From assembly GCA_005777315.1 (NCBI GenBank), contig SXMN01000146.1, positions 1 to 51,478 of the forward strand: a DNA stretch of 51,478 nucleotides, given 5' to 3'. Made by a program: the position numbers and the translations under genes. The stretch is from Verrucomicrobiales bacterium (GTDB lineage: Bacteria; Verrucomicrobiota; Verrucomicrobiia; Limisphaerales; F1-12-MAGs170). Of the stretch, positions 1 to 51,478 are shown one piece after another (position 1 is the stretch's first letter; each line of letters begins with the position of its first letter). Under the pieces are notes generated by a model. It made no database searches, was not told where the DNA came from, and saw nothing but the letters and a program-made list of their open reading frames with translations.

Positions 1-242
1 AACAGCAACGTGTGGCCATAGCGCGCGCATTGGCGAGCGATCCCCTGGTGATCCTGGCGGATGAAGCCACTGGAAATCTTGATTCATCTTCCGGACGCGA
101 GATCCTTGATCTCTTCGATGAGCTCAATGGCCAGGGGAAGACATTCATCATGGTAACTCATGACGAAAGCACAGCGCGCCGCGCCAGCCGTGCTATCCGG
201 CTTCGCGACGGTCTGCTGGAGAGCGATACGCGAATGCGATGA
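1..242 (+). CDS. ABC transporter ATP-binding protein, C-terminal part (LolD/MacB type)
   Basis: The window opens inside this gene, so only about the last 79 residues are present and no start is visible. They begin with the end of the ABC signature helix ([10 protein letters not shown]), followed by Walker B (ILADEATG), the D-loop (NLDS) and the H-loop histidine (VTHD). These are the features of the ATPase that powers MacB/LolCDE-type exporters. Its stop codon overlaps the start of the downstream permease by four bases (ATGA at 239-242), so the two are translationally coupled and form one transporter. A periplasmic adaptor would be expected upstream, outside the window. The family is clear; the substrate is unknown. 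Confidence 0.93.
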
Positions 243-1573
243 GAGGAGAATCCAAATCATTCGAGACCGTGAGGCATGATCTCAAGTGGTCGCGCCTGAA
301 GCGCACGGTTCGGCTGGGCCTGAAGAGCCTTTGGATGCATCGCCTACGTTCAATGCTCACGGCGCTTGGAATAGTTTTCGGCGTCTGTTCGGTCATTGCG
401 ATGCTGGCAATCGGCGAGGGCGCGAGTCACGAGGCCCAGGAGCAGATCAAGAGTCTGGGCAGCCACAATATCATTCTTCGAAGTGTCAAACCACCCGATG
501 AGCAGAAGGTTTCAAACGCGGGTCAGAGTTATGTGCTGGATTACGGTTTGAAGTATTCAGATATCAAAGCCATCCAGTCCACGATCCCCGGCGTGAGTGT
601 GATTGTGCCCGGAAGAGTGATGCGGGAATTCGTCTGGAACATCACTCAGCGTGTGGATTGCGAAATCATGGGGACAGTTCCGTGGTACCCGACCATGAGA
701 AACCAGCGCGTCCTGAGAGGCCGTTTTTTCACGGAGCAGGAGATGAATGAAAAATCGAATGTCTGCGTGCTTGGAGCAGAGGCCGCTCAGAAACTATTTC
801 CACTCGAGTCACCGTTGGGTGCCAGTGTTCGTGTTGGAGAGGCTTACTATCGTGTGATCGGGGTCATGGAGGCTCATGCCAACGGACAAAAATCTCCAGA
901 CGTGGGCGCGAGTTCCGGAAGCGCATCTTCGACATGGAATCGAATGTTCATCCCGCTCGCGACGGCGAGAACTCGCTATGGTGAAGTGCTGCGAAAGCGA
1001 CGCACAGGCAGCTTCGAACAGGAACGGGTGGCTCTTCACGAAGTAACCGTGAAAGTGGCCGAGTTGAGCGAAGTGGTAAATGTGTCCCATGCGATCGAGG
1101 CATTGCTCAAAAGGAATCACAAGAAGAAGGATTACGAGATCACCGTACCGCTTGAACAGCTCAAGAGAGCCGAGCGCACCAAGCAAATCTTCAACATTGT
1201 GCTCGGGTCGATTGCCGCGATCTCATTGCTTGTCGGTGGCATCGGAATCATGAACATCATGCTGGCGAGCGTTACGGAGCGAACGCGGGAGATTGGGATC
1301 CGGCGGGCGCTGGGGGCAAAGCGGCGTGACATAGTAACGCAATTCCTTGTCGAGACGGTGATGCTCTCCGGCGCGGGAGGGATTATTGGTGTTCTGCTGG
1401 GAATGACCATTCCATTCGTGGTGACCTATTTTGCGAAGATGGTGACGATCGTGACATTCTGGTCTCCTGTCGTTGCGTTCTCAATTTCAGGGCTGGTCGG
1501 GGTCGTGTTTGGAATTTATCCCGCGATGCGAGCGGCGAACATGGACCCTGTGGAAGCCTTGCGCCACGAGTAA
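239..1573 (+). CDS. MacB/FtsX-family ABC transporter permease
   Basis: A 444-residue inner-membrane permease that works with the ATPase ending at 242. A first membrane segment near residues 38-58 ([19 protein letters not shown]) is followed by a periplasmic MacB_PCD-type domain to about residue 315. The C-terminal FtsX domain has three further membrane segments and the coupling motif [14 protein letters not shown] that contacts the ATPase. It ends with the common PVEALRHE tail. Length and topology match MacB/LolC-type exporters, which move lipoproteins, peptides or toxic compounds by a mechanotransmission mechanism. Nothing here identifies the cargo. It converges with queA; the 104-bp gap shows no convincing terminator. 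Confidence 0.93.
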
Positions 1574-1677
1574 GGCGTCAGCGGCGAATTTCGCTCGTGA
1601 TGAGTGAGCTCGGTGAACTCAGGGGTATAAGCCCGTCGGCTCAAGTCAGAACACCCAGTTTCTTGCGCTTGGTTGGC

Positions 1678-2751
1678 CTACACTATCAGCATCGCGTCTC
1701 CATAGCTGAAGAAGCGGTATTTCTCAGCAATGGCGGCTTCATAGGCGCGCAAAATGGCTGCGCGTCCGGATGATTGACCGGGTGAGACAAAAGCGCTCAC
1801 CAACATCAATAGCGTTGAGCAAGGCAGGTGGAAGTTGGTCACCGGCGCGTCCACCACACGAAATTGAAAAGGTGGATGGATGAAGATTTTCGTCCGACCT
1901 TTGGTGGCGGTGATCTGACCATTCTGTTCTGCCGCGACGCTCTCAAGCACTCGTAGAGTTGTTGTTCCCACGGCGAAGACGCGCCCGCCCCTCTGTTTCG
2001 CGGAGTTGATTGCGGATGCCGATTCCAGACTGAGTTCGAAACGTTCCTCGTGCATCACGTGATTGGCGATTTCGTCTGCCTTGACTGGGGCAAAAGTCCC
2101 CAAGCCGATGTGAAGTGTCACCGTGCAAATCGTCACACCCATCGCCTTGATTTGATCAAGTAAAAGCTTGGTAAAATGAAGCCCTGCTGTCGGAGCGGCG
2201 ACCGAGCCCGGTTTGTTGGCGAAGACGGTCTGGTATCGCAGATTGTCCATCGTGTCGTGCTCCGCAGTGTTACGGTGGATATAAGGAGGCAGTGGGATTT
2301 CTCCGATCTGGTCCAGAGCACATGTCACGTCGGGATTACCTCTGAAGCTTATCCGGCAAAGTCCTTCTTCATTTTTCGCCAGCACCACTCCTTCGATTTC
2401 CGAAGGCTGCTTCGACCTATTCCAAAACCGGACAGTAGTGCCCGGGCGAACCCGCTTTCCTGGCCTGAGCATCACCCACCAGTCGTTTGGTGCGATTTCT
2501 TCAACCAGGAGAATCTCAACAAGCCCCCCTCCGTTCACCTTCACCCCCCGTGCCCTCGCCGGAATCACACGGGTGTCATTGAGCACCAGGACGTCATTGG
2601 GGCCGAGAGAGTGGATTAGCGCCGGGAAGAGCTTGTGGGTCAAAGTGGAGGGACGCTCAAAGACTAGAAGGCGGGAATCTTCCCGGTTGTCGCCTGGCTT
2701 CTGTGCAATCAACTCTTGGGGGAGCGAATAATCAAAGTCTTCAGTTCGCAC
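1678..2751 (-). CDS. queA: S-adenosylmethionine:tRNA ribosyltransferase-isomerase QueA
   Basis: This enzyme transfers and isomerises the ribosyl group of S-adenosylmethionine onto 7-aminomethyl-7-deazaguanine in tRNA, giving epoxyqueuosine at wobble position 34. The 357 residues match the usual family length. Family landmarks are the N-terminal FDYSLPQELIAQKP, VLNDTRVIPAR near residue 56, GSVAAPTAGLHFT in the middle and LHIGLGTFAPV. The start at 2751 gives the canonical MRTEDFDY N-terminus. It is divergent from mraZ, with about 230 bp of shared upstream sequence. No other queuosine gene is in the window. Confidence 0.97.
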   Translation of the reverse strand: MRTEDFDYSLPQELIAQKPGDNREDSRLLVFERPSTLTHKLFPALIHSLGPNDVLVLNDTRVIPARARGVKVNGGGLVEILLVEEIAPNDWWVMLRPGKRVRPGTTVRFWNRSKQPSEIEGVVLAKNEEGLCRISFRGNPDVTCALDQIGEIPLPPYIHRNTAEHDTMDNLRYQTVFANKPGSVAAPTAGLHFTKLLLDQIKAMGVTICTVTLHIGLGTFAPVKADEIANHVMHEERFELSLESASAINSAKQRGGRVFAVGTTTLRVLESVAAEQNGQITATKGRTKIFIHPPFQFRVVDAPVTNFHLPCSTLLMLVSAFVSPGQSSGRAAILRAYEAAIAEKYRFFSYGDAMLIV

Positions 2752-2880
2752 TGCTCCTTAATTAACACAGCGTCGAAACTTTCCAACAAAATCATTGGGC
2801 GAGTGTGACTTCCAACAATCTTTCACCTCACCGAACTTCCGCACCTTTGAGTCACGATCAACTCGATGTGAATAACTTGT

Positions 2881-2901
2881 GAACAGGTTGAACAGGTTCA
2901 A
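2881..2901. repeat. Direct and inverted repeat upstream of the mraZ promoter
   Basis: GAACAGGTT occurs twice in tandem (2881-2889 and 2890-2898). The same bases contain a perfect inverted repeat, TTGAAC-AG-GTTCAA (2888-2901). It sits 13 bp upstream of the proposed -35 element, a position suited to a regulator site. No known regulator is assigned. Confidence 0.4.
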
Positions 2902-2914
2902 ATCCTCAATTTTA

Positions 2915-2944
2915 TTGACGCATGTGGGTAGTTGTGGGTAGAAA
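2915..2944 (+). promoter_or_regulatory. Probable sigma-70 promoter of the dcw cluster (PmraZ)
   Basis: TTGACG at 2915-2920 and TAGAAA at 2939-2944 are separated by 18 bp, a near-consensus housekeeping promoter. Transcription would start near 2951, about 30 bases before the mraZ start. The spacer, the -10 element and the initial transcribed region are covered by the TGGG boxes, so a protein bound there would block transcription. This is inferred from sequence only. Confidence 0.65.
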
Positions 2945-2968
2945 TGGGTCGTTGTGGGGCGAAGCGGG
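2925..2968 (+). promoter_or_regulatory. MraZ operator: four TGGG boxes plus one CGGG box, 10-bp period
   Basis: TGGG begins at 2925, 2935, 2945 and 2955, and a fifth, degenerate box (CGGG) begins at 2965. The spacing is exactly 10 bp, one helical turn. MraZ proteins of other bacteria are known to bind arrays of TGGG-type boxes with this spacing in front of mraZ and to repress the dcw cluster. Here the array overlaps the promoter and ends 14 bp before the mraZ start, so autoregulation by the next gene is likely. The repeats are directly visible; the binding is inferred. Confidence 0.85.
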
Positions 2969-2982
2969 TTGGATTCCCGTAA

Positions 2983-3465
2983 ATGTCAGGTGGAATGTCA
3001 GCTACTAATTCCAACGATGCGGTGATCTTTTGTTCGCGCTATACGCATGGCGTGGATGAGAAGCGCCGCCTCCAGATTCCGGCGAAATGGAGACCTTCTG
3101 ACACGAGTACTGAACTGATGCTAATCGTATGGGATGGCAATGGGGCTGCCGGTAGTTGTCTTCGGGTTTATCCCCCTCAACAGATGCAGGCTTTGATGCA
3201 AAAAGTGGCAGCGATGTCCACCTCAGACCAAGAGGCTGTCGCCCTGCGCCGAAATATCGCCAAGAAGAGTGAGTGGGTGTCGATGGATAAAGCCGGACGA
3301 ATTTGCATCCCGGACGCCCTGGCGGCCGAAGCAGGTATCACCGGAGGCAAGACCGTAGCACTGGCTGGGGCACTGCAATGGTTCGAGATATGGGATGAGG
3401 ATCGTTACGCAAAGGTGAATGCGGGCGACAATGCTTTGCTCACCGATGCCATGAGACATTTGTGA
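2983..3465 (+). CDS. mraZ: MraZ, dcw cluster transcriptional repressor
   Basis: A 160-residue DNA-binding protein with two SpoVT/AbrB-like folds, normally a ring-shaped oligomer. Each half carries the family DxxxR-type motif: DEKRRLQIP near residue 25 and DKAGRICIP near residue 104. The length is close to other MraZ proteins (about 150). An alternative start at 2995 (fifth residue) directly follows AGGTGGA and could be the true one. It is the first gene of the dcw cluster and lies just behind its presumed operator. The C-terminus ends near residue 160 without the extra tail seen in some homologues. Confidence 0.95.
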   Translation: MSGGMSATNSNDAVIFCSRYTHGVDEKRRLQIPAKWRPSDTSTELMLIVWDGNGAAGSCLRVYPPQQMQALMQKVAAMSTSDQEAVALRRNIAKKSEWVSMDKAGRICIPDALAAEAGITGGKTVALAGALQWFEIWDEDRYAKVNAGDNALLTDAMRHL

Positions 3466-3540
3466 GCTATGAGTTTTATGCGCTTATTATCAGTGGATCG
3501 CAGTTTTGTGGGCGCCGGCGACGAAACCGGAAGGTTCCGC

Positions 3541-3981
3541 ATGAACCCGGCAAGCAAGCTACCGGTTTTTGGAAATGGTCAGGGAAACGAGCTGACAATC
3601 TGCGTTGGCATGCCCAAAGCGACGAAGGATAGGCGGGCTTCATGGTGGAAACAGCTTCTGCATCGTTACGGATTCGGAGGTGGGAGGGCGAACTCTGGTG
3701 TTGGAAAAGGCAGGAGCAAACCTGAGAGCAATGCGGCAGAGGCTACTCAACGACTCTTGATTCAGCCTGAGTTGCGATTGGACAAGTGTTGTGTCGTTCG
3801 AAATGACCTGAGTGAGACCGATGTTGAGGTGGTCGCCACCAGCAGGCGGGAACCTTTAAGGACCGTGAGAAGCGGGTGCCAACAGGCTCCGAGTCACCAG
3901 CCGGTCAAGTCGGCAAAGGAGGGGCGGTGGAGCGTGTTGTCGGGACGGCTCTTCGCGGTGGGGCGTGCTCAGATGCAATGA
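3541..3981 (+). CDS. Uncharacterised basic protein between mraZ and rsmH
   Basis: I do not recognise this gene. The open frame runs from 3469, three bases after mraZ, to 3981. ATG 3541 is chosen because GGAAGG (3529-3534) lies six bases upstream; ATG 3469 and ATG 3610 are alternatives. From 3541 the protein has 146 residues. It has a basic stretch with RRASWWKQLLHRYGF, a low-complexity glycine/serine/lysine linker, then a segment that looks conserved in style (LRLDKCCVVRNDLSETDVEVV), and a basic tail. There is no signal peptide or membrane segment. Its position in the dcw cluster, in the cluster's direction, suggests a role or regulation tied to division, but this is inference. The last third could be non-coding in function. 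Confidence 0.55.
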   Translation: MNPASKLPVFGNGQGNELTICVGMPKATKDRRASWWKQLLHRYGFGGGRANSGVGKGRSKPESNAAEATQRLLIQPELRLDKCCVVRNDLSETDVEVVATSRREPLRTVRSGCQQAPSHQPVKSAKEGRWSVLSGRLFAVGRAQMQ

Positions 3982-3993
3982 ACCTCCATTCCA

Positions 3994-4923
3994 GTGTCAG
4001 GCTTCAATCACAAGCCGGTGATGTTGGCGGAAGTGCTGGAAGCGCTCCAACCCAACGCGGGAGGGACGTTTGCGGATGGCACCGTTGGGGGTGGAGGTCA
4101 TGCGGCGGCGGTTTTGAAGGCGAGTTCGCCTCAAGGCAGATTGATTGGGTGCGACAGGGATGGCGCGGCCATTGAGGCGGCAGGGTTGAGGCTGGCTGAG
4201 TTTGACGGGCGATTCGAACTGCATCGCGGCCGTTTTGACGAGTTGCCGCAATGGGTGGGAGTTGGGAATTGCAGCGGCGTGTTGCTCGATCTGGGTGTGA
4301 GTTCGACTCAATTGGATTTGGCGGCGCGCGGCTTCAGTTTCCAGGCGGATGGGCCGCTCGATATGCGGATGGATCTCCGTCAGGAATTGACGGCGGCAAC
4401 ATTGGTGAACGGGCTCGGCGCCGGGGAACTGGCCAGGATTTTTTTTGAGCTCGGTGAAGAACGCGAGTCCCGGAAAATTGCGCGATCGATCGTGGAAAAG
4501 CGGGCATTTGGGCGGTTTGAGACGACGTGCCAGCTTGCGAAGCTGATCGAAACAGTGAGTCCGAGGCGTGGACAAAAGGTTCATCCGGCAACGCGCGTCT
4601 TTCAGGCGCTGAGGATCGCGGTGAACGATGAGCTTGGAGTGCTGAAGCGCGGGTTGCCCGAGATCTGGAAACTGGTGCGGCTGGGCGGCCGGCTGGCGAT
4701 CATCACCTTCCATTCTTTGGAAGACCGGGTGGTGAAGGAATTCGGACGCGAGCGGGGACGGGATTATTTGGTGCCGGGCGAAGTGGATGTGCCGGCCTTG
4801 CGCCAGCCAAGAGTGCCGGATCTGCGGTGTGTGAGCCGCAAGCCGATCAAGCCGGGCGAGGCAGAGATTGCGGAGAATCCAAGAGCGCGAAGTGCTCAAC
4901 TCAGAGTGATGGAGAAAATTTAG
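3994..4923 (+). CDS. rsmH: 16S rRNA (cytosine(1402)-N4)-methyltransferase RsmH
   Basis: RsmH (MraW) methylates N4 of C1402 in the decoding centre of 16S rRNA using S-adenosylmethionine. The 309 residues match the family (about 310). The opening HKPVMLAEVLEAL is typical, followed by the SAM-binding DGTVGGGGHAAAVL. Later come LLDLGVSSTQLD, RGFSFQADGPLDMRMD and the ITFHSLEDRVVK motif. The start is GTG at 3994, because no ATG precedes the conserved N-terminus in frame. Its stop directly abuts the ftsL start (4923/4924). Second or third gene of the dcw cluster, as in most bacteria. Confidence 0.97.
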   Translation: MSGFNHKPVMLAEVLEALQPNAGGTFADGTVGGGGHAAAVLKASSPQGRLIGCDRDGAAIEAAGLRLAEFDGRFELHRGRFDELPQWVGVGNCSGVLLDLGVSSTQLDLAARGFSFQADGPLDMRMDLRQELTAATLVNGLGAGELARIFFELGEERESRKIARSIVEKRAFGRFETTCQLAKLIETVSPRRGQKVHPATRVFQALRIAVNDELGVLKRGLPEIWKLVRLGGRLAIITFHSLEDRVVKEFGRERGRDYLVPGEVDVPALRQPRVPDLRCVSRKPIKPGEAEIAENPRARSAQLRVMEKI

Positions 4924-5307
4924 ATGGCAAAGAACCGGAAATCTGAACGGGCAGCAGTGCGATTTGCGCCGGCAGTGCGGGCGTTTCTGCTGTGCTTGAT
5001 CATTGGAGGAGTGGGGCTGGGTTACGTTGCTCAGAAGAAGAAGATCGCAATGTTGAGCGATCAGAACGCCGCCTTGGAGGAGAAGCATCTCAAGTTGGAA
5101 CGCCAGCGGCAGAACCTTCTTTGGAAACTTGAGCGTCTCCAGTCGTTCACAGAATTGGAGGCGAAGATAAAGAACATGAAATTGGAACTCTTGCCTGCAA
5201 CGCCAGATCGCATTGTTCGTATCACCGTGCCGCCAGGCCATCCGGCAGGGAAACATGGATTGCAAGGCAATCCCAAACAGCTTGCACAGATGACAATGCC
5301 GAACTGA
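4924..5307 (+). CDS. ftsL: FtsL-like division protein
   Basis: A 127-residue bitopic membrane protein. After a short basic cytoplasmic N-terminus there is one membrane segment near residues 19-36, then a coiled coil from about 38 to 90 rich in charged heptads (LSDQNAALEEKHLKLERQ). FtsL forms a complex with FtsB and FtsQ that activates the FtsWI peptidoglycan synthase. Family sequence identity is always low, so the assignment rests on topology and on the place between rsmH and ftsI. It starts on the base after the rsmH stop. No separate ftsB was seen in the cluster. Confidence 0.85.
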   Translation: MAKNRKSERAAVRFAPAVRAFLLCLIIGGVGLGYVAQKKKIAMLSDQNAALEEKHLKLERQRQNLLWKLERLQSFTELEAKIKNMKLELLPATPDRIVRITVPPGHPAGKHGLQGNPKQLAQMTMPN

Positions 5308-5340
5308 CTTGCCCCCTGAATGGGCGGCGGAGAGCAAAAG

Positions 5341-7251
5341 ATGCCGAGCCGGAAAACCATGACGAAGTTAGGCCAATACCGCAGGTTCCTGTCGATGGCA
5401 GTTCTTCTGGCCATCGCATTTGCGGGGCTCGGGTATCGGTTGGTGGATCTGCAAGTCCTCCAGCATGAGCAAATCCGTTCGCAAGCGGCACGCCGGACGG
5501 AGCGCACATTGGTTAGGGCTGCGCGACGGGGCAACATTCTTGATGCAAATCAGACTCTTCTTGCCGGCAGTCAATTTGTGAAGACCGTCTGCGCCGATCC
5601 GACTCTGATCGGAACCAACCAGGCTGCGATGGCTCGCTTGTTGGCTCCCATCCTCCAGTTGGATGTGGCGTGGCTTAACCAACGACTCCAACCTTCGTAC
5701 TTCACCAACGAGCAGGGGCAAAAAAGGGCGCAGCAGTACGTCGTCCTCAAGAACAAGGTATCGACCGAAGACTGGGATCGGGTTCGTGAGACAATGCGGC
5801 GGTTTGGCGCTGTCCCCGATGAGAAACGGCTGCCAAGGGCTGAACAAGCGGCGTTGCGGGCGTTGCGAAACAGCGCGATCTACACCGCGCCTCTGGATGA
5901 TCAACTTCGCTTCTATCCTCATGGCTCTCTTGCGGCGCACGTCCTTGGGTTCGTCTCGACTGAGGAGTATCGAACCAACCAACAGGTTCTGGTGGAAACA
6001 GTCGGGCGTTATGGTGTGGAGCTGACGCAGAACAACAGCCTGACTGGAGTGGCTGGCTGGCGTGAGACAGAAGTGCTTCGAAGCCGGGAGGTATCCACCT
6101 TCCGCAGCCAGGACGTTGATCCGCGCAATGGTCACAACGTGGTGCTGACGATTGATGCCGGAGTGCAGCACATACTCGAGACGGAACTGATCGAGGCGGT
6201 CCAGAAATATTCTCCCGTTGGCGCCAGCGGGATAGTGATCCGGCCTCGAACGGGAGACATCGTGGCGATGGCTGCATTGCCGACATTCAATCCGAACAAG
6301 CCGGGTGATTACCCGATGGACGCGTTGCGCAACCGCGCGATCTCGGACATTTACGAACCCGGATCGACATTCAAAATCGTGACGATTGCCGGCGCTTTGA
6401 ATGACGGGATGGTGTCTCTCGACAGCCAATACGACTGCGATCATGGCCACTTCTATTTCGCCAATCATCGACTGAAGGATGACCATCCGTTGGGGCTCGC
6501 GTCCATTGCGGACATTGTGGCCAAGTCTTCCAACATAGGAACAGCAAAGGTGGGGCTCCAGTTGGGGAAGAATCGTGTGTATCAGTATGCGAGGGGATTT
6601 GGGTTTGGAGCGCAGACAGGCATCGACTTGAAAGGTGAAGTGCGGGGTATTGTTGACCCTGCGGGGAAATGGAGCCAGCTCCAAAGCTCGAGAGTTCCCA
6701 TCGGGCAGGGTGTGGCGGTAACACCATTGCAAATGGTGATGGCGATGAGTGCGATCGCCAATGGCGGCAGGCTGATGCAGCCCCGGCTCATCGACTGTTA
6801 TCTTGATGAGAATGGACAGGAGATTCTTCGAACTCCCTCGCGCGTCGTAAATCAAGTGATCAGTGAATCGGCCGCGAGGCAGATGGTCGCCGCACTCAAA
6901 CGCGTGGTTTCGAGCAATGGCACCGCGATCAAAGCAACGATGGAGCACTACACAGTGGCTGGAAAAACGGGCACGGCGGAGAAGCCTGGGAGAGGTGGCT
7001 ATATCCACGGTAAGTACGTCGCCTCCTTTGAGGGCTTTTTCCCGGCAGACAATCCTGAGTTGTGCATTGGCATCATGCTTGATGACCCGAAACCGGTGTA
7101 CTACGGAGGCCTGACGGCTGCTCCCACGTTTCGAAACATCGCGGAACGGACCGCGAAATTTCTCGCCATCAAGCCGGATCCGGCCGGAGTGGAGACACAG
7201 GTCGCCAGTGCGGGAACGAATCGCCCCTCGGGGGTGCCACCAGCCTTTTAG
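5341..7251 (+). CDS. ftsI: Septal peptidoglycan transpeptidase FtsI (PBP3)
   Basis: Class B penicillin-binding protein that cross-links septal peptidoglycan together with FtsW. Start 5341 is preferred over ATG 5320 because GGAGAG (5329-5334) sits six bases upstream, giving 636 residues. A membrane anchor lies near residues 15-33, then the pedestal domain. The transpeptidase domain has all three active-site motifs: STFK with nucleophile Ser342, SSN at 396-398 and KTGTA at 542-546. The C-terminal tail after about residue 600 is short and lacks PASTA repeats. It lies between ftsL and murE in the dcw cluster. Confidence 0.96.
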   Translation: MPSRKTMTKLGQYRRFLSMAVLLAIAFAGLGYRLVDLQVLQHEQIRSQAARRTERTLVRAARRGNILDANQTLLAGSQFVKTVCADPTLIGTNQAAMARLLAPILQLDVAWLNQRLQPSYFTNEQGQKRAQQYVVLKNKVSTEDWDRVRETMRRFGAVPDEKRLPRAEQAALRALRNSAIYTAPLDDQLRFYPHGSLAAHVLGFVSTEEYRTNQQVLVETVGRYGVELTQNNSLTGVAGWRETEVLRSREVSTFRSQDVDPRNGHNVVLTIDAGVQHILETELIEAVQKYSPVGASGIVIRPRTGDIVAMAALPTFNPNKPGDYPMDALRNRAISDIYEPGSTFKIVTIAGALNDGMVSLDSQYDCDHGHFYFANHRLKDDHPLGLASIADIVAKSSNIGTAKVGLQLGKNRVYQYARGFGFGAQTGIDLKGEVRGIVDPAGKWSQLQSSRVPIGQGVAVTPLQMVMAMSAIANGGRLMQPRLIDCYLDENGQEILRTPSRVVNQVISESAARQMVAALKRVVSSNGTAIKATMEHYTVAGKTGTAEKPGRGGYIHGKYVASFEGFFPADNPELCIGIMLDDPKPVYYGGLTAAPTFRNIAERTAKFLAIKPDPAGVETQVASAGTNRPSGVPPAF

Positions 7252-7258
7252 CGCTGCC

Positions 7259-8743
7259 ATGCAACTCAAGGATCTGATCAACAAGATATCGCCAACCACC
7301 GTCGAAGGGCCGGTGGACTGCGAGATCACGGGAATCACCTACGATTCCCGGCGCGTGACACCCGGGATGGTCTTCGTGGCGATACCTGGTGAGAATGTTG
7401 ACGGACACGATTTCATCCATGCCGCGATAGATCGCGGCGCGAGCGCCGTCATCTGCGAGCAGAATGGCTTTCTTGCGCAAAGGGCCACCAAGATCAAGGT
7501 GAAGGATTCAAGGGTGGCGATGGCCAACGCCGCCGCGGCCTTTTACGGGAACCCTGGCGCCAAACTCAAAGTCATCGGTGTCACCGGCACGAATGGGAAG
7601 ACCACAGTAGCGTTCATGGTCAAGCAGATCCTGGAATCCGCCGGGATCAAGACCGGGTTGATCGGGACCGTCCGTTACGAAATCGGTGAGCGAGTGATCC
7701 CCGCGCATCGCACGACTCCCGAAGCGCTGGAAATTCAACAGATGCTCGCGCAGATGCAGCGGGCAGGATGCGCCGCCTGCGTCATGGAAGTCAGTTCCCA
7801 CGCGCTGGATCAAAAAAGGGTGCATGGAATTGAATTCGACGCGGCCATATTCACGAACCTGACTCAAGACCATCTCGATTATCACGGCACGATGGAGAAC
7901 TATTTCCAGGCGAAGAAGTCCCTCTTCGATTCGCTCCTGGGAAGTTCCAAAAAAGCCGGTGTCGTCATCAATATTGACGACTCGTTCGGAGCGGAGCTGG
8001 CGCGAAATTCAAAAGCCGAGATTCAACTCACCTACGGGTTGGATGCGTCGGCAACCATCCGGGCGATAGAAATCAGCCTGGCCAGCGACGCCACTGACAT
8101 GATTGTTGAAACAGGTGGAGAACGTTTCAAGTGCAGGCTTCCGCTCATTGGCCGTCACAATGTGTACAACGCACTGGCCGCAACTGGTGCCGGCATGGTG
8201 CTCAACGTGGGCATGCCTGCCATTCGTCGCGCACTCCAGAATTTGAGTCCCGTGCCTGGAAGGCTGGAGGCGGTTGTCACGGACAGGCCCTTCAGCGTTT
8301 ATGTCGATTACGCCCACACGGACGACGCCCTGGACCACGTTCTCAGAACAGTTCGTGAGATTACTTCCGGACGGGTGTTGCTCACATTCGGCTGTGGTGG
8401 ATCCCGTGACACCGGCAAACGCGCGAAGATGGGGCGAGTGGCGGCGGAGCTGGCTGATTTTACAATCATCACGAGCGATAATCCGCGAAGGGAATCCCCC
8501 GCGGCCATTGCGGCCCAGATCGAGGAGGGATTTCAGTGTGTGGAGCGCGCCCCGTACCGGATCGAACTCGACCGACGTCGTGCCATCGAGGAGATCCTTC
8601 ACATGGCTCAGCCAGGAGACTGTGTGCTGATTGCCGGCAAAGGCCACGAATCTTACCAGGAATTCGAGAACACGGTTGTTCCCTTTGACGACCGTGTTCA
8701 CGCGCAGGAGGCGCTCGAAATGCTGGATGTCACGGTGACTTGA
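7259..8743 (+). CDS. murE: UDP-MurNAc-L-Ala-D-Glu:meso-diaminopimelate ligase MurE
   Basis: Adds the third amino acid of the peptidoglycan stem peptide in the cytoplasm, using ATP. The 494-residue protein from ATG 7259 has the usual MurE length; the frame is open further upstream, but the conserved N-terminus (YDSRRVTPGMVFVA) fits this start. The ATP loop is GTNGKTT at residues 110-116. DNPR at 407-410 is the signature of meso-diaminopimelate-adding enzymes, as opposed to lysine-adding ones, so the wall is of the Gram-negative DAP type. It starts seven bases after ftsI and ends six before murF. No clear Shine-Dalgarno is visible. Confidence 0.97.
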   Translation: MQLKDLINKISPTTVEGPVDCEITGITYDSRRVTPGMVFVAIPGENVDGHDFIHAAIDRGASAVICEQNGFLAQRATKIKVKDSRVAMANAAAAFYGNPGAKLKVIGVTGTNGKTTVAFMVKQILESAGIKTGLIGTVRYEIGERVIPAHRTTPEALEIQQMLAQMQRAGCAACVMEVSSHALDQKRVHGIEFDAAIFTNLTQDHLDYHGTMENYFQAKKSLFDSLLGSSKKAGVVINIDDSFGAELARNSKAEIQLTYGLDASATIRAIEISLASDATDMIVETGGERFKCRLPLIGRHNVYNALAATGAGMVLNVGMPAIRRALQNLSPVPGRLEAVVTDRPFSVYVDYAHTDDALDHVLRTVREITSGRVLLTFGCGGSRDTGKRAKMGRVAAELADFTIITSDNPRRESPAAIAAQIEEGFQCVERAPYRIELDRRRAIEEILHMAQPGDCVLIAGKGHESYQEFENTVVPFDDRVHAQEALEMLDVTVT

Positions 8744-8749
8744 ATCACG

Positions 8750-10141
8750 ATGCGACCGATCACCCTACAGTTCATTCGTGATGTGTGCCGGGGAGAACTT
8801 CTCTCTGGCGGCGGGGCTGTCGTGGTGGAACGCGTATGCACTGACTCGCGTCAGGCGGGCCCGGGTGACTTGTTCGTCGCCATCGAAGGTGAAAATTTTG
8901 ACGCCCATTCATTCATCAATGATGTCGCGCTCAAAAGAGTGGCCGCTGTCCTGATCAGTCGCTCGAAAACGCCGGCGATTTTACCTGATTGTGGTGTGGT
9001 TACGGTCGGCAACACGAGGCAGGCGTTGGGTGAGCTTGCGGCGGCTTACCGCCGCGAGTTCCGCCTGCCCGTGATTGCCGTCGGTGGTTCCAACGGCAAA
9101 ACGACCGCCAAGGAATTGATTGCGAGCCTTCTTCGGCAGCGATTCAACACTCATTTCAGTCCAGCAAGTTTCAACAATGACATCGGGGTTCCGCTCACCC
9201 TGTTGGGGTTGGAGCACACACACGGTGCGGCGGTGCTTGAAGTAGGGACGAACCATCCAGGGGAGCTCGACCCGCTCGTCCGAATGATCCAGCCAGGATG
9301 CGGAGTCATCACGAGCATCGGGCGTGAGCATTTGGAATTCTTTGGTGATCTCGCCGGAGTCGCCCGCGAGGAAGGTGGGCTGGCTGAATTGCTGCCGGCC
9401 GATGGTAAGCTCTTCATCAATGGCGACACCGATCAGGTCGAAAATGTCGTGAGTCGTTCCAAGGCCTCAATCGTGAAAGTCGGCTTTGGGCCGTTCAACG
9501 CCTGGCGAGCCATGAACGTTCGAATCGCGGAGAACGGCATGGCTTTCGAAGTCAGCGCGCCGGTTCCCGGTTTCTGCGGTGAATACCATCTTCCCCTGGT
9601 GGGCCGCCATCAGGTGGTGAATGCGCTGCTGGCGATCGCCGTGGCCGTCGAACTGGGACTGACGCGGGATGAAGTTCAAACCGGATTGGCCATGTGTCGT
9701 CCCGCGAAGATGAGGCTCCAACTTTCCACTGTTCGGGATGTGCGCGTGCTGGATGACGCTTACAACGCGAACGCGGATTCGATGCGAGCGGCGTTGGAAA
9801 CCCTCCATGAGCTGCCTTGTCGCGGCCGGCGCGTGGCAGTGCTTGGCGACATGGCGGAGTTGGGCGCGCACGGTGAGGCGGCGCACGAGGAAGTGGGGCG
9901 GTCCGCGGCGGAACTGGGAGTGAGGCAATTGTTCGCGGTTGGGAAAATGGCGCCCGTGATGGGGCGGGCGGCGCGCGCCGCCGGTTTGGATCAGGTGATG
10001 GAGTTCAACGACGTGGAAATGGCCGGGCGGGCGGTGCGGAGTTTTTTGAAGCCGGGCGACGTGGTGTTGCTCAAGGCTTCCCGTGCTGCACGGATGGAGC
10101 GAATCGGAGATCTGCTTCGAAGCAATGAGGACGTGAAGTGA
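8750..10141 (+). CDS. murF: UDP-MurNAc-tripeptide:D-Ala-D-Ala ligase MurF
   Basis: Joins D-alanyl-D-alanine to the UDP-MurNAc-tripeptide, completing the pentapeptide. The 463-residue protein has the N-terminal substrate domain (CTDSRQAGPGDLFVAIEGE), the ATP loop GGSNGKTT at 112-119 with Lys117, the central FNNDIGVPLTLL and EVGTNHPGE motifs, and the C-terminal DDAYNANADSMRAAL followed by LGDMAELG. All are standard for MurF. It sits between murE and mraY, in the same order as in most dcw clusters. Its D-Ala-D-Ala substrate is made by ddl further along the cluster. Confidence 0.97.
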   Translation: MRPITLQFIRDVCRGELLSGGGAVVVERVCTDSRQAGPGDLFVAIEGENFDAHSFINDVALKRVAAVLISRSKTPAILPDCGVVTVGNTRQALGELAAAYRREFRLPVIAVGGSNGKTTAKELIASLLRQRFNTHFSPASFNNDIGVPLTLLGLEHTHGAAVLEVGTNHPGELDPLVRMIQPGCGVITSIGREHLEFFGDLAGVAREEGGLAELLPADGKLFINGDTDQVENVVSRSKASIVKVGFGPFNAWRAMNVRIAENGMAFEVSAPVPGFCGEYHLPLVGRHQVVNALLAIAVAVELGLTRDEVQTGLAMCRPAKMRLQLSTVRDVRVLDDAYNANADSMRAALETLHELPCRGRRVAVLGDMAELGAHGEAAHEEVGRSAAELGVRQLFAVGKMAPVMGRAARAAGLDQVMEFNDVEMAGRAVRSFLKPGDVVLLKASRAARMERIGDLLRSNEDVK

Positions 10142-10196
10142 ATGACTGGAGAGCGCCTGCAATTTTGTTTTGTAGTTGAGCCGCTGGAGCGAGCCC

Positions 10197-11345
10197 ATGA
10201 TTTTCTATCTAAGCCAATACTTCCACGACGTAGCGACCGGGACGGGCTGGGCCGAGCCGCTCTCCTTTCTGCGCATGTTTCAGTACATCACACTTCGCAG
10301 CGCGGGCGCGGCCATCACGGCGTTGCTGTTGAGCTTGTGGCTGGGTCCCCGGGTGATCGTCTGGCTCAAGGAGTTGAAATTTGGGCAACATTACCGCGAC
10401 AAAGCGGAGGAAGCTGGAGGGATGGCCGCGCGCGTCATCAACAAGCGCGGAACGCCGACGATGGGCGGAATCATGATCGTCCTGGCAATGGATCTCTCGG
10501 CATTGCTCTGGGCGCAGTGGCATCCTTTCGTGCTGCTCACACTGCTTTCCCTGGTGGTCCTGGCAGGGCTGGGATTCTACGACGACTACGCAAAAATCAC
10601 CAAGCAGGACAACCTTGGAGTGAAGTCCCATGTGAAGCTGGTGGTTCAGGTTTTGTTGGGATTGTTCATTGCGATCTACCTTTGGCGGATGCCGGCGACC
10701 AGCAAGCTGGTCACCGAAATCATGGTGCCGTTTCAAAAGCATCCGGTGATGACAGGCGCGGTCTTGACTGGAATCCTTCTCGTCACGCTTACCATCGTGG
10801 GAAGTTCCAACGCGGTGAATCTGACGGACGGACTCGATGGGCTCGCCATTGGCTGCACGCTGATCGTCAACGTCGTCTTCCTGGTGATGACGTATGTGGC
10901 CAGCAATTTCAGAATCGCGACTTATCTTCAGGTGCCGTTTGTCCCCGGTGCCGGAGAGCTCACGGTGTTCTGCGCCGCCATGTTCGGAGCGAGTCTGGGT
11001 TTTCTCTGGTTCAATTGCCATCCCGCACAGGTGTTCATGGGAGACACAGGATCACTCGCTCTGGGAGGCGCGCTTGGGATCATGGCGGTTCTGATACATC
11101 AGCCCTTTGTTCTGTTCATCGCGGGTGGGGTGTTTGTCCTGGAGGCCATGTCCGTGATGATTCAGAAGGGATGGTTCAAGTACACCAAAAAGCGCTACGG
11201 AACAGGGCGGCGGGTTTTTCTGATGGCGCCATTGCACCATCATTTCGAGAAGCTGGGCTGGTACGAATCGCAGGTGGTCACCCGGTTTTACATCCTGTGC
11301 GTACTTTTCGCGGTCGTGGCGCTGAGCACTTTGAAGATTCGTTGA
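10197..11345 (+). CDS. mraY: Phospho-MurNAc-pentapeptide transferase MraY
   Basis: Polytopic inner-membrane enzyme that moves phospho-MurNAc-pentapeptide to undecaprenyl phosphate, making lipid I. ATG 10197 is chosen over an earlier TTG because GGAG (10186-10189) lies seven bases upstream; it gives 382 residues, slightly longer than the usual 360. Ten membrane segments are apparent. Signature motifs are GTPTMGG, the FYDDYAK aspartates, NLTDGLDGLA and the HHHFEKLGW loop. The long cytoplasmic segment EEAGGMAARVINK precedes GTPTMGG. It lies between murF and a small membrane protein gene. Confidence 0.97.
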   Translation: MIFYLSQYFHDVATGTGWAEPLSFLRMFQYITLRSAGAAITALLLSLWLGPRVIVWLKELKFGQHYRDKAEEAGGMAARVINKRGTPTMGGIMIVLAMDLSALLWAQWHPFVLLTLLSLVVLAGLGFYDDYAKITKQDNLGVKSHVKLVVQVLLGLFIAIYLWRMPATSKLVTEIMVPFQKHPVMTGAVLTGILLVTLTIVGSSNAVNLTDGLDGLAIGCTLIVNVVFLVMTYVASNFRIATYLQVPFVPGAGELTVFCAAMFGASLGFLWFNCHPAQVFMGDTGSLALGGALGIMAVLIHQPFVLFIAGGVFVLEAMSVMIQKGWFKYTKKRYGTGRRVFLMAPLHHHFEKLGWYESQVVTRFYILCVLFAVVALSTLKIR

Positions 11346-11397
11346 AGCGTTACAACGGTGAGACGGACAACCCAATGAAGATGAAGTGGAGACTCTT

Positions 11398-11658
11398 ATG
11401 ACCCAAAACATCATGGTTGCGCTGATTGCGCTCGGCAGCGTGTGGATAGTCACTTGTTTCGCGTTTGTGTTCGGGCTGGTGAGGGCGGCCGGCAAACCTA
11501 CCCCGCAAATCACCTTCGCGGATCAGTTGGGACAGCAGCTTCCGTCGCCTCCAGTTGAAGCCCGTGTGGCTGCCATGCCTGCGCAGAACGAGATGCCCGA
11601 GCATGGAGGGATTCACCCGGAGCCGGTCCATGCGCACGCGATGGGGGTATGGCATTAA
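11398..11658 (+). CDS. Small single-span membrane protein between mraY and murD
   Basis: I do not recognise a family. GGAG (11388-11391) six bases before ATG 11398 supports translation and the start. The 86-residue product has one hydrophobic helix at about residues 5-30 (IMVALIALGSVWIVTCFAFV), a short RAAGKP boundary and a polar, proline- and histidine-rich remainder ending in HAMGVWH. The charge pattern favours the C-terminal part in the cytoplasm, which is uncertain. It is the only gene between mraY and murD and lies nine bases before murD. Small proteins in this place are not part of the standard dcw set. A role as a partner of MraY or of the divisome is a guess. Confidence 0.75.
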   Translation: MTQNIMVALIALGSVWIVTCFAFVFGLVRAAGKPTPQITFADQLGQQLPSPPVEARVAAMPAQNEMPEHGGIHPEPVHAHAMGVWH

Positions 11659-11667
11659 GTTGAAAAG

Positions 11668-13107
11668 ATGTACGCCCTGGCAAACAAACATATTCTGGTT
11701 ATAGGCATTGGCGCCAGCGGCATGGCTGCGGCCAGGCTGCTCTGCCAAATGGAGGCTGCGGTCACCGTTGTCGATAGTGCGGACACACCCGCGCTACAGC
11801 GTGAAGCATCCGAGCTTCGGAAACTGGGCATTCACGTTTTACTGGGAGCGGTGAAGGTGCCCGACAGTGCCTTCGATCTGGTCGTGCTCAGTCCCGGCGT
11901 GCCCGTGCAATCACCAATGGTGCGGGAGATTGTGGGGCGAAAGATTCCCCTGATTGGTGAACTGGAGCTTGGCTATCAGCACACGCGATGTTTGAACGTT
12001 GCGATCACCGGCACCAACGGGAAGACCACCACGACGGAACTCGTTTGCCGGCTCCTGACGAATTCCAATCGGAAGACGATTGCAGCAGGCAACATCGGTT
12101 TGCCGCTGTGTGACATCGTTGAGCGGACGAAAGACCTGGACATGGTGACTCTCGAAGTGAGCTCGTTCCAACTGGAGACGATCCAGTATTTCCGTCCCAG
12201 CGTGGCGGTGTTGCTGAATATCACTCCCGATCATCTCGACCGCTATTCGAGCATGGCGGATTACGCGCGTGCAAAGGCGAGGATCTTCACAAATCAACAG
12301 TCCTTCGACTGGGCAATCGTTCAGAGCGAAGCGCTGGCGCAATTACGGTCGCTTGATCTTCCGGTGCCCGCGAAAGTGATCACCTTCAGCGCCAATAACC
12401 GGCGCGCTGACATCCATCTCGATCGATCCCTGATCATCAGCCGGCTTGAAGGATGGGAGGGGCCGCTGCTGGACATGGACCGGTGCAAACTTCGCGGGCC
12501 GCATAACGCCGAAAACTTGATGGCAGCTCTCGCGGTCGGCCGGGTATTGCGACTGCCGCTGGAGGAAATGGTCCAGGGGCTGAAGGACTTCTCGCCCGCC
12601 CCGCATCGATGCGAACTCGTCGTCGAATGGAATGGAATCAAGTTTGTGAACGATTCGAAGGGAACAAATCTCGACGCGATCCAGAAGGCGCTTTTGACAA
12701 TGCCGGCCACTCAAGCCGGCGAGCCGAATGTGCTGCTCGTCGCGGGCGGCAAGGACAAAGGGCTGGATTTTCACGACATTGGCCCGCTGCTGGCACAAAG
12801 GGTCAAACACGCTTTCCTGATTGGCGAGACACGGGAAAGAATCCGCGCCGCATGGAGCCTGTTTACCCCTTGCACCATGATGGATTCTTTACTAGAAGCT
12901 GTCGCCTCCGCCGCGGACCTGGCGGTCCCCGGCGACGTAGTTTTGCTTTCTCCCGGCTGCTCGAGCTTCGACCAGTTCCAAAACTATCAGCACAGGGGCG
13001 ATGTGTTTCGGCGGGCCGTGAAGGGGTGGATTGAGAAGCAGTCGGGTAATCCCACGGCAGATGGAGCAAAGCTCCACGGCGGAAGAGTTGAAGCCATTGA
13101 AAAATAA
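11668..13107 (+). CDS. murD: UDP-MurNAc-L-alanine:D-glutamate ligase MurD
   Basis: Adds D-glutamate to UDP-MurNAc-L-alanine in the cytoplasm. The 479-residue protein is at the upper end of the family. It starts with a Rossmann-like domain (LVIGIGASGMAAARLL) that binds the UDP part, then the ATP loop GTNGKTT at 115-121, EVSSFQLE, NITPDHLDRY and, in the C-terminal domain, FVNDSKGTNLDAIQKAL and VLLSPGCSSFDQF. These are all diagnostic of MurD. The extra length is mainly a polar C-terminal tail of about 20 residues. The gene is followed by 115 bases with a hairpin. Confidence 0.96.
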   Translation: MYALANKHILVIGIGASGMAAARLLCQMEAAVTVVDSADTPALQREASELRKLGIHVLLGAVKVPDSAFDLVVLSPGVPVQSPMVREIVGRKIPLIGELELGYQHTRCLNVAITGTNGKTTTTELVCRLLTNSNRKTIAAGNIGLPLCDIVERTKDLDMVTLEVSSFQLETIQYFRPSVAVLLNITPDHLDRYSSMADYARAKARIFTNQQSFDWAIVQSEALAQLRSLDLPVPAKVITFSANNRRADIHLDRSLIISRLEGWEGPLLDMDRCKLRGPHNAENLMAALAVGRVLRLPLEEMVQGLKDFSPAPHRCELVVEWNGIKFVNDSKGTNLDAIQKALLTMPATQAGEPNVLLVAGGKDKGLDFHDIGPLLAQRVKHAFLIGETRERIRAAWSLFTPCTMMDSLLEAVASAADLAVPGDVVLLSPGCSSFDQFQNYQHRGDVFRRAVKGWIEKQSGNPTADGAKLHGGRVEAIEK

Positions 13108-13132
13108 GATTCGAACAAAAAATTGAACGACC

Positions 13133-13174
13133 GTTTGTCCAGGAACCCCATGGGGAGGGAGCTCCCGGACGAAC
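13133..13174 (+). repeat. Imperfect inverted repeat between murD and the LysM gene
   Basis: GTTTGTCC (13133-13140) can pair with GGACGAAC (13167-13174), eight pairs including one G-U. The loop holds two perfect palindromes, CCCCATGGGG (13146-13155) and GGGAGCTCCC (13157-13166). No T-run follows on either strand, so it is not a standard terminator. It may be a leader structure or a protein-binding site ahead of the LysM gene. The function is unknown. Confidence 0.4.
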
Positions 13175-13222
13175 AAATGTGAACCAGGAATAACGCGGAA
13201 CCATAATCACCACAGCCAACCC

Positions 13223-14074
13223 ATGAATACACCAAACCCCCTAATGCCCCAAGGCTCGCTACCACAGCCAGCCAAGGACAAGTCCACAGTCAAGATCGCC
13301 GTTTTCACCATCGTAGCGATCCACGCCGTTTTCTTCGCCGGCCTGCTGATGCAGGGCTGCAAGCGTGATGAACCACCCAAGGCCGCCGCGATAAAACCTG
13401 GCGAGACCCTGGCCGCTACGGGAGAACAGGGAAAGCCGGACATAAATTACTATCCACCAGTCCAGACGGATCCTGGCGCGAGTCTGACCAATCTTCCAAG
13501 CACAGTTGCCTCAAATCCGCTGGCAAATGTCAATGTGCCGCCCGCGAATCCGACGTACGTGCCGCCAGCCCAGCCACTGGTGGAAATTCCGCCGCCGACG
13601 GCTGCTGCCGAAGCCAAGGAGTATTCCATCGCGAGAGGTGACACGCTCGCAAAGATCGCCAAGGCGAACCAAATCAGCATCGGGGAGCTGAACACCGCCA
13701 ATCCTGGACTGGATCCACGCAAGCTTAAGATCGGTCAGAAGTTGAAGATTCCGGCGTCAACCAAAGCTCCTTCACCTTCCAGTGGCGGGATCGGACTTAT
13801 AGAACCCGGCAAAAACGAGCCAGCAGCAGGTGCTGCGGCGGTGCATCAGGTCAAGGCTGGCGAAACCCTCACGAAGATCGCAAGGCAGCATGGTGTCTCG
13901 GTCAAAGCAATGCGTTCTGCAAATGGGCTCAAGACCGATCAACTGCACGTCAATCAGAAGCTCAAGATCCCCGCGCCGGCAGCGGCGGCAGCCCTGAAGC
14001 CTGATCACACACCAGTTCCTTTGACGCCCACCAATTTGTCCGCCAACCCTGGGGGGAACACTGTTGTCCGATAA
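13223..14074 (+). CDS. Membrane-anchored protein with two LysM domains
   Basis: A 283-residue protein likely to bind peptidoglycan in the periplasm. A basic N-terminus and one membrane segment (about 24-43) are followed by GCKRDE, where Cys46 lies just outside the membrane; the context is not a good lipobox, so lipidation is doubtful. A proline-rich linker follows. LysM 1 spans about 133-177 (YSIARGDTLAKIAKANQIS) and LysM 2 about 207-250 (HQVKAGETLTKIARQHGVS). No catalytic domain is seen. Lying between murD and ftsW, it may place or recruit division enzymes on the septal wall. That role is inferred from position only. Confidence 0.85.
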   Translation: MNTPNPLMPQGSLPQPAKDKSTVKIAVFTIVAIHAVFFAGLLMQGCKRDEPPKAAAIKPGETLAATGEQGKPDINYYPPVQTDPGASLTNLPSTVASNPLANVNVPPANPTYVPPAQPLVEIPPPTAAAEAKEYSIARGDTLAKIAKANQISIGELNTANPGLDPRKLKIGQKLKIPASTKAPSPSSGGIGLIEPGKNEPAAGAAAVHQVKAGETLTKIARQHGVSVKAMRSANGLKTDQLHVNQKLKIPAPAAAAALKPDHTPVPLTPTNLSANPGGNTVVR

Positions 14075-14078
14075 TCCT

Positions 14079-14207
14079 GCGGCGCGCCGCCTCAGACGGC
14101 GTGCCGGGACGCAGCCACACAATGCACAATGGTGGAAACAGGAATGAAGCGCGGAGCAATGGCGCCGGTTGGAGGAGCCGGGATTCGGTTCACGGCCCAT
14201 TGCTCCG
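14079..14207 (+). promoter_or_regulatory. Structured leader before ftsW (palindromes and 11-bp inverted repeat)
   Basis: Directly after the LysM gene comes the perfect 12-bp palindrome GCGGCGCGCCGC (14079-14090), overlapping a CGCCG/CGGCG hairpin. Further on, CGGAGCAATGG (14152-14162) and CCATTGCTCCG (14197-14207) form a perfect 11-bp inverted repeat with a 34-bp spacer. No T-run follows, so termination is not indicated. The arms lie within the upstream open frame of ftsW, which argues for an ftsW start after 14207. It could be an RNA leader or an operator; no known element is recognised. Confidence 0.5.
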
Positions 14208-14264
14208 TCTTCAATCATGCAGGGGGATGGTGAAAGCGATTTCATTTTTGCACTCATTCTGAAG

Positions 14265-15386
14265 ATGAAAGCCGCAACGACATTGATGGTATTTTGCGTG
14301 AGCAGCCTGGTTTCCCTTGGGCTGGTGATGATGTATAGCGCCGGCAACATCCACAAGGCGGGCGGCACTCAATTCTTCGTGATGCAATTCATCTCGTTTG
14401 GAATTGGACTCACGGTTTGCATTGCGGCGGCGACTCTGGACTATCGGATTCTGCGCAAGCTGGTCTGGGTTCTCTTTGCCATCACCATCGTGCTTCTGGT
14501 TGGAGTCCTTTTCACGAAGCTGACGAACGGGTCCAGGCGGTGGTTCAAAGTTGGCGGGTTTTCATTTCAGCCGTCTGAGCTGGCGAAGTTATCCTTGATT
14601 CTGGCCCTGGCCTGGTATGCGGAAAAATATCATGTGCTTATGCCACGATTGTGGCATGGCATTTTGCGGCCAGCGCTCTTCATTGGGCCGGTTCTCGCGT
14701 TGGTTGTTGTCGAGCCGGACGTGGGAACAACAATTTTGCTGGGCATGGTCAGCATGATCCTTCTCGTGCTGGGTGGGGTGAAGCTGAGGTATTGTTTGCC
14801 GCCTGCGTTGATTTGTGTCGCCGCGCTGGCGTATTTCATCGCGAATGATGGCAACCGCTCGGAACGGATTCGCTCGTGGTTGCACGTGGAAGAAACCAAG
14901 CAAGGCAGGGGACTGCAGGCGTGGGAGGCGCGCCTTGCTTTCGGGTCTGGCGGCTGGGCCGGGCGGGGGCTTGGCAGCAGCCGCCAGAAACTCGAAAGAA
15001 TTTTGCCGGAGCACCATACCGATTTCATTCTTCCAATCATCGGTGAGGAATTGGGGCTTCCGGCAACACTTGGTGTCACATCACTGTTCGCGATCTTTGT
15101 CTGCTGCGGCTATCGCATCTCGTCACGGGCACCGGATACCTTTGGAGTGTTGCTCGGTGCCGGGATCACGTTTCTGGTGGGCACCCAGGCATTCGTTAAT
15201 ATCGCCGTGGTCACCGGGGTTCTCCCCAACAAGGGTCTGCCACTTCCATTCATCAGTTACGGCGGATCCAATCTGATAATGATGCTGGGATGTGTGGGGG
15301 TGCTGTTGAGCATTGCCAGGCATGCTGTGGAACGGCCCATGGAACACTCCACCGAGAATCCATTCTCACGTGCCTACTCTTCCTGA
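14265..15386 (+). CDS. ftsW: Septal peptidoglycan glycosyltransferase FtsW
   Basis: SEDS-family polymerase that extends glycan strands from lipid II at the septum, paired with FtsI. The frame is open from 14169, but ATG 14265 (373 residues) places the first membrane helix at the N-terminus as usual and lies downstream of the 11-bp inverted repeat; ATG 14217 is an alternative. Family motifs: MMYSAGN after the first helix, GSRRWFKVGGFSFQPSELAKL, VEPDVGTTILL, and near the end GVLPNKGLPLPFISYGGSNL. About ten membrane segments are apparent. It lies between the LysM gene and murG. Confidence 0.95.
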   Translation: MKAATTLMVFCVSSLVSLGLVMMYSAGNIHKAGGTQFFVMQFISFGIGLTVCIAAATLDYRILRKLVWVLFAITIVLLVGVLFTKLTNGSRRWFKVGGFSFQPSELAKLSLILALAWYAEKYHVLMPRLWHGILRPALFIGPVLALVVVEPDVGTTILLGMVSMILLVLGGVKLRYCLPPALICVAALAYFIANDGNRSERIRSWLHVEETKQGRGLQAWEARLAFGSGGWAGRGLGSSRQKLERILPEHHTDFILPIIGEELGLPATLGVTSLFAIFVCCGYRISSRAPDTFGVLLGAGITFLVGTQAFVNIAVVTGVLPNKGLPLPFISYGGSNLIMMLGCVGVLLSIARHAVERPMEHSTENPFSRAYSS

Positions 15387-15390
15387 GAAA

Positions 15391-16608
15391 ATGAATCAAA
15401 TTCCCTCAAGACGACCGCTGGTTGCCATCGCGTGCGGTGGCACGGGTGGGCATTTCTTCCCGGGACTCGCTGTGGCGGAGGTTCTTCAGGACATGGGATG
15501 CGAGATCTTATTGATGATCTCGCCCAAGCAAGTGGATCAGGATGCGGTGAAGTCCGCATCGGGCATGGATGTGCTTACCCTGCCTGTGATAGGACTTCAG
15601 AATGGAGAGATCGGGAGTTTCCTGCGCGGTCTGTGGAGCTCCTACTGGATGTGTACCCGGAAATTCCGTCATCGTTCTCCGGCGGCGGTTCTTGCGATGG
15701 GCGGCTTTACTAGTGCACCGCCGATACTGGCTGGCAGACGGTTTGGAGCGGTCACATGTCTTCACGAGGCCAATTCGATTCCAGGCCGCGCGAATCGCTG
15801 GCTGGCACCGTGGATTGAGGCGGCGTTCGTCGCATTTCCTGGAGCTGGCCGCCGGCTGGCAACGCAACGAGTTGCCCTGACTGGCATGCCGGTGAGGCCT
15901 CAATTCAAACCGATGGATCCCGCTGGTTGTCGCATGGCGCTCGGCCTAGCCATGGAGAAACCGGTGTTGGTTACCACCGGCGGAAGCCAGGGAGCAAGCG
16001 GCATCAACCGGCTTGTCTGCGATGTGCTTCCAACGTTGGTGAAGCAGATGCCGGAATTGCAGTTTGTTCACCTGACCGGCACGAAGGACATTGAGATGGT
16101 GCGGGCGGCTTATGCTGGCGTGGGTGCTAGATCGGTGGTTCTGCCCTTCCTGACAGAAATGGAGCTCGCTCTTGGAGCCGCTACGTTGGTGATTAGTCGG
16201 GCTGGAGCCTCATCCATCGCCGAAATCGCTTCGATGAGTGTCCCCTCCGTCCTCATCCCCTTCCCGGACGCTGCGGACAATCATCAGTACTTCAATGGGC
16301 TTGCGTTGGCGAAGATCAACGCGGCTGTTCAGGTCGAACAATCCCGCGTGGAAGCGAACGCATTTTCGAGAACCATCCTCGATCTGATTCGCGATGAAAG
16401 GACCCGAACTCGCATGTCAGAGGCGTTGGCACGCTGGCATGTCTCCGACGCTGCGGAGGCCATCGCTCATCGCATGTTAAGTTTGATGGGGGTTCCTCAA
16501 CTGGGCAATCCCCGGGCAGATCTAATGGCGTCGAGCCATGAGGCTGATCACAGAACATTTACGCCAGGCCCGCGTCCGATTTCGCGCTGGCAATTGCAGC
16601 CTTCATGA
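15391..16608 (+). CDS. murG: Lipid II-forming GlcNAc transferase MurG
   Basis: Peripheral inner-membrane glycosyltransferase that adds GlcNAc to lipid I. ATG 15391, four bases after the ftsW stop, gives 405 residues and the canonical start with the glycine-rich CGGTGGHFFPGLAVAE at about residue 14. Later motifs are MGGFTSAPPILAG, HEANSIPGRANR, TTGGSQGASGIN and, in the C-terminal domain, SRAGASSIAEIA with PFPDAADNHQYFN. About 45 residues follow the usual end, a poorly conserved tail. Its stop overlaps the murC/B start by four bases (ATGA). Confidence 0.96.
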   Translation: MNQIPSRRPLVAIACGGTGGHFFPGLAVAEVLQDMGCEILLMISPKQVDQDAVKSASGMDVLTLPVIGLQNGEIGSFLRGLWSSYWMCTRKFRHRSPAAVLAMGGFTSAPPILAGRRFGAVTCLHEANSIPGRANRWLAPWIEAAFVAFPGAGRRLATQRVALTGMPVRPQFKPMDPAGCRMALGLAMEKPVLVTTGGSQGASGINRLVCDVLPTLVKQMPELQFVHLTGTKDIEMVRAAYAGVGARSVVLPFLTEMELALGAATLVISRAGASSIAEIASMSVPSVLIPFPDAADNHQYFNGLALAKINAAVQVEQSRVEANAFSRTILDLIRDERTRTRMSEALARWHVSDAAEAIAHRMLSLMGVPQLGNPRADLMASSHEADHRTFTPGPRPISRWQLQPS

Positions 16609-19061
16609 ACCCACCACTTCAACAAGTGCAACTTCTGGAGATTCTGTGCCGGGCGAAGCCTGGTGCGACGGTGTATCTGGTGGGTGCTGGCGGCTGTGGC
16701 ATGAGCGGGCTTGGTCAGATCCTGCTCGACATCGGATTCCGGCTGGCTGGTTCGGATCTCGTAACAGGAGAAGAAGTCCTCCAACTGCGTGCCCGGGGCG
16801 CGGAAATTCATTCCGATCACAGTGAGGATCACATTCAAAGCGCCAAACCTTTTCTAGTCGTTTACACTTCCGCCGTGCGCCGGGATAACCCGGAGTTACT
16901 CGCGGCAGAGCGCCTCCGAGTGCCGATGGTGCGGCGTGCCGTCCTCCTGGCCGCCCTGATGCGGCTTCAACGCGGCCTCTGCGTCGCGGGCATGCACGGT
17001 AAGACGACCACTACGGCCATGCTGGCTTTTGCGCTGGAGCAAATGGGCCAAACGCCCAGCTACGCGATCGGCGCGCTGGTGCCGCAGTTGAAGCGGCACG
17101 CTCAATTTGTCGGGTGTGGTGCGAACGCACCGTCACTATCACAACCTGGGGAGTCTGAGAGCGGACTCTTGTGCATCATACCAGGTTTGGGTGAGAAGGA
17201 CGGTGTGGGCGCGCCACACTCACAGCTTTTCTTCGCGATCGAAGCGGATGAGAGCGATGGCACCTTGCGGGAGTTCCATCCCGACCACGCCATACTCTTG
17301 AACATCGATGCGGAACATCTCGATTATTACGCCAACATCGACGCCATTGGGCGCGAGTTTCTCCAGTTCGCTTCACAGACGCGCGGCCACCTTGTCTTCT
17401 GCGCGGATGACGCGCGGCTGGCCGCCTTGCTGTCGGAAAATTCTCGCGCGGTTTCCTACGGTTTCAATTCGCTTGCCACGTATCGCATCGAGCCGGTTGG
17501 CGCGTCACGGTCCTCAGGTGATTCGCTGGAGCAGCGCTTTGTAATCTGGCTCAAGGGCCGGCGGCTGGGAGAATTTTCCACCCGCCTGATTGGGGAGAAG
17601 AATCTCTCAAATGCTGCCGCAGTCGTGACACTTCTGCACTTGCTCGGTTTTGAGGCTGAAGGAATCGCAGCCGCCATTGCGCCATTCCAAGGAGCTGCCC
17701 GCCGGCAGCAGGAGTTATTCACAGATTCACGCTTCAGAGTCTTTGACGATTACGGGCATCACCCGGCCGAAATCAGGGCGACACTTGCCGCCTTCAAGGA
17801 GCTGGGTGCTCGTCGTTTGCTCGTCGCCTTCCAACCTCATCGCTTCTCGCGCACGCAACAGTTGCTTGCAGAGTTCGCCACGGCGTTCAAAGAGGCCGAC
17901 CAGCTCTGGCTCACCGCCATCTATCCCGCGAGTGAACCGCCCATTCCGGGGGTGACAAGCGAACTTCTGGCCGGGGCAATCGAGGCGCAAGGGCAGCAGG
18001 TGGAAGTGATTTCGGATTTGCGTCAATTGAACGAGAGCATCCGAGCCGCAATGCAGCCCGGCGACCTGGTGCTGTTCCTCGGAGCCGGGGCGGACATCAC
18101 CGTGGCGGCACGGGAATTGGCGTCGATTTTGCGCCAGGAGCATCCATCTGTGAATGAATCGATCTTCGCCGACCTGGCCGCGCGTTTGCCGGCGCAAACA
18201 TTTTTAAGGCGTGACGAACCTCTGAAGAAACGCACGACACTTCGAGTGGGTGGCAAAGCAGACATTTACGTTGAACCGTCCTCGGAGTCGGACCTGGCGG
18301 AGGTGTTGAAGTTTTGCGCGCAGAAGCACATGCCATTTACCCTTCTCGGACGCGGATCGAACCTCCTCATCCGGGACGGCGGGATCCGTGGTGTAGTGAT
18401 CTGCCTCGGGCATCCGAACTTCAGCCAGATCGAAATCTCCGGTGAAAATCTCCATTGTGGCGCCGGAGCAAGACTGAAGGCTGTCGCAGTGGAAGCACGT
18501 CGGAAAGGGCTCACGGGACTGGAATTTCTGGAAGGTATTCCTGGCAGCGTTGGCGGAGCGATGCGGATGAATGCCGGAGCAATGGGTTCCTGGATGTTTG
18601 ATGTCGTCGAGCGCATCCGGTTCATGGATTACACTGGCGAAGTTCACGAGCGCTCTGCGGCAGAGGTCACAGTCGAGTACCGAGGATGTCCGCTCTTCAA
18701 GAATCACATTGCATTGGGTGCTGTGATCAGGGGGCAGCGAGCTTCAGTCGAGGCAATCCGGGAACGGATGGATGTATTCAGCAACAAACGCTGGGAATCG
18801 CAACCAAACCAACCCAGCGCTGGATGCATCTTCAAGAATCCCCAGACCATTCCCGCCGGAAGGTTGATTGACGAACTGGGGCTGAAGGGAACCCGCGTTG
18901 GCGGAGCGTTGGTATCCGACATTCACGGAAATTTCATTGTAAATGACGGGACGGCGACGGCACGGGATGTCTTGAATCTTATCGAAATCATCAAGCAACG
19001 TGCGAAATCGACGAGGGGTATCGAATTGTGCACCGAAGTCGAGATACTAGGAGAAGGCTGA
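16605..19061 (+). CDS. murC/murB: MurC-MurB fusion: UDP-MurNAc:L-alanine ligase and UDP-MurNAc dehydrogenase
   Basis: One 818-residue protein joins two cytoplasmic enzymes that act in sequence, in reverse order of the reactions. Residues 1 to about 505 are MurC: N-terminal GAGGCGMSGLGQILLD, ATP loop MHGKTTTT with Lys133, EADESDGTL, NIDAEHLDYY and DDYGHHPAEI. An insertion of about 30 residues rich in Gly, Ser and Glu precedes EADESDG. Residues from about 516 are MurB, an FAD enzyme: RTTLRVGGKADIYVEP, LGRGSNLLIRDGG, GIPGSVGGAMRMNAGAMG, then SAGCIFKNP with catalytic Ser738 and the final EVEILG glutamate. The lack of a Y-loop suggests type II MurB. Fused versions are reported in Verrucomicrobia, which fits the inferred host. 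Confidence 0.96.
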   Translation: MNPPLQQVQLLEILCRAKPGATVYLVGAGGCGMSGLGQILLDIGFRLAGSDLVTGEEVLQLRARGAEIHSDHSEDHIQSAKPFLVVYTSAVRRDNPELLAAERLRVPMVRRAVLLAALMRLQRGLCVAGMHGKTTTTAMLAFALEQMGQTPSYAIGALVPQLKRHAQFVGCGANAPSLSQPGESESGLLCIIPGLGEKDGVGAPHSQLFFAIEADESDGTLREFHPDHAILLNIDAEHLDYYANIDAIGREFLQFASQTRGHLVFCADDARLAALLSENSRAVSYGFNSLATYRIEPVGASRSSGDSLEQRFVIWLKGRRLGEFSTRLIGEKNLSNAAAVVTLLHLLGFEAEGIAAAIAPFQGAARRQQELFTDSRFRVFDDYGHHPAEIRATLAAFKELGARRLLVAFQPHRFSRTQQLLAEFATAFKEADQLWLTAIYPASEPPIPGVTSELLAGAIEAQGQQVEVISDLRQLNESIRAAMQPGDLVLFLGAGADITVAARELASILRQEHPSVNESIFADLAARLPAQTFLRRDEPLKKRTTLRVGGKADIYVEPSSESDLAEVLKFCAQKHMPFTLLGRGSNLLIRDGGIRGVVICLGHPNFSQIEISGENLHCGAGARLKAVAVEARRKGLTGLEFLEGIPGSVGGAMRMNAGAMGSWMFDVVERIRFMDYTGEVHERSAAEVTVEYRGCPLFKNHIALGAVIRGQRASVEAIRERMDVFSNKRWESQPNQPSAGCIFKNPQTIPAGRLIDELGLKGTRVGGALVSDIHGNFIVNDGTATARDVLNLIEIIKQRAKSTRGIELCTEVEILGEG

Positions 19062-19981
19062 TGGATCATCCGCTTCAAATAACCGTACTGTTGGGAGGGC
19101 CTTCCGCTGAAAGGGCGGTGTCCCTGGTGACTGGGGCTGCGGTTGCCCGGGCGTTGCGAACACTTGGGCATGTGGTTTGGGAAGTTGATCCGAAGGAGGG
19201 ACGCTTCGAGCTCCCTGCTGGAACGGATGTGGTCTTTCTGGCTTTGCATGGCACTTACGGCGAGGACGGAACGGTACAGGAGCAATTGGAAATGCTCGGT
19301 GTGCCTTACACAGGTTGTGGACCTGAATCGAGCCGCGTGGCTTTTGACAAGGTGGCAACCAAGAAACGTTGCATTTCAGAAGGCGTGCCCACGCCACGCT
19401 ACCTTGTTGTCACAGATCCGGCCTTGCCGTGGCCGAAAGGTTGGGAACCGCCCGTCGTTGTGAAACCGGTGCGGCAGGGATCGAGTGTAGGACTTCAATT
19501 TGTGGACGCAGTCGGTCAGTGGCCGTCGGCTTTGGCTGAGTCGCTGAAGTTTGATTCCGAAGTGGTGGTCGAGGAAAGAATCGGTGGCCGCGAGACGACT
19601 GTGGGGATCCTCGATGGAATTGCGCTGCCGGTTGTTGAAGTGCGGCCCAAGCAAGGCAGCTATGACTACGCCAACAAGTACACGGCCGGGAAGACTGAGT
19701 ACTTTTGCCCGGCGGCATTTGATGAATCAACGACACACCGCATCCAAGCCGCAGGCATGGGCGGATTTCGAGCCATTGGCGGCAGAGACTATGCGCGAGT
19801 GGATGTGATGGTCCGGCCTTCGGGTGAAGCGCTCGTCCTGGAAGTGAACACCCTGCCCGGCATGACGGAGACAAGCTTGTTGCCGAAAGCAGCAGCCGCT
19901 GCCGGGATCGAATACGGCCAGTTGTGCCAGCGGATGGTGGATCTGGCCCTGCGTCGCCAAACCGCGCTGATAAAGTGCTGA
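19061..19981 (+). CDS. ddl: D-alanine:D-alanine ligase
   Basis: Joins two D-alanines with ATP for use by MurF. ATG 19061 overlaps the murC/B stop by one base and is preceded by AGGAG (19049-19053) at seven bases, so the start is secure; 306 residues, the DdlB length. An ATP-grasp enzyme with LLGGPSAERAVSL at the N-terminus, ALHGTYGEDGTVQEQLE, KPVRQGSSVG, EERIGGRETTVG, and at the metal and active site DVMVRPSGEALVLEVNTLPGMTETSLLP. It sits between murC/B and ftsQ, as in many proteobacterial dcw clusters. A GC hairpin follows the stop. Confidence 0.96.
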   Translation: MDHPLQITVLLGGPSAERAVSLVTGAAVARALRTLGHVVWEVDPKEGRFELPAGTDVVFLALHGTYGEDGTVQEQLEMLGVPYTGCGPESSRVAFDKVATKKRCISEGVPTPRYLVVTDPALPWPKGWEPPVVVKPVRQGSSVGLQFVDAVGQWPSALAESLKFDSEVVVEERIGGRETTVGILDGIALPVVEVRPKQGSYDYANKYTAGKTEYFCPAAFDESTTHRIQAAGMGGFRAIGGRDYARVDVMVRPSGEALVLEVNTLPGMTETSLLPKAAAAAGIEYGQLCQRMVDLALRRQTALIKC

Positions 19982-19982
19982 G

Positions 19983-19998
19983 GCGGGGCTTTTGCCCC
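19983..19998 (+). repeat. Short GC hairpin after ddl, related to the one in ftsQ
   Basis: GGGGC (19985-19989), loop TTTT, GCCCC (19994-19998), two bases after the ddl stop. The core GGCGGGGCTTTTGCCCC closely matches the larger hairpin in the 3' end of ftsQ (20979-21003). No T-run follows. It may be a copy of a small dispersed repeat or an mRNA-stabilising stem. Confidence 0.5.
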
Positions 19999-20040
19999 AA
20001 TGATTTTCCAGTCCGAAAGAGAGTAACTGTTGAATGATGG

Positions 20041-21051
20041 ATGCCGCGACCAGCTTCGCGGAACATTGTTGAATTGCGATTGCCCATGAAGTGGTTCAAA
20101 CGAAAACCGAAAAACCGGCGATTCGAGCGTGCGAACGTGCTTGAAGTGAAGATGCACTCAAAGCTCGTCCACTCGGCACGGGTGCGCATGTTCACTTCCG
20201 CGCTGGCGTGGACCTTGGGGACGCTCATCACCATTTTGCTGGTGTGGCGTGTCTCGGAGTGGGCGTTGAACCGCTTTGTTTACACGAATCCCACCTTCGC
20301 CATTGAGGAGATCGAGGTGCAGACAGATGGGATCATTCCTCTGGAACAGTTGCGCGAATGGACAGGAGTCAAAGAGGGCGAAAATCTGTTCGCCGTGGAT
20401 ATCCGCCGCCTGACGCGGGACTTGAAATTGAATACGCTGATCCAGGATGCCGCTGTGGAGCGGGTGTTGCCTGGAAAACTTTGGGTGCGAATCACGGAGC
20501 GCGAACCGGTCGTCCAGTTCACCAAATGGCAGCAGCCATCTCCGGGATCCGGTTTTCGTCCGGTGACGTTCTATTTCGACTCCAACGGCGTGATGCTGAT
20601 GCCGACGGACCTTCCCAAACTGACCGCTCAGCTCGCGGAGCAGTTTGACCACCTGCCCCGGATGATGGGCGTCAAAGGCAGCGACCTTGCCAAGGGCCGC
20701 CCTGTCGAAGAACCGATGATCCGGATGGCGCTTCAATTCATCGAGAAGTTCGGCCAGTCGGAAATGAGCTCTTTCGCCGATCTGGTCGAGCTGGACATCA
20801 CCTCGTCCCAGGTGATTGAAGTTACTACAAGGCAGGGGAGCAGACTTACATTTGGGCATGAGGATCTGGGACGGCAGCTTCGCCGGTGGCGGGCCGTTCA
20901 TGATTACACCGGCGGGGTCGGCAAGGCGATATCGACGCTCGATCTTTCCGTGTCAAACAATGTTCCGGCCCGCTGGCAGGAGGCGGGCCTTTTGCCCGCC
21001 TCCCAACCACAGAACAAGAAACCTTCACCCTACAAAAAGAAACATGTTTAA
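20041..21051 (+). CDS. ftsQ: Cell division protein FtsQ/DivIB
   Basis: Bitopic membrane protein that connects early and late divisome proteins with FtsB and FtsL. The 336-residue frame has a basic cytoplasmic N-terminus (KWFKRKPKNRRFERAN), one membrane segment near 58-77, a POTRA domain from about 90 (FAIEEIEVQTDGIIPLEQLREWTGV) with the ERVLPGKLWVRITEREPVVQF strand, and the FtsQ domain. The start is uncertain: ATG 20041 and ATG 20086 are both possible. The C-terminal tail is encoded partly by a perfect hairpin repeat and is likely not conserved. It overlaps ftsA by eight bases. Confidence 0.9.
   Translation: MPRPASRNIVELRLPMKWFKRKPKNRRFERANVLEVKMHSKLVHSARVRMFTSALAWTLGTLITILLVWRVSEWALNRFVYTNPTFAIEEIEVQTDGIIPLEQLREWTGVKEGENLFAVDIRRLTRDLKLNTLIQDAAVERVLPGKLWVRITEREPVVQFTKWQQPSPGSGFRPVTFYFDSNGVMLMPTDLPKLTAQLAEQFDHLPRMMGVKGSDLAKGRPVEEPMIRMALQFIEKFGQSEMSSFADLVELDITSSQVIEVTTRQGSRLTFGHEDLGRQLRRWRAVHDYTGGVGKAISTLDLSVSNNVPARWQEAGLLPASQPQNKKPSPYKKKHV
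20979..21003 (+). repeat. Perfect 10-bp hairpin inside the 3' end of ftsQ
   Basis: GGAGGCGGGC (20979-20988), loop CTTTT, GCCCGCCTCC (20994-21003). It lies in the FtsQ reading frame, coding for part of EAGLLPASQ, and ends 40 bases before the ftsA start. A further stem, GGCCCGC with GCGGGCC, overlaps the left arm. Together with the similar hairpin after ddl it suggests a REP-like element that has entered the coding end of ftsQ and may affect the message between ftsQ and ftsA. Confidence 0.75.
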
Positions 21052-22267
21052 TTCTTCGCCGATCATCGTCGGATTGGAATTGGGCACCTCAAAGGTTTGT
21101 GCCGTTGTCGGACAATTGAGTGACGGAGGCGTCCTGAATATCATCGGCTTGGGACAATCTCGCTCAAGGGCCATCCGGAAGGGTGAGATCGTCAATGCGA
21201 GCGATGTCGCCGAGGATATCCGCAATGCGATCGTAGAGGCCGAACAGATGGCGGATGTCGAGATTCGCAGCGTCTATCTCGGAGTTACTGGCGGCCACAT
21301 CCGGGGCTTCAACAATCGCGGGTTTCATTCCGTGGTATCCGCAGATCGCGAGATCGCGCCCGAGGACGTGCATGATGTGATCAAGAATGCCAAAGCCATC
21401 AACCTTTCCGCGGAGAACCGTGTGGTCCACGTCGTGAGGCAGCATTTCAGTGTGGATGGCCAGAATGGGATTGCCGACCCGGTGGGGATGTTCGGCGCCC
21501 GCCTGGAGGTTGATGTTCACGTGGTCCATGGACAATTCACGCGGCTTCAAAACCCAATCCGCGCGGTGAAGGGGGTGCAGATTGATGTGGAGAACATCGT
21601 CTTCACCGGGCTGGCTTCATCGCTGGCATTGTTGAGCAACGAGCAGAAGGAGCTGGGAGCGCTCGTCATCGATATTGGAGGCGGCACCACTGAATTCATT
21701 GTCTATTCTGCGGGGACCATCAAACACACGGGAGTCTTGGCGATCGGTGGCGATCACATCTCGAATGACCTCGGATATGGCTTGAAAGTTCCTCTGCCCA
21801 TGGCGGAGAAGCTCAAGATCGAACACGGTTCGGCGGTCGTGGACGACTCTGATAAGGGGATTGCCATTCAACTGCCTTGCGAGACGGGACTGCCGGACCG
21901 GACGATACAGGTCGGACATCTCCGTCGTATCATGTCCTTGCGTGTCGAGGAAATTCTGGAACTCGTCAACGAGGAGATTGAGGGCACGGGGCTTCGGGAA
22001 TACATGCGCGCCGGGGCCTTCCTTTGCGGCGGCGGAGCTCGCATTTCGCAGATCGACAAAGTTGCATCTCGAATTCTGGGAATGCCCGCGTCGATCGGAC
22101 GCACCAATTCCATGAGCGGCTTGAAATCGGCTCTCGATCAACCGGAGTTTTCCACAGCGATTGGCCTGGTGAAGTTCGGCTCATTCGAGCAGCAGAAACA
22201 TTTGCACCGAACGGGGCCATTGCACGCGCTGAAGAGCCGTTTCTCCCAGTTCTTTCGGGTTGGATGA
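21044..22267 (+). CDS. ftsA: Cell division protein FtsA
   Basis: Actin-like ATPase that anchors FtsZ filaments to the membrane. ATG 21044 gives 407 residues and the usual N-terminus (IVGLELGTSKVCAVVG); the frame is open further upstream but that part overlaps ftsQ. The SHS2 (1C) domain follows, including NRVVHVVRQHFSVDGQNGI. Phosphate-2 region VIDIGGGTTEF and the adenosine part GGGARISQIDKVASRIL are present. A C-terminal amphipathic membrane helix is plausible in LKSRFSQFFRVG. It overlaps ftsQ by eight bases, so their translation is coupled, and precedes ftsZ. Confidence 0.96.
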   Translation: MFNSSPIIVGLELGTSKVCAVVGQLSDGGVLNIIGLGQSRSRAIRKGEIVNASDVAEDIRNAIVEAEQMADVEIRSVYLGVTGGHIRGFNNRGFHSVVSADREIAPEDVHDVIKNAKAINLSAENRVVHVVRQHFSVDGQNGIADPVGMFGARLEVDVHVVHGQFTRLQNPIRAVKGVQIDVENIVFTGLASSLALLSNEQKELGALVIDIGGGTTEFIVYSAGTIKHTGVLAIGGDHISNDLGYGLKVPLPMAEKLKIEHGSAVVDDSDKGIAIQLPCETGLPDRTIQVGHLRRIMSLRVEEILELVNEEIEGTGLREYMRAGAFLCGGGARISQIDKVASRILGMPASIGRTNSMSGLKSALDQPEFSTAIGLVKFGSFEQQKHLHRTGPLHALKSRFSQFFRVG

Positions 22268-22280
22268 ATTTTTGATTTGA

Positions 22281-23594
22281 ATGGAAACTATGATGACTTC
22301 GCCTGACACCGCGCCGGTGATGAAGACTCTCTCGATCCGTGTCATCGGCCTGGGTGGCGCGGGCGTCACACTTGTCGGGAAATTTCACGCAGAAGCACCG
22401 GACGGGGTGAGGTGCGCGGTCATTCATACGAATTCACGAGTGCTCGATCACTCCCCCTGCGCGGAGAGAGTGTTGCTCGGCGCAAAGCTGCTGCGCGGTC
22501 TTGGCGCGGGAGGTGATCCGGACCTGGGCAGAGCGGTTGCAGAGGATAGCGCCGATCAATTGAAATCGCTGTGCTCCGACACCGACCTGGTTTTAATAGT
22601 CGCGGGTCTCGGAGGTGGCACGGCGACGGGTGTCGCACCGGTTCTTGCTCGAATCGCGAAAGACGCCGGCGCTCTGGTCTTGGCAGTGGTGGCTGTTCCA
22701 TTCGATTTTGAGGGGCAGCGGCAGCGGCAGGCACAGGCGGGGTTGCGGAAGTTGCGAGGTGCGGCAGATGCAGTGCTCTGCCTTCACAACCAAAAGGTCT
22801 GCCAACTGTGGAACGAAGACACTCGAGCCCTGGAAATTTTCAACAGCGCCAATGAACTTTGGGTGCAAGGCGTGCAGGGCGTGCTGAACATCCTCACGCG
22901 GCGAGGGTTCATTCACGTGGATTTCGCGGATCTGGCGGCGGTGCTGCGTGGCAGGAATTCGGAAAGTTGCTTCGCGACCGTGGAGGCCGCCGGCGAGAAT
23001 CGAGGCCGTGACTTGATTGAAAAGGCGCTCGCACATCCCGTGCTGGATCGTGGACACGCGTTGACCGAAGCGGACGCGCTGTTGGTCACACTCATGGGAG
23101 GTCCGGATATGACAATCGGCGAAGTCAATCGCGTCATGGATGCGCTGCGTCGGCAACCGGAGGACGCCCAGTTCATCATGGGAGCAAGCATCAGCGAGGA
23201 GTTTGCAGGCAGGCTTTCATTGACCGTTGTTGCCGCGAAGCATGCGGTTCAAGACGTTGATCAACCGAACGACAAGAATTCCCCAGGCGGTGGACGTCCA
23301 GGCGATCCGCAGATTGAAACGCAGTTCTTGCAGTCACCGGAACCGGAATCACTGTCTGCCTCCCGGTTTGTGCCGCCTCCCCCGGAATTGACGGAATCGA
23401 AAAAAAGCGAGCTGTTTGCCAGGCAAGGCGGACGTGGCGGAAAAATGCGCAAGGCCGGATCTCGTTGGCGTCAGGGGCAATTGCCCTTGGAAATCATTTC
23501 CAAAGGCCGTTTCGAGAAGAGCCAGCCAACCATCCACCATGGCGAAGATCTGGACGTTCCAACCTACATCCGGCGTGGAATCAAATTGAACTGA
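22281..23594 (+). CDS. ftsZ: Divergent cell division GTPase FtsZ
   Basis: Tubulin-like GTPase that forms the Z-ring; 437 residues. Identity is clear from VIGLGGAG, RGLGAGGDPDLGR, VAVPFDFEGQRQ and the last gene position after ftsA. The C-terminal peptide DLDVPTYIRRGIKLN, which binds FtsA in other bacteria, is well kept behind a proline/serine-rich linker. Several GTP-site residues differ from the usual: the tubulin signature GGGTGTG is GGGTATG (111-117, Ala115), the T2-loop NTD is HTN, GGGGG of T1 is GGAGV, and the T7 catalytic loop NVDFAD is HVDFAD (His212, with Asp214 and Asp217 kept). Possible starts are ATG 22281, 22290 and 22293. It is the last gene of the cluster. Confidence 0.93.
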   Translation: METMMTSPDTAPVMKTLSIRVIGLGGAGVTLVGKFHAEAPDGVRCAVIHTNSRVLDHSPCAERVLLGAKLLRGLGAGGDPDLGRAVAEDSADQLKSLCSDTDLVLIVAGLGGGTATGVAPVLARIAKDAGALVLAVVAVPFDFEGQRQRQAQAGLRKLRGAADAVLCLHNQKVCQLWNEDTRALEIFNSANELWVQGVQGVLNILTRRGFIHVDFADLAAVLRGRNSESCFATVEAAGENRGRDLIEKALAHPVLDRGHALTEADALLVTLMGGPDMTIGEVNRVMDALRRQPEDAQFIMGASISEEFAGRLSLTVVAAKHAVQDVDQPNDKNSPGGGRPGDPQIETQFLQSPEPESLSASRFVPPPPELTESKKSELFARQGGRGGKMRKAGSRWRQGQLPLEIISKGRFEKSQPTIHHGEDLDVPTYIRRGIKLN

Positions 23595-23708
23595 TTTGCT
23601 ACTGCAATCCGCGCCTTTGGAGTGGTGTGCGGGCTGCTCAATTTTGATGAACGACCAGGCTTGTTGCATCGTGTCATCATTGAAATTGCGACGGTCTTGA
23701 TTTGCCGT

Positions 23709-23724
23709 AACGTCCCGGTACGTT
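23709..23724. repeat. Small inverted repeat before the AraC gene
   Basis: AACGT (23709-23713) and ACGTT (23720-23724) form a perfect 5-bp inverted repeat with a 6-bp spacer, ending seven bases before ATG 23732. It could be an autoregulatory site or chance. The rest of 23595-23708 shows nothing, including no clear terminator after ftsZ. Confidence 0.25.
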
Positions 23725-23731
23725 GAATCGC

Positions 23732-24709
23732 ATGCGTAGTTCCCGGAAAAGCGCGGCGTTCCAGAACCTGCTGGCCATTGCGGGCCGGTTGAGGTTTCAA
23801 CCCCATCGAATCGACCATTTGCTAAATGAGGCGGGGAGGCACGAGTTGACGCTGCCTGAGGGATTTCCTTTCACGGTTAACTTGTTTAGATTTCGTGAAG
23901 GAGCGACCAGCCAACGCCCCACCTGGCATGAGAGGTTGGAGTTGTTGATGCCTCTGGACGGTCCCCTGAGCGAACGGATGGGGGATCTCGTGGTGGATTT
24001 GATGCCCGGCGACGTGCTGGTGGTGGATCATTTGAAACCTCACCAGGTGGTGGATACACAAGGGCTTCGCACACGTGTCGTGGTCATCTCGTTTCTTCCG
24101 GAGTGTGTCTTCACTCCCGGTTCACCGCCGACCGATTATGCGTTTCTAATTCCCTTTCACCGGAAGGTTGAGGGCAGGCCGCACGTTCTGCCTGCCAACT
24201 CCAGGCAAGCTGAGGCAGTGCATCAAGCGATCGGCCAGCTCCTGAATTGCCACTTCGACAAGCACAACTTTCATCGCGAAGCCGGCTGCAAGGCGTGGCT
24301 CCTGGTGTTGTTGAATGTATTGATCCGTGAATTCCGGGATTCGGCGATGGATCGGGTCGAACTTCTTTGGCGTCAGGAGCAGGCGGCCCGCCTCAAACCT
24401 GTGTTTGATCATGTGCGTGAGAATTATGCTGGGCGTCTTTCACTCAGCGCCGCGGCTGCCATGTGCGGCATGGGCGCCGCGAAATTTGGACGTGTGTTCA
24501 AAGATGCCGCAGGCATGACAATGGGTAGCTACTTGAACCACGTCCGCATGGGGCACGCCGTGGAATTGCTGGAGGAAACGCATGAGTCGATTGCGGAAAT
24601 TGCGTTCAAACTTGGGTTCAGTGATCAAAGCCACTTCGATCGCCGCTTTCGCCGGACCTTCGGGCGCACCCCAAGCCGTCACAGGATCAGTTTCACTTCC
24701 CGGCGTTGA
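23732..24709 (+). CDS. AraC-family transcriptional regulator with cupin sensor domain
   Basis: A 325-residue protein from ATG 23732 (TTG 23723 is possible). The N-terminal half is a cupin-type ligand domain (TWHERLELLMPLDGP, MPGDVLVVDHLKPHQVV). The C-terminal 100 residues hold two helix-turn-helix units: LSLSAAAAMCGMGAAKFGRVF and IAEIAFKLGFSDQSHFDRRF, followed by FGRTPSRHR. AraC proteins of this layout usually activate sugar-use genes in response to the sugar. It is not part of the dcw cluster although it follows ftsZ in the same direction. No sugar gene is adjacent on this side, so the target is unknown. Confidence 0.92.
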   Translation: MRSSRKSAAFQNLLAIAGRLRFQPHRIDHLLNEAGRHELTLPEGFPFTVNLFRFREGATSQRPTWHERLELLMPLDGPLSERMGDLVVDLMPGDVLVVDHLKPHQVVDTQGLRTRVVVISFLPECVFTPGSPPTDYAFLIPFHRKVEGRPHVLPANSRQAEAVHQAIGQLLNCHFDKHNFHREAGCKAWLLVLLNVLIREFRDSAMDRVELLWRQEQAARLKPVFDHVRENYAGRLSLSAAAAMCGMGAAKFGRVFKDAAGMTMGSYLNHVRMGHAVELLEETHESIAEIAFKLGFSDQSHFDRRFRRTFGRTPSRHRISFTSRR

Positions 24710-25201
24710 GGGGCTGAAGCTGTGCATACGGTCGTTGTTGGTATGTCGCGTTGCCGTGGGATCTGTTCGGCGCTCTGGCGGGCATCGCCAATCTCGTTGA
24801 ATGACACAATGACAAGGCTGCCCTTCGCCTGGCAATCGATCCGGTATTAATGTTAGCGGGCGGATTCGGCGTGGAACTTCGATACTGCGTGGCGATGAGC
24901 GGCAATGATATGAAACTTCAATTCACCTTTGCGCCTAGGATGATTCTGCGAGGGAACTCAATGCATCACCATAATCATTGGGAAGCAAGGTGCGCGGGAC
25001 GGTCGTGCAAGAATGAGCATCCAAATGCAGGAAATTCTGTGCGAACGCGTCTCCCTGATCTGCCGCCTTGCGATACCACTTGAGAGCCTGGGTGTAATCT
25101 TGATCCACACCCTCGCCTCGGTAATAAATAGCGGATAGCGCTTCCTTGCAAAGCCAGGTTCGGTGGTTGTGTTCCATCCAACTTTGGATAATGTGACTGC
25201 C
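24710..25201. other. Gap with no intact gene; holds a Sel1 remnant
   Basis: Between the AraC gene and the lipoprotein gene no open frame with plausible composition was found. The only recognisable trace is a single Sel1-like repeat on the minus strand at 25028-25147, listed separately. No tRNA, terminator or repeat was seen in the rest. The region looks like decayed sequence. Confidence 0.5.
25028..25147 (-). pseudogene. Remnant of a Sel1-repeat (TPR-like) gene
   Basis: The minus-strand translation contains one clear Sel1 repeat: ALSAIYYRGEGVDQDY followed by TQALKWYRKAADQGDAFAQN. It lies in a 112-residue frame (24935-25273) whose flanks have no repeat and no signal peptide, and whose 5' part runs antisense into the lipoprotein gene. 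Intact Sel1 proteins have several such repeats, so this is likely the remains of a larger gene. A small functional one-repeat protein is less likely. Sel1 repeats act in protein-protein contacts. Confidence 0.6.
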
Positions 25202-25543
25202 ATGTTCAGCCGAGTTTTTGGAATGTGCATCGTTGTCAGCGTGATCACGCTCGGCGCAGGATGTGGAGATCATTCCCAGCCCCCGGCGGCAGGCACAGCG
25301 AAGAATCCTTCGGAGAATACGTCACCCGAAACGGCGGGAGGTGAGCTGGATCAGGCGGCCATCGCTGCCATCCTGGACGAGCTGACTCAAATTGTCCGTA
25401 AGTTCGCAGCGGAACAACGGCGGGTTCCCAAGACGTTGGAGGAAGTGGCTGCCGCAGGTTATCTCAGCCGTTTGCCACAGCCGCCATCGGGCAAAAGATT
25501 TGCCATCAACAATACCTTGCAGGTGTATCTGGCTGGCCAGTGA
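25202..25543 (+). CDS. Small putative lipoprotein upstream of a pseudopilin gene
   Basis: ATG 25202 starts a 113-residue protein with a signal peptide ending in a lipobox, LGAGC, with Cys19-20 as the lipid site. After a proline/serine/threonine linker comes a helix (AIAAILDELTQIVRKFAAEQ) and the phrase PKTLEEVAAAGYLSRLP, ending in FAINNTLQVYLAGQ. This second half resembles the C-terminal part of type II pseudopilins, where such an LEEL-AAGYL element is common; that likeness is my reading, not a proven family. It lies 66 bases before the pseudopilin gene and likely shares its message. The function is unknown. Confidence 0.8.
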   Translation: MFSRVFGMCIVVSVITLGAGCGDHSQPPAAGTAKNPSENTSPETAGGELDQAAIAAILDELTQIVRKFAAEQRRVPKTLEEVAAAGYLSRLPQPPSGKRFAINNTLQVYLAGQ

Positions 25544-25609
25544 AGACGGATGGAGAGGCTCAAGACTATTCGCCAGATGCGCAGAACTGAATAGCCCCAA
25601 GGAGACACC

Positions 25610-26500
25610 ATGAATCATTCGCTTTCTACAGAGACCAGGAAGAGCGCGGCGTTCACACTGATCGAGCTTTTGGTCGTCATCGCCATCATCGCCATTCTCG
25701 CCAGCCTGTTGTTGCCAGCGTTGTCGAGCGCGAAGGCCCGGGCTCAACGGATCAAATGCACTGCCCAGATGAAGCAGCTCGGGCTCGGTTTCGATCTCTT
25801 CACGATGGATCACAACGACATGTATCCTCCGACGGCTTATGCGACAGGCGATTATCAGTATCAACTGGCCTGGGACGATTATCTTCACAAGTATATCGGA
25901 GGGAGTGCGCCCGATGCGGATTTGATGGTGGGCATTTCCGGCGGCATTGCGGATCGCAGCACGATTCCGAAAATCTTGAAATGTCCCGCCGACACAATCC
26001 AGATCAGCATTGCATGGGCGACGTTCGGCCAGCGCCGCACCTATGCCATGAACTATGCAGGACCAAATTTCTCCTTGAGCACGGCAACTGCACCCTTGCC
26101 CGAACCGACACATGGCGCAGGCATTTATTACAATCTCCGAGGAAGCGCGGCCGGGTCGCTGCCCAGTTGGGAGCCGCGTGGCTACAAAACGAGCGTGGTT
26201 GGTGACGCGGCGGGCACGATCCAACTGGTCGAACAACCGGAGGGCGGCAACATCGCCGGCAATGACTGGCCTTCCTTCTCCCAGGGCCCCACCGGACCAT
26301 CGAATGGTGATCAAACTCCTTTTCAGATTGCTATTGGCGGGCGGCAAAAATGGGGAGAGAAGGCTTATGGACTTCACGGAAAGCGCTTCAATTACCTGTT
26401 CTTCGACAGTCATGTGGGCATTCACAAAATCACAGACACCGTGGGCCGCGGAACGACGAACGCGCCAAAAGGGATGTGGACGTTGACAACAGGGGATTGA
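25610..26500 (+). CDS. Prepilin-type pseudopilin-like protein
   Basis: A 296-residue exported protein with a type IV pilin N-terminus: a short leader, then the cleavage and methylation site [24 protein letters not shown] beginning at residue 15 as the membrane helix. AAGGAG lies just upstream of ATG 25610. The helix continues into [19 protein letters not shown], as in GspG-like pseudopilins of Verrucomicrobia and Planctomycetes. The C-terminal half ends with [11 protein letters not shown], like the H-X9-DG type domain. Such proteins are encoded in dozens to hundreds of copies in these phyla, and their role is unsolved. The leader should be cut by a prepilin peptidase encoded elsewhere. Confidence 0.9.
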
Positions 26501-26653
26501 GCAATCTCAAAAAATCGCCGTGATTTCCCTCTCTGCCTGATGTGGGCCTGGCCAGCGGTGTAACCAAACCTTTCGACCACCGCGAAGATCGGATCGAGAA
26601 CTCGCAGCCCCGCAAAGATTGGATTCCACACAGAAATAGGGTTTGATGATTCA

Positions 26654-27694
26654 GTGCATACTGAAAATGCGATCCAGAAGGGTTTTCAAGGAGTCAGGTT
26701 TTCACATCGCCCGCGCTATATTTCCTCTTTAGCGGCTGCTGTTTGCAGACTTCCAGTTGTTGTCGCGCTATTCTGGCTGTCATTTGCACCTTTCTCAGCC
26801 GCATTTGCCGCCGCCAGAACCACGGACAGCGCGGCTGGCTCACCTGCCGGTGAGGACATTCGCCGGCCGGAAGTGGCCCGCCGGTTGTTCGATACGTGGA
26901 AACAACCGTTCAAGCCGTTTCGGATTGCGGGAAACATTCATTATGTTGGCACGGTCGGTGTGAGCTCTTTCCTGATCACCACACCCGAGGGAAACGTCCT
27001 GATCGATACCGGTTTCGCTGACACATTGCCACTGGTGCTGACGAACATCACGTCCCTCGGTCATGACTGGCGGCATATCAAGCTGCTTCTCGCCAGTCAC
27101 GCCCATGTGGATCACGTCGGTGGTCATGCGCGCTTGAAAGAGCTCACCGGGGCGACCGTGTGCCTGAGTGCGGCGGATGCGGCGCTTGCCGCGAGTGGCG
27201 GACGCGGGGATTACAGCCCATTCGCACAGGAGGTGATGGTTTACGAACCGGTGAAGGCAGGACGGATCGTGCGTGATGGGGAAACGATTTCACTTGGTGG
27301 CGCCAGTCTGACGGCGCATCTCACGCCCGGTCACACTCAAGGCGCGACCACATGGACGATGCGCATTGTCGAAGATGGGCAGCCTATGAATGTCGTCTTC
27401 TTCAGCAGCCTGAGCCTGGTGGAAGGGACAAAATTGCGCGACAACGTGGTCTTTCCCGGAATTGTGGAAGCTTACCGTGAGAGCCTTTCCAGACTGAAAA
27501 CAATCCCGTGCGACATCTTCCTGGCTCCACATGGCGGAGCCTTTGTGCTGGCGGAAAAACTCGCCCGTCTTCAGAGCGGAGAAAGGCCCAATCCATTCAT
27601 TGATCCCAAGGCGCTGAAGGAGGTCATTGAAGCCACGGAGAAGGCATTGGCAACGCAACTCCTCCTTTCGCCATCAAAAGCCGGCAGCCGCTGA
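26654..27694 (+). CDS. Subclass B3 metallo-beta-lactamase-like hydrolase
   Basis: An exported zinc hydrolase of 346 residues. It starts with GTG 26654; a signal peptide spans about residues 24-53 (VVVALFWLSFAPFSAAFAAA). The metal ligands follow the B3 pattern: HAHVDH at 149-154, His227 in TPGHTQG and His293 in APHGGAF. SLSLVEGTKL occupies the place of the B3 SLS/P region. B3 enzymes hydrolyse beta-lactams, including carbapenems, in the periplasm, but many environmental members have weak or no such activity, so a resistance function is not proven. It stands alone, in the same direction as the pseudopilin gene and with no mobile element near. Confidence 0.88.
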   Translation: MHTENAIQKGFQGVRFSHRPRYISSLAAAVCRLPVVVALFWLSFAPFSAAFAAARTTDSAAGSPAGEDIRRPEVARRLFDTWKQPFKPFRIAGNIHYVGTVGVSSFLITTPEGNVLIDTGFADTLPLVLTNITSLGHDWRHIKLLLASHAHVDHVGGHARLKELTGATVCLSAADAALAASGGRGDYSPFAQEVMVYEPVKAGRIVRDGETISLGGASLTAHLTPGHTQGATTWTMRIVEDGQPMNVVFFSSLSLVEGTKLRDNVVFPGIVEAYRESLSRLKTIPCDIFLAPHGGAFVLAEKLARLQSGERPNPFIDPKALKEVIEATEKALATQLLLSPSKAGSR

Positions 27695-28081
27695 ATGGGG
27701 CGCGCATCACCGCTCCCGGCATTCAGATGGGGTGTGGCGGTTGTTCCGACGACATCGCTCGGGCTGAAGTTCTTCCTGCCAGCCAACACATGAGTGATCA
27801 CGGTGTTGCAGAAGGAGAACCAATGGCGGCAAGGATGCCGGCCCTACGCAGGTTTCCCGTGTATTCACAAGTTGGCGGTAGTGGAGCGCGGAACTCATCC
27901 CGCCGGACCGTGGAAACGGAGGCCGCGCCGTGTTCTCGTCCGGGCTCTGGAGGACTCGAAGCTCCCTGGGGAATAAATTCGGTGCCCCGGCACCACGCTC
28001 GACCACACCCAGTCTTGAGGTCTTCTCGTTACCGGCTTCGGGAGGCGCCGGCAGGTTCTCGTTCCACCTTTGGAGAGTGGT
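27695..28081. other. 387-base gap without a supported gene
   Basis: This lies between convergent genes (metallo-beta-lactamase and P450). Short open frames on both strands have arginine/serine/proline-rich composition typical of non-coding GC-rich DNA. A perfect 6-bp inverted repeat, GGTGCC-CC-GGCACC, is at 27981-27994. No terminator with a T-run was seen. It may contain a decayed or dispersed repeat, but no second copy is in the window. Confidence 0.5.
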
Positions 28082-29224
28082 TCACAATGGCGCCAGCTTT
28101 ACGGTCAAAGATTCGAAGCCGTTCGAGCGCTGGTAGCGCTCCTCCTTTTCGACGTGCTCCTGCGCATCGAGAACAGTGACGCGCCCGACGCGCTCGGTGA
28201 GGGCCTGCAACAGACTGCGCACTATCAAGCGCGCATGGGCCGCGCCGAGGCAAAGGTGCGTCCCGAAGCCGAAGGAAATGTGCGGGTTCGGCTTGCGATC
28301 GAGACGCACTTCTTCAGGCGCCTCAAAGACCTTCTCGTCAAAATTTGCGGAGGCCCAGCCCAGCGAAACGCGTCCGTCCGCCGGGACGGTAACTCCGTGG
28401 ACCTCGGTTTCCACCGGGCAGACGCGACCAATGTGCGTGAGCGGCATGAAGACTCGGAAGAATTCCTCGCCTGCGTGAACAATGCGCTTCGGATCCTCGC
28501 GCAGATATTCGAGGGTGCTGGGATTCCGCCCGAGATACGCAATGATGGAGGAGATGCTGTGGATGATCGTGTCGCGTCCACCGGCAAAGGTGAGGTTGCC
28601 AAATCCCATCATTTCCTCGCGCGTCAACGGGCGCCCGCGAAAAGTCCCCTTGGTGAGAGCGCTGAAAAAATCCTCGCCTGGATTCGCCTCGGCGCGGTCG
28701 AATTGTGCGCTCAGATAATCTTCGAGCGCGGTTCCTTTCTTGAATGCGCCTCCCGTCACCTTGAAAACGTGCATGCCCCAGCCGATCCACGTGTCTGCCT
28801 CAGACTCGGGCACGTTCAGCAGATAGGTGAGCGCGCGCGACTGCACCGGCAGCGCAAAATCGTTCACGATCTCGACGGATTCCCGGTTCAGCGCCTCTGA
28901 AAGTTTCTCCGCGATCAACGCCTCGACCTGTGCGATCATATCGGGTTGTTTGGCCCGTGCGAAGAACGGCTCGACGATGGCGCGATACTCCGTGTGCTCC
29001 GGCGGATTGGTCTCGATGGGCAACTGGCGCATCGTTCGGACCGCTTCCTCCGACGGGATCGGCACACGGAAGGGCGCATCCGAGCTGAACGTCTGCCAAT
29101 CCTTCGCCGCTTTGCGCACGTCTTCATGGCGCAGGATCATCGGCACCATCTCACCCTGAAAAGGGCACTTCAGGACGCCGTCCTTGTTTCGGGCCTCGCG
29201 GAAGGGGTCGGGAATGTTGCTCAT
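28082..29224 (-). CDS. Cytochrome P450
   Basis: A soluble bacterial P450 of 380 residues, slightly short for the class (about 400). The haem-binding loop is FGFGTHLCLGAAHARL with thiolate ligand Cys325. The I-helix oxygen-activation motif is GGRDT (215-219) and the K-helix ExxR pair is Glu254/Arg257. ETNPPEHTEYRAIV at 71-84 matches the C-helix region with the DPPEHT-like motif. It would hydroxylate or epoxidise a small molecule with electrons from a ferredoxin system; no ferredoxin or reductase is adjacent. It shares direction with the catabolic genes but lies 108 bases from them. The substrate is unknown. Confidence 0.94.
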   Translation of the reverse strand: MSNIPDPFREARNKDGVLKCPFQGEMVPMILRHEDVRKAAKDWQTFSSDAPFRVPIPSEEAVRTMRQLPIETNPPEHTEYRAIVEPFFARAKQPDMIAQVEALIAEKLSEALNRESVEIVNDFALPVQSRALTYLLNVPESEADTWIGWGMHVFKVTGGAFKKGTALEDYLSAQFDRAEANPGEDFFSALTKGTFRGRPLTREEMMGFGNLTFAGGRDTIIHSISSIIAYLGRNPSTLEYLREDPKRIVHAGEEFFRVFMPLTHIGRVCPVETEVHGVTVPADGRVSLGWASANFDEKVFEAPEEVRLDRKPNPHISFGFGTHLCLGAAHARLIVRSLLQALTERVGRVTVLDAQEHVEKEERYQRSNGFESLTVKLAPL

Positions 29225-29332
29225 AGGCTGCTGTTTCCGCTAATTGAAACGGCAGAGTGGCGTTTCAATCAAGAAGCGTGTGGCGACAAAAATGCGAAGC
29301 CTGAAGGCGTTAGGCGATGAGCGCCACCGCGC

Positions 29333-30814
29333 CTACTTCGTCGTGGGCACGGCGGGCGGATTGTGTTTGAGAAGTCTGTCTGCCCAGGCGATGAAGTGTT
29401 TCATGTTTGAGCGATCCTCGTGTCCGCCGTCGTGCTGACGCCAGGCAAGTTCTCCATCAAGCAAGTCGGTGTTGACGGGCGGCATCTTCGCGGTGCGGTA
29501 ATTCTCCTTTTCGCCGGTGTCGCGCGCTCCAAGCAGGCGGAAGACGGGGCCGGCGGCAACCGTGGCCATGTAGCTGCCCTGCTGGTCGAGCCAGTTTGCA
29601 TCGCCGCGGGCGGGTATGCCATAGCTTATAAAAGTCAGACGAGGCGCACAGAGAGCGATCAATTCGTGCGCGTCCACCGGCAGGTCGCCGGCATTCTTGC
29701 TGCCGAAGCTCGACTCGGCGGTGCCGTACTTCAGGAAGTTGCCGGCCATCCAATGATATTCCCCGGAGCCGGTAAGGTTCTCCACCGCTTCACCGAAATT
29801 CCGGCGGTGCAATTTTGCGCCGCCTGCGCCCGAGGAACCCACGAGCGCCACTGCAAAGCGCGGATCGAAAGCGAGCGTGACCAGCGCGGCCTTGCCGTAC
29901 CGCGACACGCCTTCGATGCCGACTTTCTTCGCATCCACGGTGGGATCGGTTTCGAGATAATCCAGTCCTCGCGCGGCACCCCAGGCCCAGGCGCGCAGCG
30001 AACCCCAGTCGTCCGGCTTGCGCGGCTGGCCTTGGTTCACGAGGCCGATGATGCCCCTGGTCAATCCACCAGGAGTCCCGCCTCGACCTCCGCCACTGTC
30101 GTCCTGAACGCTGCTCGGGTTGAGGGTGGCATAACCCCAGCCGGCGGCGATGAGTATCTCAGTCGATGACGGGCCGGCATTCGTGCCGCCACCGAAAGCA
30201 CCGAAGCGGTTGGTGGGCGCGAGTTCGCCTGGTCGGCGGGGAAAGCCACTCCCGCCGAAGCCGCCGCCGAACATCATGAGCACGGGCACCGGTCCTTTGG
30301 TGTTCGCTGGCGTGACCAGCGTCATCTGAATGCCAACCTTGATCGACGGGCAGGCCGAGTTGTCCACCTTGCCGACAAGTTGCCTGGCCAGCACAGGCAC
30401 GTTGCCGACCACTCGGTCTGTCGCCTGGGTCGTCACCGTCCATGTCACTTTCGGAACATTTTTCGGCACGCGACCGAAGACCTCGCGCTCGAAGTCCTCC
30501 ACGATTTCCGGGCGGCGCACCTTCCACCACTGCTCGGCTGTGGTGACCTTCTGGCCGTTCTTCATCAACAGGGGATCTGGCAGGTCGGGGAAGGGATTAG
30601 CCTTGTCGGGATCGTAATTGGCTGAGTTGGTCGCGCTGGAGTTGCCGCTCGGACCGGGGCGCAGCCGGGTGATGCCCAACTGCTCCTTCATGTTCTGGTG
30701 ATCCTGCTGCGTGGTCCAGTTGAACGGCTCGGGAGTTTTCGCGCGGAGAAACGCCGGGGGCACCGCAAGGAACGCAACCGCGAGGAAGGCGGAACGGAAG
30801 GACAAATATTTCAT
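29333..30814 (-). CDS. CE15 glucuronoyl esterase-like alpha/beta hydrolase
   Basis: A 493-residue exported protein. ATG 30814 gives a good signal peptide (SAFLAVAFLAVPPAFLRA); the frame is open further upstream. CE15 enzymes cut ester links between 4-O-methyl-glucuronic acid of xylan and lignin. The nucleophile motif GVSRYGKAAL has Ser304. The catalytic histidine is His465 in DGGHEDRSN. The glutamate found in ESGxGG of classical members is Ser327 here (SSGAGG), while the alternative glutamate in DAHELIAL (Glu384) is present, a pattern known in some bacterial members. HRRNFGEAVENLTG and EYHWMAGNFLKYG also match. It starts the run of polysaccharide genes with the sulfatase behind it. Confidence 0.85.
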   Translation of the reverse strand: MKYLSFRSAFLAVAFLAVPPAFLRAKTPEPFNWTTQQDHQNMKEQLGITRLRPGPSGNSSATNSANYDPDKANPFPDLPDPLLMKNGQKVTTAEQWWKVRRPEIVEDFEREVFGRVPKNVPKVTWTVTTQATDRVVGNVPVLARQLVGKVDNSACPSIKVGIQMTLVTPANTKGPVPVLMMFGGGFGGSGFPRRPGELAPTNRFGAFGGGTNAGPSSTEILIAAGWGYATLNPSSVQDDSGGGRGGTPGGLTRGIIGLVNQGQPRKPDDWGSLRAWAWGAARGLDYLETDPTVDAKKVGIEGVSRYGKAALVTLAFDPRFAVALVGSSGAGGAKLHRRNFGEAVENLTGSGEYHWMAGNFLKYGTAESSFGSKNAGDLPVDAHELIALCAPRLTFISYGIPARGDANWLDQQGSYMATVAAGPVFRLLGARDTGEKENYRTAKMPPVNTDLLDGELAWRQHDGGHEDRSNMKHFIAWADRLLKHNPPAVPTTK

Positions 30815-30912
30815 AGGCATTGAGACTCTTGGGAACCGCAAAGGGATACGCCTATTTGGCCGGGCAACAAGATCGGAAAAAAGTGCGCGAAGCAGTCCGG
30901 CACCGCCACGAT

Positions 30913-32433
30913 TCACTTCGACGGCACCGAGGGTTTCTTGACTTGACTCGCTGCGCCGCCGACAACCCCGGCTGGTCGCGCGTGCGTGGCGCGGACGCCG
31001 GTCAGCGAGTCGCCAAGGTCGGCGCGGGCCTTCGCGACTTCCGCTTGCAGGCGGGCGACGATTTCAGGATGCGCACCGGCCACGTCGCGGGTTTCGCCGG
31101 GGTCGTGTTTGAGATCGTAGAGCGCCAGCGCGATTTTCTCGACGCGATAACCATGCCGGCTGGCGATGCCGCGAATGCCGGAGACTTCAATCGCCTGCGG
31201 TTTCATGTTCTCCCAATTGGACGGCTTGCCACCCTTGCCCGGTACCGCCGCGACGGTGAGATACTCGTGCGGCAGGTGCAGCTTCCAATCGCCGACGCGC
31301 ACGGCCTGTAATTCCTCGCCGGAGTAAAACCAGAACGAGTCGCGCCCTTTCGCGCCCTTCTCGCCCAGCAGAAACGGCGTGAGGTCCTTGCCGTCGATCT
31401 TCGTGGTCGGCAAAGGGGACCCGGCCAGGCGCGCGAACGACACGTAGAGATCCATCGTAGTGACAAGTTCATCAGTGACGCGACCGGCAGGCACGCGGCC
31501 TGGCCAGCGCATCACGCACGGCACGTCCACGCCACCGCCGAACGTGGTGAGCTTGCCCTCACGCAGCGGCCCAGCGGAACCGGCGTGTTCGCCATAGGAA
31601 AGAAACGGCCCGTTATCGGACGTGAAAACGACGAGCGTGCGCTCATCGAGTCCATGCTTGCGGAGAGCGGTCAGGATTTCGCCCACCGACCAGTCGAGCT
31701 CCTGCACGACATCGCCGTAGAGGCCGCGTCCGCTTGTGCCCTTGAACTTCGCCGAGGCGAAGATCGGCACATGCGGCATGATGTGCGGCACGTAGAGGAA
31801 GAACGGCTTCTCCTTGTTGCGCTCGATAAACTTCACCGCACGCTCGGTAATGCGCCGCGTGAATTGCGACTGGTCGGGGTCCAGCTCCACGACCTTTTCG
31901 TTTTCGTGGAGCGGCAGCGAGGGAATGCCGCGCGTGACGGGATGCAGCGGCCCATTGTCGTTTGAGTAGGGGATGCCGAACCACTCATCGAAGCCACGCC
32001 GCGTGGGCAGGAACGGCTCGCGATGACCGAGATGCCACTTGCCGTGAATGGCCGTCGCGTAGCCCTGCGTCTTGAGCAATTCACTGAGCATCTTCTCGCT
32101 CGGGTTCAGTCCGGTGGTGCTGGTGTGGTTCAACGCGCCCGCCATCCCGACGCGATTGGCGTAACAGCCCGTAAGCAGCGCCGCGCGCGACGCCGTGCAG
32201 ACCGCCTGCGCCACATGGAAGCTGGTGAACCGCGTCCCCTCTCGCGCAAGCCGGTCGATGTGTGGTGTCTTGATATCCCTGGCCCCATAGCAACCCAGAT
32301 CGCCGTAACCGAGGTCATCGGCGAAGATGAAGACGATGTTGGGCGCGGCCCGCGCCGTTTCCGCAGCGCTGGCGGTTGCCACGGAAAAGGCAGCAAGCAA
32401 AGCGACGAGGACTATTCTGAGAAGTGGTTTCAT
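30913..32433 (-). CDS. Exported type I sulfatase
   Basis: A 506-residue periplasmic sulfatase with a signal peptide to about residue 24. PNIVFIFADDLGYGDLG supplies the metal aspartates Asp39/Asp40. The active-site motif is CTASR, with Cys79 converted to formylglycine by a maturase not seen here. IHGKWHLGH and FTSDNGP are further family landmarks. The C-terminal domain follows near residue 400. Sulfatases of this class strip sulfate from polysaccharides or small esters and are frequent in Verrucomicrobia and Planctomycetes that use algal or mucin glycans. It lies between the CE15 esterase and the GH39-like glycosidase genes, same strand. Confidence 0.95.
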   Translation of the reverse strand: MKPLLRIVLVALLAAFSVATASAAETARAAPNIVFIFADDLGYGDLGCYGARDIKTPHIDRLAREGTRFTSFHVAQAVCTASRAALLTGCYANRVGMAGALNHTSTTGLNPSEKMLSELLKTQGYATAIHGKWHLGHREPFLPTRRGFDEWFGIPYSNDNGPLHPVTRGIPSLPLHENEKVVELDPDQSQFTRRITERAVKFIERNKEKPFFLYVPHIMPHVPIFASAKFKGTSGRGLYGDVVQELDWSVGEILTALRKHGLDERTLVVFTSDNGPFLSYGEHAGSAGPLREGKLTTFGGGVDVPCVMRWPGRVPAGRVTDELVTTMDLYVSFARLAGSPLPTTKIDGKDLTPFLLGEKGAKGRDSFWFYSGEELQAVRVGDWKLHLPHEYLTVAAVPGKGGKPSNWENMKPQAIEVSGIRGIASRHGYRVEKIALALYDLKHDPGETRDVAGAHPEIVARLQAEVAKARADLGDSLTGVRATHARPAGVVGGAASQVKKPSVPSK

Positions 32434-32460
32434 GCGATGAGCTCGCTTGATTTGAGCGCG

Positions 32461-33885
32461 CTACTTTTGCCACTGAGGACGCAAGGTGATGAGCGCGACG
32501 GAGGGCGGCAGAAGTTTGAAGGTAAGCTCCGAACCGGTCAGCGCCGCGCCAGGGCGGAGTTCGAACGCGTGCTGATCATCGACAATGCGCAGCTCGACCG
32601 CAGTGTTCCCCGCCCACGGCAGATTAGTGAACGACAGCCGCATCTCTTCCCCACCGGACAGATTGGCCACCAGCACAGCGGCCTTCGGATCCCCGGCTCG
32701 GATTCCGGCGGCAAGGGCCAACTGGCCGGACACGGCTCCGGTGGTGCGGACGCGGCGCGGCGTGTCGAGCAATTGGGCGAAGGCGAGCATCGCGTGGTAA
32801 TTGCGCGTGGACGCGCCCACTTCAGTGAAGAGGCCGAACCCGCCAGTCTCGCCATGGTAGAAATTGCACACGTCCACTGGCGCATCTTGCAACTCAAGCA
32901 GTCCCGCGACGAGGAATGTTCCGCCGGGCGCGCCGGCCATCTGGTCGGCGGCGCGTTGGCGCGTTTCGGGCGTCGCCTTGCGTGACAGCACGTCCCATGA
33001 GTTACCGGGCAGATAATTCCACTCGTTAAGATGGCTTTCGGTTTGCGTGAAGCCACGCGCGTCGAGCACGCGGCGCACGGCGCGGGCGCGCGCGGCGAGT
33101 TCGGAAGGATTGTCGGTGTAACAATGCCACGAGAAGAAATCCAAAGGCAGCTTTTCACTCCGGCAGAGGTCGAGGAACGCGGCGCAGAACTCCGATGGCT
33201 TCAACTCCGTGCCATGAAACTTGCCATAGTAGCCGAAACCAGCGCCGCCAATTTTGATGCCGGGAAATTCCTTGCGCAGCGCACGAGCGGTCACGCGATA
33301 CAACTCGAGGAACTGCGCATCGGTGCCGGTCCACATCACGGGGCGATTCTCCGGCTCGTTCCAGATTTCCCAATACCGGATGCCAAAACGAAAGCCGCTG
33401 GCCCAGCCCTCGTTGTAGTGGCGCACGATGCCGGCGCATACCGCCGCCCAGCGCGCCGGATCGCGCGGCGGATGCACATGACGCTTCACGGTCTGATGCT
33501 CGATGCTCTCGCCGAGCCGGTAGATGATCTCCGCGCCGGTGGCGCGAATGGCGGCGATGTATTCATCCGTCGCACGGAAATCGTAGCTCGCCGGCAGGGA
33601 CGGATCGGCCTCCGGGTTGGGAAACACCGCATGCACATCCACGATGGCGGGGTTGGGATGATGGCAATCGTGCAGCCGGGTCGAAGGCACGCGAAGTCGC
33701 TGGTGCGCCTCGGTCAAGTCAATGAGGCCATTCGCGCTGAGCGGGCCTTTGTTGATACCGTGCAACGCGCGCAGTTCGCCCTGCGCCGCTGCGAAGTCCA
33801 CCGTGAGGCGGTGTGGTTCAGCAGCGCTTACGCAGGCAGCTTGAAGCAGCAGCAAAAAGCTGATCATGCGGAAGCCCTGTCTCAT
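32461..33885 (-). CDS. GH39-like glycoside hydrolase
   Basis: A 474-residue exported TIM-barrel glycosidase; the signal peptide covers about residues 1-22 and ends at VSAAEP. YWEIWNEPE supplies the acid/base Glu177 and ESHLNEWNY the nucleophile Glu288, the pattern of clan GH-A families such as GH39 (beta-xylosidase, alpha-L-iduronidase). A C-terminal beta-sandwich from about residue 385 has VAVL-type strands. Family assignment within clan GH-A needs a profile search. It begins 14 bases after the VCBS-repeat gene ends, so both are on one message, and it ends 27 bases before the sulfatase gene. Confidence 0.8.
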   Translation of the reverse strand: MRQGFRMISFLLLLQAACVSAAEPHRLTVDFAAAQGELRALHGINKGPLSANGLIDLTEAHQRLRVPSTRLHDCHHPNPAIVDVHAVFPNPEADPSLPASYDFRATDEYIAAIRATGAEIIYRLGESIEHQTVKRHVHPPRDPARWAAVCAGIVRHYNEGWASGFRFGIRYWEIWNEPENRPVMWTGTDAQFLELYRVTARALRKEFPGIKIGGAGFGYYGKFHGTELKPSEFCAAFLDLCRSEKLPLDFFSWHCYTDNPSELAARARAVRRVLDARGFTQTESHLNEWNYLPGNSWDVLSRKATPETRQRAADQMAGAPGGTFLVAGLLELQDAPVDVCNFYHGETGGFGLFTEVGASTRNYHAMLAFAQLLDTPRRVRTTGAVSGQLALAAGIRAGDPKAAVLVANLSGGEEMRLSFTNLPWAGNTAVELRIVDDQHAFELRPGAALTGSELTFKLLPPSVALITLRPQWQK

Positions 33886-33899
33886 GGCTCTCCTTGCTC

Positions 33900-35159
33900 C
33901 TACTGCTGCGTGAAGACAAACACGCCCTTCTTGTTGGCCACGATGACGTCGGGCTTGCCGTCCTTGTTAAGATCGCCGGTGGTGACTTGCGTGCCGACGC
34001 CGCTGTCGTCGTCGATGCGATGCGGGATGAACTCCGCGCCGCCCTTGCCATCACGTTTGAGCTGGAACCAGTAGAGCACCGGCGCGGCAGCCGGCTCCGC
34101 GTCCGCTGAAGGTCCATGCGCCCAACGCCGCTTGCCGGTGACGAGGTCCATCACGCCGTCGCCATCCATATCCACCAGGCGCATCGCGTGGAGCTGGCTG
34201 AATTTCACGCCCTGCTTGTTCTCCTCCGGCGTGGTGCCCATGAACTTGTGCTCGATGAAGCTGCCGTCGGTCTTCCGTTCGAACCAGCCGAGCCCAAAGC
34301 CATGGGCGTCGTAGCTGGTGATGACATCGTTCCGTCCATCGCCATTCACGTCATAGACGTACATGTGCGCACCACCGCGCGCGCCCGTTGGACCGAAGGG
34401 GCCGGGATGAAACACCCAGTCCTTGTCCTGCTTGGTGCTCGCCGGCTGCTCGAACCAGCCATCCTTGGTGAGAACATCCACGCGTCCGTCGCCGTTCACG
34501 TCGCCCGCGCCGTAGCCGTGGGTGTAGCGGAAATATTTCTCATCGTTCGCCGGCGACTTGGGTGTGATGGGACGGAAGCGCGCTTTGCTGAGAGGATTCG
34601 CCCAATCAATCTCCGCGTAGCCAAGCTGCCCACCGCCCTTGCCTTGCGCGGCGGGCGGCTTGTTCGCGTTGCTGGAATGCACGAGCAACTCCGGTTTGCC
34701 GTCGCCATTGATGTCCTTCAAGTCCGGCGACTCGCCATCCGCCACGTCGAAGATGGCGTGCTTCTCCCAGTTCCCAGCCCTGCCCTTCGGATTGATGTAA
34801 ACGAGCGCCGGTTCACCCGGCAGGCCATAAACGAGGATGTCCGCCCACGAGTCGCCATTGAAGTCATGTGCGTACGCCAGGAAATAATCGGAGTACCCTT
34901 TCGCCGGATCATAAGGCGTCTTCGTCGGCCCGCTTGCGTTCACGCTTGGCGGAGTGAAGTTCGCGCGCCGCGCAAAGTCCGGGCCGTACCAGATGGAGCA
35001 ACCGGCGGTGATATCCATGTGGCCGTCATGGTCGAAGTCGGCCAAGGCGCAGCCCTCGGCGACGAACTCGGTCGTGAGGGTTTGCTTTTTGAAGCTGACA
35101 CTGGCCGCGTGCAGCGGCAGGGCGGCCAGTGAGACGATCAGAAGCGGAGTGAATTTCAT
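33900..35159 (-). CDS. Exported FG-GAP/VCBS-repeat protein
   Basis: ATG 35159 gives 419 residues with a clear signal peptide (FTPLLIVSLAALPLHAAS). The mature part is a likely beta-propeller built from repeats that each hold a calcium-binding loop: DFDHDGHMDI, DFNGDSWADI, DINGDGKPEL, DVNGDGRVDV, DVNGDGRNDV, DMDGDGVMDL and DLNKDGKPDV, seven in all. These loops are typical of FG-GAP/VCBS domains, often found in secreted carbohydrate-binding or adhesion proteins. Verrucomicrobia encode many of them near glycosidases. It is the first gene of the group VCBS - GH39 - sulfatase. The ligand is unknown. Confidence 0.9.
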   Translation of the reverse strand: MKFTPLLIVSLAALPLHAASVSFKKQTLTTEFVAEGCALADFDHDGHMDITAGCSIWYGPDFARRANFTPPSVNASGPTKTPYDPAKGYSDYFLAYAHDFNGDSWADILVYGLPGEPALVYINPKGRAGNWEKHAIFDVADGESPDLKDINGDGKPELLVHSSNANKPPAAQGKGGGQLGYAEIDWANPLSKARFRPITPKSPANDEKYFRYTHGYGAGDVNGDGRVDVLTKDGWFEQPASTKQDKDWVFHPGPFGPTGARGGAHMYVYDVNGDGRNDVITSYDAHGFGLGWFERKTDGSFIEHKFMGTTPEENKQGVKFSQLHAMRLVDMDGDGVMDLVTGKRRWAHGPSADAEPAAAPVLYWFQLKRDGKGGAEFIPHRIDDDSGVGTQVTTGDLNKDGKPDVIVANKKGVFVFTQQ

Positions 35160-35320
35160 GGTGGTTGGGAGTTGAACAGAAATCTTGGCGCGAGGGAATC
35201 GGAGTTTTAGGCGGCCTGGGTCAGAGCATTGGGCTCGTGAATTTGAAGCCCTGTGCAGCGAGGTGATTAACGCGCTTCCAGAGATCCACCGGTTTAGATT
35301 GGAACAGTGCAATGATCAGT

Positions 35321-36094
35321 TCAGGAACCAAAGACTCCCCCATTTATATCCATCGTTGCTCCCGTGATAAATCCGTCGCCTTCGCTGGCGAGGAAAGCCA
35401 CGGCGCGCGCGACATCCGCCGGCGTGCCGGCGCGGCCCAGCGGAATGCCCGCAATGGTTGCCGCCGCGGCTTCTGCCGTGGTATGCGTATTGTGGAAAGA
35501 GGTGCCGAGAATCAAACCCGGTGCCACGGCGTTGACCCGGATGCCGCGCGGCCCGAGTTCTTTGGCCAGCGAACGGGTCCAGGTGAGCACGGCGCCTTTG
35601 GCCGCAGAATAGGCCAGCGCACCCGCGTGTCCTCCCATGCGCCCAGCCAGCGATGCGAGGTTCACGATGCTGCTCTGCTGCGCGGCAGCGAGATGCGGCA
35701 CCGCGTGTTGGATGACCAGCATCGTGCTGGTGAGATTCACGGCGATGATGCGCTGCCAGAACGCGAGGTCCAGGTCTTCGATCTTGCGACGGCCGATCAG
35801 GTCTCCGGCGTTGTTCACCAAAATATCCAGTCCGCCCAGAAAGATGACGGCGCGATCGACCAACTCCCGCGCGGCGGTGTCGTTGGTCAGGTCGGCCGCG
35901 AAACACTGCGCGCGCACGCCGGTCGGAGCCGCTTGTTTCACCGCCTCGGCGCCCTCGGAACTCTTGTGATAATGAATGGCCACATCGCAGCCCTGGCTCA
36001 GCAGTTCTTCAACGATGGCCCGTCCGAGTCCCTGACCACCGCCGGTGACCAGTGCGCGTTTGGATTGGAGCCGATTCATCTTGGGTAAAATCAT
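35321..36094 (-). CDS. SDR-family oxidoreductase
   Basis: Short-chain dehydrogenase/reductase of 257 residues. The cofactor motif is TGGGQGLG at about 17-24, then DLTND, NNAG near 94 and the catalytic Ser with YSAAK. The C-terminal NGGVFGS is normal. Classical SDRs of this type oxidise sugars, sugar acids or fatty-acyl intermediates with NAD(P). ATG 36094 overlaps the stop of the upstream duplicated-domain gene by four bases (ATGA), so the pair is translationally coupled; ATG 36079 is an alternative. The substrate cannot be told from sequence. Confidence 0.93.
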   Translation of the reverse strand: MILPKMNRLQSKRALVTGGGQGLGRAIVEELLSQGCDVAIHYHKSSEGAEAVKQAAPTGVRAQCFAADLTNDTAARELVDRAVIFLGGLDILVNNAGDLIGRRKIEDLDLAFWQRIIAVNLTSTMLVIQHAVPHLAAAQQSSIVNLASLAGRMGGHAGALAYSAAKGAVLTWTRSLAKELGPRGIRVNAVAPGLILGTSFHNTHTTAEAAAATIAGIPLGRAGTPADVARAVAFLASEGDGFITGATMDINGGVFGS

Positions 36095-38052
36095 TCCCCG
36101 ACGGTGATGGTGATGTCGTCGTTGAACACGGTCGCCCGTGTCATCTTACGGTTGGCGTAGAGGCCCATGTGCGCCCCGGCCAAACCCGGCTCGCCCTGGT
36201 AAGGCCCGGTCGAGGCCAACGCTTTGTCCTGGTAAACATGGACTTGTTTCGTTTTGACGTCCACCTCCAGGCGCACCGTTACCCACTTGCCCGGGGGAAA
36301 CACCGGACCACTCTCGATCTTTTCATAGAACATGCCGGCGCCCGCCGCATCGATCGAGTAGGCCTGCAGTCGATAGGTTCCCGGCGTCCCCACGAGATTC
36401 ACCATCGCCGAGGGATGAAAGCTCTTTCCGCCGGCAACGGTGGTTTCATCAAACAAGGTCACCAGGTTCAACCACGCGTTGTTGCCATAGGGCCCCAGCT
36501 CCGACGGTGCGAGGTCGTCCACCTTGACATCGAAACTGACGGTGATGCTGCCGGGAATGAAGCGGTCGAAATAGATGTCCGGATGCAGGTGGAACTTCTC
36601 GGGGTCGGTCGTTGTGAACTCGGGCGTGAGATGACCGGCGAAGATGAGTCCGCGCACAGGCTCCTTCGGGTCAGGCAGGTATTCATAGTGACCCGGAATT
36701 GTCGGATGCTGGGAACCCACGAACGTGGCTTCACTGGAACAATCCCCTTTCCAAACGAACGCGGCGCTCGGTGCCGTCACCGCCGCCGCTGTCGTCGGAG
36801 CGGGCGCTGCGCTGGTTGCTTTCCGGGCCTGATCGTCCACCGGCAGTTTGATGGTGATGCGTTTCAGCATGATGGGCTCCGTGACGGTTGAGCCATTGCG
36901 GTTGAGCTGCAATCCCATCAGCTCGATTTGATTGCGTTGCTTGCCCTGGCGGAAATCCTCCTGCGTCACCGTCAGGACGACGTCTTGTCCCGCCTTATCC
37001 GCAAACGCTGTCAGCGGTCGCGGCGTGCCGCTCCACCGGTGATAGCCCGGTTCCCCAGCCTGGATGAAGATCCAAAGATCAAGTTTCCCCTCGTCGAAAT
37101 ATGCCTTCGGGATGTTCAGCACATACTCCGCTTCAAAGCGTTGAAAATCGTTGATCGCGCCGAGAGGCTGAACCAGCGTGACACTGCCGGAATGCCCGGC
37201 GGGAATCTGCCCGGGTTTCCATTGGGGAATCAGCGCCACGCCGTCCTTGGCATCATTGACGCGCCGGGTGATATCCATGCTCTCCGCGGACACCCGCGCC
37301 GTGAGACCATCGATATTCGCCTGCGTGGTGTAGGTGAATTCATAGAGGGACTTCGGGTTCTTGACGCGCACCACTTTGGCTGGAGGAATGATTTTCGCGG
37401 TGTTCAGGTCAATCGCGACGTGGCGGATCTTGATGGGTGCTGAAATTGTGGAGCCCTTACGTTCGAAAATGAAGCTGACCCGTTCAATGGCTCGGAGTTT
37501 CTCCAAAGGTTCATGGTAGTCCGGCGCGCTGACGGTCAATTTCTTGTACTGGCCGCCATTGCCGACAAATTCAGCCATCGTGAAGGTTCGCCCGTTGAAC
37601 AGGTAATCACCCTTGGCTCCGGCTTGCAGCGCAAAGACCAGTTCCAGTTTGCCTTCAGCGATGTATTCCTGGGGCATGCTGATCTCGAAACTACTGACCG
37701 ACTGGCTGCAGTCCTTCGCGTCAACCAGTTGGTAAAGTTGCAGACGACCGTTTTCAATGTTTCGGACGCCAACATCACTGGACTCACGGTCACTCAGGGA
37801 CCAGGTAGGGGTCATCACTGCGGCCTGATCGGCGGCGTCATAGGTGATCTTCACCTGCTTCGTTCCCAAATGGACGGTGTCCATAACCCAACGAGCCGGA
37901 TCGGACATGGAGAGTTCGACAATATCCGCCCTCGCGGTGGCAGAGAGGGTGGTGGCTGAATCAGCCCGGGGCGCGGTAATGCTGAGAGTCAATAATGTAA
38001 GCGCAATCAGTGAAGACTGCCTGGCTTTTGGCTTTAGCAACGTGGTCATCAT
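36091..38052 (-). CDS. Large exported protein with duplicated beta domain and LamG-like C-terminus
   Basis: A 653-residue protein with a signal peptide to about residue 32. I do not recognise a named family. Residues about 43-216 and 240-403 are two copies of one domain: both hold an element of the form (E/V)xxxPxxY(I/F)xEGKL(E/D)LxxxxQAG (EISMPQEYIAEGKLELVFAL and VLNIPKAYFDEGKLDLWIFI), and both end with a Gly-Ser-Thr turn, then API/EPIxxxxIxI. This resembles carbohydrate-binding modules. An Ala/Pro/Thr linker (410-430) leads to a third, LamG/DUF1080-like sandwich (about 430-653) with KWVTVRLEVDVKTKQVHVY. A role in carbohydrate binding is inferred from fold and neighbours. Confidence 0.8.
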   Translation of the reverse strand: MMTTLLKPKARQSSLIALTLLTLSITAPRADSATTLSATARADIVELSMSDPARWVMDTVHLGTKQVKITYDAADQAAVMTPTWSLSDRESSDVGVRNIENGRLQLYQLVDAKDCSQSVSSFEISMPQEYIAEGKLELVFALQAGAKGDYLFNGRTFTMAEFVGNGGQYKKLTVSAPDYHEPLEKLRAIERVSFIFERKGSTISAPIKIRHVAIDLNTAKIIPPAKVVRVKNPKSLYEFTYTTQANIDGLTARVSAESMDITRRVNDAKDGVALIPQWKPGQIPAGHSGSVTLVQPLGAINDFQRFEAEYVLNIPKAYFDEGKLDLWIFIQAGEPGYHRWSGTPRPLTAFADKAGQDVVLTVTQEDFRQGKQRNQIELMGLQLNRNGSTVTEPIMLKRITIKLPVDDQARKATSAAPAPTTAAAVTAPSAAFVWKGDCSSEATFVGSQHPTIPGHYEYLPDPKEPVRGLIFAGHLTPEFTTTDPEKFHLHPDIYFDRFIPGSITVSFDVKVDDLAPSELGPYGNNAWLNLVTLFDETTVAGGKSFHPSAMVNLVGTPGTYRLQAYSIDAAGAGMFYEKIESGPVFPPGKWVTVRLEVDVKTKQVHVYQDKALASTGPYQGEPGLAGAHMGLYANRKMTRATVFNDDITITVGE

Positions 38053-38127
38053 TCCAGGAATTCATGGTTGAGTTTGTCAGAATAGATTTCTCCGCCTGCG
38101 CTTGGTTTGGATCATGCCAATCATGCC

Positions 38128-39033
38128 TCACGGAATTCTGCGGCCTTGCGCCGCTTCCCAGAGCGCATACCAGTCTTCACGTTCCAACACGATGGCGTCG
38201 GCTTGCGCTGCGGATTGCAGGCGTTCGAGTTTGTTGGTGCCGATGACCGGCAGCGGCTGACTCGGGTGCGCCAGAATCCAAGCGTAGGCCAACTGTTCCA
38301 GCGTCGCGCCGTTGTAGCGGGCAGACATGCTTTTCGCTGCCTCAGCCAGGCGCGCGGCGGCGGGATTGCTGGAATCAAAGATTCGCCCGCCGGCCAGCGG
38401 ACTCCAGGCCATCGGCAGCACGCCGAGTTTTTCGCACTGATGAAGTGTGCCGTCGTTGATTGGCTCCGGGTGCAACAGATGAAACTCAATCTGGTTTGTC
38501 ACGAGCGGCTGTTCCATGCGGGCGTTCAGCAGATCAAATTGCGAAGCGCTGTAGTTGGACACACCCGCCGCGCGAATCTTGCCGGTGCGCAATAACTCGT
38601 TCAATCCCGCAGCCGTGTCATCGGCGCGCGTCAGCCAGTCGGGGCGATGGACGAGAAACAGTTCGACCTGATCGGTGCCCAGGAAACGCAGGGATTTTTC
38701 GACACTCTTGAGGAGGCGCGAGGCCGTGGCGTTGTAATGCGCCGTGCGACGTTCGGGATGGTAGGAGCAAGGCACATAGATGCCGGCTTTGGTAATGAGC
38801 TCGAATTTGTCCCGCAGTCCCGGCGACAAGGCGAGCGCCGCACCGAGAACTTGCTCCACCTCGTAGAGGCCATAAATCTCCGCCGTATCAAGGGTCGTGA
38901 TGCCAAGCTCAAGGCAGGCGTGAAGGCGGCGGTTGATTTCCTGCGCGGTCGGCTTCGTGTCGAGCATCCGCCAGGTGCCATACACCATGCGCGACAATGC
39001 CGGGCCGTGCGGAGCGAGTTTGATTCGTTTCAT
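38128..39033 (-). CDS. Aldo/keto reductase
   Basis: A 301-residue NADPH-dependent oxidoreductase with the (alpha/beta)8 fold. Catalytic Asp and Tyr are in LDTAEIYG, the lysine in ELITKAGIY and the histidine in LFLVHRPDW. GVSNYSASQFDLL and PMAWSPLAGGRIF follow, and the C-terminal IGTNKLERLQ binds the cofactor phosphate. It is closest to the YdhF type. Enzymes of this kind reduce sugar or aldehyde carbonyls and fit a sugar-acid pathway. It is transcribed after the DUF1349-like gene with a 15-bp gap. Confidence 0.93.
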   Translation of the reverse strand: MKRIKLAPHGPALSRMVYGTWRMLDTKPTAQEINRRLHACLELGITTLDTAEIYGLYEVEQVLGAALALSPGLRDKFELITKAGIYVPCSYHPERRTAHYNATASRLLKSVEKSLRFLGTDQVELFLVHRPDWLTRADDTAAGLNELLRTGKIRAAGVSNYSASQFDLLNARMEQPLVTNQIEFHLLHPEPINDGTLHQCEKLGVLPMAWSPLAGGRIFDSSNPAAARLAEAAKSMSARYNGATLEQLAYAWILAHPSQPLPVIGTNKLERLQSAAQADAIVLEREDWYALWEAAQGRRIP

Positions 39034-39048
39034 AATCGGCTGGTCGGC

Positions 39049-39708
39049 TCAATTGGCTTCGGTGTAGTCGCGAAAGGTGGCATGAGCTGCGACCTCTGGG
39101 TTATGTGATGTCAGAGCGGCGCCCACCTTGACCTTGCTGGCCAGCGGCAGAACCTGTCCTCCAAACAGTCTCCATGTCTTTCCATCGGTGGATGCGAACG
39201 CCGAGAACTGGTTCCCGTGTCGAGCCACTCGCAGCCACGAGTTGGGATAAGCAGCGGGGAATTCCGGTGGGGCCGGCGGCCTGACCGCGGGATAAATCCC
39301 CTGACAATCTGCTCCCGCCGCCGTGCGAAATTGAATTTCATACGCACCGAGATTGTTGTTCCGGGGCGCATCGCTCGAGAAAACCAAAAACATCAGGTGA
39401 GCACTGTCGGCATCCAGACTCTCGCGAATCATCAAGCCCGCCTTGGAATACAGATGAGCCGGAGTGAAACTCTCGACCCGGACCGCGACGTCGAAGTCGC
39501 CGGACATTTCCCGGAAGATGAAATGAAACTGGTCGGCTCGGTTCCAAATGTCCGCGCCGCCCGCGGTTATGTCCCAACCCTTTTCAACCGGCTTCGCGGC
39601 GCCAGCCAACTGAGGCGAACCAATATCACGATTGGTGAAGAGCGCGGATAGAGGCACCGGAACGGAGGGTGAGCCGCTGCCGGCAGTTGGTTTTGGCGAG
39701 GGGATCAT
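39049..39708 (-). CDS. DUF1349-like concanavalin-fold protein
   Basis: A 219-residue protein with a beta-sandwich of the kind found in DUF1349 and regulation-of-enolase proteins: FTNRDIGSPQLAG, then ADIWNRADQFHFIFREMSGDFDV, SKAGLMIRESLD and NSWLRVARHGNQFSAF. No signal peptide is visible from this start, which is unusual because related domains are exported; the proline/serine-rich first 20 residues may point to a wrong start or a cytoplasmic protein. It lies between the aldo/keto reductase and the aldehyde dehydrogenase in one tight run, gaps of 15 and 12 bases. It may bind a glycan; no catalytic residues are assigned. Confidence 0.75.
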   Translation of the reverse strand: MIPSPKPTAGSGSPSVPVPLSALFTNRDIGSPQLAGAAKPVEKGWDITAGGADIWNRADQFHFIFREMSGDFDVAVRVESFTPAHLYSKAGLMIRESLDADSAHLMFLVFSSDAPRNNNLGAYEIQFRTAAGADCQGIYPAVRPPAPPEFPAAYPNSWLRVARHGNQFSAFASTDGKTWRLFGGQVLPLASKVKVGAALTSHNPEVAAHATFRDYTEAN

Positions 39709-39720
39709 GATTCCAGAAGA

Positions 39721-41208
39721 TCAGGTGAAGTTGATGATGACGGATTTGATCTGGGTGAAGAGGTCGAGGCCATACGGACCTTTCTCACGGCCCCAGCCGC
39801 TTTGCTTGAAGCCGCCCCACGGCGAGGCGTTGTCGAAGGCGTTGTAGCAGTTCACCCACACCGTCCCGGCCTCGAGCGCGGCTGCGGCCTGGTGGGCTTT
39901 GCGGATGTCACGCGTCCACACGCCGGCAGCCAGGCCGAAGGGTGAGTCGTTGCCCTTCGCAATCGCGTCGGGCAGATCGTCGAACGGAATCGCGCAGACG
40001 ACGGGGCCGAAAATTTCCTCCTGCGCGATGCGCATCTGATTGTGCACGCCGCTGAAGACGGTGGGCTCGACGAAGAAGCCGTCTGCGAGTGCTCCCGTGC
40101 CGGCTTTGCCACCGGCGAGCGCCTGTGCCTTCTCGCTCGCACCGATGTCGATGTAGCCGAGCACGCGCTCCTGCTGCGCCTTGGAAACGAGCGGTCCCAT
40201 TTTCGTCTCCGCGCTGAGCCCGTGACCGAGCTTCACGCTCCGCGCCATGTCGGCAAGGCGTGCGACGAACTCATCATGGATGCCGCGCTCGACGAACAGC
40301 CGCGAACCAGCGGAGCAGATCTCGCCCTGGCAAAAGAAGATGCCCATGAACACGCCTTTGAGCGCGGCTTCGAGGTCGGCATCACCGAAGACGATGTTCG
40401 GCGACTTGCCGCCGAGTTCGAGCGACACCTTTTTCAGGTTGCCCGCACTGGCCCGCACGAGCGCGCGCCCGACCTCGGTGCTGCCGGTGAAGGTGATCTT
40501 GTCCACGTCCGGGTGGTTCGCGAAGGCCGTGCCGACCGTTTCGCCGAGACCGGTGACAATGTTGAACACGCCATCGGGGAAGCCGGCTTCCGAAAAGATT
40601 TCACCAAGCCGCAGGGCGACAAGCGAGGTGTCCTCGGATGGCTTGAGGATGATCGTGTTGCCCGTCGCAAGCGCAGGAGCCGCTTTGTAGAGCGGCATGG
40701 TGAGCGGGTAATTCGGCGGCGTGATACCGACAACAACTCCGAGTGGCTCGCGCGTGGTGTAGTTGAGGAACTGGCCGGGCAGCGAGAGCGGGATGGTGTC
40801 GCCGAGCAGCTTGGTGGTCCAACCCGCGTAGTATTCGGTCCAGCTTACGGCGGTGCCGACTTCCTTCTTCGCTTCCCAAAGTGGCTTGCCGTTTTCGAGC
40901 GTGATGAGTTCCGCGAGTTCATCGCCGTGCTTCTCGATGAGTGCGGCGGCCTTTTGCAGCAGGCGTCCGCGATCATACGGCGTGACCTTCTTCCAGGCCG
41001 GGAACGCTCGGCGCGCGGCCCGCACGGCTTCATCCGCATCAGTCGCGGTGCCGGACGGAAACACTCCAAGCACCTTGCCCGTTGCTGGATCAATCGAGGG
41101 CAACGTCTCACCGCTGGAAGCCTCCGGCCATTGGCCGCCGATGAGCATCTTGGCGGGCTTGGCCAGAAAGGTCCGCGTCGCAGGCAAGAGTTCAGGGACA
41201 GTCATCAT
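39721..41208 (-). CDS. NAD(P)-dependent aldehyde dehydrogenase
   Basis: A 495-residue soluble dehydrogenase with catalytic Cys298 in GEICSAGSR and general base Glu264 in LELGGKSP. NAD-binding KPSEDTSL and FTGSTEVGR are normal. The motif that usually reads PWNFPL is PPNYPL, so the conserved tryptophan is replaced while the asparagine is kept. It oxidises an aldehyde to an acid; in this context it may process an aldehyde from sugar or betaine-like compounds. It starts six bases after the gluconate-dehydrogenase-like small subunit gene ends and is on the same message. Substrate unknown. Confidence 0.95.
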   Translation of the reverse strand: MMTVPELLPATRTFLAKPAKMLIGGQWPEASSGETLPSIDPATGKVLGVFPSGTATDADEAVRAARRAFPAWKKVTPYDRGRLLQKAAALIEKHGDELAELITLENGKPLWEAKKEVGTAVSWTEYYAGWTTKLLGDTIPLSLPGQFLNYTTREPLGVVVGITPPNYPLTMPLYKAAPALATGNTIILKPSEDTSLVALRLGEIFSEAGFPDGVFNIVTGLGETVGTAFANHPDVDKITFTGSTEVGRALVRASAGNLKKVSLELGGKSPNIVFGDADLEAALKGVFMGIFFCQGEICSAGSRLFVERGIHDEFVARLADMARSVKLGHGLSAETKMGPLVSKAQQERVLGYIDIGASEKAQALAGGKAGTGALADGFFVEPTVFSGVHNQMRIAQEEIFGPVVCAIPFDDLPDAIAKGNDSPFGLAAGVWTRDIRKAHQAAAALEAGTVWVNCYNAFDNASPWGGFKQSGWGREKGPYGLDLFTQIKSVIINFT

Positions 41209-41214
41209 GGTGAG

Positions 41215-41625
41215 TCAAAGTTGGGGTTGATCAAAGTCAGGATAGCCGCCGGTGTCGGTGGAGGGTCCGGGGAAACCGATGCGCTGCCATACGCCCGCGT
41301 CGCTGAGGTAAAGCGCGCACACGTCGGCGCGAAGCTGGCGGAAGAATGCCGGTGACTGCGCCCGCAAGCTGGTGAGCAGTTCGTGCATCTGTACGGCATC
41401 CAACTCAGTCACCGCTTTGCCGAACATTGACTTCGCGAGATCATGCGCCGCCTTCAGACCATCGACATAGACCGGCGCATACGGGCTGCGGCGCATCCGC
41501 TCAGCGATCCCCGGCCCGGCGTGAACCGCTGCCGCGCCCGCGTCGCGCTCATCGGTGGGGATTATCCCATTTGCCAGTGCAGCCAGCGTAGCGATATCCG
41601 TGAGAGTGATCGGCGTCTCGGTCAT
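41215..41625 (-). CDS. Gluconate 2-dehydrogenase subunit 3-like protein
   Basis: A 136-residue protein matching the small subunit of membrane-bound gluconate/sorbitol/fructose dehydrogenases. The diagnostic stretch is the N-terminal LAALANGIIPTDERDAGAAA followed by a helical domain with HELLTSLRAQSPAFFRQLR and a short C-terminus with GYPDFDQPQ. No twin-arginine signal is seen, although many family members carry one. Its usual partner is the GMC flavoprotein, here encoded at 42387-43937; a toxin-antitoxin pair now separates the two. No cytochrome c subunit is adjacent. Confidence 0.85.
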   Translation of the reverse strand: MTETPITLTDIATLAALANGIIPTDERDAGAAAVHAGPGIAERMRRSPYAPVYVDGLKAAHDLAKSMFGKAVTELDAVQMHELLTSLRAQSPAFFRQLRADVCALYLSDAGVWQRIGFPGPSTDTGGYPDFDQPQL

Positions 41626-41671
41626 AGCTCAGGTGTTTGACAAAGACACGACGTGGACGCAATATGTCCAC

Positions 41672-41929
41672 ATGAAAACAGCGACAGTCAGAGACCTTCG
41701 GAACAACTTTGCCGTGCTTGAGGCATGGCTCAGTGATGGTGAATCCGTGTGCATTGAAAAGCGCGGTGAGCCCATCGCAATGCTCACCGCGATGCCTCGA
41801 ACGAAGCGCAAAACGTCAAAGAAAACCGACTTTGCTGGACGACTGAAGGCAATTTGGGGTGACCGCGTATTCAGTGAAACCGAGGTCATCGCGATGCGCG
41901 AAGCAGAATTGGATGGAGAAGAAGGATGA
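41672..41929 (+). CDS. Antitoxin, Phd/YefM-like (type II TA)
   Basis: An 85-residue protein from ATG 41672. The N-terminal half has the Phd/YefM-type DNA-binding layout: TATVRDLRNNFAVLEAWL, then DGESVCIEKRGEPIAMLTAM. The lysine-rich middle and acidic C-terminus (FSETEVIAMREAELDGEEG) would neutralise the toxin. The stop overlaps the toxin start by four bases (ATGA at 41926-41929), the usual arrangement for such pairs. It is divergent from the gluconate-dehydrogenase-like small subunit, only 46 bp away. Such antitoxins commonly repress their own promoter, probably located in that gap. Confidence 0.9.
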   Translation: MKTATVRDLRNNFAVLEAWLSDGESVCIEKRGEPIAMLTAMPRTKRKTSKKTDFAGRLKAIWGDRVFSETEVIAMREAELDGEEG

Positions 41930-42378
41930 TCGCTTTTCCTGATACATCCTTTCTTTGCTCGCTCTACCGGCAGCAGGTGCATTCCCCACGTGTGGTCGCC
42001 TACATGCATGCGCTGACGGGGCCGCTTCCTGTATCCAGTCTGCTGCTCTTGGAGTTTCGCCAATCCGTGCGGCTTCAAGCCAGACTCCATGCCAAGGATC
42101 GAACCAAAGGTTACCTCAAGCACGATGCGACTCGGATGTTGCAATCGGTGCAGGCCGACCTCGCGTCCAAGGAGATTGAGGTGCTCCCAGTGGACTGGTC
42201 GGACGTGCATCAACTCGCCGAAAACCTGAGCGCCTGCTACACCGAGCAGAGCGGACATCGGTTGGCTGACATTCTGCATGTCGCCACCGCACTGCATCTG
42301 GGCGCTACGGGGTTTCTGACCTTTGACAACAATCAAAAGTTGCTCGCTCAGGCAGAGGGATTGGTCCTCTCGATTTGA
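41926..42378 (+). CDS. PIN-domain toxin (VapC-like)
   Basis: A 150-residue PIN-domain ribonuclease, the toxin partner of the preceding antitoxin. The PIN acidic residues are Asp6 (FPDTSFL), Glu43 (LLLEFRQS), Asp115 (RLADILHVATAL) and Asp134 (LTFDNNQ), in the order expected for a Mg-dependent nuclease. VapC-type toxins cut tRNA or rRNA and stop growth when the antitoxin is lost. It ends nine bases from the GMC gene, which it faces convergently. The pair looks like a later insertion into the operon around it. Confidence 0.93.
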   Translation: MIAFPDTSFLCSLYRQQVHSPRVVAYMHALTGPLPVSSLLLLEFRQSVRLQARLHAKDRTKGYLKHDATRMLQSVQADLASKEIEVLPVDWSDVHQLAENLSACYTEQSGHRLADILHVATALHLGATGFLTFDNNQKLLAQAEGLVLSI

Positions 42379-42386
42379 GGGCGCGA

Positions 42387-43937
42387 TCATAGCTCCCCCT
42401 TCCTCCCGCATCCGATGAGATGTCCCGCCGCACGGTCGGCGATGGCCATCGCCGTCAGGGTTGGATTCACACCAGAACCAGTGACGAAGACGCTGGTGTC
42501 GCAGATGAAGAGGTTATTGACGTCGTGGGACTGGCAGAACTCATTCACCACTGAGGTCTGCGGGTCTTTGCCCATTCGGCATGAGCCCATCGCGTGGGCG
42601 CCGTAGTTCAGGCCGATGTGGACTTTCCTCGCGCCAGACGCAGCCAACATCTCCGCAGCCTTGTCGCGAGCGGCGGCAGCGACTTTCACATCGTTGTCGC
42701 ACCACTCGTAGGAGACGTGAGCCACCGGAAGGCCACGGGCATCACGCAGTTCGGGATCGAGCGTGATCGTGTTGCGCACGTCGGGCAAACCTTCCGCGTG
42801 CGCCCACCAGGCGGCGGTATGTGCATACTCGTGAAGGAAATCCTTCAGCTCCTGGCCGAACATCAGGCCGCTGAGATTGCCAAAGGTCACCGGCGTCATC
42901 ATGTAGCTCAGCAGAATGAAGCCACGCGCATAGTCGTTGGCGGCGCTGGGCTTGTAAAAATCCTGCACCATCACGTGGCCCATCTGCATTCCTTTGAACG
43001 CATTCACCGGTTCCTCGAACGTGCCGAAAACCTGCCACGTCGGGTGGCTCATGAAGTTCTTGCCCACCAGTCCGCTGGAGTTGCCGAGGCCATCAGGAAA
43101 GGCGCTGCTCAATGACATCAAGAGCAGCCGTGGCGTCTCAATCGCGTGCGCGGTCAGCACGACGACCTTCGCATCGACACGATGCTCGCGACGCTGCGAA
43201 TCGAGATACTCCACGCCGGTTGCGCGACCGCGCGCCGCGTCGTAGTTCACCCGATGCACGAAGGCATCGCTGATCACGCGTGCGCCGAGGCGTTCGGCTT
43301 TCGCCAGATGAGTATTCGCCGCCGTGGCCTTTGCCTCCGTCGGACAACCGGACGCGCACCAGCCGCAATAGATACACGCGGGCCGTCCATCGTGCTCCTG
43401 TGAGTTGATCGCGATCGGTGGCGCGAAAGGATGCGCGCCGAGTTTGCGCGCGCCGCGGGCGAGCACTTGGCCATGCCAGTTCAATCGATGCGGCGGCATG
43501 GGCAGCGAATACGGCTCCGGTGCGAACGGCCCGCACTCGCCCGCCAGCCCGAACTCACGTTCAACCTTTTCATAGTGCGGACGCAGGTCGTCATAGGCGA
43601 TGGGCCAGTCCGCACCGACACCCTCCGTCGAGTGGGTGCGGAAATCTTCGCGATGAAAACGCGGCATCACCCCGAGCCACGGCAGGGTGCCGCCACCCAC
43701 GCCCAGGCCCGCTTTCGGAATGACAAAATCGTTCCCGACGTGGTTGCGCGGCTCCGACCACATGATCTTGCCCGCGTTCGTCTCGGAGTTGGGCAGTGCG
43801 TTGTTCCGGCCGAACCTTTGCCCAGCCTCGAGAACCACGACGGACAATCCCTGTGCCGCCATCCGTTCCGCCACCAGCGCGCCGGTTGGACCGGCACCGA
43901 CGACCACGACGTCGCAGGACTTCAAGGGTGTGCTCAT
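42387..43937 (-). CDS. GMC-family FAD oxidoreductase (gluconate/sugar dehydrogenase-like)
   Basis: ATG 43937 gives 516 residues with the FAD-binding VVVGAGPTGALVAERM at the N-terminus; ATG 43958 is also possible. The C-terminal half has the active-site HAMGSCRMG histidine and GVNPTLTAMAIADRA asparagine. In the middle CIYCGWCASGC gives four cysteines spaced C-x2-C-x2-C-x3-C, which may hold an iron-sulfur cluster of the type known for FAD-dependent sugar dehydrogenases. It likely oxidises a sugar or sugar acid and passes electrons to a membrane quinone or cytochrome via the small subunit. No signal peptide, so export with the small subunit is unproven. Confidence 0.9.
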   Translation of the reverse strand: MSTPLKSCDVVVVGAGPTGALVAERMAAQGLSVVVLEAGQRFGRNNALPNSETNAGKIMWSEPRNHVGNDFVIPKAGLGVGGGTLPWLGVMPRFHREDFRTHSTEGVGADWPIAYDDLRPHYEKVEREFGLAGECGPFAPEPYSLPMPPHRLNWHGQVLARGARKLGAHPFAPPIAINSQEHDGRPACIYCGWCASGCPTEAKATAANTHLAKAERLGARVISDAFVHRVNYDAARGRATGVEYLDSQRREHRVDAKVVVLTAHAIETPRLLLMSLSSAFPDGLGNSSGLVGKNFMSHPTWQVFGTFEEPVNAFKGMQMGHVMVQDFYKPSAANDYARGFILLSYMMTPVTFGNLSGLMFGQELKDFLHEYAHTAAWWAHAEGLPDVRNTITLDPELRDARGLPVAHVSYEWCDNDVKVAAAARDKAAEMLAASGARKVHIGLNYGAHAMGSCRMGKDPQTSVVNEFCQSHDVNNLFICDTSVFVTGSGVNPTLTAMAIADRAAGHLIGCGRKGEL

Positions 43938-44147
43938 GCGAAGCCTGATTTCATACATTGCAAACTGTTGATCAATGAGAATCGCATGAACCTGAGGCGC
44001 CACCCTCTGTTGTCACCGTGTGCGCGGCGAGGGGGATGAGCCGCGCGCTGGCGCGTTCAATTGCCTCGCCGCATGCCAGGCGATAAACAAGGATATCGCT
44101 GAGGATTCGCACACGCCGAATCGCTCTGCTTCCAGCATCCGGAAGGA

Positions 44148-44933
44148 CTAAAACCAAAAGCGTACGTCACGTTGGTTGGTGAGGTAAGAGTCGCGCATAT
44201 CACCAAAGCGACGCCAGGCAACATGCCCATCCACGAACAGGATGTTGCCGCCGGCGGGCCGGTTGTTTTGCATGTGGCCCGCCTTGGTAGGCGTTTTCCC
44301 CATGCCCATGCTGTCGCTGGGCGCGTTGAAATTATTTGTGCTAATCGAAGGGATTGCATCTGCGGTCAACTCCATCTCCGTGGGCGAGTTCGTGCCCGTG
44401 TCGGTCAAGCTACTGACAAACCGCTTGCCGTACTGGAGCCGGCCGCCGTTCAAGTTCGTCTCACCCTGCCCACCTTGCCCGGCACGTCGGCCGAGCCAGG
44501 AGTAGCCGATGATCGCATCGGTGCCGCGGTTCCAGAGCGTATCGTTGTCGTATTTCACGGTGGAGGCGACACCGGGGCAGTAGAGGATTTTGCGCCGGCT
44601 GGCCGAACTGGTGGTGGTGGCGGACGAGGAATCGATCAATGCGTTCGCGGTTTCTTTCTTGACGTCCCACAGCCATGTGCCGGCTTCAGTGTGCATGGGC
44701 ACGAAGTCCCGGTTATCGCCCGCGTACATTTGCACGGAAATTCCCACTTGCCGCAAATTGCTCAGGCAATTGACACGGTGTGCCTTTGCTTTGGCCTGGC
44801 TGAGCGCAGGCAAAAGCATTCCGGCAAGGATCGCGATGATCGCGATGACAACAAGAAGTTCGATGAGCGTAAAGGCTTGACGGCGATTTGTCCGGAGTGC
44901 CTTGGGGTGCGTAACAACGGCTGGCTCGTACAT
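44148..44933 (-). CDS. Prepilin-type pseudopilin-like protein with H-X9-DG-type end
   Basis: A 261-residue protein from ATG 44933; ATG 44966 and GTG 45038 are alternatives, but they make the leader too long for a prepilin. After RRQ the cleavage site and helix read [19 protein letters not shown], then [21 protein letters not shown]. The end has [18 protein letters not shown], the H-X9-DG pattern of the DUF1559-like group. It is a second copy of the family of the gene at 25610. It follows the PAS-AraC regulator in the same direction with about 100 bases between. The function of these proteins is unknown. Confidence 0.9.
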
Positions 44934-45034
44934 TCGATGGGTAAATTGGTTTTGTGCTTCGTGCATATCGCGACCATGCCCCAGAACCTGATCGCAAGAA
45001 TAGAGCGCCAGCGTCAAGTTTTGGAAGAATCGCG

Positions 45035-45793
45035 TCACGCTCCGGAACGGGTCCGGAAGCGTTCACGATACTCGCGTGGGGTCATCGCGGTTTCGCGCCG
45101 GAACTCACGGCCAAAGTGGCTTTGATCGCAAAAGCCATGTGCGGCGGCGATGTCGGCCAGCGTCCGTTCTGAATAAACCAGCGGATGACAGGCGAGTCGC
45201 ACACGCACCCGACGGAGATACTGCTGCGGCGCGAGCTGAAACGCCTCGCGAAACCGGCGCTCCAGCACGCGCACCGACAAACCGGCGTGCCGCGCCAGCG
45301 TCGCATTATTCAGCGGCTCCGCGAGGTGCTTGCGCAGAAATGACACCGCACGCGCCAGCGTCGCGTCCGCCGTAGCGGGGAGTTCGACGTCCTTAGCCAG
45401 TGGCCGCGCCACACCCGCCGTGCCCACGATGCGTCCGCGCGAGTTGCGAAGCGGCACCTTGTCCGTCACGCACCAGACGGCGGTGTGATCAAAACGCCCC
45501 ACAAGCTCCACGCGATTTACAATCGTCGCGCCCTTGAGCACCCGCTCATCGTCGAGGCGGAACTGCGTGGCGATGTGCGCGGGCGAAAGGTCGAAGTCCG
45601 TCTTTCCCTCCGCCTCGGCGAACGACGAAAGCGAGTAGTTGAGCAGGCAGGCACGATTCATTGCCCGGTAGCGACCTTCGTGATCTTTCACCCAAAACTG
45701 CACTTCCTCGATGCAGTCGAACAACGCCATAAATGCTGCTGCCGGCCCGAGCTGGGATCGGGGGAGCAGGGCAGGGGTAACATGGTGGTTCAC
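45035..45793 (-). CDS. AraC-family regulator with PAS sensor
   Basis: A 252-residue regulator. Residues about 15-135 form a PAS domain ([34 protein letters not shown]), an unusual sensor for AraC proteins, which more often have a cupin. The C-terminal 100 residues have two helix-turn-helix units: [25 protein letters not shown] and [23 protein letters not shown], with MTPREYRER behind. It is the most upstream gene of the minus-strand catabolic region and may control it. The PAS ligand is unknown. The 190 bases upstream hold the terminator-like element near glmM. Confidence 0.9.
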
Positions 45794-45929
45794 GACCGAA
45801 ACGATACTTCAAGTAACGCGGTCATGGCGAGACCGTTGCTGCATTCGGCGGATCAGCGTACGGCACTGCCAGAAAATCCCTGATGCTCCTCAGTGAGGTT
45901 CGTGTCAGAGCGCTCGATTAAAAGCGATC

Positions 45930-45985
45930 GCCGGTCAGCGATGATTCATCTCCAGCGAGCTGGCATGTGATCGGCCTCTTTTTTT
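45930..45985. terminator. Probable terminator hairpin between glmM and the PAS-AraC gene
   Basis: GCCGGTCA (45930-45937) can pair with TGATCGGC (45968-45975), one pair being G-T. Nested in the loop is the perfect hairpin CCAGC-GA-GCTGG (45952-45963). On the plus strand a run of seven T follows at 45979-45985; on the minus strand, after glmM, a TTTTAAT tract follows six bases behind the stem. This could end the folP-cdaA-cdaR-glmM message or both directions. Inferred from sequence only. Confidence 0.45.
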
Positions 45986-45986
45986 C

Positions 45987-47366
45987 TTAGGCTCCCACCT
46001 GCTTCTTGATCGCTTCGCAGATTTGCCTGCTCCAGTGTTCCAGCACGGTCTGATCGCGGCCCTCGATGAGCAGCCGCGCCTTGGGTTCCGTTCCGGAGTA
46101 GCGGAGCAACACCCGTCCGCCATCGGGCTTAACCGCGGCTTCAGCCTTTGCGACGAGATCCTGGACGCCTGCGAGCTGATCGAAGGGCTTTTTCTCCCGG
46201 ACCTTGACGTTGGTGACGAGCTGCGGATATCGAGTCCAGCATTGTGAAAGTTTCGAGAGTGGCAGTTCGCGAGTCTTCATCATTTGCAGAACCTGCAAGG
46301 CTGCGATAAGGCCGTCACCCGTCGAGCTGTATTCGGCAAATATCAAATGGCCGCTCTGTTCGCCGCCCAGATTGTATCCGTGCCTGAGCATTTCATCGAT
46401 CACGTTTTTGTCGCCGACGGCGGTGCGGACCACTTTGCCACCGGCGGCGTTGACGGCGACATCCAGGCCGGCATTGCTCATGACGGTGGCGACGAGTGTC
46501 TTGTGGTTGAGCCGGCCTTGATCGAGCATTCCCAGTGCTGAGATCGCCAGAATGTCATCGCCATCGATCAGGTTCCCTGATTCGTCGCAAAGAAGAACGC
46601 GGTCTGCATCCCCGTCGTGGGCTATCCCAATATCGGCGCGGAACTCGTGAACCTTCTGGCAAATCTGCCCGGGGTGCATCGATCCACAGTCCTGATTGAT
46701 GTTGGTGCCGTCCGGTTGATTGCCGAAAACGATCACCTCGGCCCCCAGCTCTCTCAGGACGCATGGGGACGCCTTGTAAGCTGCTCCATGCGCGCAATCC
46801 AGAACGATGCGCATGCCTTCAAGCGTGAGTCCCTTCGGGAAGGATGCCTTGGCAAATTCGATGTAGCGCCCGAGGGCGTCGTCGATGCGAACCGCTTTTC
46901 CAATCTCGCCGGCTGTCGGGCGGATCGTCTCGATATCTCCGCTGAAGACCAGTTGTTCGATCCGGCCTTCGATGTTGTCGTCGAGTTTATAGCCGTCGGC
47001 GCGAAAGAACTTTATGCCATTGTCATCATACGGATTGTGAGAGGCGGTGATGACAATGCCTGCATCCGCCCGCAGGCTGCGCGTCGCATAGGCGACACCA
47101 GGAGTTGGCAGCGGACCGATGAACAGCACATCCACACCCATCGAGAGGATTCCGGACGAGAGCGCGTTTTCGAGCATGTAACCGGACAGTCGGGTGTCTT
47201 TTCCGATGACGATCTTGTGCCGTCCGCGGGCGCGGGCAGGGTGGAGACTCTTGAAGACATGAGCCGCGGCGCGCCCCAGTTTCAGAGCGGTCTCGGCTGT
47301 CACGGGTTCGATGTTTGCCGTTCCGCGCACGCCATCCGTGCCGAAGATTTTCTTGGATCCACTCAT
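45987..47366 (-). CDS. glmM: Phosphoglucosamine mutase GlmM
   Basis: Converts glucosamine-6-phosphate to glucosamine-1-phosphate, the step before UDP-GlcNAc and so before peptidoglycan. The 459 residues are near the usual 445. IFGTDGVRG is the N-terminal signature, the phosphoserine loop is ITASHNP with Ser109, the metal loop is DGDADR and the sugar loop GGEQSGH; the C-terminal phosphate loop is LLRYSGTEPKARLL. Its start overlaps the cdaR stop by four bases, a coupling conserved in many bacteria, where GlmM binds and inhibits CdaA. It is the last gene of the folP operon. Confidence 0.97.
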   Translation of the reverse strand: MSGSKKIFGTDGVRGTANIEPVTAETALKLGRAAAHVFKSLHPARARGRHKIVIGKDTRLSGYMLENALSSGILSMGVDVLFIGPLPTPGVAYATRSLRADAGIVITASHNPYDDNGIKFFRADGYKLDDNIEGRIEQLVFSGDIETIRPTAGEIGKAVRIDDALGRYIEFAKASFPKGLTLEGMRIVLDCAHGAAYKASPCVLRELGAEVIVFGNQPDGTNINQDCGSMHPGQICQKVHEFRADIGIAHDGDADRVLLCDESGNLIDGDDILAISALGMLDQGRLNHKTLVATVMSNAGLDVAVNAAGGKVVRTAVGDKNVIDEMLRHGYNLGGEQSGHLIFAEYSSTGDGLIAALQVLQMMKTRELPLSKLSQCWTRYPQLVTNVKVREKKPFDQLAGVQDLVAKAEAAVKPDGGRVLLRYSGTEPKARLLIEGRDQTVLEHWSRQICEAIKKQVGA

Positions 47367-47797
47367 GGTTTGTTCTGTGCGGCTGCTGCCGCTTGTTTGT
47401 TGGGTCCGATTGGCTCTACGAACACGGCCTTGGGTTCAACCCGCAGCACTTCCACTTCGTCGGCCGCATTCACGAGCACCACACGGGTTAACCCCGGAAC
47501 ATTTGGCGCTTCCGTCAGGTTGACGAACACGGCCAGTCGTTGTCGTTCGAGATTTCTCATGCCTGCCGCCGTGGATCGAAGTACCACATCGACCGTCGGT
47601 GGATCAATGCGGAAAGTCCGTGAATCACCCGGCACCAGAAGCACCGCGACAGTCTGGCCGGGTACAATCTTCGTGAGCCCTCGAGCGGGGTCGTTCCAAA
47701 TCGACAGTTCGATGGCGAACCACGCGAAAACGGCGAGTACGAGGGCCGCCAGCTTCCAGCGGAGATTCTCCACGATGTAATCACGCCATGCCATCAC
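47363..47797 (-). CDS. cdaR: CdaR-like (YbbR-domain) regulator of diadenylate cyclase
   Basis: A 144-residue protein with one N-terminal membrane segment (about 15-32, KLAALVLAVFAWFAIEL) and a single extracytoplasmic YbbR-type domain. Characterised CdaR proteins have several YbbR domains, so this is a short version. It lies between cdaA and glmM with four-base overlaps on both sides, the same order as in Firmicutes. CdaR is thought to tune CdaA activity from outside the membrane. Assignment rests on topology and place more than on sequence. Confidence 0.8.
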   Translation of the reverse strand: MMAWRDYIVENLRWKLAALVLAVFAWFAIELSIWNDPARGLTKIVPGQTVAVLLVPGDSRTFRIDPPTVDVVLRSTAAGMRNLERQRLAVFVNLTEAPNVPGLTRVVLVNAADEVEVLRVEPKAVFVEPIGPNKQAAAAAQNKP

Positions 47798-48642
47798 TTG
47801 TTAAGCATGGTTTGGGGCGCGGGGGCGGCGGAGGGTGGCGCGGCTTCCCGGCCTTGTTTCCAGGTGCGCAGCCGCTCCAGAAGCCCCTGTGATTTGTTGC
47901 CGGTCACCAGCACGGAGGTCAGGAACGCGCGAAGTTCCTCGATGCTCAATCCCCGGACAAACTGCCCTTTGTAGGCGTAGGAGATCGATCCTGTTTCCTC
48001 GGAGAGCGCCACGACTACGGCGTCCGTTTCATCACTCAATCCGATCGCCGCGCGGTGTCGTGTTCCCAGGGACTTGTTCAGATCCTGCCTCTGGGTCAGC
48101 GGAAAGATGCACGCGGCGTAGGTAATCTTGTCCCCCTTGATGATCACTCCGCCGTCATGAATGGCGTTGTTTGGAAAGAAAATGGTTTCCAGCATTTCGG
48201 GCGTGGCTTCGCAGTTGACCACGATGCCCGATTCAACGGCGTCCTGAAGCTGGATGGATTGTTCAATGGCGATGAGAGCGCCGATACGGGCTTCCGTGAG
48301 GCGTTCAGCAGTCTTGACGATCACTTCAATGTTCTCCCGCTGTTCGTGTGCCGTGTTGAACAGTGGAAGATTTCCCAATTCTGCCAGCATCCGGCGCAGC
48401 TCCGGCTGGAAGATGACCAGGACGGCAATGGCCAGCACGGTCATGAAGTACTGGAGCACGAAATAAAGCACTTCGAGTTTGAAGACCCGCGTCAACACCG
48501 TGACCGCGAGCAGAAGTGTGAAGCCAATCACGACAGGCCATCCGCGGGTGCCCCTCAGGAACATGAAGGTGTAATAGAGCACCACGGTCAGGGTGGTGAC
48601 CTCGACCATGAACCTCCACAGCATCTGCACGTTCAGATCCAT
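47794..48642 (-). CDS. cdaA: Diadenylate cyclase CdaA
   Basis: Makes c-di-AMP from two ATP. ATG 48642 gives 282 residues; the frame is open further upstream but that part has no family likeness. Three membrane segments lie in the first 80 residues, followed by the DAC domain. The catalytic motif usually written DGA is DGG here (163-165, IHDGGVII), and RHR is intact at 195-197 (GTRHRAAIG). The polar tail from 245 is low complexity. It overlaps cdaR by four bases and follows folP by five, so the operon is tight. Confidence 0.95.
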   Translation of the reverse strand: MDLNVQMLWRFMVEVTTLTVVLYYTFMFLRGTRGWPVVIGFTLLLAVTVLTRVFKLEVLYFVLQYFMTVLAIAVLVIFQPELRRMLAELGNLPLFNTAHEQRENIEVIVKTAERLTEARIGALIAIEQSIQLQDAVESGIVVNCEATPEMLETIFFPNNAIHDGGVIIKGDKITYAACIFPLTQRQDLNKSLGTRHRAAIGLSDETDAVVVALSEETGSISYAYKGQFVRGLSIEELRAFLTSVLVTGNKSQGLLERLRTWKQGREAAPPSAAPAPQTMLNK

Positions 48643-48647
48643 CAAAT

Positions 48648-49484
48648 TTAACCCGCCAGCAATCGCTCCGTTGTTCGAACCGCATCGAGAGTTTCCACAA
48701 CATCGTGTGTGCGGACGATTTGAACACCTTGTTGCACCGCCCAACAGACACACGCCATTGCCGCCGGCAAACGTCCGGCAACATCCGCACCGCCGGTGAT
48801 ACGGCCCAGAAAAGACTTTCGCGAAACTCCCAGCAGCAATGGGCGCTCGAATCTTCTAAAAGCCTTCAAGTGGCGCAGCAACTCCAAATTGTGTTCTATC
48901 GTCTTTCCGAAGCCGATTCCAACATCCAATATCATCTGCTCCGGCATAACGCCCGCCTCCGTGAGCTTTGACATTCGTTCCTCGAAGAAGGAACAGACCT
49001 CTCGGGTCACGTCAGCATAACATGGGTTCAATTGCATCGTGGCCGGCGTCCCCTGCATGTGCATCGCGACATATCCGGCGCCGGTGCCTGACGCCAGGCG
49101 CCACATCGACGGATCGGTCCGGTTTGCCCCGATGTCGTTGATGATGCTCGCTCCGGCCACAAGGGCGGCGCGAGCGACTGCGGGCTTCTGAGTGTCGATC
49201 GAGATTGGAACTTTCAGTCGGCCCGACAGCGCTTCGATCACTGGCAAAACGCGCCGGAGCTCTTCCTGTTCGGAAACCGGCGTGGCATTCGGACGCGTGG
49301 ATTCACCGCCGATGTCGATGATCTCCGCGCCTTCCGCTTCGAGCCGAAGAGCGTGATCGACAGCTGCTTGTGGATTGAAGAATGCGCCACCATCCGAAAA
49401 GGAATCCGGCGTCACGTTGACAATACCCATTAGGAGGGCAGGGCGGGGGAACCGGAATTCAAATTGACGGGCTCGAAAGATCAT
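48648..49484 (-). CDS. folP: Dihydropteroate synthase FolP
   Basis: Condenses para-aminobenzoate with hydroxymethyl-dihydropterin diphosphate in folate synthesis and is the target of sulfonamides. The 278 residues start with the typical LLMGIVNVTPDSFSDGG. DIGGESTRP, ISIDTQKPAVARAAL and INDIGANR follow, then ILDVGIGFGKTIEHN and GVSRKSFLG. The order folP - cdaA - cdaR - glmM is found in many unrelated bacteria. Upstream is a 103-bp gap with a TGATATATCA palindrome (49578-49587). Confidence 0.96.
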   Translation of the reverse strand: MIFRARQFEFRFPRPALLMGIVNVTPDSFSDGGAFFNPQAAVDHALRLEAEGAEIIDIGGESTRPNATPVSEQEELRRVLPVIEALSGRLKVPISIDTQKPAVARAALVAGASIINDIGANRTDPSMWRLASGTGAGYVAMHMQGTPATMQLNPCYADVTREVCSFFEERMSKLTEAGVMPEQMILDVGIGFGKTIEHNLELLRHLKAFRRFERPLLLGVSRKSFLGRITGGADVAGRLPAAMACVCWAVQQGVQIVRTHDVVETLDAVRTTERLLAG

Positions 49485-49587
49485 TGCTGCTTCCGCCGGA
49501 TGCGCTGGCTAACGAGTAAAGTTCCAAACATTGCCACCCGGCGATCATGGGTTCAGTTTTTGAGATTGCGCAACGATTGATATATCA

Positions 49588-51276
49588 TCATTCATCCGGA
49601 CAATTCGGTCCTGCGACAATCTCCTGAGATTCGATGAGAGGTTCCGTGCGCGAACGTGCTTCAAGAAACACCTTCAGGTCCGCCGCAGACTTGCCGCCAA
49701 ATCCTGGAACTTCGGCAATTTGTTCAAGCGTCGCGAGGCGCAGCCGCTGGATGGAACCAAATTTCTTCAGCAACGCCGCCTTGCGCTGTTCTCCGATGCC
49801 GGGGAATTCGTCGAGGATGCTCTCCGAGATTTTGCGGAGCCGGAGCTGCGCGTTGTAGGAGTTCGCGACACGGTGCGATTCATCGCGGATCCGCTGAAGC
49901 AGCTTGAGAGCGCTGTTATCCTGATTCAGGCGCAGCGGTTCGGATTCGCCGGGGCGGTAGATTTCCTCGAACTCTTTCGCCAGGCCGATGATCGCGACAT
50001 GGCTGAGTTTCAACTCCGCGAGTTCAGCGCAAGCCGCCCCGAGCTGGCCCTTGCCACCATCGACGACGATCAGGTCAGGGAGCGCCAATGGTGACGAGGC
50101 GCGAGATCGAGCTGAATTTGCCCTGAGCGCGGCAGACTCTGCGGGATCATTCATCATCTTGCGCAATTCGCCGGGAATGGCCCTCGCATCTTCATCGAGC
50201 GGAGCATTCCTTTCAGCGGGCGTTTTTCCTGGGATTGCCGCCGCTTCACGGAGCAGGCGGGTGTAGCGCCGCCGCACCGCTTCCGCCATGCACGCAAAAT
50301 CGTCCTGGCCTTTGACCGACTGGATGCGCATCCGCCGATAATTCGCGCGATCAGGCCGGCCATGTCTGAACGCCACCACAGACGCGACCTTCAGCGTGCC
50401 GCTGATGTTCGAGATGTCGAATCCTTCGATGCGTTCGGGAGGGGCCGCGAGGCCGAGAACGCGCGCCAGCTCCGCATTGTCCTGATCCGGCGTGACCGAA
50501 ACGGGAAGGTTCCACGGCGTTCTGGAAAAGCGCGTGGTCTTCTTCGTGGTCGTGCGGAGATCGGCGAGTGCGTCGCGGAACTGCGCCGCCTTTTCATAAT
50601 CCTGCGCACCGGCGGCCTTGCGCATCTCCGCTTCGAGCTGCTGTTCCATCTCGCCCGTCTGGCCTTCCATAAATTCACACGCAGCAAGCACCTGTTGTTT
50701 GTACTGATCCTGCGAGACATTGCCGATGCACGGCGCGGTGCAAAACTTCAGATTGCCATAGAGGCAATGCTTGTAATCGTGCTCGCCGGGAGTGAGTGGG
50801 CGGCAGCCGCGGAGATTGAACTTCTTCCGCGCGATCATCAGCGTGCCCCGAAGCGCCGATGAGTGGGGGAACGGACCGAAATAAACCGCGCCATCGTCCT
50901 GGCGCAATCGAGTGAGTGTGAAGCGCGGGATGGGATCGTTCATGTTCACCTTGAGCATCAGGAACCGTTTGTCATCGCGGAAACTGATGTTGTAGCGCGG
51001 CTGGAATTCCTTGATCAATCGCCCCTCCAGCAGCAGCGCCTCGGGTTCGCTGCGGACCACATGCACATCCAGATCATGGATGGCCTCGACGAGCGCGTTG
51101 AGCTTGAGATCCCAGCCTATGCGGCGCGACGGATGGAAATACTGGCTGACCCGCTTGCGGAGATCGCGCGCCTTGCCCACGTAAATCACCGTCCCGAAGC
51201 GATCCTTCATCAGGTAAATGCCAGGCCGGTGAGGCAACTGGCTCAACTTGTTCCGAATGTGCTCCGTCGCGGGCAT
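49588..51276 (-). CDS. uvrC: UvrABC system protein C
   Basis: Endonuclease that makes both cuts in nucleotide excision repair. 562 residues, a little short of the usual 600. The GIY-YIG domain (RPGIYLMKDRFGTVIYVGKARDLRKRV) makes the 3' cut. A UVR motif for UvrB follows near 215-250 (DYEKAAQFRDALADLR). The RNase H-like domain with the 5'-cutting site starts at GFDISNISG and has VVDGGKGQL with its aspartate. The C-terminal helix-hairpin-helix pair is LDEFPGIGEQRKAALLKKFG and IAEVPGFGGKSA. Insertions between the UVR and RNase H domains are limited. The 200 bases beyond its start show no gene. Confidence 0.97.
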   Translation of the reverse strand: MPATEHIRNKLSQLPHRPGIYLMKDRFGTVIYVGKARDLRKRVSQYFHPSRRIGWDLKLNALVEAIHDLDVHVVRSEPEALLLEGRLIKEFQPRYNISFRDDKRFLMLKVNMNDPIPRFTLTRLRQDDGAVYFGPFPHSSALRGTLMIARKKFNLRGCRPLTPGEHDYKHCLYGNLKFCTAPCIGNVSQDQYKQQVLAACEFMEGQTGEMEQQLEAEMRKAAGAQDYEKAAQFRDALADLRTTTKKTTRFSRTPWNLPVSVTPDQDNAELARVLGLAAPPERIEGFDISNISGTLKVASVVAFRHGRPDRANYRRMRIQSVKGQDDFACMAEAVRRRYTRLLREAAAIPGKTPAERNAPLDEDARAIPGELRKMMNDPAESAALRANSARSRASSPLALPDLIVVDGGKGQLGAACAELAELKLSHVAIIGLAKEFEEIYRPGESEPLRLNQDNSALKLLQRIRDESHRVANSYNAQLRLRKISESILDEFPGIGEQRKAALLKKFGSIQRLRLATLEQIAEVPGFGGKSAADLKVFLEARSRTEPLIESQEIVAGPNCPDE

Positions 51277-51478
51277 GAACGGAGCCTACCGCAGAGTGCG
51301 CCCGGCTCCAAAAGCAAAAGACGGCGGAATCTGAGAAGTCACGGCTGTGACAAAGTCATTGGAGAAAACAGTTGAGAGTTGAATGGCCATGGCGAGCATC
51401 TGATTTCTGGTGAATTTCGGTGGTTCAGCGACTTCAGGAAGGGCAAGGCTTGAGGTTTTTGAACGCCATCACCAAGCG

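Follow-up and report, generated by a model that had tools for sequence, protein, structure and literature searches.

Probable working FtsZ of a Pedosphaera-like bacterium with substituted interface residues and both T7 aspartates, and mutually exclusive T7 carboxylate loss among Verrucomicrobiota

Our results demonstrate that the only ftsZ detected in the genome of a Pedosphaera-like member of the Verrucomicrobiota is under purifying selection and can be regarded as a working gene, whose product carries other residues at the positions of the interface cation relay of model FtsZ proteins and retains both catalytic aspartates of the T7 loop. They also demonstrate that the two T7 carboxylates are not lost independently across the phylum: after one is lost, the other is retained, and loss of both is strongly disfavored. 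FtsZ is the ring protein used by most bacteria for division, and treadmilling driven by GTP hydrolysis at D210 and D213 (D209 and D212 in Escherichia coli) is central to current models of this process. We assign a probability of roughly 0.55 to the reading that the FtsZ studied here binds GTP, polymerizes, and hydrolyzes GTP through a remodeled subunit interface, its biochemistry and turnover being what we infer from the sequence data. A tentative extension to the phylum, which we place somewhat below even odds, is that the GTPase of verrucomicrobial FtsZ can operate on a single T7 carboxylate, that the cation relay has been rebuilt in some lineages, and that at least one genus divides with a non-treadmilling FtsZ that has kept its tail.

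The window ftsZ and its neighborhood

The window, the whole 51,478-nucleotide stretch of DNA that was analyzed, harbors an open frame at positions 22281 to 23594 of the forward strand that translates into 437 residues (the window FtsZ) and passes the curated cutoffs of both PF00091 (112 bits; cutoff, 33) and PF12327 (57.1 bits; cutoff, 27). Its sole NCBIfam match is TIGR00065 (E = 4e-77), and because the score of 259.9 bits lies below the trusted cutoff of 295.2, which is diagnostic and does not speak to mechanism, the protein is best filed as a divergent verrucomicrobial FtsZ orthologue and not as a canonical FtsZ. Such divergence had been mentioned in a sequence-only reading of this DNA and is borne out here, in agreement with the literature (PMC9871819, PMC12283558). 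It is known already, verrucomicrobial FtsZ having been ranked among the most divergent (PMC9871819).

Structure prediction, which the same reading had proposed, yielded a confident FtsZ fold. The AF2 model, computed from an input of ten sequences, has as its top PDB matches (E = 1e-36) B. subtilis FtsZ (2rhj and 2vxy; TMt, 0.89 to 0.91) and other FtsZ structures. Its pLDDT is mostly 82 to 95 in the GTPase domain and 61 to 68 around T7, a region that is thus of medium confidence only. The matches to PF12327 and to FtsZ structures exclude an identity as BtubA or BtubB, which have a eukaryotic-like C-terminal domain. The host genome (5.66 Mb, 82% complete) contains a single PF00091 match, the window ftsZ itself, and no other tubulin-family gene was found in this assembly. 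A second canonical FtsZ located elsewhere is ruled out for the host genome and for nearly all of the 218 genomes of the order.

The gene resides in a dcw cluster, 13 bp downstream of ftsA. On the same strand, the cluster comprises ftsW (14169 to 15386, with an uncertain start codon; PF01098, E = 3e-87), murG (15313 to 16608; PF04101, E = 8e-35, and PF03033, E = 6e-22), a murC-murB fusion with five Mur_ligase/MurB domains in one frame (16605 to 19061), the D-Ala-D-Ala ligase gene ddl (19028 to 19981; PF07478, E = 3e-49), ftsQ (20041 to 21051; PF08478 POTRA_1, E = 4e-10), and ftsA, encoding 407 residues (21044 to 22267; PF14450, E = 2e-34, and PF02491, E = 5e-25). A murC-murB fusion has already been described for Verrucomicrobium spinosum (PMC12283558). 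Directly 3' of ftsZ, a gene for an AraC-family regulator (23723 to 24709, same strand) lies outside the usual dcw set.

The nearest named relative is Pedosphaera sp. isolate Baikal-deep-G226 (93% identical). Compared with a 93%-identical relative of the same genus (locus L003 of genome G001), the window ftsZ displays a dN/dS of 0.10, and the differences within the genus leave the catalytic and relay positions untouched. This ratio and the identical residues in the relative led us to reject an assembly or frame error.

Toward the C terminus, a variable linker (23241 to 23465; mean majority-residue fraction in the order, 0.29) is disordered, with a pLDDT of <50. It is followed by an extended tail, GRFEKSQPTIHHGEDLDVPTYIRRGIKLN (23505 to 23591), predicted from residue conservation to be of the FtsA-binding type. 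The motif DVPTYIRR starts at residue 425, within the tail core DLDVPTYIRRG, and among the 141 FtsZ proteins of the order, Phe411, Leu424, Asp425, Pro427, Thr428, and Arg431 are 96 to 97% conserved. The segment GRFEKSQPTIHHGED (23505 to 23564), which precedes the FtsA tail, is found throughout the order (Phe411, 97%) and makes this region longer than the canonical tail peptide. It is perhaps a second partner site.

Active-site residues

Alignment with B. subtilis FtsZ, whose numbering is given here in one-letter code, identified the substitutions N25T, N44H, D46N, Q48R, G110A, and N208H, corresponding to Thr30, His49, Asn51, Arg53, Ala115, and His212 of the window FtsZ. Retained are G72 (Gly77), R143 (Arg147), N166 (Asn170), F183 (Phe187), D210 (Asp214), and D213 (Asp217). 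The T1 loop, GGAGV (residues 25 to 29) with Thr30, spans 22353 to 22370 on the forward strand; further along on this strand lie the T2 residues His49-Thr50-Asn51 and Arg53 (22425 to 22439), the T4 tubulin signature GGGTATG with Ala115 (residues 111 to 117; 22611 to 22631), and the T7 loop GFIHVDFAD(L) with His212, Asp214, and Asp217 (22905 to 22931). GGGTATG does not match the diagnostic PROSITE pattern PS00227, [SAG]GGTG[SAT]G (pattern as given in PMC1845146).

The translation confirmed every motif listed in the sequence-only reading (GGAGV, HTN, GGGTATG with Ala115, His212, both aspartates, and DVPTYIRR). Overlooked there were the replacement of Q48 by Arg53 and the loss of T7 aspartates elsewhere in the phylum. 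In T1, for which it had listed GGAGV, the real change is that of N25 to Thr30, with threonine at this position in 5 sequences of the order; GGAG itself is ordinary in the phylum, as alanine occupies position 22 in 126 of 141 sequences of the order, 34 of 43 from other orders of the class, and 18 of 45 from other classes.

The roles of these residues are known from filament structures of S. aureus FtsZ (SaFtsZ) published in 2022, in which the T2 residues belong to the Mg2+/K+ crosstalk of the lower subunit: the water shell of Mg2+ is contacted from its lower side by N44 and D46, the side chain of N208 is bound to both D46 and Q48 and keeps a K+ ion in place within T7, Q48 contacts this K+ site, and N25 touches the nucleotide. 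The attacking water is held by D210, D213, and G72, and R143 functions in the manner of an arginine finger. SaFtsZ no longer assembles when it carries any one of the mutations D46A, N208L, D210N, and D213N (PMC8936486). Because D46, Q48, and N208 matter for SaFtsZ assembly or GTPase activity (PMC8936486), the altered hydrolysis or turnover that had been suggested for the window FtsZ is a reasonable expectation.

For comparison we used 229 FtsZ sequences from Verrucomicrobiota (141 from the same order, 43 from other orders of the class, and 45 from other classes), a sample with many draft assemblies, inferred order names, and an automatic alignment and tree. The controls from outside the phylum were 12 scored named FtsZ proteins, drawn from records of E. 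coli K-12 and of a plasmid collection, many of which are chromosomes filed as plasmids; the Thiodictyon protein is from a true plasmid copy. Scored over 22 pocket positions, the median is 22 for the controls, 20 for sequences from other orders, and 18 for those from other classes; in the order of the window it is 17, which is also the score of the window FtsZ. The GTP contacts E139 and R143 are conserved in 99% and 94% of the order, respectively.

The proposal that the changes cluster at nucleotide contacts did not hold. At positions invariant in the 12 controls, the window FtsZ differs in 6 of 23 pocket positions and 3 of 16 non-pocket positions (Fisher P = 0.71), and pocket enrichment was likewise absent in the order, the class, and the phylum, where the balance is similar. 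What survives of the altered-site interpretation is that the changes lie in the nucleotide/T7 interface, with no special cluster in the pocket; divergence proceeds at a comparable pace throughout the core.

The sequence-only reading had also asked whether the set is lineage-wide or shared with ordinary, active FtsZ proteins. Sharing is seen for the individual changes, each of which recurs in other single-copy FtsZ proteins of the phylum: among the sampled sequences, G110A occurs in about 18 clades, N44H in 6, D46N in 4, and N208H in 3. G110A is present in 13 of 141 sequences of the order and 9 of 45 from other classes, and N208, the T7 asparagine, is retained in 57 of 141 sequences of the order, compared with 11 of 12 controls. 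The full set is a different matter; it is present in the same-genus genome and confined to that genus. Apart from the window FtsZ and that of its genus mate, a single distant genome combines five changed relay positions with intact G72, R143, D210, and D213.

T7 carboxylates and FtsZ relics in the phylum

The complete T7 motif NxDxxD is present in 11 of 12 controls (an accessory plasmid copy lacks it), 38 of 141 sequences of the order, none of 43 from other orders of the class, and 9 of 45 from other classes. Even when only D210 and D213 are considered, both are found in all 12 controls but in 47 of 141, 0 of 43, and 20 of 45 sequences, respectively. The other orders usually retain D210 with Thr, Ala, or Ser at 213 (as in GLINLDFATL) or retain D213 with Gly at 210. 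On the FastTree tree, D210 has been lost in about 19 to 21 clades and D213 in about 24 to 32; loci L164 to L171 represent a type without D213 (NxDxxT), and locus L210 represents one without D210 (KxGxxD). Mutants of model species are altered at these positions: E. coli D212G retains marginal GTPase activity and has static rings (PMC7320174), and condensation of the Z ring is disturbed in B. subtilis by D213A (PMC8079713).

These losses exclude each other. Among 240 scored sequences, an acid is missing at position 210 in 86, at position 213 in 78, and at both in 6 (28 expected); within the phylum, both are missing in only 6 of 227 scored sequences, and the window FtsZ has both. Independent loss was rejected by simulation on the tree (P = 3e-4), by a Pagel test favoring the dependent over the independent model (P = 6.6e-5), and under a loss-only model on a tree built without the T7 columns (P = 7e-5). 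Applied to subsets, the loss-only test gave P = 0.037 for the order itself and P = 0.008 for all remaining sequences, controls included. When only Asp is accepted and Glu is not counted, the evidence for exclusivity is weaker (P = 0.046). Because one carboxylate has been lost outright in sister lineages and almost never both, this pattern implies that one T7 carboxylate may be enough in Verrucomicrobiota and argues that some function of the T7 acid, most simply GTP hydrolysis, is probably still selected in the phylum. The exclusivity thus argues against a general loss of GTPase activity.

Several further observations concern the same loops. In the alignment of the order, sequences with D210H carry T109A in T4 in 15 of 25 cases, versus 0 of 73 sequences with D210, an association that is borderline on the tree (P = 0.058) and possibly reflects a different catalytic arrangement. 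In the FtsZ sequences of two families from other orders of the class (f59, loci L205 and L207; f65, loci L204 and L249), T4 and T7 are heavily altered (GGAMGSAG; EEAPFDSINF; RMRVDLAAF), and the DLDVPTY tail is missing as well from those of L204 and L249.

In one genus (g40), neither PF00091 nor PF12327 matched anywhere in its two genomes (G044 and G045; 92% and 94% complete). Both genomes nevertheless contain an open frame after ftsA, at positions 2104 to 3423 of locus L094 (G044, contig C96), where it begins immediately at the stop of ftsA, and at locus L092 (G045, contig C46). The readings of 439 and 445 residues end in GRFAKCDPTYYDSINLDEPTYLRKHTVFN or near it. An FtsZ profile of the order matches the C-terminal part (L094, domain E = 3e-14), and a profile of the GTPase core of the order's FtsZ proteins found no match in the g40 frame. 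We read this frame as a putative FtsZ with a decayed GTPase domain that has retained its FtsA-binding end. The two relics are 34% identical, and dS is saturated, which makes an estimate of selection unreliable. An intermediate state is seen in G040 (loci L091 and L093, contig C475), which belongs to a sister genus within this family, with a PF00091 match of only 33 bits, an intact tail, and the T7 sequence KIKLSHL, which has no acid at 210 or 213.

Three genomes of another class, 94 to 96% complete, have a match to FtsA (G363 and G402 of genus g187, loci L274 and L276, and also G366). PF00091 and PF12327 matched nothing in these three genomes, and no FtsZ-like frame lies beside ftsA in L274 or L276; in L275, the FtsA frame was not recovered by the ORF scan. 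This raises the possibility of a division with FtsA and without FtsZ. Together with the g40 relic, such genomes could be intermediates toward the FtsZ-less division of related PVC phyla.

Proposed mechanism, alternatives, and known systems

We propose that the Pedosphaera-like bacterium divides with the window FtsZ and that this protein is a member of a phylum-wide type with a remodeled composite GTPase site. In model FtsZ proteins, the interface is tightened by a Mg2+/K+ relay made up of the T2 residues N44, D46, and Q48 of one subunit and N208 in T7 of the next, and every relay residue is replaced here (Thr30, His49, Asn51, Arg53, and His212). Hydrolysis would be maintained via Asp214, Asp217, Arg147, and Gly77. 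FtsA anchoring, GTP binding, and polymerization are expected to persist, and hydrolysis is expected to shift in rate and in its dependence on K+ and Mg2+. As a speculation, Arg53 and the two histidines might do the work of the metal relay; a tree-based test of co-evolution between N44H and Q48R fell short of significance (P = 0.56), which gives no support for an arginine in place of K+. Because model FtsZ proteins are inactivated by individual changes at such positions, the window FtsZ could equally be poor in hydrolysis.

This bears on a distinctly less probable explanation, in which the FtsZ of the whole phylum would be a weak or dead GTPase forming static, FtsA-anchored filaments, septal synthesis would be independent of treadmilling, and the tail would be the essential part. 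Consistent with it, just 47 of the 229 verrucomicrobial sequences have an intact NxDxxD, only the C-terminal part and tail of FtsZ are recognizable after ftsA in g40, and mutants of model species point the same way: E. coli D212G forms static rings with marginal GTPase activity (PMC7320174), and E. coli overexpressing D212A plus FtsA still makes septa (PMC4383033). A dead enzyme, however, would not be expected to avoid double carboxylate loss, nor does it fit with the near invariance of E139 and R143 in the order or with the two aspartates of the window FtsZ. Drift with compensation, that is, a fast-evolving FtsZ core throughout the Verrucomicrobiota that tolerates substitutions with normal kinetics, appears doubtful. 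It would account for changes being no denser inside the pocket than outside it, alike in order, class, and phylum, for the median position of the window FtsZ within its order, and for the divergence already recognized in verrucomicrobial FtsZ (PMC9871819, PMC12283558); yet the residues concerned are nearly invariant in the controls from other phyla, the tested single mutants of SaFtsZ lose assembly, and drift does not predict that D210 and D213 losses exclude each other.

That the window ftsZ is a decaying gene, no longer needed and about to be lost because another system has taken over division, is very improbable, even though the GTPase domain is no longer recognizable in the related genus g40 and FtsZ matches are absent altogether from a few further genomes of Verrucomicrobiota. 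Strong purifying selection in the genus, the intact frame, the full dcw cluster, and the lack of a second tubulin-family gene in the host genome all speak against it, as does the essentiality of ftsZ in Verrucomicrobium spinosum, a species with targeted mutagenesis (PMC12283558). Our preferred reading is that of an active GTPase with a remodeled interface, and the window FtsZ provides one testable point at which the cation relay is replaced and the catalytic carboxylates are retained. More broadly, the single-copy ftsZ genes of the phylum amount to a series of natural experiments that ask what division requires of the active site, and such variants offer a test of the chemistry now accepted for the division ring.

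As in the FtsZ proteins of B. subtilis, S. aureus, and E. coli, the window FtsZ has the FtsZ fold with PF00091 and PF12327, a dcw location after ftsA, E139, R143, N166, F183, D210, and D213, and a tail of the DVPTYIRR type. Unlike them, it has the six substitutions, a TIGR00065 score below the cutoff, and a tail extended upstream by the conserved GRFEKxxPTIHxGED. The positions mutated in E. coli D212A and D212G and in SaFtsZ D46A, N208L, D210N, and D213N are altered naturally in single-copy FtsZ proteins of the phylum; single mutants of model FtsZ proteins have marginal GTPase activity or do not assemble (PMC7320174, PMC8936486), whereas in Verrucomicrobiota the altered states are the wild type. 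FtsZl1 and tubulin_2 (PMC2875224) also belong to the FtsZ/tubulin superfamily and have noncanonical sequences, but the window FtsZ is a dcw-encoded orthologue with the FtsZ C-terminal domain and FtsA tail.

Searches of open-access literature turned up no earlier description of the T7 losses, of their mutual exclusivity, or of the relic, and T7-loop loss in Verrucomicrobiota is not mentioned in PMC1845146, PMC12283558, PMC5147048, PMC9871819, or PMC2875224. The FtsZ of V. spinosum has been termed canonical, yet eight odd positions were given for it (PMC1845146). The window FtsZ resembles the V. spinosum/Prosthecobacter type in being a divergent FtsZ encoded beside ftsA, and His at 44 and Arg at 48 occur also in the Prosthecobacter-like genome G413. 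As read in that genome, this type has GGGTGSG in T4 and a T7 without D210 (KLGLDDL, with Gly at 210; KxGxxD), whereas the window FtsZ retains D210 and D213. G413 and a second Prosthecobacter-like genome of the same genus (G416; g136) harbor 2 to 4 extra tubulin genes in addition to a single FtsZ with this KLGLDDL loop.
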